48,174 bases of DNA, from NCBI GenBank assembly GCA_017407515.1, contig JAFQWH010000027.1:1-48174 (forward strand), given 5' to 3'. Below are positions 1-48,174 of the stretch, piece by piece (the first letter of the stretch is position 1; every line of letters begins with the position of its first letter). The position numbers and the translations under genes are program-made. The notes beneath the pieces were generated by a model that did not search any database, had not been told where the DNA came from, and was given only the letters and a program-made list of their open reading frames with translations. Origin of the DNA: Clostridia bacterium (GTDB taxonomy: Bacteria > Bacillota > Clostridia > UBA1381 > UBA9506).

Positions 1-246
1 AAGGAAGAAGGCGGCCGTCATACTCCGTTCTTTAACAACTACAGACCCCAGTTCTATTTCAGAACAACTGACGTTACCGGCGTAATCAAACTGCCCGAAG
101 GCGTTGAAATGTGCATGCCTGGTGATAACGTTTCCATGGAAGTTGAACTGATCACTCCGATCGCTATCGAAGAAGGTCTGCGTTTCGCTATCCGTGAAGG
201 TGGTAGAACCGTAGGTTCCGGCGTTGTTTCTTCTATCATTGACTAA
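1..246 (+). CDS. tuf: Elongation factor Tu, C-terminal part (5' truncated by window)
   Basis: The first reading frame is open from base 1 to a TAA at 244-246. It encodes the last 81 residues of EF-Tu, the GTPase that delivers aminoacyl-tRNA to the ribosome. The segment is beta-barrel domain 3, recognisable by the conserved stretches [20 protein letters not shown] and [10 protein letters not shown] near the C-terminus. The GTPase domain and domain 2 lie outside the window. Arginine codons are only AGA and CGT, as expected for a very highly expressed gene. This gives a local reference for highly expressed codon use. A strong terminator follows, so tuf ends its transcription unit here. Confidence 0.97.
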
Positions 247-261
247 TTAACGCTAATTTTC

Positions 262-299
262 AAGAAGCCGAAAATCATTGATTTTCGGCTTCTTTTTTT
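262..299 (+). terminator. Rho-independent terminator of tuf
   Basis: Perfect 16-bp inverted repeat (262-277 and 279-294) that begins AAGAAGCCG, followed by a T run to 299. It starts 15 bases after the tuf stop. The other strand has no comparable T run after the hairpin, so it should act mainly on tuf. Confidence 0.93.
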
Positions 300-326
300 G
301 TGTCTGTGATTTTTGCTACAGCCCCT

Positions 327-1514
327 TTATTCTATGCGTATCTTCTGGGCAATATCCTCAATATATTCAGCCACCACCGTCACCTCAATGGTGTCCTCGT
401 CCAACACGGTATAGCTCATCTTGCTTTCCTTTTTTTGACCGTTGTCTGAGGCTTCTGCATCAAACATTGCCTCAAGCTCCAAAGCACCGCTTTGGGCAAC
501 ACTTTCTGCAGACATTTTCTCATAGGTTGTAACCTCCTCACGATAAACCCGCGATGTAACACCCAGCCCTAAATACTTTCCGAAGAAGCTAAGCTCTCGA
601 TTGCTTACTTCTTCAGTATATTCTGCAAAACTTGCCTGCCCGTTAAAAAACAGGTTTAAATCCCAACCAAACAGATGCAGAGTATGCTTTTTTTCTACCT
701 TGCCCGTTTCATTTTTCTTAGGGCACCACAAAGAATAGGCTTTCGTTTTTTCATACCAAACCCGGGCATAAATTTCTGCATCAGCCTGTATTTGCCGTGG
801 TTCTACCCCTTTTTCACTGACAATTAAACCGCTAACTAACATATCACCCCGCCGCACCGTATCTCCCAACTCCACCATAGGGGCACCGTTTCGAACAATC
901 ATAGATGCAATAACACCGTCTTTGTCCGCAATAATGTTGCAATAGTCATTTTCATCAAAAATTGCCGGTTTCGGTACTCTCTCTTTTACCTGCACCGTTA
1001 CCTTAGAACCGCTTTTATCGGCCCATAGCCAGGCAAGCTCCGGCATTTTGATAAGCATTTGGTTCTGCAGCTGTTTTTCATCTAAAAAAGGGCGGAACGT
1101 TCCCACCTTTAAGCCGCAATCTGATAATGCTGCCCGTAGGTCTCTGACAGAAACGGTCTCACAGCCTGTAATCTCAATTTTCCAGATAAACTGGTTAAGC
1201 ACAATCAGTAACAAAAAAAAGGTTCCCAAACCGGCTAAAAACCATTTCCGCTGCTTTAACCGGTCAAAGAGAGCTGGTAATCCGCATTTTTTTATAATTT
1301 TAACCTGCACATTTGTTTTTTTTACCACCGGCGGTAGCAACCGAAACCCCCGATTACTGATACAGCAGCGTAAAACCGTGGACGAACAGGGAAACAAATC
1401 CCAGATCAGAATATGCCGCCCGGCACAAACATTTAAAAATCGTTCCGGGTATTTACCTGTGACCGTAATCACTAAATATCCGCGAAAAAACTGAAAAAGC
1501 CTGGTAAATAGCAT
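327..1514 (-). CDS. yqfD: Sporulation protein YqfD
   Basis: 395 residues, the usual length of the YqfD family, whose members are made in the mother cell and are needed for efficient sporulation; the biochemical role is unknown. The N-terminal 90 residues are cytoplasmic and basic. One membrane segment follows at about 93-113 (LAGLGTFFLLLIVLNQFIW), then a long extracytoplasmic region that starts with a POTRA/FtsQ-like fold containing the conserved KIEITG stretch. It lies 14 bases downstream of yqfC and is presumably cotranscribed with it, as in Bacillus. No dedicated terminator is seen on this strand; the tuf terminator lies beyond its 3' end. Confidence 0.92.
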   Translation of the reverse strand: MLFTRLFQFFRGYLVITVTGKYPERFLNVCAGRHILIWDLFPCSSTVLRCCISNRGFRLLPPVVKKTNVQVKIIKKCGLPALFDRLKQRKWFLAGLGTFFLLLIVLNQFIWKIEITGCETVSVRDLRAALSDCGLKVGTFRPFLDEKQLQNQMLIKMPELAWLWADKSGSKVTVQVKERVPKPAIFDENDYCNIIADKDGVIASMIVRNGAPMVELGDTVRRGDMLVSGLIVSEKGVEPRQIQADAEIYARVWYEKTKAYSLWCPKKNETGKVEKKHTLHLFGWDLNLFFNGQASFAEYTEEVSNRELSFFGKYLGLGVTSRVYREEVTTYEKMSAESVAQSGALELEAMFDAEASDNGQKKESKMSYTVLDEDTIEVTVVAEYIEDIAQKIRIE

Positions 1515-1528
1515 TGTATTCTCTCCTT

Positions 1529-1810
1529 TTACGACCCAAGCATAACTCCGGAAATAATACCATGAATTAAAATTTCATCATCTGTAATGGCGACAATCTG
1601 CAAACTGTTCCCTGAAATGGTGATGCGGTAATTTTTACTCCTGAGTCTGATTTCTTCCGGCTCGTAAGCCTCAATGCTTTTATAGTTCTCCACTGTCAGC
1701 TCCCGGTTATCGCTAAGCGTTACCCGGGGAACGTCGGCAACCATATCAAGAGGAATATCCAAAAAACCGGACAGCCTTGCTGCCACGGTTTTTTCTTTCT
1801 TTTTTTTCAT
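1529..1810 (-). CDS. yqfC: Sporulation protein YqfC
   Basis: 93 residues beginning MKKKKEKTVA. The frame is open further upstream to 1873, but the ATG at 1810 has a GAGGTGA ribosome binding site eight bases ahead and gives the normal YqfC length, so it is the chosen start. The family is a small beta-rich sporulation protein always found beside YqfD; in Bacillus subtilis the pair belongs to the SigE mother-cell regulon. Its molecular function is unknown. The gene is divergent from ylbJ, with 83 bases between the two start codons. Confidence 0.9.
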   Translation of the reverse strand: MKKKKEKTVAARLSGFLDIPLDMVADVPRVTLSDNRELTVENYKSIEAYEPEEIRLRSKNYRITISGNSLQIVAITDDEILIHGIISGVMLGS

Positions 1811-1893
1811 TCCCAAAATCACCTCGCATGTTATTTTTATGCACGCCATCTCATATTCATTACCATAAATCATTTTCCACCGAGGCGGTCACT

Positions 1894-2982
1894 ATGAAAC
1901 AAAAATTTTACACGGTAAGGCTAAAAAAGTTTGCCTCCTATATCCTAGTGCTTTTACTACTTTTGCTTCTTTTGCTTCGTTCAAAGGAGGCGATGAATGC
2001 CGCCAGACAGGCTTTAATTCTTTGCTACAACACCGTAATTCCCTCCCTCTTTCCTTTTTTTATTATCTCCGGCCTGCTCACTGCCGGCGGTTTTGTAACC
2101 CTGCTTTCCAAGGTTTTTTCTCCGGTTATGAAACCGGTATTCAACATGAACGGAAGCGGTGCCCTGCCCTTTCTTATCGGTATAATCAGTGGCTACCCTA
2201 TGGGGGCAAAAATAACCTCAGAGCTGTTTTCCGACGGGGCCCTAAGCCGCAGTGAAGCCCAAAGGCTTTTGCCCTTTTCCAACAACTCCGGCCCCTTGTT
2301 CATCATCGGTGCAGTAGGAACCGGTATGCTGCAAAATATCCGGCTGGGCATCTTTTTATACGCGGTTCACGTTGTTTGTGCCGTGTTGGTCGGCATTTGT
2401 TTCCGGTGGTATAAAGCCGAAATCACAGGGCATAAACCCCAATCACCCCGACAGAGCTCCACGCAAAAGACAACCTCTTTTTCCGCTGTTGTAGCAACCG
2501 GCACAGACACAATGCTCTTAGTTTGCGGCTTTATAGTCTTTTTTGCCGCACTTTCTGCCTGCCTCACGCCCCTGTTGGATACACTGCTGCCCATTCCCCT
2601 GGCTAAGGCTGTTAAAGCACTGCTGGAGGTAACAAACGGGGCCGATTTAATAACAAAAAGCGGCCTTTCTACCCGATTGATGCTTGCCTGGCTCTCTGCC
2701 GCCATCGGCTTTGGGGGTGTCTGCGTTATGTTGCAAGTGGCAGGTATCGCAGGGGCGGCATCTCTTTCCATGAAAAGCTATGTGTTGGGGAAAATACTCC
2801 ACAGTCTTTTCTCCGGCGTTATGACGTTTTGTTGTTTTCCCCTGATTACAGAGCAAACCCCTACCCTAATTCTTTCACCGCCTCCTGTAAACCTGCCAAT
2901 TCTGCCTCTTGTATACGGAATCACAATTTTCGGAATTCTCTTTGTTTGTTTGAAGAGATATATTTCCAAGAAAGCCGGTTAA
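1894..2982 (+). CDS. ylbJ: Sporulation integral membrane protein YlbJ
   Basis: 362 residues from the ATG at 1894, which has GAGGCGGT just upstream. The longer frame from 1777 overlaps yqfC and is unlikely. It is a polytopic membrane protein of the nucleoside-recognition/gate family with about eight hydrophobic segments. Family marks are SGYPMGAK near residue 97 and the following LLPFSNNSGPLF. In Bacillus YlbJ is SigE-dependent and required for spore cortex formation and heat-resistant spores; the transported solute is not known. Here it sits between yqfCD and the glycogen operon. Only about 80 bases separate its stop from glgB, with a candidate promoter between. Confidence 0.92.
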   Translation: MKQKFYTVRLKKFASYILVLLLLLLLLLRSKEAMNAARQALILCYNTVIPSLFPFFIISGLLTAGGFVTLLSKVFSPVMKPVFNMNGSGALPFLIGIISGYPMGAKITSELFSDGALSRSEAQRLLPFSNNSGPLFIIGAVGTGMLQNIRLGIFLYAVHVVCAVLVGICFRWYKAEITGHKPQSPRQSSTQKTTSFSAVVATGTDTMLLVCGFIVFFAALSACLTPLLDTLLPIPLAKAVKALLEVTNGADLITKSGLSTRLMLAWLSAAIGFGGVCVMLQVAGIAGAASLSMKSYVLGKILHSLFSGVMTFCCFPLITEQTPTLILSPPPVNLPILPLVYGITIFGILFVCLKRYISKKAG

Positions 2983-2986
2983 ATTG

Positions 2987-3016
2987 GTATAATTTATCCA
3001 TTTTATGCATACATAT
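2987..3016 (+). promoter_or_regulatory. Candidate promoter of the glycogen operon (SigE-like or extended -10)
   Basis: Two readings are possible. As a SigE promoter, GTATAAT (2987-2993) is a -35 near KMATATT, followed by a 14-base spacer and CATACATA (3008-3015), close to CATACANT. As a SigA promoter, TGGTATAAT (2985-2993) is an extended -10 with no good -35. CATACA (3008-3013) also forms an inverted repeat with TGTATG (3022-3027). The SigE reading fits the flanking sporulation genes. Confidence 0.5.
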
Positions 3017-3060
3017 ATATTTGTATGTGTTTTTTACGAATCAAAAAGGACGATGATACC

Positions 3061-4971
3061 ATGACGGAAAAACTAGCTCAAAAAGTCCCGACAGAGCAGG
3101 ATTTTAGCCTGTTTCACAAGGGAGACTGCACCGATGCCTACACCTTTATGGGGGCACACCAAATTGCTGATTCTGAATATGTATTCCGGGTTTGGGCACC
3201 GAACGCCAAAACCGTTTCTGTGGTGGGAGATTTTAACCATTGGGACAGAACCTGCCACCCTATGACCCGCATAACCGATGGCGGCATCTGGGAGTTGACA
3301 GTTTGCGGCTTATCTGTTTTTTCGCTCTATAAGTATTCTTTGGAAACGCAAACTGGCGAAATCAAGCTAAAGTCAGACCCTTACGGGTTTCATTTTGAAA
3401 CACGTCCGGGAACAGCCACAAAGCTTTACGATTTAGAGGGCTTTCATTGGACAGACCATAGCTACCTGAAAAAACTGAAGCATAAAAATCCTTTAGAACA
3501 GCCCATTAACATTTATGAACTGCACCCGGGTTCCTGGAGAAAATTTGCAGACGGGGAACCCTTTAACTACCAAAAGCTTGCAACTGAGCTGATTGCCTAT
3601 GTAAAAGAAATGGGATATACCCATATTGAGCTTATGCCCATCAGCGAGTATCCCTACGACGGCTCCTGGGGCTACCAGGTGACGGGCTACTATGCCCCCA
3701 CCTCCCGATACGGAACACCCACCGACTTTATGCAGTTTATAGACGATTGTCACGCCGCCGGCATTGGCGTTATCCTCGACTGGGTGGCGGCACATTTCCC
3801 CAAGGACGCTGTGGGATTATATGAATTTGACGGCACCTGCTGTTATGAATATGCCGACCCCCTAAAAAACGAGCACCCCGACTGGGGCACACGAATTTTC
3901 GACTATGAACGGGGTGAGGTTCAGTCTTTTTTGATTTCCAACGTGCTTTTCTTTTTAAAGCTGTACCATGTAGACGGAATCCGTGTTGATGCCGTTGCCT
4001 CCATGCTGTACTTAGACTACGGAAAAAAAGACGGTCAGTGGCGGCCCAACGCCTATGGCGGCAAGGAAAATTTAGGAGCGGTCAGTTTTTTGCAAAAATT
4101 AAACCGTGCCGCTTTCCGCCAAAATCCCTCCGTTTTAATGATTGCAGAAGAATCTACAGCCTGGCCTATGGTGACCAAACCCACAGACCAGGGCGGTCTG
4201 GGCTTTTTGCTTAAGTGGAACATGGGCTGGATGAACGATATGCTTTCTTATATGTCGAAAGACCCGTTCTTTCGCAAGAATGCTCACAACCAAATTACCT
4301 TTTCCATGACCTATGCCTTTTCAGAGAATTATATTCTCCCTCTCTCCCACGACGAAGTGGTACACGGCAAATGCTCGCTGATTAACAAAATGCCGGGGGT
4401 CTATGAACAAAAATTTGCAAATCTCAGAGCGTTTTTAGCCTACCAGATTGCACACCCCGGAAAAAAACTGCTCTTTATGGGCGGCGAATTTGCCCAGTTT
4501 ATTGAATGGGACTACCACAAGGAGCTGGATTGGCTTCTCCTTGGTTATGACTACCACAAAAAATTTCAAGCCTGCATCAAGGAGTTAAACCGCATCTATC
4601 GGATAAAGCCTCAGCTTTGGCAAATTGATGACAGCTGGGACGGATTTACCTGGATTGTTCCCGATGACCACACCCAGAACATTCTCGCCTTTATCCGGCG
4701 GGATAAAAAAGGCAGGGAGCTTTTATGTATCTTTAATTTTTCACCGATTCTGCGGGAAAATTACCGATTGGGTCTCCCTCAGCATAGCCGTATTCGGTGT
4801 ATCCTTTCTACGGACGATACTGCTTTTGGCGGTGAGGGAACCAGGCTTCGGGGAAGCTCTTCTAAGCCCATTCCCTCCCACGGCTTTGCTCACAGCCTCA
4901 CCGTAACGGTAGCACCCATGTCTGCGGCTTTTTATGAAATCAAGCATTTACAGGAAAAAGGAGATGAATAA
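3061..4971 (+). CDS. glgB: 1,4-alpha-glucan branching enzyme GlgB
   Basis: Makes alpha-1,6 branches in glycogen by cleaving and re-attaching alpha-1,4 chains. 636 residues from the ATG at 3061, preceded by AAGGA; an in-frame ATG at 3025 lies inside the promoter-like region and is rejected. An N-terminal CBM48 beta domain (about 35-130, with VWAPNAKTVSVVGDFNHW) precedes a GH13 barrel. Visible active-site residues are Asp310 in GIRVDAV (nucleophile), Glu363 in MIAEEST (acid/base) and Asp431 in SHDEVVHGK. Length and motif order match bacterial GlgB. It is the first gene of a run of seven genes on the same strand with gaps of 3-37 bases. Confidence 0.96.
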   Translation: MTEKLAQKVPTEQDFSLFHKGDCTDAYTFMGAHQIADSEYVFRVWAPNAKTVSVVGDFNHWDRTCHPMTRITDGGIWELTVCGLSVFSLYKYSLETQTGEIKLKSDPYGFHFETRPGTATKLYDLEGFHWTDHSYLKKLKHKNPLEQPINIYELHPGSWRKFADGEPFNYQKLATELIAYVKEMGYTHIELMPISEYPYDGSWGYQVTGYYAPTSRYGTPTDFMQFIDDCHAAGIGVILDWVAAHFPKDAVGLYEFDGTCCYEYADPLKNEHPDWGTRIFDYERGEVQSFLISNVLFFLKLYHVDGIRVDAVASMLYLDYGKKDGQWRPNAYGGKENLGAVSFLQKLNRAAFRQNPSVLMIAEESTAWPMVTKPTDQGGLGFLLKWNMGWMNDMLSYMSKDPFFRKNAHNQITFSMTYAFSENYILPLSHDEVVHGKCSLINKMPGVYEQKFANLRAFLAYQIAHPGKKLLFMGGEFAQFIEWDYHKELDWLLLGYDYHKKFQACIKELNRIYRIKPQLWQIDDSWDGFTWIVPDDHTQNILAFIRRDKKGRELLCIFNFSPILRENYRLGLPQHSRIRCILSTDDTAFGGEGTRLRGSSSKPIPSHGFAHSLTVTVAPMSAAFYEIKHLQEKGDE

Positions 4972-4974
4972 ACT

Positions 4975-6135
4975 ATGGTAAACAGAAAAAAATATATCGC
5001 CATGCTGCTTGCCGGCGGTCAGGGCAGCCGCTTAGGGAGCCTCACCCGAAACATTGCAAAGCCGGCAGTTCCCTTCGGGGGCAAATACCGCATCATTGAT
5101 TTCACCCTTTCTAACTGCGTCAATTCCGGTATTGATACCGTTGGTGTTTTAACCCAATATAAACCCCTTGAATTAAATGAATACATCGGCAATGGTCAAC
5201 CCTGGGGCTTAGACCGAAACCGTGGCGGCGTTCACATCTTGCAGCCCTTTACTAAAATTAACTCCAAATCCTGGTACGAGGGAACGGCGAACGCAATTTT
5301 TCAAAATATCCGTTTTATAGAGCGGTACGAGCCGGAAAGCGTTGTGATTTTATCTGGAGACCATATTTACAAAATGGATTATCGGAAACTACTTGCCTTC
5401 CATGAAGAAAAAAACGCCGATTGTACCATTGCTGTCATCAACGTTCCAAAAGAAGAAGCCTCCCGTTTCGGAATTATGAATACAGACCCGGACGGACGGA
5501 TTTATGAATTTGAGGAAAAACCCAAAAACCCAAAAAGCACCAAAGCCTCCATGGGCGTTTATGTGTTTCGCTGGGAGGTTTTAAAAAAATACTTAACGGA
5601 AGACGACAAGCAGGAAAAGTCGGCACACGACTTTGGCAAGAACATAATCCCCGCCATGCTCTCAGACCAAAAGCGGCTGTTTTCATGGGAATTTTCCGGC
5701 TACTGGAAAGACGTAGGTACCACAGAGAGCTTGTGGGAAGCCAATATGGATTTATTGGACCCGAACTGTGAACTGAGTTTAAGTGATGACGATTTCCGTA
5801 TTTACGCACGGAATTTCGATTCCCCACCGACCTTCGTCTCAGAAGAGGCACGGCTTAATGACTGCATGATTACGGGGGGCTGTACCATCTACGGAACCGT
5901 TACAAATTCCGTTATCTCCAGCGACTGTGTTATCGAAGCCGGTGCAACAGTCAGTCACTCGGTTCTGCTCCCCGGCACGGTTGTGGGGAAAGATGCAAAA
6001 ATCAACTATGCAATTATCGGGCAAAATACGGTCATCGAAAGTGGAGCGGAAGTCGGCTGTCGGAAAACCGATGACATTCATCCCGAAATTACGGTAATTG
6101 GCGAGAAAAAGAAGATTACAAGAAAACCGGCATAA
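4975..6135 (+). CDS. glgC: Glucose-1-phosphate adenylyltransferase GlgC
   Basis: Makes ADP-glucose from ATP and glucose-1-phosphate, the committed step of bacterial glycogen synthesis. 386 residues. The nucleotidyltransferase signature [12 protein letters not shown] is at residues 13-24, the conserved GDHIYKMDY follows near 127, and the C-terminal third is a left-handed beta-helix of hexapeptide repeats. It starts three bases after glgB and has AAGGAG upstream. The catalytic signature is intact, in contrast to its neighbour GlgD, so this is the catalytic subunit. Confidence 0.96.
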
Positions 6136-6152
6136 AGAAAGGAGGCATAGCC

Positions 6153-7265
6153 ATGAACATGATGGGTATTATTTTTTCTAATATTTACGATGAGCGTTTA
6201 GGCGAAATTACCGCACGGCGAACCCTGGCTTCTCTCCCCTTCGGCGGCCGATACCGACTCATTGATTTTGTGCTTTCCAACATGGTTAACTCCGGCATCA
6301 CAAATGTGGGTGTTATCACAAAGCAAAACTACCAGTCCCTGATGGACCATTTAGGAAACGGCGGAGAGTGGGATCTAGACCGAAAGGTGGACGGACTCTT
6401 TATTCTGCCTCCCTTTGGTCAGGGACAAAAAAGCGTTTACCGGGGAAAGCTGGAGGCTCTCTTTGGCACGCTCCGTTTTCTGGAACGATCTAACGAGGAA
6501 TACGTCCTCCTTGCCGACACCAATATTATCTGTAATATGGATTATCGGCAGTTCCTCCAGCGGCATATTGATTCCGGTGCTGAAATCAGTATGATTACCA
6601 AGCGGGAGGAAATTTCCGGTTTGGGCGACGCCTGCGACTTGGTGGTTCGCAGCGATTACAGCGGCAGGGTACAAGATGTTTTAATGCATTACGGCGTACC
6701 CGGTATTGAAAACGCCGCTATCGGTATGTACATCATGAAACGAACCTTTTTAATTGAGCTGTTAAAAGAGGCACATTCCTATAATCTGGTTGATTTTGAA
6801 CGGGAGATTATTCAGGCAAAATTCCCCCATCTTTACATTAAAGAATTGCCCTTTGACGGCAGAATTCTTCGGATTGACAGCCTTGGAAAATACTTTTCCG
6901 CCAACATGGCTCTGCTGGACGCTTCCATCAGAAATGAAATTTTCACTCGTCACGGGCTGATTTATACAAAAATCCGTGATGAAGTTCCCACCAGGTACAC
7001 GAAAGGTTGCCGGATTAAAAACAGTTTAATTGCTGATGGATGTACTATCTTGGGCGAGGTTGAAAACTCTGTTTTATTTCGCGGCGTAACCGTAGGCAAG
7101 GGTGCAAAACTGAAAAACTGTATTGTGATGCAGGACACAGTCATTGAAGAAAACGCCGAGCTGCTCTACACCATCTGCGATAAAGACGTTACCATAACAA
7201 AAAGTCGTCTGTTAATGGGTGCTCCGGCACATCAAATAATTATAACCAAAGGCAAAGTCGTATAA
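6153..7265 (+). CDS. glgD: GlgD, non-catalytic partner subunit of ADP-glucose pyrophosphorylase
   Basis: 370 residues, homologous to GlgC along its whole length (PFGGRYRLIDFVLSNMVNSG is nearly the same in both) but lacking the GGxGxRL nucleotide-binding loop: the N-terminus reads MNMMGIIFSNIYDERL. This is the typical state of the GlgD subunit of Bacillota, where GlgC and GlgD form a heterotetramer. GlgD is poorly active alone and modulates GlgC. The C-terminal beta-helix is retained. A good AAAGGAGG site precedes the ATG, 17 bases after glgC. Confidence 0.94.
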   Translation: MNMMGIIFSNIYDERLGEITARRTLASLPFGGRYRLIDFVLSNMVNSGITNVGVITKQNYQSLMDHLGNGGEWDLDRKVDGLFILPPFGQGQKSVYRGKLEALFGTLRFLERSNEEYVLLADTNIICNMDYRQFLQRHIDSGAEISMITKREEISGLGDACDLVVRSDYSGRVQDVLMHYGVPGIENAAIGMYIMKRTFLIELLKEAHSYNLVDFEREIIQAKFPHLYIKELPFDGRILRIDSLGKYFSANMALLDASIRNEIFTRHGLIYTKIRDEVPTRYTKGCRIKNSLIADGCTILGEVENSVLFRGVTVGKGAKLKNCIVMQDTVIEENAELLYTICDKDVTITKSRLLMGAPAHQIIITKGKVV

Positions 7266-7289
7266 GCCGTTTACCAAAGGAGGAAAAGC

Positions 7290-8711
7290 GTGAAAGTTTT
7301 ATTTGCAACTGCAGAGGCAGCACCGTACCTTAAAATCGGCGGTTTGGGAGATGTTTCTTACGCTCTCCCTAAGGCACTCTCTGAAAAAGATGTTGAAGTT
7401 TGCGTCGTACTGCCTTTATACAAAACCGTAAAGGACCGATACGGCGAGGAGCTGACCTACCTGACCTCGTTTACAGTGCCCCTTTCCTGGCGTCAACTTT
7501 ACTGTGGCGTGTTTTGTCACAGACAAGATAAGGTAACCTATTATTTTATTGATAACGAGTATTATTTTTTACGAGATGCTGTTTACGGTAACTATGATGA
7601 CGGTGAACGCTTTGCTTTCTTCTCTAAAGCCGTTCTCGAAATGCTGCAGCACGTAGATTTTTGGCCCGACGTCATTCACGCAAACGACTGGCAATGTGCC
7701 TTAATTCCCCTATTTTTAAATGCCTTTTACCGAGGCCACGAAGGCTACCGCCCTATTAAGACTATGTTTACCATACATAACATAGAGTATCAGGGGCAAA
7801 CGCCATACACCTTTGCTGAAGACGTTTTAGGGCTGTCGAAAGAAAATATTTCTTCTCTTTCTTATGGGGGTTGCCTGAACTTTATGTTTTCTGCCATTTG
7901 CCTCTCCGATAAGGTCACAACCGTTTCCGAAAGCTACGCAGAGGAGCTGAAAACCGCCTACTATGGCAAGGAAATGAGCCGTGTTTTATCCGGTGTTTCC
8001 TATAAATTCTGCGGTATAACAAACGGTATTGACCCGGAGATTTTTAACCCCCAGCAGGACCCTCATCTGTTTCACCGTTACAGCACGAAAGCTATGGGCG
8101 GTAAAAAAATCGGCAAGCGAAAACTTCGGGAGCTTTTAGACTTAGAGCAAGACGACGAGGTGCCCATTCTTTCCATGGTAACCCGCCTTGTAGGGCATAA
8201 AGGGCTTGACTTGGTAGAATATATCCGTCACGAGTTGCTTAAACGTCGGTTGCAACTTGTGGTTTTGGGTACCGGAGACGAGATGTATGAAAATATGTTT
8301 CGGGAGCTTTCCTATCAGTACCCCGGGCGGGTCAGTGCCAACATTTGCTTTAATCCGGCTCTTGCCTCAAAAATCTATGCCGGCAGTGATTTATTCTTAA
8401 TGCCCTCAAAAAGTGAGCCCTGCGGTCTTGCACAGATGATTGCCATGCGTTACGGGGCAATTCCCATTGTTCGGGAAACCGGCGGCTTAAAAGACACGGT
8501 AACTCCCATCAACCCCGAAACCGGCGAGGGCCAGGGCTTTACCTTTAAAAGCTATAACGCTCACGATATGCTTGATGCTATTGACCGAGCCCTATGGTTT
8601 TTCTACGAGAAAAAGCAGGAGCTTAAAAAGGTGATTCGCTTTAACATGGAAACCGACTTTAGCTGGAACGGGGCGGCAGAGCGTTACCTTGCCATTTATA
8701 AAAGTATGTAA
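7290..8711 (+). CDS. glgA: Glycogen synthase GlgA (ADP-glucose dependent)
   Basis: Extends alpha-1,4-glucan chains from ADP-glucose; a GT5 family glycosyltransferase with two Rossmann domains. 473 residues, the normal length. The start codon is GTG at 7290, seven bases after AAAGGAGG. The ADP-glucose binding signature KIGGLGDV is at residues 15-22. The C-terminal nucleotide-binding segment with PSKSEPCGLAQMIAMRYGAI and the following TGGLKDTV is intact. It lies 24 bases after glgD in the same operon. Confidence 0.96.
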   Translation: MKVLFATAEAAPYLKIGGLGDVSYALPKALSEKDVEVCVVLPLYKTVKDRYGEELTYLTSFTVPLSWRQLYCGVFCHRQDKVTYYFIDNEYYFLRDAVYGNYDDGERFAFFSKAVLEMLQHVDFWPDVIHANDWQCALIPLFLNAFYRGHEGYRPIKTMFTIHNIEYQGQTPYTFAEDVLGLSKENISSLSYGGCLNFMFSAICLSDKVTTVSESYAEELKTAYYGKEMSRVLSGVSYKFCGITNGIDPEIFNPQQDPHLFHRYSTKAMGGKKIGKRKLRELLDLEQDDEVPILSMVTRLVGHKGLDLVEYIRHELLKRRLQLVVLGTGDEMYENMFRELSYQYPGRVSANICFNPALASKIYAGSDLFLMPSKSEPCGLAQMIAMRYGAIPIVRETGGLKDTVTPINPETGEGQGFTFKSYNAHDMLDAIDRALWFFYEKKQELKKVIRFNMETDFSWNGAAERYLAIYKSM

Positions 8712-8748
8712 ATTTTAAAGCTGCAAAATGCGGCGGAAAGGCTTTTCT

Positions 8749-11166
8749 ATGATACAGTTTGACAAAGAAACCTTAAAGAAAAGAATTGAAGAAACCATTA
8801 TGCGACGGTTTGGCTGTCCTCCGGAGGAAGCGACTCAAATTCAGTTTTATAAAGCGGTTTGCCATATGCTTCGGGAAATTCTTTCCGATATGCACAGTGC
8901 TTACGCTTCTAAGGTTAAAAACAAAAAGGCAAAACAGGTGTATTATATGTCTATGGAGTTTTTAACCGGCCCGTCCCTTAATAACCATGCCTTTAATCTT
9001 TCTTTAAAAGAACCGCTGTCTCAGGCACTTTCAGAATTTAACATCTCCCTTGCGGATTTATGCAATTTAGAGCCCGATGCCGGTTTAGGCAACGGCGGTC
9101 TTGGCAGGCTTGCCTCCTGCTATTTAGATGCCCTCACCACAACCGGCGTACCCACAACAGGGTTTTCCATTCGCTACGAATTCGGCATTTTTAAGCAGAA
9201 AATTGTTGACGGCTGGCAGATGGAATTCCCCGACAACTGGCTGGAATTGGGGGATGTTTGGCTGTCTCCCCGTAAAGAAGACGAGGTAACGGTGCATTTC
9301 GGCGGTCACGTTAGCGAGCGTTGGGAAGACGGGAAAAACAAGGTTACCTACCACGATGCCTCCTCTGTGGTTGCCGTTCCCTATGATATGCTGATTTCCG
9401 GCTACCGGACAGAGGCGGTAAACCGACTTGTCCTTTGGAGTGCACAGTCTCCCGACCGACTGGATATGGATTTATTCTCCCGTGGCGAATATGTTCGTGC
9501 TATGGAAGAAAACTCAAAGGCAGAGGCTATCTCCAAGGTGCTCTACCCGGCTGACGACCACTACCAGGGCAAGGAGCTTCGCTTAAAACAGCAGTACCTG
9601 CTAGTCAGTGCGTCCTTGCAGACCATTATGAAAGATTTCTTTAAGAAAACTGACGATGTTACAAAGCTCCCCGAGCTGGTTGCCATTCATATTAACGACA
9701 CTCACCCCTCCCTTTGCGTGCCGGAGCTCATGCGTCTTTTACTGGACGAACAGGGGCTTTCCTGGGAAACAGCGTGGGAGATAACCACCAAAACGCTAAG
9801 CTATACAAATCATACCATTATGAGTGAGGCGCTGGAGGTTTGGCCCGTTTCCCTCTTTTCTGCCCTGCTCCCCCGTATCTATCAGATTGTCTGCGAAATT
9901 GACCGTCGGTTTTTACTGACTTTAAACGAGCAATACGGCGGGGATACGGGCAAAATTAACTATATGAAAATTATAGAAAATGACCGGGTGAAAATGGCAA
10001 ACCTGTGCCTTTGCTGCTGTCATAAGGTTAACGGTGTGTCTGCCCTCCACTCTCAGATTTTAAAAGAAGATGTGTTCCGAGATTTCCACAACATTATGCC
10101 CGGTAAGTTCTTAAACGTCACAAACGGTATTGCTTATCGCCGCTGGCTTTGCCAGGCAAACCCGGAGCTGACAAAATTTCTCTGCGAGCTAATTGGGGAC
10201 GGATTTTTAAAAGATGCAAACGAGCTTGCAAAATTAAAACAGTTTGCCGATGATACAGCTGTTTTAGATGAACTGCAGAAAATTAAACTGAAAAACAAGC
10301 TCCGCCTTGTGTCATACATTGAGGAGCATAACGGGGTTCATGTTGACCCTGCCTCCCTGTTTGACGTGCAGGTTAAAAGGCTTCACGAATATAAACGCCA
10401 GCTGTTAAATGCCCTGCATATTTTGTATCTCTACCATAGCCTTTTGGAAAATCCCCGTCAGGAATTTCAGCCCCGCACCTTTATTTTCGGTGCCAAAGCC
10501 TCCGCAGGCTACGCTATGGCAAAGCAGATTATCCGGTTTATCCATGCCATTTCCGCTGAAGTTAATGCAAACCCCATTACCCGGGATAAATTAAAGGTTA
10601 TTTTCATGGAAGACTATCGGGTGTCGCTGGCTGAGCTGATTATCCCCGCTGCCGACATTTCCGAGCAAATCTCCGTTGCCGGCAAAGAAGCCTCCGGCAC
10701 AGGCAACATGAAGCTGATGATTAACGGTGCCGTTACCTTAGGTACCTTAGATGGTGCCAATGTTGAAATTCGCCAGGCAGTGGGCGACGAGAACATCTTC
10801 TTGTTCGGCATGACGGCAGACCGCGTACTGGCACGCCTCCGGGAGGGCTATGACCCGGGGCAGGTTCTGGAAAAAGATGCTACGGTTCGCCGTGCCATTG
10901 AATACGCAAAGCAGGGCGTGGGCGGCGTTGATTTTTCAGGGCTTATCCACTCTCTTACAGGCCACGGTCAGGACCCTTATATGACCTTAGCCGACTTTAC
11001 GGACTATGCCCGTGCTCAGCAAGGGGTTGGGGCGGCATTTGCCGACAGAATCCGCTTTAACCGTATGTCACTTTATAACATTGCCGGTGCCGGCATTTTT
11101 TCCTCGGACAGAAGCGTGAAAGAATACTGTGATAAAATCTGGAACGCTAACAGCATTACAAAATAA
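8749..11166 (+). CDS. glgP: Glycogen/maltodextrin phosphorylase GlgP
   Basis: Phosphorolytically releases glucose-1-phosphate from glycogen ends; GT35 family with pyridoxal phosphate. 805 residues from the ATG at 8749, which follows GGAAAGG at a proper distance; an in-frame ATG at 8728 lacks such a site. The PLP-binding signature EASGTGNMK ends at Lys655. The N-terminal GLGNGGLGRLASC and the active-site NVTNGIAYRRW are also present. Having synthesis and breakdown enzymes in one operon matches glgBCDAP of Bacillus subtilis. Confidence 0.95.
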   Translation: MIQFDKETLKKRIEETIMRRFGCPPEEATQIQFYKAVCHMLREILSDMHSAYASKVKNKKAKQVYYMSMEFLTGPSLNNHAFNLSLKEPLSQALSEFNISLADLCNLEPDAGLGNGGLGRLASCYLDALTTTGVPTTGFSIRYEFGIFKQKIVDGWQMEFPDNWLELGDVWLSPRKEDEVTVHFGGHVSERWEDGKNKVTYHDASSVVAVPYDMLISGYRTEAVNRLVLWSAQSPDRLDMDLFSRGEYVRAMEENSKAEAISKVLYPADDHYQGKELRLKQQYLLVSASLQTIMKDFFKKTDDVTKLPELVAIHINDTHPSLCVPELMRLLLDEQGLSWETAWEITTKTLSYTNHTIMSEALEVWPVSLFSALLPRIYQIVCEIDRRFLLTLNEQYGGDTGKINYMKIIENDRVKMANLCLCCCHKVNGVSALHSQILKEDVFRDFHNIMPGKFLNVTNGIAYRRWLCQANPELTKFLCELIGDGFLKDANELAKLKQFADDTAVLDELQKIKLKNKLRLVSYIEEHNGVHVDPASLFDVQVKRLHEYKRQLLNALHILYLYHSLLENPRQEFQPRTFIFGAKASAGYAMAKQIIRFIHAISAEVNANPITRDKLKVIFMEDYRVSLAELIIPAADISEQISVAGKEASGTGNMKLMINGAVTLGTLDGANVEIRQAVGDENIFLFGMTADRVLARLREGYDPGQVLEKDATVRRAIEYAKQGVGGVDFSGLIHSLTGHGQDPYMTLADFTDYARAQQGVGAAFADRIRFNRMSLYNIAGAGIFSSDRSVKEYCDKIWNANSITK

Positions 11167-11177
11167 GGAGGTCTGCT

Positions 11178-13043
11178 ATGGAAATTCTGTTCGACAGCAG
11201 ACAAAAGCTTTTTAAAACACCCTTTGGCTGTATTGCCACAGGAGAAACTTTAACTGTTAAACTGTACCTTAAGGACGCCGCAGAAACCGGCGTCCTTTTC
11301 CTGCTCGCAGAAGATGGGCAGGAAGCAGAATGTCACGAAATGAAACAAGCCGGCAACCAAAACGGTTACACGGCTTATACCTGCTCTATTTCCTTTACAA
11401 AACCCGGCTTATATTTTTACCATTTTCAAATACAGAAAGAAAGCGAAACCCTGGCCGTGTTCAGAGACGGCTACAACCGCCCCGTTCCCTGTCAGGGAAC
11501 GGCATGGCAAATCACCTGCTATGATAGTGACTATAAAATTCCTGAAAACTTTTTGGGGCTTGTAATCTACCAGATTTTCCCCGACCGTTTTAATAAATCA
11601 GGCGACTGTGACACAACGGAAAAGCTGACTCCTTTTTACCTGCATCAAAACCTAAAAGACCTGCCTGTATATGAGCCGGACGAACACGGCATCGTGCAAA
11701 ATAACGATTTTTTTGGCGGCAACCTGCAGGGTATCATTGAAAAACTGCCGTACCTAAAGACTTTAGGCATCGGAGCTATCTATCTAAACCCCATTTTTAA
11801 GGCTTTTTCAAACCACCGCTATGACACAGCAGATTATCTGACCCTAGACCCCCTCTTAGGAACTAATGAGGATTTCCGGCGTTTCTGCTCAGAGGCACAC
11901 AAAGCCGGCATCAAGGTTATGTTAGACGGTGTCTTTTCTCATACGGGTAGCGACAGTCTTTATTTTGACATTCACAACCGTTTCGGCACAGGTGCCTACC
12001 ATAACCCCGACTCTATCTACCGAAGCTGGTTTCAGTTTACCGAGTACCCCCACAACTATAATGCCTGGTGGGGGATTTTAACCTTGCCCTGCACCGATGA
12101 ACTCAGTCCGGATTTTCAGCGGTTCATTTTCTGCGAGGTTATCCCTTACTGGCTCTCTTTAGGGGCTGACGGTTGGCGGCTTGACGTGGCAGATGAACTG
12201 CCGGACGAATTTATTAAAGGTCTCCGAAACGCCGTAAAAAAAGAAAAAAACGATGCTTTACTGTTAGGCGAGGTTTGGGAAGATGCCTCCAACAAAATCA
12301 GCTATGGCATAAGGCGGCAATACTTTCAGGGCAAAAGCTTGGACGGCGTGATGAACTACGTTTGGCGTAATGCCGTCATTCGCTTTGCAAGAGGCGAAAT
12401 GTCTGCTGAGGATTTATCAGAAACGGTTATGACTCTTTGCGAGCATTACCCGCAAGAGGCTCTCGGTGCCACAATGAACCTTTTATCCACCCACGACACC
12501 CCAAGGATTCTGACGGTTTTAGGGGTTTCCCAGGTGCCTGAAAGCCGAAAGGACCGTGCAACATTCCGCCTGTCCGATGCAGAGAAAACTCTTGGCAAAA
12601 ATCGGCTGTTTCTTGCCGCTTTTTTGCTGTTTGGTCTGCCGGGCAGCATCTGTATCTATTACGGAGACGAAATAGGCTTAGAGGGCTTTGAGGACCCCTT
12701 TAATCGCCTGTACTTGGGAGACAAAACCGGCGACAGCGAAATTCTGACTTGTTTTCAGTCCTTAGCGACAATGAAAAACAGCTCCCCCGCTCTCCGGCGG
12801 GGAATTGTAATCCCCGACATAGCTGAAAACGGTGTTTTTTCCTTCTACCGAAAGGAAAAGGACGAAACCGTTCTCTGCACGGTGAACATCTCCGAAACGC
12901 CCCGACGTTTTGCAACTAACGGCCAGGTTTTATTTCAAAAAAATGCCTGGCAAACAGATGGCGAAATACTTCTGTTGCAATACGGCTGTTGTGCCGTAAA
13001 ATTACCATCGGGTAACAATTCCGACACCGGCTGCATAGAATAA
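11178..13043 (+). CDS. GH13 alpha-glucan hydrolase (neopullulanase/amylopullulanase-like)
   Basis: 621 residues starting 11 bases after glgP, with AGGAGG ahead. The first 110 residues form a beta-sandwich, followed by a GH13 barrel and a C-terminal beta domain. Catalytic residues are visible: Asp336 in GWRLDVADE, Glu365 in LLGEVWED and Asp440 in STHDTPR; DGVFSHTG is conserved region I. There is no signal peptide, so it acts in the cytoplasm. It probably hydrolyses alpha-1,4 and/or alpha-1,6 bonds in limit dextrins. No GlgX or pullulanase gene lies in the operon, so a debranching role is a reasonable inference. The exact specificity cannot be read from the sequence. Confidence 0.88.
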   Translation: MEILFDSRQKLFKTPFGCIATGETLTVKLYLKDAAETGVLFLLAEDGQEAECHEMKQAGNQNGYTAYTCSISFTKPGLYFYHFQIQKESETLAVFRDGYNRPVPCQGTAWQITCYDSDYKIPENFLGLVIYQIFPDRFNKSGDCDTTEKLTPFYLHQNLKDLPVYEPDEHGIVQNNDFFGGNLQGIIEKLPYLKTLGIGAIYLNPIFKAFSNHRYDTADYLTLDPLLGTNEDFRRFCSEAHKAGIKVMLDGVFSHTGSDSLYFDIHNRFGTGAYHNPDSIYRSWFQFTEYPHNYNAWWGILTLPCTDELSPDFQRFIFCEVIPYWLSLGADGWRLDVADELPDEFIKGLRNAVKKEKNDALLLGEVWEDASNKISYGIRRQYFQGKSLDGVMNYVWRNAVIRFARGEMSAEDLSETVMTLCEHYPQEALGATMNLLSTHDTPRILTVLGVSQVPESRKDRATFRLSDAEKTLGKNRLFLAAFLLFGLPGSICIYYGDEIGLEGFEDPFNRLYLGDKTGDSEILTCFQSLATMKNSSPALRRGIVIPDIAENGVFSFYRKEKDETVLCTVNISETPRRFATNGQVLFQKNAWQTDGEILLLQYGCCAVKLPSGNNSDTGCIE

Positions 13044-13072
13044 TAACAAACAGTTTTTCAGGCGGTGAGGAT

Positions 13073-13777
13073 ATGCGACTGGGAGCCAAACGAAGAATTT
13101 GCATCAGAAGTAACAGAGTCAACAAGAAAAAGCTGTCCGTCGGGCTGGTTTTTCTCCTGATTTTCGTTCTGTTATTCGGCTGCACCGCCTATTTTGTAAA
13201 AATTATCCGCCCGGTTATGATGGAGCTGGCAAAAACCCGTGCCACCGTCTTAGCCGAGCTTGCCATTCACCGTGCCGTGGGAAATCTCTTTGCCGGAACG
13301 GATTATAGAGAAATTGTCTCCGTCACCAAGCTGGAAGATGGCACCGTCAGCTCCATCGAATCTAACATGAGCCGCGTCAACGAGCTAAAGGCAAGTGCCG
13401 CTATCTCCATCTCCGAGGAAATTGCCGCCATCGACGAAACAGAGCTTGCTATTCCTATGGGCACCTTAACCGGCAGCGATATTTTGGCGGGCATTGGCCC
13501 TAAGCTGCCGGTAACCTTAATGCCCTATGGTAGCGTTATTGTAGACTTTAAAACGGATTTTACCGAAACCGGTATTAACCAAACCCTGCTCAGCGTTACC
13601 CTGACGGCAAAAGCAAACGTGGGTATTGTGATGCCTACCGTAAATATGACAAGAGAAATTACCACGGAAATTCCCGTCACCCAAACCGTTATTGTCGGAA
13701 AAATTCCGGATAATTACGTTAATATCGACCGCATGGGCGAAGACTACGAGGGCGATGTTTTAGACATTATCGGCTAA
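13073..13777 (+). CDS. yunB: Sporulation protein YunB
   Basis: 234 residues with an N-terminal basic stretch and one membrane segment at about 23-45, then an extracytoplasmic domain. The order of conserved stretches (AINHxA-like AIHRAVGNL, the central IPMGTLTGSDILAGIGPKL, and MPTVNMTREITTEIPVTQT near the C-terminus) is that of YunB, a SigE-regulon protein whose loss reduces sporulation in Bacillus. It starts 29 bases after the GH13 gene with GGCGGTGAGG ahead and no separate promoter, so it probably belongs to the glycogen transcript. The biochemical role is unknown. Confidence 0.88.
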   Translation: MRLGAKRRICIRSNRVNKKKLSVGLVFLLIFVLLFGCTAYFVKIIRPVMMELAKTRATVLAELAIHRAVGNLFAGTDYREIVSVTKLEDGTVSSIESNMSRVNELKASAAISISEEIAAIDETELAIPMGTLTGSDILAGIGPKLPVTLMPYGSVIVDFKTDFTETGINQTLLSVTLTAKANVGIVMPTVNMTREITTEIPVTQTVIVGKIPDNYVNIDRMGEDYEGDVLDIIG

Positions 13778-13815
13778 AGAGTCTGTGTTAAAAAGACAAA
13801 TTACCCCTGTTAACC

Positions 13816-13844
13816 TTGAAGTTTTCCGCAAGATGTAGTACAAT
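13816..13844 (+). promoter_or_regulatory. SigA-type promoter of the EamA transporter gene
   Basis: TTGAAG (13816-13821), a 17-base spacer and TACAAT (13839-13844). Transcription would begin near 13851, about 28 bases before the start codon, and a ribosome binding site (AGAAGGGG) lies between. Confidence 0.75.
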
Positions 13845-13878
13845 ATCTGTAGCAAACATCTAAAAAAGAAGGGGTAAC

Positions 13879-14733
13879 ATGGAAAGTACGTGGATTTATT
13901 TAGTCGTTATATATGCTTTCTTAAAAGGCGGCAGAGAGTGTATGAAAAAAGCCGCCTTAAAAAAATCCGGTGCAAATGAAATTTTGTTTTTCTACACGCT
14001 AATTGGTTTTATAATGACGCTTCCCTTTGCAAAATCTGCTTTTGCATTAGACGGAATGCATATCTTTTTCGCATTTATAAAATCTGCTTCCTGCTGCATC
14101 GCCTGGTTGTTTTCTCTTCTGGCACTCAAGCGAATGTCCGTCAGTCTTTACAGCGTTATGGACCTGGGACGAATGGTTTTTTCCACAGCCTTAGGCGTCC
14201 TTGTCCTCGGCGAAGCGTTCACCCTGCCAAAGGCAATCGGCATGGTTTTGGTCATCACAGGGCTGTTACTGGTGAATTTAAAAAAGAACACAAACGCAAA
14301 TTCAACCACGCTGTTTACGCTGATAGCCGTTTTAATGAACTGCTTTTTCAATGCAATATCAGGCACTTTGGATAAAGTTCTGATGAAAAGTATTGAGCCG
14401 GTTCAACTGCAGTTCTGGTTTATGTTCTTTATGACTGTTATTTACGGTTGTATTCTCCTTGTTCGTAAAGAAAAATTCTCTTTTAAAACCATAAAAACCA
14501 ACTACTGGATACCAATCATGAGTATCTCCCTGATTGTAGGTGACCTTTTGCTGTTTGAGGCAAATGCCTCCCCTCAAAGTCAGGTTACGCTGATGACTCT
14601 CATTAAGCAATCTTCTGTGGTGGTATCTGTGCTGTCCGGCTGGCTGCTTTTCAAAGAAAAGGATATTCCCTATAAGCTCTTCTGTACAGCCATTGTTGTT
14701 GCCGGCATTCTTGTGCCGCTGTTTATTAAATAA
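13879..14733 (+). CDS. EamA/DMT family transporter
   Basis: 284 residues with about ten hydrophobic segments in two repeats, the plan of drug/metabolite transporters of the EamA family. The repeat-end feature ALGVLVLGEAFTLPKAIGMV near residue 110 matches the second-half counterpart WLLFKEKDIPYKLFCTAIVV. The substrate cannot be predicted. It has its own promoter and a strong terminator, so it is monocistronic, and AAGAAGGGG stands ahead of the ATG. Confidence 0.85.
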   Translation: MESTWIYLVVIYAFLKGGRECMKKAALKKSGANEILFFYTLIGFIMTLPFAKSAFALDGMHIFFAFIKSASCCIAWLFSLLALKRMSVSLYSVMDLGRMVFSTALGVLVLGEAFTLPKAIGMVLVITGLLLVNLKKNTNANSTTLFTLIAVLMNCFFNAISGTLDKVLMKSIEPVQLQFWFMFFMTVIYGCILLVRKEKFSFKTIKTNYWIPIMSISLIVGDLLLFEANASPQSQVTLMTLIKQSSVVVSVLSGWLLFKEKDIPYKLFCTAIVVAGILVPLFIK

Positions 14734-14763
14734 AAAAAGTGCATCATATGATGCACTTTTTTT
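14732..14763. terminator. Bidirectional terminator between convergent genes
   Basis: A perfect 32-bp palindrome: seven A, the GTGCATCAT/ATGATGCAC core and seven T. Each strand therefore has a hairpin followed by a T run. It overlaps the stop codons of both the EamA gene (ends 14733) and the FliB-like gene (ends 14762). Confidence 0.88.
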
Positions 14764-15694
14764 ATTGTATCGTTCGGTAGTCCAGAGTAAGGAGTGTTTC
14801 CATGTTTTCCTCTGAATATTCCACTTCTGAGGAATAAATTCTGACGAGCTCTACCATTGTCTCAAAATCAATGTCTCCTTGTTTCTCAAGATAACACGAA
14901 AACAATGCTCCTATAAGATAGCAGCTCATCAGGGCAAACTGCACCCGTAAGCCATAGTCCTCGTCCCACAGAGCATCAGCAAGATGACGGAAGATAAAAT
15001 ATACCGATAGCTGTTCAAACAATATTTGAAAGTCTCTATTTTCAAAAATTGTTCCATCAAAGGAAAAGTCTTGCAGGTGATGCAGGGTTGTTGTCCATCT
15101 TTCGTCTAACCGTTCCAGGGTAAGATACGCTGTGCACAGTTTTTTAAGAGAAAAACGAAAACTGAAGCCGAAAGCCTCAGCTAAAGATGCAAACCGCTCA
15201 CCTACGGTTTTTTCCCTATCCTGCAAAACAGAAAAGATTGCCTGCCGTTTTGCAAAAAACACCTTTTCTTCCTCGGAAAACGAAATACTGTTTGGTACTA
15301 TGAGGGCAAAGGGTTCTGTTTCTGAAAGAATGATACGTGCCGCTTCTTCACAGCAAAGTCCCAAGCCCGTTTCTATAAAATCAGAATAAAAATTCCGGAA
15401 CCGGGGGTGCAGGGCACAAATATCGCAAAGCATCTCTTCCCCGCACTCGCAGATAAGCTCGCATAGTCCCTTGTCAGTTAAAAACGGACACCTGTCATCT
15501 GCCCGCAAAATAAAATGAGGCACATCGCCCTCTATGTTTTTTCTGATTCTCTCTCCTAAATCAGTTGTAAGGGAATTATACAACTGCATGGTTTCTTCAT
15601 CAATATCAATTTCCCAACCGATACAGCAGTTATGCTTACACCTGTCCCCTATACATGTAAATTTATAATAATAATTTGGAACTGCTTCTTTCAT
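14762..15694 (-). CDS. fliB: FliB-like flagellin lysine-N-methylase
   Basis: 310 residues. The N-terminus carries the cysteine pattern of the FliB family, Cys14, Cys19, Cys23 and Cys24 (FTCIGDRCKHNCC), and a second cluster around 88-113 (CPFLTDKGLCELICECG then CDICALHPR). FliB methylates lysines of flagellin in Salmonella using a metal centre. Clostridial homologues are annotated on similarity only. No flagellar gene is present in this window, so the target protein is uncertain. It has its own upstream region and ends in a bidirectional terminator. Confidence 0.75.
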   Translation of the reverse strand: MKEAVPNYYYKFTCIGDRCKHNCCIGWEIDIDEETMQLYNSLTTDLGERIRKNIEGDVPHFILRADDRCPFLTDKGLCELICECGEEMLCDICALHPRFRNFYSDFIETGLGLCCEEAARIILSETEPFALIVPNSISFSEEEKVFFAKRQAIFSVLQDREKTVGERFASLAEAFGFSFRFSLKKLCTAYLTLERLDERWTTTLHHLQDFSFDGTIFENRDFQILFEQLSVYFIFRHLADALWDEDYGLRVQFALMSCYLIGALFSCYLEKQGDIDFETMVELVRIYSSEVEYSEENMETLLTLDYRTIQ

Positions 15695-15711
15695 AAAATG
15701 CCTCTTTTTTT

Positions 15712-15732
15712 CTATATAATCATTTTATATAG
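15712..15732 (-). repeat. Inverted repeat in the leader of the FliB-like gene
   Basis: CTATATAA and TTATATAG, perfect 8-bp arms with a five-base spacer, 18 bases upstream of the start codon. It could be an operator or simply overlap an AT-rich -10 region. Confidence 0.4.
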
Positions 15733-15787
15733 GCTCTCTACCTTTTAACCGGTCATGTCACTAAGATTTTTGCAATTTTAGAGTTAC

Positions 15788-16531
15788 TTATTTTTCTAAA
15801 GATTCAATACCCATTCCATCGTCCTTATATTTTCGTGGTGATACGCCTATAACCTGTTTAAACCGCCTCGAAAAATATATATAATCTGTATACCCGCATT
15901 GTTCTGAAATCTCATTTAAAGAAATGGAATTCCTGTATGTATCTATCAGATAACAAGCATGGGAGATTCTGGTTTCCGTCAAAAACTCTGTCGGAGTTTT
16001 TCCTGTTATTTTTTTAAACTGAGCACGAATATAGTCTTCACTATAGCCGCTTTTTTTCAACAGAGAGCAAAGATCCATATCGTAGTTATAAAAGTTATCT
16101 GTTATTTCTTCTGTAATTTGTTTAATAGCCAAAAAAACTTCATTTTCCATTTTAATACGGTCAAGGATAAAATGCATAAAGGCGTTAATCAGTGCAGCAA
16201 TATATTCATGATTCGAGAAGCGATTCCTGTAAATCATTTTTGCAAGCTCTAATCCTTCACCGTTTGCATTGTCAATAATAACAGCGGGAGATGTAAGGTT
16301 AAAAATATGGTTAAAGTCTCCACTTATATAAATGCGTTCAAAACAAGCATTAAGCTTAGAGGACTGATGTACGACTCCCGGAGGAATAATAATAATTTTT
16401 CCCGGAGAAACTTCGATGTCCTTTTTGCCTGAACAAAAAACACCGCACCCTTTTGTGTAAATAATAATTTCATAATTTTTATGTTTGTGCGGAGGACTTA
16501 TGTCTTTTATAAGGTTAACTATATAATCCAT
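15788..16531 (-). CDS. AraC family transcriptional regulator
   Basis: 247 residues from the ATG at 16531; a TTG at 16555 in the same frame would put the start next to a -10 box and is rejected. The N-terminal cupin domain (about 10-75) contains PHKHKNYEIIIYTKG and the typical PGKIIIIPPGVVHQS. The C-terminal double helix-turn-helix (about 150-245) includes SLNEISEQCGYTDYIYFSRR and GVSPRKY, diagnostic of AraC/XylS proteins. It is divergently transcribed from a MATE efflux gene and is the likely regulator of it, probably in response to a small molecule bound by the cupin domain. Confidence 0.9.
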   Translation of the reverse strand: MDYIVNLIKDISPPHKHKNYEIIIYTKGCGVFCSGKKDIEVSPGKIIIIPPGVVHQSSKLNACFERIYISGDFNHIFNLTSPAVIIDNANGEGLELAKMIYRNRFSNHEYIAALINAFMHFILDRIKMENEVFLAIKQITEEITDNFYNYDMDLCSLLKKSGYSEDYIRAQFKKITGKTPTEFLTETRISHACYLIDTYRNSISLNEISEQCGYTDYIYFSRRFKQVIGVSPRKYKDDGMGIESLEK

Positions 16532-16546
16532 AACATCACCAAGAAC

Positions 16547-16575
16547 ATTATACAAAAAATCTATCTTTTGTGCAA
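16547..16575 (-). promoter_or_regulatory. SigA-type promoter of the araC-family gene
   Basis: Read on the minus strand: TTGCAC (16575-16570), 17 bases, TATAAT (16552-16547). Transcription should start near 16540, only about nine bases before the chosen ATG. Confidence 0.7.
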
Positions 16576-16598
16576 GTAGTTTTATGAAAAAACATACT

Positions 16599-16623
16599 GT
16601 TTAACCTTGTAAACTGGTATAAT
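16599..16623 (+). promoter_or_regulatory. Extended -10 promoter of the MATE gene with inverted repeat
   Basis: TGGTATAAT at 16615-16623 is an extended -10 element without a clear -35. GTTTA (16599-16603) and TAAAC (16610-16614) form an inverted repeat where the -35 would be. A regulator-dependent promoter controlled by the divergent AraC protein is a reasonable inference. Confidence 0.5.
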
Positions 16624-16669
16624 TGATATGGCTTATTCCGGTATTATACTTGTTTTATGGGGGAAGAAA

Positions 16670-18037
16670 ATGAAGAAAAACAGCGTAAATATGTTGTCAG
16701 GTTCAATTTATAAGGGGTTACTTTCCATAACCATACCGATCATGATCATGAACGTTATGCAAACCATGTTTAACGTTGTGGATATGTCGGTTTTAGGAAA
16801 GTTTGTGAATGACACCGCCGTTGGTTCTGTCGGGGCTTGCGGCACTTTGATTACGCTTTGTACCAGCCTTTTAATCGGCATCGCCTCAGGTGCCAATGTT
16901 GTTGTTGCAAAGCATATTGGCAAAGGTGACAGAGAACATGCAGAAAAAGCTGTCGGTTGTGCTATTTTATTCTCCGTTGTGGGGGGCCTTACCCTGACCG
17001 TCATCGGTTTAAGCTGTGCCGAAATCTTTCTTAGATGGATAAACTGTCCCGAAGAACTTTTCGGGCAGGCTGTAATTTATTTTAGAATATATTTTTTGGG
17101 TGTTCCCGTTATCATGTTTTATAATTTTTGTGCCGCAATTCTTCGCTCAATAGGTGACACAAAACGACCCATGCTGTTTTTAATGCTTGGGGGTATTATA
17201 AAAATTTTATTAAATCTTTTCTTTATCACTGTATTTAATATGACTGTTGAGGGTGTAGCCATTGCCACAATTATTGCAAACGCCATCGCAGGCGGACTTT
17301 GCTTTACGGTTATGCTCAGAAGCCGTGATATGATTCATTTCAACTATAAAAGCATGAAATTCTACGGGGCTGAGATTAAGGAGATGCTTTTTATCGGCGT
17401 TCCAACCGGTGTTCAAAGTGCTCTCTACTCTTTGGCAAACACCGTAATTGCCACTGCTGTTAACGGTTTCGGAGCTGATGCAACAACAGGGCTTTCCATC
17501 GCAAATCAATTTGACGGTATGCTTTACCAAATTGTACACGCCCCGTCCCTGGCAATTATTCCTTATGTCGCACAAAATATTGGTGCAAAAAATATTAAAA
17601 GAGCAAAAGAAGCTATTATAAAATCTATTATCATTACAATTTGCTTCGGTGCTTCTATTGGTTCGCTATCCGCTATTTTCTCCGCACAGCTTTCGTCAAT
17701 TATGTCTTCTACGCCTAACGTAATTATGTACTCTCAGCAGAAAATGGTTATCGTGTCAAGTACATATTTTATTTGCGGTATCAACGAAGTTCTTTCGGGT
17801 GCCCTTCGAGGCATGGGAAAACCGATGATTCCTACCATTTCAACGCTCATATTTATGTGTGCTTTAAGATTTTTCTGGGTTTACTTCGTTTTCCCGTATT
17901 GCAAAACGCTAACATTCCTCTATCTGGTATGGCCTATCGGTTGGATTTTATGTATTATTACTGCAGTTCTTGTCCTGGTTCCTGCCATTTCAAAAATGAA
18001 AAAGAATTTTCAGTTAGAGATAGCTCAGAATGGCTGA
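16670..18037 (+). CDS. MATE family efflux transporter
   Basis: 455 residues from the ATG at 16670, which follows GGGGGAAGA; the longer frame from 16628 begins inside the promoter. Twelve hydrophobic segments in two homologous halves fit the MATE (NorM/DinF-like) family, which exports drugs or metabolites using Na+ or H+. Conserved features include VVDMSVLGKFV near residue 37 and ALRGMGKPMIPTI in the second half. The divergent AraC-type gene probably controls it. A strong terminator follows the stop. Confidence 0.9.
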   Translation: MKKNSVNMLSGSIYKGLLSITIPIMIMNVMQTMFNVVDMSVLGKFVNDTAVGSVGACGTLITLCTSLLIGIASGANVVVAKHIGKGDREHAEKAVGCAILFSVVGGLTLTVIGLSCAEIFLRWINCPEELFGQAVIYFRIYFLGVPVIMFYNFCAAILRSIGDTKRPMLFLMLGGIIKILLNLFFITVFNMTVEGVAIATIIANAIAGGLCFTVMLRSRDMIHFNYKSMKFYGAEIKEMLFIGVPTGVQSALYSLANTVIATAVNGFGADATTGLSIANQFDGMLYQIVHAPSLAIIPYVAQNIGAKNIKRAKEAIIKSIIITICFGASIGSLSAIFSAQLSSIMSSTPNVIMYSQQKMVIVSSTYFICGINEVLSGALRGMGKPMIPTISTLIFMCALRFFWVYFVFPYCKTLTFLYLVWPIGWILCIITAVLVLVPAISKMKKNFQLEIAQNG

Positions 18038-18061
18038 TAAACATTTAATTGTAACAAAAAC

Positions 18062-18098
18062 GAGGTTGTCTGTTTAAACAGACAACCTCTTGTTTTTT
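18062..18098 (+). terminator. Terminator of the MATE gene
   Basis: Perfect 28-bp palindrome (18062-18089, GAGGTTGTCTGTTT and its complement) followed by TTGTTTTTT. The reverse strand also ends in a short T run, so it may act both ways. Confidence 0.88.
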
Positions 18099-18138
18099 GA
18101 GTAACAACGATATTACACATAACCACATAAAAACACAC

Positions 18139-18166
18139 AAAAAACGGAGCCCGAAGGCTCCGTTTT
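18139..18166 (-). terminator. Duplicated copy of the E1 terminator
   Basis: On the minus strand an 11-bp stem with GGAGCC, TTCG loop and GGCTCC, flanked by A and T runs. It is identical to the terminator at 19253-19280. Since the adjoining E1 copy is dead, it now probably ends the transcript of the PHP gene. Confidence 0.85.
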
Positions 18167-18185
18167 ATGTTTGTGCTGATGTAAA

Positions 18186-18450
18186 TCAAACACCCAGTTT
18201 GTTCTTTCTGATCTGCTCTGTTTCGGTGATGTTCTGAGCAATGGTGTTAAGTGCAGAACCTGCGATAGCAGCCTCAGAAATCAGGGAAGTTAAAGAATCT
18301 GTGATACTGCAGAGATTCTGTCAGACCCTGATATACAGCATAAGCATCGCCCCAGTCAGGGTTACCTTCACCGTAAGCAACTAAGGTCGGGGCATCATAG
18401 AATTTGTCAATAATTACTTCAAACAGACCGTCACGCAGCTGGTAAACCTT
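18186..18450 (-). pseudogene. Internally deleted, frameshifted remnant of a 2-oxo acid dehydrogenase E1 gene
   Basis: Three pieces of the E1 gene are joined in the same order: counterpart of 19300-19343, then 19509-19549, then 20156-20352. The two missing blocks (about 174 and 615 bases, both multiples of three) are bounded by 9-bp direct repeats, TTTCGGTGA and GCAGAACCT, each left once at the junction. Read on the minus strand it gives about 58 residues like the start of the E1 beta part ([11 protein letters not shown] onward). A one-base insertion near 18290 then shifts the frame and brings a stop; the C-terminal KNKLGV is found in another frame. No start codon or N-terminal part remains. 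Homology to the intact gene stops abruptly at 18450. Confidence 0.9.
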
Positions 18451-18492
18451 ATGTGAATAAAATAATTTATCTTATTACAGTATGCCAAAATT

Positions 18493-19164
18493 TTACAGTT
18501 GATCGGTCAGAATCAGCTCATACGAACCATTTTTCAAAACAGATAACAGCACCTTGCTATCCGTAATTTCTGTTTGTGTAACGATACCGCTTCTTGCAAA
18601 ATCCTGAGGCTGATGTGCATCAGAACCGGCTATGGCTTTCTTCCCAAACATTTCCGCCCAATTAAGAGCAATGCTGTTTCTTGAATCATGTCTTGGATGT
18701 GAGTTAAAACCCTCTATCCCGTCAAGATGTGACGGGTCTACAATGGTAATTTCGTTGCGAAAAGGATGTGCCTGAAACACCATGAGATTATAACTATGAG
18801 CAAACTCACAAAACTCCGGTAAGCCAAACCGATATAACTTCGGCTCGTTTATTAAGGCATATTCCACATCACCAAAAATCAAATAGTCATTTGCAGGGTA
18901 GTCCGATAAGCTAATTTCCATGCCCAAAATCACGTTAATTTTACCCTCTGCGGCTTTTTGGGCAGCATGATAACCACACAGAAAATGTTCCGGTTCATTG
19001 ACCTCACCAAATCTGCCAATATGTCTGTGACCATAATGGTCTGTAATAACCAAAGTGGAATACCCCTCACGAATATACGCCTTGACAACATCCTCTGCCA
19101 TGACCTTACCGCAAATGCTACTTTCCCCGGTGTGACAGTGCAGTTCTGTTTTAAAATCTACCAT
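18493..19164 (-). CDS. PHP domain metal-dependent hydrolase
   Basis: 223 residues from the ATG at 19164, which has AAAGGGA ahead; an in-frame ATG at 19182 lacks one. Metal-ligand motifs of the polymerase-and-histidinol-phosphatase superfamily are present in order: ELHCHT near the N-terminus, ITDHYGH, QAHPFR and GSDAHQP. Such small stand-alone PHP proteins are phosphoesterases or nucleoside-phosphate/histidinol-phosphate-type hydrolases; the substrate is unknown here. It stands between the E1 remnant and the intact E1 gene. It must therefore have been placed between the two copies or been part of the original duplicated segment. Confidence 0.82.
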   Translation of the reverse strand: MVDFKTELHCHTGESSICGKVMAEDVVKAYIREGYSTLVITDHYGHRHIGRFGEVNEPEHFLCGYHAAQKAAEGKINVILGMEISLSDYPANDYLIFGDVEYALINEPKLYRFGLPEFCEFAHSYNLMVFQAHPFRNEITIVDPSHLDGIEGFNSHPRHDSRNSIALNWAEMFGKKAIAGSDAHQPQDFARSGIVTQTEITDSKVLLSVLKNGSYELILTDQL

Positions 19165-19252
19165 AATAAAAGTCCCTTTCATCTACAGGTTTTTACCGCC
19201 ATGATACATTTTCACTATTATATCACATTCTTTCACTTTCCGCAATCCAAAT

Positions 19253-19280
19253 AAAAAACGGAGCCCGAAGGCTCCGTTTT
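19253..19280 (-). terminator. Terminator of the dehydrogenase operon
   Basis: 11-bp stem whose apical part is GGAGCC-TTCG-GGCTCC, a C(UUCG)G tetraloop known for high stability, followed by a T run. It begins 20 bases after the E1 stop. Confidence 0.92.
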
Positions 19281-19299
19281 ATGTTTGTGCTGATGTAAA

Positions 19300-21774
19300 T
19301 CAAACACCCAGTTTGTTCTTTCTGATCTGCTCTGTTTCGGTGAAGTTGGTTTTAGCAACATGACCGGGCAGGGGCAGAATCTTTTCATGGATAGCATCGA
19401 TGATCCATTCCTTCTGCGGGAAGAATTCAGCGTCCAACTCGTAGCAAGGAGTGATCCAGTTCTGTGCACCAACAACAACCGGCGGAGCATCTAAGTAATC
19501 AAATGCCATTTCGGTGATGTTCTGAGCGATGGTGTTCAGTGCAGAACCTCTGGTACAAGCATCACTTGCCAGAACGATTCTACCGGTCTTCTTAACAGAT
19601 TCCAGAACCTTTTCATAGTTGAAGGGAACGATGGTTCTAGCGTCAATAACTTCAGCAGAGATACCATATTTCTCTTCCAGTTCTTTCGCTGCATCCAGTG
19701 CACGGTACAGGGTAGCACCGATGGTCAGGATTGTAACGTCCTTACCTTCTTTCTTGATGTCGGGCTCGCCGATTTCTACTTCATAGTAGCCTTCGGGAAC
19801 GCCACCTTCGTGGAACTGTTCGCCAACGTCATAAATTCTCTGGCTCTCGAATACGATAACGGGGTCAGTGCCGTTTAAAGCAGAGTTCATGATACCCTTA
19901 GCATCGTACGGAGTTACAGGGAATACAACCTTCAGGCCGGGAACGTGTGCACACATGCTGGTCCAGTCCTGAGAGTGCTGAGCACCGTATTTAGAACCAA
20001 CGGATACACGAATGATAACCGGCATCTTCAGAACGCCTGCACTCATGGACTGCCATTTAGCCAGCTGGTTGAAGATTTCATCACCACAGCAGCCGATAAA
20101 GTCACAGTACATGATTTCAGCGATAACACGACCGCCGCTCATAGCGTAACCAACAGCAGAACCTGCGATAGCAGACTCGGAAATCGGGGAGTTGAAGAAT
20201 CTGTGATAGGGCAGAGATTCTGTCAGACCCTGATATACAGCGTAAGCACCGCCCCAGTCACGGTTATCTTCACCGTAAGCAACTAAGGTCGGATCTTCAT
20301 AGAATTTATCAATGATAGCTTCGAACAGACCGTCACGCAGCTGGTAAACCTTGTTCTTGGAAACGGGTTTGCCGTTCTTGTCGAAACCGAAACGTTCTTT
20401 CTTTGCAATCTTCTGAACTCTGGGGTTTTCTTCCTTCGGAATTAAAACGTCAGGAGTTCTGTCTTCCATCTTTGCAATCTTCTGATTGGAGAACATCAGG
20501 TCAGCAATGATGTTGGGGTTCTTACCAAGGTCCATTCTGGGGGAAACTTCGTCGTCGATAGCCAGTTTAACGATCTTCATCATTCTTTCTCTGATGTCTT
20601 CACGCATAGCAGCAAAGTCGTCAGATTTAGCAACCTTAGCTTCAACCAGCTTCTTCTCGAAGTTAACCAGAACGTCATGCTCTGCCCACTTGTCAACCTC
20701 TTCTTTCGTTCTGTAAGTAGAAGCATCAGAGGGAGAGTGACCGGTCATTCTGTATGTCAGAGTATCCATCAGAACAGGACCACCCTGGTTATTTAAGATG
20801 TCAATCTTTCTTCTCATAGCGTCGATAACTGCCAGCGGATTGTAACCGTCAACACGTTCAGCATGGAGCTGAGTCGGGCTAACACCGGCACCAACACGAG
20901 CCAGGATATTGTAAGCCATGGTTTCACCAACAGTCTGGCCACCCATACCATAGAGGTTATTGAAGAAGTTGAAGATGATGGGCAGACCCTTGTTGTGACC
21001 TTCTTCCCACAGCTGGGTAATCTGGTCCATAGAGCCCATGTTCAGAGCTTCCCAAACAGGACCACGACCCATAGAAGCGTCACCAACGTTAGAAACAACG
21101 ATACCGGGCTTACCATTGATTCTCTTGAACATGGAAGCACCCATAGCGATGGTAGCACTACCACCAACGATAGCGTTGTTGGGGTAAATACCGAAGGGAG
21201 TGAAGAATGCGTGCATAGAGCCGCCCAGACCCTTATTGAAGCCTGTTTCACGAGCAAAGATTTCAGCCAGTGCACCGTAGAGCAGGAAGTCGATCGCTAA
21301 ATCTTTAACGTTACCCTTGTCTTTTTCTTTGCCTTCAACAACTTTGTAGGTTGCACCGTCAAAGAAGGTTTCCATATCAGTCAGCAGTTCTTTGTCGTCT
21401 AACTTGTGGATACAGGAAAGACCCTTAGCCAGGATTTCACCATGGCTTCTGTGAGAACCGAAGATGTAGTCGTTCTTATCTAAGAGATAAGCCTGACCAA
21501 CAGCAGAAGCTTCCTGACCTAAAGAAAGGTGAGCAGGACCGGGGTTGTTGTAAGCGATACCCTGGTATTCGCTCTTGGTCTTAATATCGAGGAGCATCTG
21601 TTCGAACTCACGGATGATTGCCATGTCGCGGTAAATACGCATGAAATCTTCCTTAGAAAAGTTCTTGCTTTCTTCTTTAATAGTTTTGTTGTACTGGTTC
21701 ACCGGGATGGGCTCAAATTCAACAAATCCAGGCTGTCTGAGCACATCGGGATCCATAAATTGGGACTTCGGCAT
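19300..21774 (-). CDS. 2-oxo acid dehydrogenase E1, fused alpha and beta subunits
   Basis: 824 residues. Residues 1-430 match the thiamine-diphosphate E1 alpha fold ([30 protein letters not shown]). Residues 474-824 match E1 beta (VAYGED near the start, [28 protein letters not shown]). E1 decarboxylates a 2-oxo acid or acetoin and passes the acyl group to lipoate on E2. The alpha-beta fusion and an unusual cofactor motif (GDA at 231-233, NN at 272-273, a spacing about 11 longer than usual) set it apart from ordinary PdhA/AcoA. The substrate cannot be assigned. AAAGGAAG precedes the ATG, 30 bases after the E3 gene. Codon use is that of a highly expressed gene. A decayed copy lies downstream. 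Confidence 0.9.
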
Positions 21775-21804
21775 AATAAACTTCCTTTCGTAATTTAATT
21801 TATT

Positions 21805-23169
21805 TTACAGCTGAAAAATTCCTTCACGGACAATTTCACAAACGGTAGGATGGGGGAATACGATTTCCTTAATGTCATCTACACGCATTTCGGTTTCAAT
21901 CATGATACCGGCAGAAACAATAATTTCAGATGCGTAGTTAGACAGCATATGGCAACCAACCAGACGGCGGGTAGCTTTGTCAACGATAACCTTGCAGATA
22001 CCGTCGCCACCTTCGTTTTCAGCAACATAACGGCCGCTGTAATTCATGGTCAGGTTAGCAACCTCAACGTCCATACCCTTAGCTTTAGCGGTTTCTTCTG
22101 TTTCGCCAACGCCGCCAACTTCAGGGTTGGTGTAAATAACAGAAGGAATTGCGTTGTAACGCATAATGTCTTTCTTACCTAAGATGTTGTTGATTGCAAC
22201 TTCAGCTTCGCGGTAAGCGGTATGAGCCAGCATAGAATGACCGTTAACGTCACCAACAGCATATACGTTGGGGATATTGGTCTTCATGAAGCGGTCTGTT
22301 ACGATAGCACCGCGTTCGGTTAAAACGCCTAAGGATTCAAGGCCAATGCCGGCAGTTGAAGCACGACGACCGATGGACAGCAGAACCTTGTCAGCCTTAA
22401 CTTCCTCAGTCTTGCCGTCTTTTTCATACACAACAGCGTCTTTCTTAACCTCTGTTACCTTAGCACCCAGTTTAAAGGTGATGCCCTTCTTTTCATAGTT
22501 CTTCATTAAGAGCTTAGAAATTTCTGCGTCAGTCGGGCCGGCAATCTTATCCATCATTTCAACAACGGTTACTTTAGAACCTGCAGAATTGAAGTAAGAA
22601 GCCATTTCAAGACCGATAACGCCGCCACCAACGATAACCAGCTCAGCAGGCACTTCTTCCAGATCCAGAATTTCGCGGTTTGTCAGAACTGTACCAGCTT
22701 CAAAGTTTTCCTTAACGCCGGGAATCGGAGGCATAACCGGCATAGAACCGGTTGCAATGATTAAACGAGCACCGGTGTAGCGTTCGTCGCCAACTTTAAC
22801 AACGATTTCGTTGCCTTCTTTGCCGTCGATAACGCCTTCACCTTCAACAACGGTAACCTTGTTTGCTTTCATCTGTGCACGGATACCGCTGACCAGTGTT
22901 TTAACAACCTTCTGTTTACGAGCGATAACCGCTTTGTGGTCAAACTTAACGTCACCACAGGTTACGCCGTAATGGTCGGAAAAACGAGCATAGTCATAAA
23001 TTTTTGCTGAATACAGCAGTGCTTTTGAGGGAATGCAGCCTTCGTTTAAGCAAACACCGCCCAAAAACCGCTTTTCAATTAACAGGGTGTTAAGGCCTGC
23101 GTGACCGGCACGCTCTGCAGCCAGGTATCCACCGGGGCCGCCACCCAATACGATTAAATCATAACCCAT
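21805..23169 (-). CDS. lpdA: Dihydrolipoyl dehydrogenase (E3)
   Basis: 454 residues, a complete FAD disulfide oxidoreductase that reoxidises the lipoyl arm of E2 with NAD+. The FAD motif GGGPGGY is at 9-15, the redox-active pair is Cys40/Cys45 in GGVCLNEGCIPSK, and the NAD motif VGGGVIGLEMA lies in the middle. The C-terminal catalytic dyad is His440/Glu445 in HPTVCE. There is no N-terminal lipoyl domain. It lies between the E2 and E1 genes with 29- and 30-base gaps and a good AAGGAAGG site, so it is dedicated to this complex. Confidence 0.95.
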   Translation of the reverse strand: MGYDLIVLGGGPGGYLAAERAGHAGLNTLLIEKRFLGGVCLNEGCIPSKALLYSAKIYDYARFSDHYGVTCGDVKFDHKAVIARKQKVVKTLVSGIRAQMKANKVTVVEGEGVIDGKEGNEIVVKVGDERYTGARLIIATGSMPVMPPIPGVKENFEAGTVLTNREILDLEEVPAELVIVGGGVIGLEMASYFNSAGSKVTVVEMMDKIAGPTDAEISKLLMKNYEKKGITFKLGAKVTEVKKDAVVYEKDGKTEEVKADKVLLSIGRRASTAGIGLESLGVLTERGAIVTDRFMKTNIPNVYAVGDVNGHSMLAHTAYREAEVAINNILGKKDIMRYNAIPSVIYTNPEVGGVGETEETAKAKGMDVEVANLTMNYSGRYVAENEGGDGICKVIVDKATRRLVGCHMLSNYASEIIVSAGIMIETEMRVDDIKEIVFPHPTVCEIVREGIFQL

Positions 23170-23198
23170 AATCGTTGCCTTCTTTCTATGTAGTTAAA

Positions 23199-24548
23199 TT
23201 ATTTAGCTAAAAGTACGCTGAAGTTTTCCAGATTGTTCTTTAAGTCTTTTAAGAACTTAGCAGCGGGAGCACCGTCAACTGCTCTGTGGTCAAATGTTAA
23301 GGACAGACCCATTGCAGGATAGTACTTAATTTCGCCGTCAACTTCTTTAGCACGCTGAACGATGGTGTCAACACCTAAGATACCGGTCTGGGGTGCGTTT
23401 AATACCGGTGTAAAGGACTCGATACCGAAAGAACCCAGGTTGGTAACAGTAAAGCTACCGCCAGTTAATAAGTCGGGGCTGATAGTGCCGCCCTGGCAAG
23501 CACCTGCAAGGTCTTTTGTTTCAGCACTGATTTCAGCCAGAGACTTAAGCTCAGAGCAGAAAATGGTGGGAACCATCAGGCCGCGGGGTGTGTCAACAGC
23601 AACGCCTAAGTTAACATGGTTAAAGCGACGCATTTTGTCGTCTAACATATGAGCGTTTAAGTCTTCATGACCGTTAAGCAGTGTTCTTGAAACTGCGTAC
23701 AGAACGATGTCGTTTAAAGTGATGTTGCCAAGACCCAGTTTTTCTGCGCTATTCTTGAGTTTCTTTCTGTATGCCATAATCTCTGTTGCATCGAAGCTGG
23801 TGTTTAAGGTCAGCTGTGCGGTGGTGGACAGAGAGTTGTGCATTGACTTGGAGATAACCTTTCTGATGTTGGTCAGCGGTGTATCTGTGTAAGCTACGCC
23901 TTCTTCTGCTGCCATAGCCTCAGAAACAGCCTGAGCAACGGGCTTCTTCAAGTCGCCGGTGGTTACGCGGCCGCCAATGCCGGTGCCTTCGAACTGGTCG
24001 GTGCTGCCGGCAGCTGCTGCAGCTGCTGCTTTAGTAAATGCAACGCCACTCTGAGCTAAAGCTTCAACGTCACGTTCAATGATTCTGCCATTGGGGCCAC
24101 TGCCTTCAGCAAAACGAACATCAACGCCCAGCTTTTCAGCGTGGTTTTTCGCACGGGGAGAAATGAATACGTTTTCTTTTGCGGTGTTAGAAAGAGCCGG
24201 TGCTGCTACTGCTGCAGGTGCTGCAGCGGCCTGAGGAGCCTCTTCTTTTGCTGCTTCAGCAGGAGCCTCGTCTGCTGCACCCTCAGGACGGAATGCAGAA
24301 ACATCTTCCCCTTCTTCACCGATAACGCAAACGTTTAATAAGCATTCAACATCGTCGCCCTCTTCAAAAAAGATTTCCAAAAGAGTACCAGCGACAGTTG
24401 CTTCCTCATCAAAGGTAGCCTTATCTGTTTCATAGGTAAACAGCATATCGCCTACGTTTACCTGATCGCCTTTTTGTTTATGCCACTTTCCAATGATACA
24501 GCTTTCAACAGACTGTCCCTGTCTGGGCATAATAACCGGTGTTGCCAT
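23199..24548 (-). CDS. Dihydrolipoamide acyltransferase (E2)
   Basis: 449 residues. One lipoyl domain (1-80) with the lipoylated Lys43 in YETDKATFD is followed by an Ala/Pro/Glu linker (90-125) and a peripheral-subunit-binding domain (127-163, ISPRAKNHAEKLGVD then GRIIERDVEAL). A second Ala-rich stretch leads to the catalytic core (220-449) with His421 and Asp425 in DHRAVDG. A second GTGIGGRVTTGDL at about 188-200 looks like the end of another subunit-binding domain. It is the scaffold of the complex, transferring the acyl group to CoA. The acyl specificity (acetyl, glycolyl, branched-chain or other) cannot be told. Confidence 0.94.
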   Translation of the reverse strand: MATPVIMPRQGQSVESCIIGKWHKQKGDQVNVGDMLFTYETDKATFDEEATVAGTLLEIFFEEGDDVECLLNVCVIGEEGEDVSAFRPEGAADEAPAEAAKEEAPQAAAAPAAVAAPALSNTAKENVFISPRAKNHAEKLGVDVRFAEGSGPNGRIIERDVEALAQSGVAFTKAAAAAAAGSTDQFEGTGIGGRVTTGDLKKPVAQAVSEAMAAEEGVAYTDTPLTNIRKVISKSMHNSLSTTAQLTLNTSFDATEIMAYRKKLKNSAEKLGLGNITLNDIVLYAVSRTLLNGHEDLNAHMLDDKMRRFNHVNLGVAVDTPRGLMVPTIFCSELKSLAEISAETKDLAGACQGGTISPDLLTGGSFTVTNLGSFGIESFTPVLNAPQTGILGVDTIVQRAKEVDGEIKYYPAMGLSLTFDHRAVDGAPAAKFLKDLKNNLENFSVLLAK

Positions 24549-24586
24549 AAAATCCTCTCCTTAACTTATAATTTGTTTTTTGTAAA

Positions 24587-25615
24587 CTAATTGAGCATAA
24601 CCTGACCGCCGGTAACCGGAACAGCCTGGCCTGTTTCAAATTCCTGCTCTACGATGTAGAAAATTGCACGAGCAACGTCTAACGGCATACAACCACGTTT
24701 AATCGGGGTTTTTGCTTCATAGAACTTCTTTACATCTGCAGCGGTTTTTGCTCCGGGAACCTTGCCGGCCTTTAAATACTGTACGAACAGACCTCGTTCG
24801 GGGTCTGACCACAGGGGACCGTCATAGTAGTTACCGGGGCAAATGGAATTTACTTTAATATTAAATTCAACTAACTCTAAGGCAAAGCTCTGGGTCAGAC
24901 CAATGCCGCCGAACTTACCGCCGGCATAAGCAAAGTTCTTGTTTGAACCCTCTAAGCCCGATTTTGAGTTAATCTGAATAATATCATAAAATTTATCCGG
25001 TGCAACTGCATGCTGCAGCTTCATCACACGGGATGCATATTTAGCACAGAAGTAATATGCTTCATAGTTAATTTTTGTAACAAACTCAAAGCTCTTAGCG
25101 TCCATTTCTTCTAAACCACCGGCTTTTAAAACACCGGCATTGTTAACGAAAATGTCCAAGCCACCAAAAGCTTTTACCGTGTCTTCAATCATAGCTTCAA
25201 CAGAAGCTTCATCAGAAACGTCAACCTTGCAGGCAAAGGCACGGCCGGCACCGTTTTTCTTGCACAGCTCGTCTGCAACCTTGGCTGCCAGGTCAATGTT
25301 TAAGTCAGCAATGACAACATTAGCACCTTGGGCAATCATTTCTTCAGCAATGCCAAGACCAAAGCCTTGAGCAGAACCTGTAACAATGGCAATTTTGCCC
25401 GAAAGGCGACCCTCTGCTGCTTCCTTTGCTGTGAAGACGCCTAAGCCGTCAATCGCAACACTTGCTTTGCCGCAAAGAGAAGCTGCTTTTACTTTTTCGA
25501 TAGCGTTGTCTTCCGTAACGCCGGAAAGGGTTACATCAGCCTGACCGCTTTCTGAAAAAGAAAGGGAGCTTGCATTCATTGCCGCACGAAGTGCCGGAAC
25601 AATTTTATACAGCAT
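24587..25615 (-). CDS. SDR family oxidoreductase, sorbitol-6-phosphate dehydrogenase-like, with N-terminal extension
   Basis: 342 residues from the ATG at 25615, seven bases after AAGGAGG. The short-chain dehydrogenase fold begins at about residue 72: TGSAQGFGLG binds NAD(P), NNAG follows, and Ser in INSKSG with the YAGGK pair (Tyr and Lys) form the active site. It resembles SorD/SrlD and the dehydrogenase half of bifunctional rhamnulose-1-phosphate aldolase/dehydrogenases. The 70-residue N-terminal extension is not aldolase and is unrecognised. In the cluster it should catalyse a second oxidation of a polyol or sugar phosphate after the zinc dehydrogenase; this is inference. Confidence 0.85.
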   Translation of the reverse strand: MLYKIVPALRAAMNASSLSFSESGQADVTLSGVTEDNAIEKVKAASLCGKASVAIDGLGVFTAKEAAEGRLSGKIAIVTGSAQGFGLGIAEEMIAQGANVVIADLNIDLAAKVADELCKKNGAGRAFACKVDVSDEASVEAMIEDTVKAFGGLDIFVNNAGVLKAGGLEEMDAKSFEFVTKINYEAYYFCAKYASRVMKLQHAVAPDKFYDIIQINSKSGLEGSNKNFAYAGGKFGGIGLTQSFALELVEFNIKVNSICPGNYYDGPLWSDPERGLFVQYLKAGKVPGAKTAADVKKFYEAKTPIKRGCMPLDVARAIFYIVEQEFETGQAVPVTGGQVMLN

Positions 25616-25643
25616 TTTGTTTCCTCCTTGTAACAGCACATAA

Positions 25644-25663
25644 GCCCTGACAAAAGTCAGAGC
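25644..25663 (-). other. Intercistronic hairpin between the two dehydrogenase genes
   Basis: Inverted repeat GCTCTGAC-TTTT-GTCAGGGC on the minus strand (8-bp stem with one G-T pair, four-base loop) in the 59-base gap between the zinc dehydrogenase and SDR genes. No T run follows. It could stabilise or process the mRNA or partly attenuate transcription. Confidence 0.5.
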
Positions 25664-25674
25664 CCATATGATTC

Positions 25675-26922
25675 TTATTTATGAGACAGAAGATAATCTT
25701 CTGCTTCCTTGCACCAGATGCCATTATTCTTTTCAACAATCTTAGCAATCTCACGGAGAACTTCATCATCGGATGTAGCAAAATCAGCGATTGCAGTCAT
25801 AGGCATATTGATGTTTATGTACACAAGCTTCTTACCGCCGGGAATTTTCGGCAGGTTCAGGGTAGTATCAATGATAGAATCAATACCGCCAACATGGGTA
25901 ATCATCATGGCAGGGTTGAGTTTACCCTCTTCCATCATCTTAACAGATTCAATCATATCATCTGTGTTACCACCGCTGGTACCAACAATGTGGGTAGAAG
26001 CGTAGTGAACATTATAGAAGTTAAATTCAGCAGAAAAAGCAGGATTGGTAGGACCTGCAAAGAAGTTTAAGCAACCGTCTTTACCCAGAATCTGGTCACC
26101 CATTTCAACAACAGGTTTAACCGGTGCAAATACAAATACGTCATCGTAGCCCTTGCCACCGGACAGTTCCATCATCTTCTCAACCGGGTTTTCAATGTTA
26201 CCGGTATTTAAATAAATCAGTTCAACGCCGTTTTTCTTAGCTTCTTCAACGGTTAAGATAGAAGCCGCACGGTCTAAGCGTGCCTGGTCAATATCAGTAA
26301 CAACCAACAGTTTCGGTTTTCTTTCGTTGTGGATAGCATAGTCAATCGCACCCAGACCCATGGGGCCAACGCCGGCTAAGATCGCCATGTTACCACCGAT
26401 AACAGTACCCATGTTGTGAACATAAGAACCAGCTTTTGTGTGGTAGTTTGCGTGGAACCCACCAACGATACAGCTCATAGGCTCAGCCAAAGAACCATAG
26501 AAGAAAGCTTCACCGTTGTAAGGAAGCAGGCAACCCAGTTCCATAACTTCGTTAGGAATAATAACGTAGGTTGAGCTACCGCCAACATACTGATAAGAAT
26601 AGCCGGGAGCAGCTAAAGAGCCCTTGTAGTTAATAGCCGGCTGAATGGCGAACTTCTGGCCTTCTTTATACTGACCCTGCCATTTAGAACCAACTTTAAC
26701 AATTTCACCACAGAATTCATGACCAATGATAGTAGGATTTTCGGCCACATCGTCAGGAACACGCTTGTGGTCACCACCCTGGATAGCTGCCTTGTAGGAA
26801 GACATACAGATGCTATCAGAGATAACATGAGCCAAAATTTCGCTGTCTTTAATTTCCGGTAATTCAAATTCTTCTAAACGTAAATCGTTTTTACCGTACA
26901 GTCTAACTGCCTTTGTTTTCAT
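25675..26922 (-). CDS. Zinc-binding dehydrogenase, L-sorbose-1-phosphate reductase (SorE)-like
   Basis: 415 residues of the medium-chain dehydrogenase family. Catalytic zinc ligands are visible as Cys39 in DSICMSSYK and His68-Glu69 in GHEFCGE, with a further Glu in SLAEPMSC. The four-cysteine structural zinc lobe is absent. The NAD(P) fold starts with AGVGPMGLGAIDYA near residue 183. Length and sequence are most like SorE-type reductases that interconvert L-sorbose-1-phosphate and glucitol-6-phosphate; related enzymes act on other polyol phosphates. The substrate is not certain. It is the first structural gene after the DeoR regulator, 46 bases downstream. Confidence 0.85.
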   Translation of the reverse strand: MKTKAVRLYGKNDLRLEEFELPEIKDSEILAHVISDSICMSSYKAAIQGGDHKRVPDDVAENPTIIGHEFCGEIVKVGSKWQGQYKEGQKFAIQPAINYKGSLAAPGYSYQYVGGSSTYVIIPNEVMELGCLLPYNGEAFFYGSLAEPMSCIVGGFHANYHTKAGSYVHNMGTVIGGNMAILAGVGPMGLGAIDYAIHNERKPKLLVVTDIDQARLDRAASILTVEEAKKNGVELIYLNTGNIENPVEKMMELSGGKGYDDVFVFAPVKPVVEMGDQILGKDGCLNFFAGPTNPAFSAEFNFYNVHYASTHIVGTSGGNTDDMIESVKMMEEGKLNPAMMITHVGGIDSIIDTTLNLPKIPGGKKLVYININMPMTAIADFATSDDEVLREIAKIVEKNNGIWCKEAEDYLLSHK

Positions 26923-26968
26923 AATATTTACACTCCATTTCCGCCACTATCGCGGCGTAATTTTTTTA

Positions 26969-27739
26969 CTAAATTATTTCCATGCCGGCTTCCTTTGCCG
27001 CTAAACGCAACGCATCATCCGGCTCTTGGTCTAACACTAAAACGTCAACGTCCTCCGGTCTGCAAAAGGTATAAGGCATGCTTTTGCCGATTTTTGTGGA
27101 GTCCATTAACACAATGGTCTTTTTCGCTTTTTTAATGACCTGTTGTTTTAATTTATATTCATCAAAGCTACCGTTTGTAAAGCCGTTTTCTAAGCTAAAG
27201 CAGCTGGCAGCCATAAATGCAATGTCAATGTTAATATCCTGAATGTGATCAAGGGCTCCGGCACCGGAAACGCACAGGTTATTGCGGTTTAACTCGCCGC
27301 CCACTAAATTCACCGTCGCACTTTTATTCTGCGACATTTCCAGGGCAACGTTAACGCCGTTGGTAATCACAGAAAACCGACCGCTATGTAGCCGTCTTGC
27401 AAGCTGCATCATGGTCGAGCCTGCATCAATAAAAATACTTCTGCCGGCTTCAGCCAGGGGTGCCGCTTTCTCGGCAATCTTTCTCTTTTTATCGGCATTT
27501 AGAATTTCACGCTGGGCATAGTCCCCTTCCACGTCCTGCAGAATGCTTCGTGACAAATGGCTTAAGGACTTGGCACCGCCTTTGATTTTAATGATTTTAT
27601 GCTCATTTTCCAGGTAGTCTAAATCTCTGCGGAGCGTCATGGACGAAACCCCGGGAAACAAGGCTTCAAGCTCATGAATACTGACTTCGTCTTTTTGCTC
27701 AATCAGCTCAAAAATAGCCTTTCGTCTGTCCTGCACCAA
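26969..27739 (-). CDS. DeoR/GlpR family transcriptional repressor
   Basis: 256 residues. An N-terminal winged helix-turn-helix (3-55, with SIHELEALFPGVSSMTLRRD) and a C-terminal sugar-phosphate-sensing domain (about 75-235) contain INGVNVALEM, VGGELN and MDSTKIGK, all typical of DeoR proteins. Members repress sugar or polyol catabolic operons and release DNA on binding a phosphorylated sugar. The first codon is TTG (27739) or GTG (27736), both after AGGTGG. It heads the dehydrogenase cluster and probably controls its own promoter, where palindromes are seen. No transporter gene accompanies it. Confidence 0.9.
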   Translation of the reverse strand: MVQDRRKAIFELIEQKDEVSIHELEALFPGVSSMTLRRDLDYLENEHKIIKIKGGAKSLSHLSRSILQDVEGDYAQREILNADKKRKIAEKAAPLAEAGRSIFIDAGSTMMQLARRLHSGRFSVITNGVNVALEMSQNKSATVNLVGGELNRNNLCVSGAGALDHIQDINIDIAFMAASCFSLENGFTNGSFDEYKLKQQVIKKAKKTIVLMDSTKIGKSMPYTFCRPEDVDVLVLDQEPDDALRLAAKEAGMEII

Positions 27740-27750
27740 CCGTCACCACC

Positions 27751-27795
27751 TAACACAATGTTAAAAATTCTCATACCTATGTTATTATATAACAT
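27751..27795 (-). promoter_or_regulatory. Palindromic operator-like sites of the DeoR-headed operon
   Basis: Two related inverted repeats: TAACACAATGTTA (27751-27763, 5-bp arms) and ATGTTAT-TAT-ATAACAT (27779-27795, perfect 7-bp arms). They share the half-site TGTTA. The second covers the -10 box, so a bound repressor would block transcription. Confidence 0.6.
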
Positions 27796-27812
27796 TTCCA
27801 TCATAACGTCAA
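27784..27812 (-). promoter_or_regulatory. SigA-type promoter of the DeoR-dehydrogenase operon
   Basis: On the minus strand TTGACG (27812-27807), 17 bases and a consensus TATAAT (27789-27784). Transcription would start near 27777, about 38 bases before the regulator gene, between the two palindromes. Confidence 0.8.
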
Positions 27813-27851
27813 GTGTTATTTGCTATTTTCTCACCTTTTTTTACACAAGAA

Positions 27852-27899
27852 AAAAAGCCGTTGTAAATCGGCGGATTCGCCAATTTATAACAGCCTTTT
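27852..27899 (-). terminator. Terminator after the Cys-rich gene
   Basis: Long hairpin of 22 paired positions with one mismatch and a few G-T pairs around a four-base loop, followed on the minus strand by a T run. It separates the Cys-rich gene from the DeoR operon. The other strand also ends in four T, so some bidirectional action is possible. Confidence 0.85.
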
Positions 27900-27941
27900 A
27901 TGACTTACTTTTTTGCCATGTAAAAAATTCACATTACGGTT

Positions 27942-28169
27942 TTAAAAACCTTTTTCCTCCCTGCAACAAGGACGTTCCCTGCCACAAGGCGGGCAGAACT
28001 CCTTCGGCGGTATTTCCGGGCACTTCTTCTCTGCCTCACAGCAGGACGGACACCGGTCTTTATGCTTTGGTTTTTCCTTTCTGTGAAACAACCGGCACAA
28101 CCCTCGCATTTCATCTTCCATGCAATCCAGACTGCGGCATAAATCACCTAAAACACCCTGTCGCTTCAT
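27942..28169 (-). CDS. Small cysteine-rich protein of unknown function
   Basis: 75 residues preceded by a perfect AGGAGG seven bases before the ATG, which supports real translation. Eleven cysteines: 11, 16, 25, 40, 43, 44, 50, 59, 62, 68 and 69. The C-terminal half is dominated by CPSCC, FCPPCG and PCC with many Lys, Glu and Pro; the N-terminal 30 residues could be helical. No signal peptide. The pattern suggests metal binding or disulfide cross-linking as in some spore coat proteins, but no family is recognised. It is last in the aroE group, 35 bases after the SGNH hydrolase gene, and is closed by a terminator. Confidence 0.7.
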   Translation of the reverse strand: MKRQGVLGDLCRSLDCMEDEMRGLCRLFHRKEKPKHKDRCPSCCEAEKKCPEIPPKEFCPPCGRERPCCREEKGF

Positions 28170-28204
28170 AAAACCTCCTGCTAAATTATATTCCTATTTT
28201 CAGT

Positions 28205-29299
28205 TTATTCCATAGCAGGTAAAAAGGTTACAAGGCCCAAAGCACGACGAAGAACGGGCAGAATTTCTCGTGTCATCAGGTAAAACCCTAAATCCGTGGG
28301 GTGACTTTTATCCACAGAGGGCATCTCCCGAACATCTTGGTCATAAAAACGGGTTCCGTCAACAAAAAAGACGTTTGTATCTCCACCGTTTCTGGCATTT
28401 AAATAGGTTTGCATAACCACATCGCGGCGTTTTTCGTCAGCTTCTACGCTGAGCCAACCGGAGCTTGGGCGGCTCACCATGACCACCGGTAAATCCGGTT
28501 TTCTCTCACGGATAATTTTAAAGAACGGCTCATGAGTTTGAATCAGGTGCTCTAAGGTCGGTGCATTGTGGTCGTAATCCATAACAAAGCAAGATAAATC
28601 AAGGCTTGCAATGAGCTCAGCGATATTCGCCTCGCCCTTGGCATTGCCGGAAAAACCCAGGTTAATCTGCTCAGCGTGGACCCGGGCTGCCAGCTGAGCC
28701 GCATGGCAGTTAGAGGGCCTTGACGCACAGCCGCCCTGGGTAATAGAGGAACCGTAAAACAGAATGGGTTTTAAGCCGTATGCCGGTGCCTGTTCTACCT
28801 TTGCACCACTAGAAAGTCCGATTTCCAAAGCTTCCAATCCGGCATAGAGGGGCAGATAAATTTTATATTCATGCATCCCCTCCGGCAAACGACAGGAAAG
28901 TTCAAATTCAAATTTTTGATTCTGAATATCTGTCGTTTCAGCCCGCAGATTTGATACAAGATGCTCCCCGTCTTGGCCACATAGCATCACATCAAAGCCT
29001 CCCTGACCGGTAAAAGGCATATGGGGCAGCAGAGAAAGAGGTCTATAACAACCTTTCAGCAAAATCGCCGTGCTGTTGGTACAGAACCGCACCACACCGC
29101 CTGCGGTACATTCTGCCAAAACCCTAACCGCATCTGTCACCTCTGACCGCATTCTGTCAGGTAGACGATATAAAAAAGTTTCGTTTTCTTTGTCCCAGGG
29201 GAAGCCTTCAAGCCCTAGCTGCTGAGGGCTATACATATCATAGGAAACCCCTGAAACAGAAAGGGTTTTAAAATTCTTATCAAGATCTGCAATATTCAT
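28205..29299 (-). CDS. SGNH/GDSL-type hydrolase
   Basis: 364 residues with an N-terminal beta domain (1-170) and a C-terminal SGNH hydrolase domain. Block I is LFYGSSITQG (Ser nucleophile), an Asn-containing block III follows in the middle, and the C-terminal block V is DKSHPTDLGF with the Asp-His pair. No signal peptide, so it is cytoplasmic. Related two-domain proteins are esterases or deacetylases of carbohydrates; the substrate is unknown. GGAGAG precedes the ATG, 12 bases after the DUF2156 gene. Confidence 0.85.
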   Translation of the reverse strand: MNIADLDKNFKTLSVSGVSYDMYSPQQLGLEGFPWDKENETFLYRLPDRMRSEVTDAVRVLAECTAGGVVRFCTNSTAILLKGCYRPLSLLPHMPFTGQGGFDVMLCGQDGEHLVSNLRAETTDIQNQKFEFELSCRLPEGMHEYKIYLPLYAGLEALEIGLSSGAKVEQAPAYGLKPILFYGSSITQGGCASRPSNCHAAQLAARVHAEQINLGFSGNAKGEANIAELIASLDLSCFVMDYDHNAPTLEHLIQTHEPFFKIIRERKPDLPVVMVSRPSSGWLSVEADEKRRDVVMQTYLNARNGGDTNVFFVDGTRFYDQDVREMPSVDKSHPTDLGFYLMTREILPVLRRALGLVTFLPAME

Positions 29300-29311
29300 G
29301 TTGTTCTCTCC

Positions 29312-30193
29312 TTATAATTTCTGTATTTGAACTGCGTTAAATTTATTTAAAAGCCTTACGGGGCGATAGGCAAGCTTTGCCTGTCTGAGACCGGCAAGCC
29401 CCATGTCTTCTTCCCTGTTAGCAAAGGGGAGTTCCGCCCACTCGTGGCTTAAAAATTCACTGTTAATAACGTTAAACAGCCCCCGGTAGTCTGCGGCAAA
29501 TTCCAGATGAACCAGCACCGTATCTTCCGAGACCTGCTCACCGATTGAAAAGGCAACAAGTGCATTGTCCATATAAATACCACCGCCCCGAACTGGCAGC
29601 TTATCAAAATTCTCTAATAGCCGCTTGGTTGCCTCCCGTGAGCCGCCGGACCATTTCAGCTCTTCCTTTTCCTCTGCCCACCGGTCATATAAGGAAAGAC
29701 ATGCCGGCATATCCGCCTGGGTTAAGGTTTTATAGGCATAGTCATATGTCTTTTTAAAAAAATTAAAATGGTTTCTTTTACTGTGCAAACTTTTGCCGGA
29801 TAAATGAATCAGCTTGTCTGTTTCGTAAATATAATCTGCATCATTTCTGTCCTCAACGAACGCAAAAGAGCCGGGAAATAGCACCTCTAACTCCTTAACC
29901 ATTTCCTCTGACAGATTGCGAAATACCGGCGTTAAACCCTCGCTTTTTATATAGTCTGAAACCTTGCGAATTGCCGCTTTGGTATCTCCGCTACCCACCG
30001 GGTAAGAAGCCGAAACCGGTCGCTTTGTCCCCTGAAAGAACAGCACCAGACAATCCTCCACCACATCGTAGGTAATGCCGTTTCCTCCCCAGATAAACAT
30101 ATTGGTAAAGTTATAGGTCGAATTGACTTGATTGTGTATATATTTTTGAAAGATAGGCTGTGCCATGATTGTTATTTCTTTTCGCTCAACCAT
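29312..30193 (-). CDS. DUF2156 (phosphatidylglycerol lysyltransferase C-terminal-like) protein
   Basis: 293 residues from the ATG at 30193, six bases after GGAG; the longer frame to 30292 overlaps aroE and is rejected. It is a soluble GNAT-like double domain of the DUF2156 family: an early YNFTNMFIWGG, the central LHSKRNHFNFFKKTYD, and a late FINREEDMGL-like stretch (FANREEDMGLAGLRQAK). The family resembles the aminoacyl-transfer domain of MprF, but these soluble versions have no established substrate. It starts 13 bases after aroE and is followed by the SGNH gene. Confidence 0.85.
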   Translation of the reverse strand: MVERKEITIMAQPIFQKYIHNQVNSTYNFTNMFIWGGNGITYDVVEDCLVLFFQGTKRPVSASYPVGSGDTKAAIRKVSDYIKSEGLTPVFRNLSEEMVKELEVLFPGSFAFVEDRNDADYIYETDKLIHLSGKSLHSKRNHFNFFKKTYDYAYKTLTQADMPACLSLYDRWAEEKEELKWSGGSREATKRLLENFDKLPVRGGGIYMDNALVAFSIGEQVSEDTVLVHLEFAADYRGLFNVINSEFLSHEWAELPFANREEDMGLAGLRQAKLAYRPVRLLNKFNAVQIQKL

Positions 30194-30206
30194 AATACGC
30201 TCCGTT

Positions 30207-31058
30207 TCATTTGTTATCACTTTCAAAATGCCTGAATAAGCCGTCGCAAATTTCTTCGCTGACGGTCTCGCCGGTGAACCGTTCAAAGGCATAGACCCCT
30301 TGATATAAAAGCATGCCCAAACCGTTCATCGTCATCGCCCCTGCCCTCTCTGCCTCCTCTAGGTAAAGGGTTTTGGTGGGGTTATAAATTAAGTCACAGC
30401 AAAGCATATTCTTATGATAGGGAAAATTTGCCGGAATGGGGCTTTTGTCTTTATGAGCACCCATACCAAGGGGCGTGCAATTTACGCAAATATCATACTG
30501 ACAGCTAACGTCCAGTCCTGTTTTAAGCTCTGTCCCAGCAAAATTCTTTGTCAGCTGACCAATTTCTTCTAAAGGATTCTCCTTTCGTGAAACAATAGTA
30601 ATGCTCGCCGCACCACCCTGGGCAAATTTATAGGAAAGTGTCCGAGCCGTTCCGCCGGTACCAAACAAGAGGATATGTTTCCCCTCTGCCGAAACACCCT
30701 TGCGTTTTAAGGACCGCATAAAACCAATACCGTCTGTATTACTGCCAATCCACTTTCCAGCTCGGTTCACCAAGGTGTTAACATTGCCCAGCTGCTTTGC
30801 ATCTTCATCAATTTCATCTATAAAAGAAAGGACATCAATTTTATAGGGTGCTGTTACATTAAAGCCTAAAAAACCCATATGCTTAGCACCCGCCAGCACA
30901 GAGCCGAGCTGCCCGGCTTCTTCAATTTGGAAGGCAAGATAGGCCATATCAAAGCCGGCTTTTTCTGCTAAATAGCCGTGAAGCCTCGGTGACAGGCTGT
31001 GGGACACCGGGTTTCCTAAAATACCGGCAAGCTTTGTCTTTGCTGTAATCTCTTTCAT
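30207..31058 (-). CDS. aroE: Shikimate dehydrogenase AroE
   Basis: Reduces 3-dehydroshikimate to shikimate with NADPH in aromatic amino acid synthesis. 283 residues, normal length. The substrate site starts with GNPVSHSLSPRLHG (residues 15-28) and NVTAPYK with the catalytic Lys follows near 66-72. The nucleotide motif is FGTGGTART, and NCTPLGM and GLGMLLYQG are also present. AGAGGA precedes the ATG. No promoter was found in the 36 bases between this gene and the upstream terminator, so expression may depend on readthrough. Confidence 0.95.
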   Translation of the reverse strand: MKEITAKTKLAGILGNPVSHSLSPRLHGYLAEKAGFDMAYLAFQIEEAGQLGSVLAGAKHMGFLGFNVTAPYKIDVLSFIDEIDEDAKQLGNVNTLVNRAGKWIGSNTDGIGFMRSLKRKGVSAEGKHILLFGTGGTARTLSYKFAQGGAASITIVSRKENPLEEIGQLTKNFAGTELKTGLDVSCQYDICVNCTPLGMGAHKDKSPIPANFPYHKNMLCCDLIYNPTKTLYLEEAERAGAMTMNGLGMLLYQGVYAFERFTGETVSEEICDGLFRHFESDNK

Positions 31059-31094
31059 AGTATGTCCTCTTTCTCAAACAGTTTTTCAAAACGC

Positions 31095-31141
31095 AAAAAA
31101 ACAGGAACATTTTGCGTTTGCGAAAATGCTCTCTGTTTTTT
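31095..31141 (-). terminator. Terminator after the lon-to-DUF212 gene run
   Basis: Minus-strand hairpin with outer stem AAAAACAG/CTGTTTTT, inner stem GCATTTT/AAAATG and GC/GC around an AAAC loop, ending in a T run. Located 10 bases after the DUF212 stop. Confidence 0.8.
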
Positions 31142-31150
31142 ATAAAATGT

Positions 31151-31606
31151 TTAAACCGGAAGATACATCAAAAGCCCGATAACCACACCTAAAATCGCAC
31201 CCACCGTTACTTCAAAGGGGCTATGGCCAATCAGCTCTTTTAAGCGTTTGCCAAACATTTCCGGTGCATCTTTTCCGAAATTATCAATAATATCGTTTAG
31301 AATTTCAGCCTGACGTCCGGTTTCCCGACGAACCCCCGAAGCATCATACATAACCACAAAGGAAAGCACAAAGCAAACAGCAAACAAAGGGGAAGCCAGA
31401 CCACATTCAAAGGCTACCGCCGTAGATAATGAGGTCACAAAAGAAGAATGGGAACTGGGCATACCGCCGGAGCCGATAATCCGTCGGAAGTCAAACCGCT
31501 TCTCTGTTATGCGTACAATAATAACTTTTAAAACCTGTGCAACCAACCAACCTAAAAGGGCTGTAATCAACACTTTATTTGACAAAAGTTCATAAATCTG
31601 TTCCAA
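31151..31606 (-). CDS. Divergent PAP2 family (DUF212) membrane protein
   Basis: 151 residues, probably starting at TTG 31606 after GGTGA. About four membrane segments. The motif GSGGMPSSHSSFVTSL (residues 45-60) and the later YDASGVRRETGRQAEILN are the DUF212/YuiD signature, related to acid phosphatase/haloperoxidase (PAP2) active sites. The family is proposed to act on lipid phosphates. It follows ispA directly, so a link with prenyl diphosphate metabolism is possible but unproven. Last gene of a long operon. Confidence 0.87.
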   Translation of the reverse strand: MEQIYELLSNKVLITALLGWLVAQVLKVIIVRITEKRFDFRRIIGSGGMPSSHSSFVTSLSTAVAFECGLASPLFAVCFVLSFVVMYDASGVRRETGRQAEILNDIIDNFGKDAPEMFGKRLKELIGHSPFEVTVGAILGVVIGLLMYLPV

Positions 31607-31644
31607 AACATATCACCGCTTTTGTTTTCAAGTCTTTTAATTTT

Positions 31645-32526
31645 TTACCGATCCCGTTGCAGGAGAAAATCTGCCAGACCTCTTAAAAAGTCTGCCTTTT
31701 CGCCGTAAGGCTCTAAGGTTTCAATAGCCATACGGGTATAGTCCTCCAACATTTTCTTGGACTGCTCTAAGCCATATAAGGTAACAAAGGTTGTTTTTTC
31801 ATTTTCGCTGTCACTGCCGATGGGCTTACCTAAAATCTCCGTTGTGCTCTCAACATCTAAAATATCGTCTTTAATCTGGAAGGCAACACCTAAATAACGG
31901 GCGAATTTTTCCATGTTTAAAACGTCTTCTTTTGTGCCACCGCCAACAATTGCACCTGCTTTTGCCGCTGCCATCATGAGGGCTCCGGTTTTGCAGATGT
32001 GCATAGCCATGAGCGTAACGGTATCAATTTCCGTTCCCTCGGATTCAAGGTCAATCACCTGTCCGCCAATCATACCCTCTGTGCCGGAAAGAGTAGCTAT
32101 AACCTTTAAAGCTTCCAGGGTTACTGCCGGGGAAGATTTAGAAAAATTAAGAGCTGTTTCAAAGGCACAGTTTAAGAGAGCGTCGCCTGCTAAAACCGCC
32201 ATCGCCTCACCGTAAACCACGTGGTTGGTAGGCTTACCGCGACGCAGGTCATCATCGTCCATGCACGGTAAATCGTCATGAATTAAGGAATAGGTATGTA
32301 TCATTTCCACAGCACAGGCAAAAGGCATTGCCTCCTCTATGTCGCCGCCGAAAAGCTCAGCACACGCTCCGCAAAGCACAGGACGAATCCGTTTGCCACC
32401 GGAAAACAAGCTGTATTCCATAGCATCATAAACTGTTCTCTGATGATTTTCCTTTTTCGCAAAAAATTTCTGTAATGACTGGTTAGCCAGATTTATTTTG
32501 GCTTCAAATTCCGCTAAAAAATCCAT
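31645..32526 (-). CDS. ispA: Farnesyl/geranylgeranyl diphosphate synthase
   Basis: 293 residues of the short-chain trans-prenyltransferase family, which condenses isopentenyl diphosphate with allylic diphosphates. The first aspartate-rich motif is in LIHDDLPCMDDDDLRRG (about 82-98) and the second is QIKDDILDVE; GGKRIRP and the GGQ motif are also present. Start after CGGAGG. It sits directly after xseB, the usual xseB-ispA arrangement in Bacillota. Product length is not certain from sequence, but farnesyl diphosphate is typical of this group. Confidence 0.94.
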   Translation of the reverse strand: MDFLAEFEAKINLANQSLQKFFAKKENHQRTVYDAMEYSLFSGGKRIRPVLCGACAELFGGDIEEAMPFACAVEMIHTYSLIHDDLPCMDDDDLRRGKPTNHVVYGEAMAVLAGDALLNCAFETALNFSKSSPAVTLEALKVIATLSGTEGMIGGQVIDLESEGTEIDTVTLMAMHICKTGALMMAAAKAGAIVGGGTKEDVLNMEKFARYLGVAFQIKDDILDVESTTEILGKPIGSDSENEKTTFVTLYGLEQSKKMLEDYTRMAIETLEPYGEKADFLRGLADFLLQRDR

Positions 32527-32548
32527 AGTAACCTCCGTTTATTATCGT

Positions 32549-32770
32549 TTATGCAAAAGGTGTTTCCGTAACTTCGCCGTCTTCCGACTGCATCAGACGT
32601 GTTACCTTTTGTTCTGCCCGGTCTAAAATTTCCTGACATTCCTTTGTAAGCTTAACACCGGTTTCAAACAGGCTAAGTGCCCGTTCTAAGTCCGGCTGGC
32701 CTTGTTCTAATTCCTCCACCACGCGGCTAAGCTCTTCCATTTTTGTTTCAAAGCTTTTCTTCTCAGCCAT
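32549..32770 (-). CDS. xseB: Exodeoxyribonuclease VII small subunit
   Basis: 73 residues with the family pattern SFETKMEELSRVVEELEQGQ, DLERALSLFETGVKL and a following CQEIL. XseB multimers bind XseA to form exonuclease VII, which degrades single-stranded DNA. AAGGAGG precedes the ATG, 20 bases after trmL. The large subunit xseA, usually immediately upstream, is not in this window. Confidence 0.93.
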   Translation of the reverse strand: MAEKKSFETKMEELSRVVEELEQGQPDLERALSLFETGVKLTKECQEILDRAEQKVTRLMQSEDGEVTETPFA

Positions 32771-32790
32771 AACAGCCTCCTTGTAAAAAC

Positions 32791-33279
32791 TTATTCATAC
32801 TGGGTCAAATGCCCGCAGGATTCCATATCCTGATAGTCCAGTTGCCGGAGTGCTTCGTATAAAACAATGGCAACAGCATTGGATAAATTCAAAGAGCGAA
32901 TCTCTGAAAGCATGGGAATCCGTACACAGGATTCATAGTTTTCGTGCAAAAGGTCTTCCGGCAAACCCTTGGTTTCTTTACCGAAGAAAAGATAATCTCC
33001 ATCTTGGTACTCAGCATCCGAATGCCGCTTTTTTGCCTTCGTGGAGCAGAAGTAGTAAGTGCCGGGGCATTTTGCAAAAAAATCGTCTAAATTTTCGTAA
33101 TACCGAATGTCAAGCTCGTGCCAGTAATCCAGACCGGCACGCTTTAATTTTTTATCGTCAATGGTAAAACCCATGGGCTTTATAATATGTAAAACGCTGC
33201 CCGTTGCACGGCAGGTACGGGCAATGTTCCCCGTATTCTGCGGAATTTCCGGCTCTACCAAAACAATGTTCATCGCCAA
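32791..33279 (-). CDS. trmL: tRNA (cytidine(34)-2'-O)-methyltransferase TrmL
   Basis: 162 residues of the SPOUT superfamily, which methylates the wobble position of certain leucine tRNAs. Diagnostic are VLVEPEIPQNTGNIARTCRA at the N-terminus, LFFGKETKGLP in the middle and the trefoil-knot RIPMLSEIRSLNLSNAVAI near the end. Start choice: TTG at 33279 lies eight bases after AGGAAG, which is inside the end of the preceding gene; the ATG at 33273 is two codons later with longer spacing. It is tightly coupled to the aminotransferase gene (two-base gap). Confidence 0.93.
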   Translation of the reverse strand: MAMNIVLVEPEIPQNTGNIARTCRATGSVLHIIKPMGFTIDDKKLKRAGLDYWHELDIRYYENLDDFFAKCPGTYYFCSTKAKKRHSDAEYQDGDYLFFGKETKGLPEDLLHENYESCVRIPMLSEIRSLNLSNAVAIVLYEALRQLDYQDMESCGHLTQYE

Positions 33280-33281
33280 GG

Positions 33282-34451
33282 TTATGACTTCCTTTCGTTT
33301 ACAAAGCGGTCAATCCGCTCTAAGGCTTCTGTAATGTTTGCAATGCTGTACGCATACGAGCAACGGATAAACCCTTCACCGCTGTCGCCAAATGCCGTTC
33401 CCGGCACGACGGCAACCTTTTCCTGCCGCAACAGGGTTTCTGCAAAGTCGTTAGAAGAAAGGCCTAAAGACTGAACAGAAGGGAACACATAAAAAGCACC
33501 CTCAGGTTCAAAACAGGAAAGCCCCATTTTGTTAAAACCGTCTACGATTACCCGTCTTCTGTAATTGTATTCTTCCCGCATTCTGGCAATATCGTCGTCG
33601 CCGTTTTTAACGGCCTCAACCGCTGCATACTGGCTGGCCGTGGGAGCACACATAATAGCATACTGATGAATTTTCATCATCTGCTCCATAATTTCTTTCG
33701 GTGCTGCCGCCCAGCCCAGTCTCCAACCGGTCATGGCGTAGCTTTTGGAAAAACCGTTAACCACAACGGTTCGCTCACGCATACCGGGAAGGCTTGCAAT
33801 GGAGGTATGCTCCATGCCGTAGGTCAGCTCGCCGTAAATTTCATCGGATAAAACAAAAATGTTTTTCTCCCGCAGAACAGAAGCAATTTCCTCTAAATCA
33901 GCCTTAGTCATAACACCGCCGGTAGGATTGTTCGGGTACGGCAGGACCAACAGCTTAGTTTTAGGCGTAATCGCATCTAAAAGTGCCTGCTTGGTAAGCT
34001 TAAATTTATCTTCGTTCTTCGTAACAATAGGAATCGGTACGCCCCCTGCCAAAACGGCACAGGGTTTATAGCAAACGAAACTGGGCTCCGGAATAAGCAC
34101 CTCGTCGCCGGGGTTTACCAGGGAGCGGATACAAAGGTCAATGGCTTCACTGCCACCAACAGTTACCAGAATTTCTTTCGCCGGGTCATAAGAAAGGTTC
34201 ACCCGACGTTCCATATAGCGGCTGATTTCCGTTCGCAGCTCCATTAAGCCTGCGTTAGACGTGTAATAGGTTCTGCCACGCTCCAATGAATAAATCGCTT
34301 CTTCCCGAATATGCCAAGGCGTTACAAAGTCCGGCTCGCCCACACCCAGAGAAATAGCATCTTTCATTTCGCTGACAATATCAAAAAATTTTCGGATACC
34401 CGAGGGCTTTATGTCCTTGACGCGTTCCGATAGCAAGGATTCATAGTTCAT
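33282..34451 (-). CDS. Class I/II aminotransferase (AlaT/YugH-like)
   Basis: 389 residues, a fold-type I PLP aminotransferase. The cofactor lysine is in GFSKSYAMTGWRLGW, the Asn of PNNPTGGV and the Asp of LSDEIYGEL contact PLP, and the C-terminal Arg of EGFIRCSYA binds the substrate carboxylate. Its start overlaps the stop of an Lrp-type regulator by ATGA. The same pair in Bacillus is yugG-yugH, where the enzyme is assigned as an alanine transaminase. Aspartate or other amino acid donors are possible here. Confidence 0.88.
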   Translation of the reverse strand: MNYESLLSERVKDIKPSGIRKFFDIVSEMKDAISLGVGEPDFVTPWHIREEAIYSLERGRTYYTSNAGLMELRTEISRYMERRVNLSYDPAKEILVTVGGSEAIDLCIRSLVNPGDEVLIPEPSFVCYKPCAVLAGGVPIPIVTKNEDKFKLTKQALLDAITPKTKLLVLPYPNNPTGGVMTKADLEEIASVLREKNIFVLSDEIYGELTYGMEHTSIASLPGMRERTVVVNGFSKSYAMTGWRLGWAAAPKEIMEQMMKIHQYAIMCAPTASQYAAVEAVKNGDDDIARMREEYNYRRRVIVDGFNKMGLSCFEPEGAFYVFPSVQSLGLSSNDFAETLLRQEKVAVVPGTAFGDSGEGFIRCSYAYSIANITEALERIDRFVNERKS

Positions 34452-34927
34452 AGAGAAATCACCTCACGAGTGTCCTGGTGCTTATCATTCACTATAACAC
34501 CGTCTACTTTATATTTTTTCAGAACAAAATGGGTAGCCGTGCTGAGCACCTGCTCCATGGGAGCCAGCTTTTCAGCAACGAACAGAGCCACTTCTTTCAT
34601 GGTTTTACCCTCAATGATAACGGCCAGGTCAAAGCCGCCAGACATTAGGTATAAAGAGGCAACCTCCTCATACTGGTAAATCCGCTTTGCGACCTCGTCA
34701 AAGCCCTCACCTCTCTGAGGAGTAACTTTTAGTTCAATAATAGCCGAAACCGGCTCGGAATCTGTGTTCTCCCAGTTGATAATGGTTTTATATCCAACAA
34801 TAATATTGTTATCTTCAAATTCTTTAATTTGTGCCGCCACTTCTGCAGGGTCTCTGTTTAACATAACCGCAATCTGCTCAGCACTCAGGCTTGCATCACG
34901 TTCTAACAATTCTAAAATCTTTTTCAT
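34448..34927 (-). CDS. Lrp/AsnC family transcriptional regulator
   Basis: 159 residues. An N-terminal helix-turn-helix (1-55, LSAEQIAVMLNRDPAEVAAQI) and a C-terminal RAM ligand domain (about 65-140, with LMSGGFDLAVIIEGKTMKEV) are the Lrp plan. Such proteins sense amino acids. It is translationally coupled to the following aminotransferase gene and likely regulates it. AAAGGAGAG precedes the ATG. Confidence 0.9.
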   Translation of the reverse strand: MKKILELLERDASLSAEQIAVMLNRDPAEVAAQIKEFEDNNIIVGYKTIINWENTDSEPVSAIIELKVTPQRGEGFDEVAKRIYQYEEVASLYLMSGGFDLAVIIEGKTMKEVALFVAEKLAPMEQVLSTATHFVLKKYKVDGVIVNDKHQDTREVISL

Positions 34928-34953
34928 GTCTGTCTCTCCTTTTTTTGCAACTT

Positions 34954-35706
34954 CTATTCCATATAATTTGTCAGTGTTCCGATGTTTTCAATGATAACAG
35001 AAACCTTGTCACCATGTTGCATCGGGCCAATGCCTGCCGGCGTTCCCGTGGTGATTACGTCGCCGGGGTAAAGAGGCATAATTTCCGATACAAAGCTGAC
35101 AAGCTCAGCAGGTGAAAACATCATCATGTCCGTATTGCCCTGCTGCTTAATTTCGCCATTTAACTCAAGGCGAATATTCAAAGACGAAACATCTGCCTCG
35201 GTTTCAATGTATGGCCCCATGGGTGCAAAGGTTTTAAAGCCTTTGGCTCTCGTCCACTGCCCGTCAACCTTCTGCAGGTCACGGGCGGTTACGTCGTTTA
35301 AACAGGTATAACCAAATATGTAGTCCTCCGCTTCTTCGGGAGTAACACAATCGGCAGTTTTGCCGATTACCACGCAAAGCTCAGCTTCATAGTCCACCTG
35401 CTTTGACGCCGCAGGCCAAAGGATTGTGCTGCCATGCGGCAGTAGTGATGACGTCGGCTTGGTAAAAAGAACCGGTGCCTTTCTTTGCTCCTCTTTCATT
35501 TCTTTGGCATGGTCAGAGTAGTTTAAGCCTACCGCTATAATTTTTGTGGGCTCGCAGGGAACCAGTAGCGTAACGTCTTGCAGGGCAACGCCCGCCGCCC
35601 CTACGGTATAAGAAGTATATATGTCCCCCTCTACCGGGTACACTGTCTCTTTCTGTAAAACACCGTACGAGGTTTTTCCCTCATAGGCATACCGCAAAAA
35701 TTTCAT
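34954..35706 (-). CDS. Fumarylacetoacetate hydrolase family protein
   Basis: 250 residues. The FAH catalytic domain covers about 55-250: VGLNYSDHAKE, the metal-binding Glu pair in DYEAELCVVIGK, NDVTARDLQ, KGFKTFAPMGP and TGTPAGIGP. Family members hydrolyse or decarboxylate 2-oxo acids and acylpyruvates (for example oxaloacetate decarboxylase or acylpyruvase); which reaction applies cannot be read off. It lies in the ysxC-to-Lrp interval with short gaps (28 and 26 bases) and a good AAGGTGG site. Confidence 0.9.
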   Translation of the reverse strand: MKFLRYAYEGKTSYGVLQKETVYPVEGDIYTSYTVGAAGVALQDVTLLVPCEPTKIIAVGLNYSDHAKEMKEEQRKAPVLFTKPTSSLLPHGSTILWPAASKQVDYEAELCVVIGKTADCVTPEEAEDYIFGYTCLNDVTARDLQKVDGQWTRAKGFKTFAPMGPYIETEADVSSLNIRLELNGEIKQQGNTDMMMFSPAELVSFVSEIMPLYPGDVITTGTPAGIGPMQHGDKVSVIIENIGTLTNYME

Positions 35707-35734
35707 GCCAAAACCACCTTTTTATGTTTTTGTT

Positions 35735-36346
35735 TTAATTTGTTTCTTCCTCTTCTTCTAAAACACAGCCCTCAATGTACTCCCAGAAATGGTCAACACA
35801 TTCCTGCTGCTTAACAGAAAAGGGAATTAAAATATCGCCGTCTCGAAGGGACAGCTCCTGGGCAATCATTTCCAGATTATTTGCAAGCTGGGTTTTGCTC
35901 AGTTTGTCACACTTGGTGGCAAACACCACGGAATAAGCACAGCATTCCTGAATCCATTCCTGCATAGCTTTATCTTCACGACTGGGCTTGTGTCTTGAAT
36001 CTACCAGCTGTACAACCTGGCAAAGCTGGGGACGGCTTTCCAAATAATCGTTAATCATACCGCCCCAGGCTTCAATTTCTTTTTTCGACCGGGAGGCATA
36101 GCCATAGCCCGGCAGGTCAACCAGCATCAGCTGATTGTCTACATTATAAAAGTTAATGGTAATGGTTTTACCCGGCGTACCGCTGACACGGGCTAAGCTC
36201 TTTCTGTTTAAAACCTTGTTTATCATAGAAGATTTGCCCACGTTTGACCGACCCGCCAAGGCAATTTCCGGCATATGAGTATTGGGGTATTGCACCCGCT
36301 TCACCGCCGAAATCATCAGATTCACATTGTTGATGTTTACTCTCAT
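35735..36346 (-). CDS. ysxC: Ribosome biogenesis GTPase YsxC/EngB
   Basis: 203 residues from the ATG at 36346, six bases after GAGG. A TTG at 36358 in frame overlaps the lon stop and is rejected. G motifs: [13 protein letters not shown] (G1), DLPGYGYA (G3) and TKCDK (G4). It acts in late 50S ribosomal subunit assembly. Directly downstream of lon as in Bacillus subtilis; the ribosome binding site overlaps the lon stop, which suggests coupled translation. Confidence 0.96.
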
Positions 36347-36354
36347 AGTCTGCC

Positions 36355-38682
36355 TCAATTCAAAGCAATGTTTAAAACCTCGTCCATGGTTTTGACCGGA
36401 ATAATGGAAAGGTTTTCTTTTACAATGCCCTCTAATTCGTCAATATCCTTTTCGTTTTCAGCCGGAATAATAACTGTTTTAATACCGGCACGAAAAGCCG
36501 CCAAAGTCTTTTCCTTTAAGCCGCCAATGGGAAGCACTCTGCCCCGGAGCGTAATCTCGCCGGTCATGGCAACCTCGCGGTTGACCGCCCTGCCGCTTAA
36601 AGCAGAAATAAGGGCTGTTCCGATGGTAATACCGGCAGAGGGACCGTCTTTCGGGGTCGCACCCTCCGGCACATGGATATGAATATCTTTATCCTTATAA
36701 AAACTGCAATCAACGCCCAGTTTTTCACAGTTCGCTCTGACATAGCTAACCGCCGCTTTTGCAGATTCCTGCATAACGTCTCCCAGTTGGCCTGTCAGCT
36801 CGGTTTTACCGGTACCGGGCATAACATTCACTTCTACCGACAAGGTGTCGCCGCCCACCTGGGTCCAGGCAAGGCCGGTCACAACCCCAACCTCATCTTG
36901 CTTGCCAACAGTTTCAAACAAGAATTTCTTTTTTCCTAAAAATTCGTGGAGGTTTTTATCGGTAATTCTCACAACCGCTTCGGCATCTTTCGCCAAAATC
37001 AAATCCGCCTTACGGCAAAGGGTTGCAATATTTCTTTCCAGGTTTCTGACGCCGGACTCCCTGGTGTAATACTCAATCACAGCACGAAGTGCCTTATCTG
37101 TCAGCTTAAAATTCTTGCCGGTTAAGCCATGAAGCTTCCGCTGCTTGGGAATCAGGTGGCGTTTGGCAATCTGGAATTTTTCCTCGGCGGTGTACCCCGT
37201 CAGCTCAATGACCTCCATACGGTCAAGAAGGGGTCTGGGCACCGTATCTAAGGTGTTGGCAGTCGCCACAAAGAGCACCCGGGATAAGTCAAAGTCCACC
37301 TCTAAAAAGTGGTCACGGAATTTATTGTTTTGCTCAGAATCCAGCACCTCCAAAAGTGCCGCCGCCGGGTCTCCCCGGTAGTCTGATGCCATTTTGTCAA
37401 TTTCATCAAACAGCATTAAAGGATTTTCCGCCTCTGCCTGCTTCATCGCCTGAACAATTCTGCCGGGCATAGCACCGATATAGGTTTTTCTGTGTCCGCG
37501 AATGTCCGCCTCGTCCCGAATTCCGCCTAAGGAAATTCTTACATAGTTTTTCCCAAGGCTTTCGGCAATGCTTTTTGCAATCGAGGTTTTACCCACGCCC
37601 GGCGGTCCTACCAGGCACAAAATCGGTCCGGCTAAGCTACCGGTCACCTTTTTTACCGCTAAATATTCCAAAATTCTCTCTTTTACCTTGGTAAGACCGA
37701 AGTGGTCACGGTCTAAAATCTTAGCCGCACGGTCTAAGTCCATGTTTTCTTCGGTAGCTTTGTTCCAGGGCAGGTCACAAATCCATTCAAGATAGGTTCT
37801 GATAACAGAACCCTCAGGGTTCCCGAACTGCATCTTAGAAAGTCTGCCAAGCTCCTTGTTGCATTTTTCGTAAACGACTGCCGGTACCCCTGCCGCTTGG
37901 AGTTTTGCCCGAAATTCCTGAATTTCAAGACCAATTCCGTCCTTATCACCCAGTTCCTCCTGAATGACTTTCATCTGTTCCCGGAGGAAATATTCCTTTT
38001 GATTTTCGTCCATCTGCATCTTAACTTTTTGGCTGATTTCGTTATCAATATTTAAAATTTCGGTTTCACGAATTAAAATGCCGATGAGCTTTTCCATGCG
38101 TTCACAGATGCTGACCATCTCCAAAAGTGCCTGCTTATCGGAAAGCTGCAGTTGCAGATTGCCGGCAATGGTATCGGAAAGTTCTTCCGGATTTTTAAGG
38201 TTTTCCAACGAAGCAACCAGCTCCGGGTTTGCCTTTCGGTTACTGCTTAAATACCGCTTAAACTCCTCTACCAGCCGCCGCATTAAGGCTTCACAATGGG
38301 TTTCTGACAGCTCCTCTGCCCCATCACGTAGTTCTTCTACCAACACGGTTGCAAAAGGACGTTCGCTGATAACATGGCAAATTTCTGCCCGATACAAGCC
38401 CTCCACCAAAACGCGGGCCATGTTGTTGGGCATTTTCACAATCTGCTTAATCCGGCAAACGGTTCCAACGGTTTCAATTTCGTCCAGCTTCGGGTCTTCT
38501 TTCAGAATATCTTTTTGCATGGCTAAAAAAGCCAGCTGGTTTTCTACCATGGCTTGCTCTAATGCCTTTAAAGATTTTTTCCGAGCCACATCAAAATGCA
38601 TAAGTGTTTTCGGAAAAATCACCAGTCCACGGGTAACAATCATAGGAAGACTGGCTGTTTTTTTAATAATTATCTGGTTCAT
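36355..38682 (-). CDS. lon: ATP-dependent protease Lon
   Basis: 775 residues. The N-terminal substrate-binding domain (1-205) is followed by a helical region, the AAA+ module ([13 protein letters not shown] Walker [11 protein letters not shown] Walker B) and the C-terminal protease with catalytic Ser682 in DGPSAGIT and Lys725 in GGLKEK. It degrades damaged and regulatory proteins in the cytoplasm. Its own promoter lies in the 214-base upstream gap; no CtsR or CIRCE heat-shock operator was seen there. First gene of the run ending at the terminator at 31095-31141. Confidence 0.97.
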
Positions 38683-38826
38683 ATATCCCTCCGAATTTAA
38701 TCCGGTGCATAACGGTTTTCTTCTTAAAAAAAGAATAACATTCTATAAATTTAGTCTTTCATAAACGCCAAATTTTAAAACTCCCGGTTGCGATTTTTCA
38801 CAGGCAGAAAATGAAAGTTAAATTTT

Positions 38827-38855
38827 ATTATATCAAAAATTTCGACAAATTTCAA
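38827..38855 (-). promoter_or_regulatory. SigA-type promoter of lon
   Basis: On the minus strand TTGAAA (38855-38850), 17 bases and TATAAT (38832-38827). Transcription would start near 38820, leaving a leader of about 138 bases before lon. Nothing else was recognised in the 38683-38896 gap. Confidence 0.78.
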
Positions 38856-38896
38856 ATTTTTTGCGAAATTCACCTTTGCACCGCATCAAACCTCGT

Positions 38897-40174
38897 TTAC
38901 GCCTGCTTGAGTGCCTGGTCAATATCTGCAATAATGTCTTCAACGTTTTCAATACCAACGCTCATTCTGATTAAGTCGCTGCTGATACCTGCATCAACAA
39001 GCTGCTGGTCGGTAAGCTGACGGTGGGTTGTGCTGGCAGGATGCAGCACGCTGGTTCTGGCATCTGCCACGTGAACCACAATGGCTGCAAGCTTTAAGCT
39101 GTCCATAAAGCGGACTGCCGCTTCTCTGCCGCCTGCAACACCGAAGGAAATAACGCCGCAAACACCGTTGGGCAGATAGGTCTGTGCCAGTTCGTACTGA
39201 CTGTTGCCTTTGAGCATCGGATAGTTAACCCAGCTAACCTTTTCGTGCTTTTCCAAAAATTCAGCCACTTTTACTGCATTCTCACAATGGCGTTCCATTC
39301 TTAGATGCAAGGTTTCCAGACCTAAATTTAAAAGGTAGGCAGACAGCGGGCTGGGAGAAGCACCAATGTCTCTGAGAAGCTGAACTCTTGCCTTGGTGAT
39401 GTATGCCGCTTCGCCAAAATCTCTTGTGTAAACAACGCCGTGGTAGGATTCGTCAGGCTCAGTCAGCTCCGGATATTTTCCGCCCTTTTCCCAATCGAAT
39501 TTACCGCTGTCAATAACAACGCCGCCAACCACCTGAGCATGGCCGTCCATATATTTGGTGGTGGAATGGGTTACAATGTCTGCACCGAACTCAAAAGGAC
39601 GGCAAAGAATCGGTGTGGGGAATGTGTTATCCACAATCAGGGGAACGCCGTGAGCATGAGCGATATTTGCATAGCGACGAATGTCTAAAATATCCAGTGC
39701 CGGGTTTGCCACGGTTTCACCAAATACCGCACGGGTTCTCTCGTCAAACAAAGCATCAATTTCCGCGTCGGTAGAACCGGGACGGATAAACCGAACCTCA
39801 ATCCCCATTTTCTGCATGGTTACGGCAAACAGGTTTACTGTACCGCCGTAAATAGAAGAAACGCTGAGGAAATTGTCACCGCTTTTTGCAATATTTAAAA
39901 TAGAAAACAAATTAGCTGCCTGGCCTGAGGACAGAAATACTGCTCCAACGCCGCCTTCTAGCTCTGCGATTTTCTTTTCAACCGCGTCAACGGTGGGGTT
40001 AGAGATTCGGGTATACATATGGCCCGGTACCTGCAGGTCGAAAAGCTTACCTAAATGCTCCGCTGAGTCATATTTATAAGTGGTGCTCTGATAAATGGGC
40101 AGAACACGGGGTTCGCCGTTTTGGGGCTGATAGCCGCCCTGAATACAAATGGTTTCGGGTTTATATTGTTTCAT
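38897..40174 (-). CDS. metY: O-acetylhomoserine sulfhydrylase (aminocarboxypropyltransferase)
   Basis: 425 residues, a Cys/Met metabolism PLP enzyme that makes homocysteine from O-acetylhomoserine and sulfide. The longer family type (about 425-430) fits MetY rather than MetB/MetC. Landmarks are the N-terminal ETICIQGGYQP and PIYQSTTYKYD, the PLP lysine in THSTTKYMDGH, and the C-terminal SVGIENVEDIIADIDQAL. AGGAGG precedes the ATG. It is 30 bases after the YhaN-like gene, so cotranscription is likely, and no S-box or T-box leader is visible. Confidence 0.93.
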   Translation of the reverse strand: MKQYKPETICIQGGYQPQNGEPRVLPIYQSTTYKYDSAEHLGKLFDLQVPGHMYTRISNPTVDAVEKKIAELEGGVGAVFLSSGQAANLFSILNIAKSGDNFLSVSSIYGGTVNLFAVTMQKMGIEVRFIRPGSTDAEIDALFDERTRAVFGETVANPALDILDIRRYANIAHAHGVPLIVDNTFPTPILCRPFEFGADIVTHSTTKYMDGHAQVVGGVVIDSGKFDWEKGGKYPELTEPDESYHGVVYTRDFGEAAYITKARVQLLRDIGASPSPLSAYLLNLGLETLHLRMERHCENAVKVAEFLEKHEKVSWVNYPMLKGNSQYELAQTYLPNGVCGVISFGVAGGREAAVRFMDSLKLAAIVVHVADARTSVLHPASTTHRQLTDQQLVDAGISSDLIRMSVGIENVEDIIADIDQALKQA

Positions 40175-40204
40175 AAAAATAGCCTCCTGTTTATATTTCT
40201 TATG

Positions 40205-42331
40205 TTAATTGTTTGTAAGGGTAATCACGGTTTCTTCCCACTCTGCCGGTGGCTTGTGGCAAGAAAAATACAAAACCTGCTCCGCACGGTTTCGGCACAG
40301 CCACGAAAAGGCCGCCTTTTGCCGTTCATCATCAAGCTGTATAAAGGTATCGTCTAAAATCAACAGCGGAATTTTTTCATACAGAGTATGTAAAACCGCC
40401 ATTCGCAGAGCGAAATACAACAAATCGTAAGTACCGGCACTGACATATTCTGCCGGAACAATCTCATTGCCATCAGGGGTTTTCAGCATCATTTTATAAT
40501 CGTCAGTCACCCTGACCTCCTGATACCGGCCGCCTGTCAGCTCAGCAATCACCGTTCCCGATGTTTCGTTGAGCATCGGTGCAAAGCTGCTCTTTAGTTC
40601 CTCAAAGCACTCTGCCATGGTATTTTTAGCAAGAGAAACGGTTTCATAAGTCTCCTGCATGGCTTCCCGCCGTTTTAAGGCTTCCTCCAACGCCGTTTCA
40701 ATGACGCTGACGCTTCGGGTGCCCGAAAAACCGTTTTCAGCCTTTGCGTTGTTCTGTGCCAGCTCCCGTTCTAAGAAAAGCTGTTTGCTTTGCAAACTCT
40801 CTCGTTCCGCATCTAACGCCGACACGGACGGTCCATCGTAAACAACCGCCTCCGGCATCTCCTGCTTCGGCATTGCCGCCAAGGTTTTTTCCATTGCCGC
40901 AATGCTTTCCTGCAACCTGAAAACTTCTTTTTCTTTGCTGTCTATTTGATAGGCAAGAGCTTTTGCCGCTTCTGCTTTTTCCAGTAAAGCCGCCCGATTG
41001 TGAACCTCAGCGGATGCATAAACCGATGCAATCTCAGCCTGCATATCAGATAGCTTTTTGCCGGTTTCTTCTGCTGCCAGTTTAGAAAGGCCTGACTCTT
41101 TTTCAGAAAGCTTTGCCTCCAGTGCCAACAGCTCTTTTGGGTCATCTTTTTGATAGAAAAACGGAATCAGCAGAGCTGATATAACCAAAAGCCCAAACCA
41201 AAGGGGCTTAACAAAAACGCCCAACACTGCCGCCGCTATGGCAATAAAAACCGAAACCGTTATAATAGGAATACGCAGTTTTTTCTTTGTTTCTTTTTTT
41301 TGGCTGACTGCTTCTTGTAAGCTGTCTACTTCCTGCCTCAAGGCCTGTTCTTCTGCCAGCTGTTTTTCCAAAACAGAGCAAACCGTTTCTTTTTCCGCTA
41401 TCTGCAGAATTTGTTCCTGCCCTAAGGAAAGAATATAGGCAAAGGATTCCTGCTTCTTCCTTAAGCGGTTTTGTTCTTGCTTTTCTTTTGCAAGGGCTTC
41501 CTTTTCTTTTTCAAGACGCAAGGTAAGCTCTGCCTGTTCTTTCATTGCCCGAATCTCGTTTTGATAGGCTTCAAAGGCAAGGGCAGATTTTCTCTGCTCC
41601 AGTAGCCTCTTAAGTTTTTGTTCTGTTTCCTCTTTTTCCGCCGTCATGCGACGAATATCTAACAGCAAGGACCGAAAGAGTCCGTGTTTTTGTTTTGCCT
41701 CAAACAGCTCTTGCTTCAAGGCTTCAATCTCACCGTCTAATTGCACTAAGCTGCCGCCTCTGCCGGTTTTGGAAACCAGTTCGTGTTGAACCCGTTCCAG
41801 CTCCGTCAATGCTTTTTGCACAGAAGCATCTTCATCACCGGTATTTTCCAGGTTGGAAAGCCGCATCATCAGTTCGTCTTCCTTGCCCTTTTCAAAGGCA
41901 GCACCCAACTGGCTGATAAACAAAGTTTTATAAAAAGCCTCTTCCCCAACACCTAAAAAATGCTGGCCGATTTCTTCCGGCGGCATAACAATTTCCTGCC
42001 AGTCCTTCGCCGTATAGAGATTTGTTTTATCCCCGCGGGCTGTCTGGCCGAACCGGCGTTTTAAAACATAGCCCGTTCCCTCATGTTCAAAATGCAAAGT
42101 GCCCGCCATGTAGGTTTCGCCCCAGGGCATATACAGACTACGGCTGTCCCCTTTAAGACCGCCGCCCCGGACCTTTGCCGGCAAGCCGTAAAACATAGCC
42201 GCCATAAAGGCACAAAGGGTACTCTTTCCGGCTTCGTTCACCCCGTGAATATACTGGGCACCGTCGGTTAGCTCTAAAGCAAAATCCCGAAGACCGCCAA
42301 ACTTTTCAATTTCAAGCTTTACTATCTTCAT
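40205..42331 (-). CDS. YhaN-like AAA ATPase (SbcC/Rad50-type)
   Basis: 708 residues. Walker A is GVNEAGKST near residue 31 and the C-terminal Walker B is PLLILDDTFIQLDDER; between them are long charged coiled coils. The coils are interrupted at about 348-392 by two hydrophobic segments (IPIITVSVFIAIAAAVLGVF and LWFGLLVISALLIPFFY). A central membrane hairpin of this kind is typical of YhaN rather than SbcC. Together with the upstream nuclease gene, whose stop overlaps this start by ATGA, it probably forms an SbcCD-like DNA end-processing complex, perhaps at the membrane. Confidence 0.87.
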   Translation of the reverse strand: MKIVKLEIEKFGGLRDFALELTDGAQYIHGVNEAGKSTLCAFMAAMFYGLPAKVRGGGLKGDSRSLYMPWGETYMAGTLHFEHEGTGYVLKRRFGQTARGDKTNLYTAKDWQEIVMPPEEIGQHFLGVGEEAFYKTLFISQLGAAFEKGKEDELMMRLSNLENTGDEDASVQKALTELERVQHELVSKTGRGGSLVQLDGEIEALKQELFEAKQKHGLFRSLLLDIRRMTAEKEETEQKLKRLLEQRKSALAFEAYQNEIRAMKEQAELTLRLEKEKEALAKEKQEQNRLRKKQESFAYILSLGQEQILQIAEKETVCSVLEKQLAEEQALRQEVDSLQEAVSQKKETKKKLRIPIITVSVFIAIAAAVLGVFVKPLWFGLLVISALLIPFFYQKDDPKELLALEAKLSEKESGLSKLAAEETGKKLSDMQAEIASVYASAEVHNRAALLEKAEAAKALAYQIDSKEKEVFRLQESIAAMEKTLAAMPKQEMPEAVVYDGPSVSALDAERESLQSKQLFLERELAQNNAKAENGFSGTRSVSVIETALEEALKRREAMQETYETVSLAKNTMAECFEELKSSFAPMLNETSGTVIAELTGGRYQEVRVTDDYKMMLKTPDGNEIVPAEYVSAGTYDLLYFALRMAVLHTLYEKIPLLILDDTFIQLDDERQKAAFSWLCRNRAEQVLYFSCHKPPAEWEETVITLTNN

Positions 42332-43392
42332 CGGATTTTCACCTTCTCTCCTGCCAACGCCGAAAGCCCATATTCCAAAGCACGGGCATAGCGACCGGTT
42401 TCGTCACCCGAAAGCCCTTGCGACAGCTTTTGGGCAAACAAACCGCGAATGCCGGTTTCTTTCATAAGTGCCTCTATCTCCAGAGGTTTTTTGGTTGTAT
42501 CGTAAAATTTAATAAAGAAGCAATCGGAAAACGCCTCGGAAAGTACGTCCGTATCCGGCACAAAATCCGTTTCCCCCGTCAGAACAATTTTATATAAATC
42601 TTCCAAACGGTCCACCACGGTTTTCACGGCACGAATCACTTCATCATGGGTCAAAAGCCCGCTGATGTCTACCGGAATTTCCCGATACTGCCGCTGGCAG
42701 ACCGGCACAAAGGTTTTCGTAACACCTTCGTTTGTTACTTCACCGCAAACAACGCCTTTTAATCCCAGCTCATCAAAACCGCGACCCTCCGGACAGCCGG
42801 GGTAAACACAGAGGGTACTGCCCAGTTTTGTTTCCCCGTAGCTATGTATGTGCCCCAATGCCAGGTAGGAAAGACCGGACTGACTGACCATAACTCTGTC
42901 AATGGGGTTATAGTCGCTGCCGCCCAGGTCACCGTGCATCAAAAGCACAGACGGACGGCCGGGCGTTGCCGAAAAATTAGTCAGAAGCGGTTCTGTTTGA
43001 ACGCTGCGACCGAAAGAAATACCGTATACGTCGCAATCTTTAACGGAAATACACTCCGGTTCCGTTCCAAAAACATGAACGTTAGGCGGAAGCTCCATCA
43101 GCTTATAATAAGACTGCTCAAACAAAGGGTCATGATTGCCGGCGGCAATCAAAACCGGAATCTCCCCTAAAGAAGCAAAGCCGCGGCACAGCGTATGAAC
43201 CGTTTCTGCCTCCACCGTATCCTGGTCAAACAGATCACCGGCAATCAGCAAAACATCTGCCTCTTTAGCAAGCTCAATTACAGAAAGAAAGGTACGCCTG
43301 AGTTCTGCCTGCCTGAGAGCGGCACGTTTTCCGTCACCCAAGCCGGAAAAGGCTGTATCTAAATGCAGGTCTGCACAATGGACAAATTTCAT
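42328..43392 (-). CDS. DNA repair exonuclease, YhaO/SbcD-like metallophosphoesterase
   Basis: 354 residues. Metallophosphoesterase motifs are in order: HCADLHLDT (N-terminal), LIAGDLFD, AAGNHDP, LLMHGDLGG and ALGHIHSYG. The C-terminal 130 residues would bind the partner ATPase. The gene starts after AAAGGAAG and overlaps the YhaN-like gene by four bases. It is divergent from the Asp23-fakA group across a 232-base AT-rich gap. Confidence 0.9.
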   Translation of the reverse strand: MKFVHCADLHLDTAFSGLGDGKRAALRQAELRRTFLSVIELAKEADVLLIAGDLFDQDTVEAETVHTLCRGFASLGEIPVLIAAGNHDPLFEQSYYKLMELPPNVHVFGTEPECISVKDCDVYGISFGRSVQTEPLLTNFSATPGRPSVLLMHGDLGGSDYNPIDRVMVSQSGLSYLALGHIHSYGETKLGSTLCVYPGCPEGRGFDELGLKGVVCGEVTNEGVTKTFVPVCQRQYREIPVDISGLLTHDEVIRAVKTVVDRLEDLYKIVLTGETDFVPDTDVLSEAFSDCFFIKFYDTTKKPLEIEALMKETGIRGLFAQKLSQGLSGDETGRYARALEYGLSALAGEKVKIR

Positions 43393-43441
43393 TTCGGCAC
43401 TTCCTTTCTGCTTACTTTTCGCATAATTATATAAGTATACT

Positions 43442-43469
43442 ATTATAGTATATCACAAAATTGCCACAA
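43442..43469 (-). promoter_or_regulatory. Candidate promoter of the yhaO-yhaN-metY group
   Basis: On the minus strand TTGTGG (43469-43464), 16 bases and TATAAT (43447-43442). The same region also contains TGATATACT, an alternative extended -10. Placement is plausible but the AT-rich context makes chance matches likely. Confidence 0.45.
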
Positions 43470-43546
43470 TCACAAGATTTTCTCGCATTCTTCACAATTT
43501 ATTTTAAAAATTATTTTCAAATTGCTGAAAATAAAACTAGTAATTT

Positions 43547-43575
43547 TCGAAAAAGTATGATATACTATATATAAT
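43547..43575 (+). promoter_or_regulatory. Candidate promoter of the Asp23-fakA-recG group
   Basis: TCGAAA (43547-43552), 17 bases and TATAAT (43570-43575), with an alternative extended -10 TGATATACT at 43558-43566. The leader to the first gene would be about 43 bases. Confidence 0.55.
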
Positions 43576-43624
43576 CATGCATTCAAACTTGATATTTTGA
43601 CCCTTATTAAAAGGAGGTTATCCT

Positions 43625-43978
43625 ATGGCAATTAAAACAGAAAACGAACGTGGTTCTATTGTTATGAGCAATACCGTCATCGCACATATCGCCGGCATGG
43701 TAGCAACCGGTTGCTACGGCGTTGTGGGCATGGCATATAAAAACGCCGGCGACAGTTTCGCCAGCCTTTTAAAGTGGGATACCATTACAAAAGGAATTAA
43801 GGTTACAACAGAGGACGATAAAATCAGCATCGATCTGCACATCATTGTAGAATACGGTGTTAACATTAAAGTTATTTCTGACAGCATTATCAGCAGTGTT
43901 CGCTACAACGTTGAAAACATGACAGGTTTCCGCGTTGGCCGCGTAACCGTTAATGTTGAAGGAATCCGTGTAAACTGA
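43625..43978 (+). CDS. Asp23/Gls24 family protein (YloU-like)
   Basis: 117 residues covering a single DUF322 domain: GSIVMSNTVIAHIAGMVATG near the start, the central IDLHIIVEYGVNI, and VGRVTVNVEGIRV at the end. Members are small cytoplasmic or membrane-associated proteins linked to envelope stress and, in some species, to fatty acid kinase. It sits immediately before fakA, the conserved yloU-yloV pair. AAAGGAGG precedes the ATG. Confidence 0.92.
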   Translation: MAIKTENERGSIVMSNTVIAHIAGMVATGCYGVVGMAYKNAGDSFASLLKWDTITKGIKVTTEDDKISIDLHIIVEYGVNIKVISDSIISSVRYNVENMTGFRVGRVTVNVEGIRVN

Positions 43979-43994
43979 TTCGGAGGTGCAAGTC

Positions 43995-45620
43995 TTGATT
44001 TATACAATGGATGCCGCAAGTCTTTCTGAGGCGTTTATTTCTGCGGCCAATAAGCTTGTTAATAATAAAAGTATTTTGAATGATTTAAACGTGTTCCCCG
44101 TTCCTGACGGTGATACAGGTTCTAATATGTCTATGACGGTAACGGCTGCAGTCAGCGAGATTACCGGTAAAAGCTTTGAAACTGTCGGCGAGGTTATGAA
44201 TGTAATCGCCGGTGCTTCTCTTCGCGGTGCCCGCGGTAACTCCGGCGTTATTCTGTCTCAGCTGTTCCGCGGTATGTCCAAGCGTTTAAAGGACTGTAAG
44301 TTAGCTGACGCAACCGATATTGCCGAAGCCTTTTCCGAAGGTGTTAAAACTGCATACCGTGCGGTTATGAAGCCGGTAGAAGGTACTATGCTCTCCGTCT
44401 CCCGTGACGGTGCTGAAGGTGGCAAAGCGTACCTTAGCGATAATAATGAAATAAAAGCACTTCTCTCCAGCGTAATTGCCGCCGCACAGAAGAGTCTTGA
44501 TATGACTCCGGAAATTCTTCCGGCATTAAAAGCTGCCGGCGTTGTTGACTCCGGTGGTCAGGGTATTTTATACCTGTTAGAAGGTGCTCTTACTTATCTG
44601 GAAACCGGCGAGGTAATTGAGCGGAAAGACGGAGAGGTTCTGCCTGCTCCCAAGGTAAGCTCTGCACAGGTTTCCGACGCTGACATTAAATTTGCATACT
44701 GTACTGAATTTTTAATTGAAAAGAACGAAAGCACCTCTTCCAGCAAGCTGTTTGCTCAAACCATCGAGAAAAAAGGTGACTCCATGGTGGTGGTTGATGA
44801 TGAAACCATCATTAAGGTGCATATTCATACCAATCACCCCGGCTACGTTATCGAGGAAGCCTTAAAGCTGGGTGCTCTCATTAACATTAAAATTGACAAT
44901 ATGAAATACCAGCACAACGAGCTCGGTTCTGCTGTGGCAGAAACCGCTCCTGCTGAACCGGCTGCTCCCTTCGGTTTTGCCGCTGTTGCCGCCGGCGAGG
45001 GTATGGAGGCTCTGTTCCGTGATATGGGTGCAAACGAAGTTATCTTAGGCGGTCAAACCATGAACCCCAGCACGGACGATATTTTAGCAGCCGTTAACAA
45101 AATTAACGCAGAAACCGTTTTCGTTCTGCCCAATAATAAAAACATTATTATGGCAGCAGAGCAAGTGGAAGCGTTAACAGAAAAGAACGTTGTTGTAATT
45201 CCCACCCGTTCCATTCCCGAGGGTATTTCTGCTATGCTGGCATTCATGCCGGACAGTTCCGCAGAAGACAACAAAGAAGCTATGCAGGAAGCTGCTTCTT
45301 TAGTTAAAACCGGTAACGTTACCTACGCTGTCAGAGAATTTAATTTAAACGGCGAGACAATGCCCAAGGGTAAAATTATCGGCCTGACCGGTAAGAACAT
45401 TTTGGCTGCCGGTGATGAACCTGCCGCTGTTGCAAAAGAGCTCCTTGCCGGTATGGTTGATGAAGAAAGTGCCATTATTAACGTGTTCTACGGGGAAGAC
45501 GTTTCTGACGAAGATGCTGAAGCACTGCAGGCATATTTAGAAGAAACCTATCCCGATTGTGATGTTTTAGTTCATAACGGCAAACAGCCGCTTTACTACT
45601 ACATTGTTTCTGTTGAATAA
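43995..45620 (+). CDS. fakA: Fatty acid kinase catalytic subunit FakA (DAK2 domain, YloV)
   Basis: 541 residues from a TTG at 43995, eight bases after GGAGG; the next ATG (44007) is 20 bases away, and a GTG at 43986 overlaps the ribosome binding site. The N-terminal DhaL-like kinase domain (1-200) has FPVPDGDTGSNMSMT and GARGNSGVILSQLFRG. A middle domain and a C-terminal DegV-like region follow. FakA phosphorylates fatty acids bound to FakB for membrane lipid synthesis. No fakB lies in the window. Confidence 0.93.
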   Translation: MIYTMDAASLSEAFISAANKLVNNKSILNDLNVFPVPDGDTGSNMSMTVTAAVSEITGKSFETVGEVMNVIAGASLRGARGNSGVILSQLFRGMSKRLKDCKLADATDIAEAFSEGVKTAYRAVMKPVEGTMLSVSRDGAEGGKAYLSDNNEIKALLSSVIAAAQKSLDMTPEILPALKAAGVVDSGGQGILYLLEGALTYLETGEVIERKDGEVLPAPKVSSAQVSDADIKFAYCTEFLIEKNESTSSSKLFAQTIEKKGDSMVVVDDETIIKVHIHTNHPGYVIEEALKLGALINIKIDNMKYQHNELGSAVAETAPAEPAAPFGFAAVAAGEGMEALFRDMGANEVILGGQTMNPSTDDILAAVNKINAETVFVLPNNKNIIMAAEQVEALTEKNVVVIPTRSIPEGISAMLAFMPDSSAEDNKEAMQEAASLVKTGNVTYAVREFNLNGETMPKGKIIGLTGKNILAAGDEPAAVAKELLAGMVDEESAIINVFYGEDVSDEDAEALQAYLEETYPDCDVLVHNGKQPLYYYIVSVE

Positions 45621-45653
45621 GTAAAACACCCGCGAAAAAGGAGAGTGTCTGCC

Positions 45654-47699
45654 ATGAAAGGTCCGGGATTACACAGCAGCATAAAAGAACTCTCCGGCGT
45701 CGGCGAAAAACGTGCTGCCGCTTTTGGCAGATTGGGTATTTTTACCTTGGCAGATTTATTGTCCCACTATCCCAGAACCTATGAGGACAGAACTGTCTGC
45801 AAAAAAATTATAGAACTTTCACACGAAGAAACGGTCTCCATTTGCGGGGTCGTTTCTTCTTCTGTTAAAACCAATTTAATCCGAAAAAACCTTCGGATTT
45901 CTACCGTCAAAGTCTCTGACGGTACCGGTTTTTTAGAGCTTGTCTGGTTTAACAACCGCTTTATAGAGAGCCGCCTGAAAAAAGGGGAAACCTATGTTTT
46001 TTACGGAAAAGTCCAGACGACGCCTAAAAAGCAAATGCACTCACCCATTGTTGAACTGCCAACCCAACAAAAACAAATCGGAAGAATTATGCCTATTTAT
46101 CCTTTAACCGAGGGCCTGACAGAGACCTTTGTAACGGATTGTATGCAAAAAGCTTTAACCGCCTGCCGCGGGCAAATTAAAGAAACCCTGCCGGCTAAGC
46201 TCCGCACAGCCTTTCAGCTTTGCGAAATTAACTATGCTATTGAAAATATTCACTTCCCCACAGATGCCGAGGCTTACCGTTTAGCCCGTCGGCGGCTGGC
46301 TTTTGAGGAACTGTTTTTGTTCCAGACAGCGTTGTTTTCCTTAAAAAAACGGCAGAATGATTGCAAAGCACCTCAAATGCAGGCAGAAATTGAACCCTTC
46401 CTTACATCGCTCCCCTTTGAGCCTACCGGAGCACAACGCCGGGTTATGGGGGAAATTGCAAAAGATATTGCTTCTTCTAACGTTATGAACCGTTTGGTTT
46501 GCGGTGATGTTGGCTCCGGTAAAACCGTAGTAGCCGCTGCCGCTGTATATGCTGCCGCCCGAAGTGGGTTTCAGGCTGCTTTTATGGCACCAACGGAAAT
46601 TTTAGCGGTGCAGCATTACAACAATTTAAAAAAATTATTTGCTCCTCATAATATAACCGTTGAGCTCTTGGTTGGTTCTCTTTCAGCAAAGCAAAAAAGA
46701 GAAATTTTAGGAAGACTCAAAGACGGCACAACCCATATCGCCGTAGGGACCCATGCCCTGCTTTCAGAAGATGTTGGCTTTAAAAAGCTGGGTTTGGTCG
46801 TCACCGACGAACAGCACAGATTCGGCGTTGAGCAACGAAAGCTTTTGACGGAAAAAGGTGAAAACCCTCATGTTTTGGTTATGAGTGCAACACCTATTCC
46901 CCGAACGCTGGCCCTGATAATTTATGGTGACTTAGACATTTCCATGATTGATGAGCTGCCCCCCGGCAGACAAAAAATTGATACCTTTGCCGTTGATGAA
47001 TCTTACCGCAAGCGGATTTATGACTTTTTGAAAAAAGAAATGGCTCAGGGCAGACAGGCATATATCGTTTGCCCCTTGGTTGAAGACTCCGAAGTAACAG
47101 AACTGGAATCCGTAACGGCATACATAGAAAAGCTGACAAAGAACGGTTTTGCCCCCGCCTCCGTAGGTATGGTTCACGGCAAGATGAAAGGTGCGGAAAA
47201 GGATGCTGTTATGACCCGTTTCAAAAAGGGCGAGTTGTCTGTTTTAGTTGCCACAACCGTAATTGAGGTTGGCGTTGACGTGCCTAACGCAACAATTATG
47301 TTAATTGAAAACGCCGAACGCTTCGGCCTTTCTCAGCTCCACCAGCTTAGAGGCCGTGTTGGTCGCGGCAGTCACAAATCCTATTGTATTTTATTGGCAC
47401 AATCTTCCGGCGAGACCGCAATGGCAAGGCTTTCTGTTATGAAACGGGAAAGCGACGGCTTTAAAATTGCAGAAGAAGACTTAAAGCAGCGAGGTCCCGG
47501 TGAATTTTTCGGTACACGCCAACACGGTTTACCAGCATTCCGGATTGCAAACCTTTTCTCTGACATGGAGCTTTTAGCACAAACCACAACCGCCGCACGG
47601 GATTTTTTGGCCGGTAAGGTTCTCTGTTCGACCGATGAAAAACAACAAATTTCTAAGAAAATTGACGCCTTGTTTAACAATCGTGTTACAATTAGTTAA
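45654..47699 (+). CDS. recG: ATP-dependent DNA helicase RecG
   Basis: 681 residues from the ATG at 45654, nine bases after AAAGGAGA; the GTG at 45645 in frame is too close to that site. The N-terminal wedge/OB region (1-230) starts with the family-typical LSGVGEKRAAAFGRLGI. The helicase core carries Walker A GDVGSGKTV, motif II DEQH, motif III SATPIPRT and the C-terminal QLRGRVGRG. RecG remodels stalled forks and branched DNA. It follows fakA by 33 bases as in related genomes. Confidence 0.96.
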   Translation: MKGPGLHSSIKELSGVGEKRAAAFGRLGIFTLADLLSHYPRTYEDRTVCKKIIELSHEETVSICGVVSSSVKTNLIRKNLRISTVKVSDGTGFLELVWFNNRFIESRLKKGETYVFYGKVQTTPKKQMHSPIVELPTQQKQIGRIMPIYPLTEGLTETFVTDCMQKALTACRGQIKETLPAKLRTAFQLCEINYAIENIHFPTDAEAYRLARRRLAFEELFLFQTALFSLKKRQNDCKAPQMQAEIEPFLTSLPFEPTGAQRRVMGEIAKDIASSNVMNRLVCGDVGSGKTVVAAAAVYAAARSGFQAAFMAPTEILAVQHYNNLKKLFAPHNITVELLVGSLSAKQKREILGRLKDGTTHIAVGTHALLSEDVGFKKLGLVVTDEQHRFGVEQRKLLTEKGENPHVLVMSATPIPRTLALIIYGDLDISMIDELPPGRQKIDTFAVDESYRKRIYDFLKKEMAQGRQAYIVCPLVEDSEVTELESVTAYIEKLTKNGFAPASVGMVHGKMKGAEKDAVMTRFKKGELSVLVATTVIEVGVDVPNATIMLIENAERFGLSQLHQLRGRVGRGSHKSYCILLAQSSGETAMARLSVMKRESDGFKIAEEDLKQRGPGEFFGTRQHGLPAFRIANLFSDMELLAQTTTAARDFLAGKVLCSTDEKQQISKKIDALFNNRVTIS

Positions 47700-47705
47700 A
47701 AATAC

Positions 47706-47733
47706 TTGACATTTATTAGAAATGTTGTAAAAT
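47706..47733 (+). promoter_or_regulatory. SigA-type promoter of rsmD
   Basis: Consensus TTGACA (47706-47711), 16 bases, TAAAAT (47728-47733). A second TATAAT is at 47742-47747 without a good -35. It starts just after the recG stop, giving rsmD independent transcription. Confidence 0.7.
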
Positions 47734-47796
47734 AGTATATGTATAATAGTATTTAAATGTCTTATTGTCGAAAGATGAAAAACGGGGTTGGTAATT

Positions 47797-48174
47797 GTGA
47801 GAGTTATTGCTGGTTCAGCCAGAGGGACAAAGCTTGTTTGTCCTGAGGGTTTGTCCGTGCGTCCGACTCACGACCGGGTAAAAGAAGCCGTTTTCAGTAT
47901 GCTGACCGGCCGCCTTGTAGGTGCCAGCGTCCTGGATTTGTTCACCGGCACCGGTGCTCTCTCCGTTGAAGCTTTAAGCCGCGGTGCCGAAAATGCCGTT
48001 TTGGTTGATGCTTCTGCCCGTTCTTTAGAAACCGCTAAAGCTAACCTGGAAAAAACCCGTCTTTTAGATAAGGCAAGGCTTGTAAAAGCAGATTATCTTT
48101 CCTTTCTGCAAAGCACAGCCGACCAATTTGATTTGATTTTTTTAGATCCGCCTTATCAGGGGGACTATTTAAAA
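47797..48174 (+). CDS. rsmD: 16S rRNA (guanine(966)-N2)-methyltransferase RsmD, 3' truncated by window
   Basis: 126 codons are open from a GTG at 47797 to the end of the window without a stop. The N-terminus VRVIAGSARGTKL, then RPTHDRVKEAVFSML, the SAM motif VLDLFTGTGALSVEALSRG and the catalytic DPPY near residue 119 identify RsmD, which methylates G966 of 16S rRNA. The full protein should be about 180-190 residues, so about a third is missing. The gene downstream in related genomes is usually coaD, outside this window. Confidence 0.93.
   Translation, partial: MRVIAGSARGTKLVCPEGLSVRPTHDRVKEAVFSMLTGRLVGASVLDLFTGTGALSVEALSRGAENAVLVDASARSLETAKANLEKTRLLDKARLVKADYLSFLQSTADQFDLIFLDPPYQGDYLK

Follow-up and report, generated by a model that had tools for sequence, protein, structure and literature searches.

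Why does a second, broken 3′-end of a housekeeping enzyme gene lie downstream of the intact gene, with a PHP-domain gene between the two? The question is raised by a locus in a gut-type Clostridia bacterium that is known from metagenomes only. The window, that is, the whole stretch of 48,174 nucleotides that was analysed, is one contig (C111) of a 1.42-Mb draft genome comprising 119 contigs, which is 80.5% complete and 3.56% contaminated. Judged by the enzyme gene itself (E1), the nearest named relatives are metagenome-assembled Oscillospiraceae or Clostridia. Past the 3′-end of E1, the PHP-domain gene is followed by the remnant and then by a convergent MATE-type transporter gene:

16628-18037, plus strand: MATE-type transporter gene, convergent, beyond the remnant
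18493-19182, minus strand: PHP-domain gene between the two E1 3′-ends (PF02811, 2.1e-11; PF13263, 4.1e-7)
19255-19280, minus strand: terminator of the intact E1 gene
19300-21774, minus strand: intact fused E1 gene, 824 aa (PF00676, E1_dh; PF02779, Transket_pyr; PF02780, Transketolase_C)
21805-23169: E3-like gene, preceding E1 in the direction of transcription
23199-24548: E2-like gene, also preceding E1 in the direction of transcription

The domain composition of the intact gene is that of a fused alpha-beta E1 of a 2-oxoacid dehydrogenase complex. It is the sole full-length E1 copy in its genome, and it represents the parent family of the remnant at 18139-18450. The original prediction held that this remnant joins three parts of E1, and blastn alignment of the segment with the gene bore this out, giving exactly three collinear blocks (18253-18450 to 20156-20352, 90.4% identity; 18221-18261 to 19509-19549, 95.1%; 18139-18233 to 19253-19347, 98.9%). 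Comparison of the E1, E2 and E3 genes with the rest of the window revealed nothing beyond these blocks. The pieces, named p1 to p3, and their junctions are as follows:

18139-18229, minus strand: p1, a copy of the E1 3′-end (stop codon, 3′ UTR, terminator) and a 91-bp exact direct repeat of 19253-19343
18141-18166, minus strand: terminator hairpin within p1, the first intrinsic minus-strand terminator after the PHP stop codon
18221-18229, minus strand: junction 1 word TTTCGGTGA, with an implied deletion of 174 bp (19335 to 19509)
18221-18261, minus strand: p2, a 41-bp E1 piece from 19509-19549 with two synonymous differences
18253-18261, minus strand: junction 2 word GCAGAACCT, with an implied deletion of 615 bp (19541 to 20156)
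18253-18450, minus strand: p3, a 198-bp E1 piece from 20156-20352 with 18 substitutions and a 1-bp insertion

The exact repeat of p1 does not extend backward, and in the other direction the match reaches 18233 with one mismatch. The extra base in p3, predicted near 18290, was located at about 18283-18288, depending on the aligner.

Each junction carries one copy of a 9-bp word that is present twice in E1. As predicted, TTTCGGTGA is found at 19335 and 19509 and once at its junction (18221), while GCAGAACCT is found at 19541 and 20156 and once at its junction (18253), with further occurrence elsewhere in the window. Only three pairs of exact direct repeats reach 9 bp in the last 1.1 kb of E1, none of them is longer, and two of the three are those at the junctions. 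When 400,000 random deletions of 100-900 bp were simulated in this 1.1 kb, a fraction of only 4.75e-5 had microhomology of at least 9 bp. Since chance yields such junctions at a frequency of about 5e-5, the deletion signature is real, and it is confirmed that the E1-derived remnant was shortened twice at 9-bp direct repeats, chance being a very unlikely source. The word length is measured on present-day E1. Among the eight E1 genes of the genus that were compared, the junction 1 word is perfect at both sites in two (the resident E1 and L024) and the junction 2 word in four (the resident E1, L024, L025 and L029). L025 has a mismatch at one junction 1 site, so this repeat would have been imperfect if the source was L025-like. 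In the bacterial deletions between short direct repeats treated in the relevant passages of two papers, the segment and one repeat copy are lost, and the repeats measure 4-10 bp or otherwise fall below the 30-bp RecA threshold (PMC2884548, PMC11276467). The remnant resembles the cases described there in having one repeat copy at each junction and two in the intact gene, but the comparison here is made within one genome rather than between strains with and without the deletion.

The two implied deletions, of 174 and 615 bp, are both multiples of three, from which it had been suggested that the copy may have stayed in frame until the one-base insertion. The lengths hold, but they carry no functional meaning. 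In the whole of E1, 24 of the 31 repeat pairs of at least 9 bp are in phase, presumably because repeated words in coding DNA encode the same residues; two in-phase deletions are thus unremarkable and no argument for continued translation. Among the frames that we checked, that of E1 lacks a methionine codon before the frameshift, so that staying in frame would not imply a function. At the protein level, the match to E1 is interrupted by two internal stops, and the longest open frame is 65 aa. Partial homology to E1, lost coding capacity (frameshift, no start, internal deletions) and relaxed constraint mark the segment as a dead gene remnant that derives from an E1 3′-end.

The three pieces are not of one age. 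In p3, 18 of 197 aligned sites differ from the resident E1, in addition to the inserted base. Nine of these differences are synonymous, each matching at least one of the seven congeneric E1 genes compared (L024-L029 and L038). The other nine are nonsynonymous and match no congener, with one matching the more distant L032 and L033. Over the same stretch, the congeners differ from the resident E1 by 109 synonymous and five nonsynonymous changes, against nine and nine in p3 (Fisher p=2.7e-6). The marks on p3 record one phase under purifying selection and one phase without it. When 18 random changes were placed on the resident E1, a mean of 1.9-3.2 matched a congener, compared with the nine of 18 observed (P at most 0.0006). 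Six differences are common to p3 and L025 where 0.2-0.4 were expected, a number never reached at any of four settings with 5000 simulations each. Limited to third positions, the null probability of the matches to any congener is 0.0004-0.0076, and part of these matches may be due to chance. In p1, by contrast, all 82 bases outside the junction word are identical to the resident E1 (0/82 differences versus 18/197 in p3; Fisher p=0.0023), while the same E1 end in L024 and L025 differs from p1 by 12% and 17%, respectively. The nonsynonymous class alone does not separate the two pieces (9/197 in p3 versus 0/82 in p1; p=0.062).

From the split between synonymous and nonsynonymous changes and the matches to congeners, the most probable ancestor of p3 is an E1 allele distinct from the one now resident; it was under selection, and decay followed. 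The p1 end, we infer, was recently homogenised or re-duplicated. A recent copy of the present E1 followed by deletions does not agree with the congener-matching changes in p3 together with the identity of p1. The original prediction of a deletion trace left after duplication of E1 therefore stands for the deletions between 9-bp repeats but not for a simple copy of the resident gene.

A simple tandem duplication of the resident E1 in this lineage, with the PHP gene inserted between the copies, truncation and two slippage deletions, would attribute all differences to drift. Neither the tree of p3 and p2 nor the AU test of four placements (221 columns) singled out a source allele: none of the four placements was rejected, including the remnant as sister to the resident E1 (p-AU 0.25). 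Among the four closest sequences, one site pattern exclusively groups the remnant with the resident E1 against L024 and L025, whereas three group it with L025. Drift does not readily account for the excess of congener matches in p3, and a 9% difference in p3 next to an identical p1 would require gene conversion anyway. We regard this duplication as unlikely. Along the resident E1 itself, 21325-21774 was compared with the two congeners. Over the first 150 bp, the resident has 14 differences to L024 and 12 to L025, against just two between these congeners; over the next 300 bp, it closely resembles L024, while L025 stands apart. This pattern is a sign of between-species homologous recombination in E1.

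A retrocopy has also to be considered, in which reverse transcription of an E1 mRNA began at the 3′-end, with template jumps at the 9-bp repeats, before the cDNA was inserted. As such an origin would predict, the homology stops precisely where the terminator T tract ends, and the copy is truncated on its 5′ side. Against it, p1 and p3 are of different ages and p3 is not the resident allele, and the reverse transcriptase domain PF00078 (RVT_1) is absent from this 80.5% complete genome, in a search whose control was positive in three of 14 named genomes. We consider a retrocopy extremely improbable. A repeated terminator element as the source of the common end was ruled out, because the hairpin core has only two copies in the draft genome, those in p1 and E1.

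The best explanation, which we think moderately probable, is that the remnant is the displaced 3′-end of an older or other E1, which decayed, underwent the two repeat deletions and was later homogenised over p1. DNA in which the PHP gene was linked to an E1 3′-end would have entered the locus by homologous exchange within E1 and by an illegitimate joint beyond the PHP gene, pushing the former E1 3′-end downstream. The displaced piece would then have diverged by drift, and deletions of 615 and 174 bp between the 9-bp repeats, separate or joint, would have arisen in it by replication slippage, single-strand annealing or end joining. A RecA-type exchange with the resident E1 could later have homogenised the 91-bp end of the piece; 91 bp is longer than the RecA threshold of 30 bp given in the portion of the literature concerned, where homology-assisted illegitimate recombination is also described (PMC2884548). 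The geometry and the foreign or older allele fit a displacement, a step that is seen in no strain, and the displacement and homogenisation steps are reconstructed from one genome. As in the C-terminal displacement of rhs genes, as far as it is described in the relevant part of PMC2935791, a 3′-end of the same family lies silent and displaced downstream of an intact gene. The rhs tips of that account, however, are mutually non-homologous and occur in arrays, whereas the E1 end is homologous, single and decayed, and belongs to a housekeeping enzyme gene (PMC2935791).

The PHP gene may have been horizontally acquired, as its best foreign match lies outside the genus. Matches were found in eight of 95 genomes of the order including its own (E up to 1e-40); outside its own genome, identity peaked at 62%, in a family member of a different genus, and members of its own genus showed 34-53% identity or no match. 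No close donor was found among these 95 genomes. The first minus-strand terminator past the PHP stop codon lies inside p1, so the remnant probably serves passively as the terminator of the PHP gene, which is its one plausible present role. This use could keep the 26-bp hairpin intact, but it would leave the remainder of p1 unprotected. After the MATE gene stands a strong two-way terminator hairpin of its own (18062-18089, 12 pairs), and the hairpin of the remnant is thus not needed by MATE.

A foreign PHP gene could also have arrived together with a foreign piece of E1 by insertion with long target duplication or by homology-assisted illegitimate integration, in which case p1 would be the duplicated 91-bp target and junction 1 the integration joint. 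The border between identical (p1) and diverged sequence (p2 and p3) lies exactly at junction 1, and 91-bp exact direct repeats flank the PHP gene and p3-p2. Similar insertions have been published for Helicobacter pylori, as reported in passages of PMC1643837. The locus resembles the insertion with long target duplication of Nobusato et al. (2000), as cited there, in having an inserted gene between direct repeats. Unlike in that case, so far as that account goes, the insert is a PHP gene rather than a restriction-modification gene, it itself holds E1 sequence, and there is no strain with an empty site (PMC1643837). The same border would, however, result from gene conversion if homology is limited at a deletion junction, and none of the relatives has an empty site with E1 adjoining MATE. 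We give such an insertion a low but appreciable probability beside the displacement of an older E1 end.

E1 was found in nine of the ten genomes of the genus, including this one, and one of these genes is cut by a contig end. The original prediction proposed a search of related genomes for a full-length second copy or intermediate deletion states; neither appeared in the nine other genomes of the genus or the 19 other genomes of the family (20 examined including its own). An extra E1 fragment is absent from the former and the remnant from the latter, leaving the fragment confined to its own genome. In eight relatives, the 453-3500 bp that follow E1 contain no E1 pieces (453 bp of downstream sequence are present in G005 and 999 bp in G008), and the stretch present in these eight contains no homologue of the PHP or MATE gene of the window. 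In the two closest relatives, no more than about 0.5-1 kb of sequence follows E1 before the contig ends. These contig ends, and the fragmentation and contamination of the draft itself, could be taken to mean that the 91-bp exact repeat led the assembler to join two strains or positions. The neighbours of the p1 sequence are limited to E1, p2, the PHP gene and the MATE gene, however, and a false join in p1 would create neither the p3-p2 nor the p2-p1 joint, both of which should fall on the edge of the long repeat or outside it. An assembly artefact is very unlikely in our view.

With shorter ORFs passed over, the first gene of notable size behind E1 belongs to one of seven Pfam kinds in the eight relatives: Gly_transporter, Cons_hypoth698, Mem_trans (in two genomes), N6_N4_Mtase, NLPC_P60, DNA_gyraseB and GFO_IDH_MocA. 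Gene content directly behind E1 thus turns over, which speaks for the displacement. In two species, a repetitive, Ala/Cys-rich small protein of ~90 aa is encoded directly downstream of E1 in convergent orientation (L142:529-804 and L144:666-938, both minus strand).

The 3′-end of E1 could conceivably be a recurrent landing site, at which incoming DNA with an E1 end brings a new downstream gene and displaces the old end in an rhs-like manner, although we consider this distinctly unlikely. If it were true, almost every species of the genus would have received a different downstream gene, and the 91-bp repeats would make the PHP gene a 1.1-kb module open to loop-out or amplification. Views of E1 and of deletion mechanisms are left unchanged, and the remnant is a case of ordinary bacterial gene decay. 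It offers a worked example of the death of a bacterial gene copy, in which the selected phase and the phase of decay can be separated by their substitutions, the deletions took two of the only three repeat pairs available, and one end appears to have been re-homogenised with the living gene. If displacement held genus-wide, it would explain the fast turnover of genes just downstream of a conserved operon.
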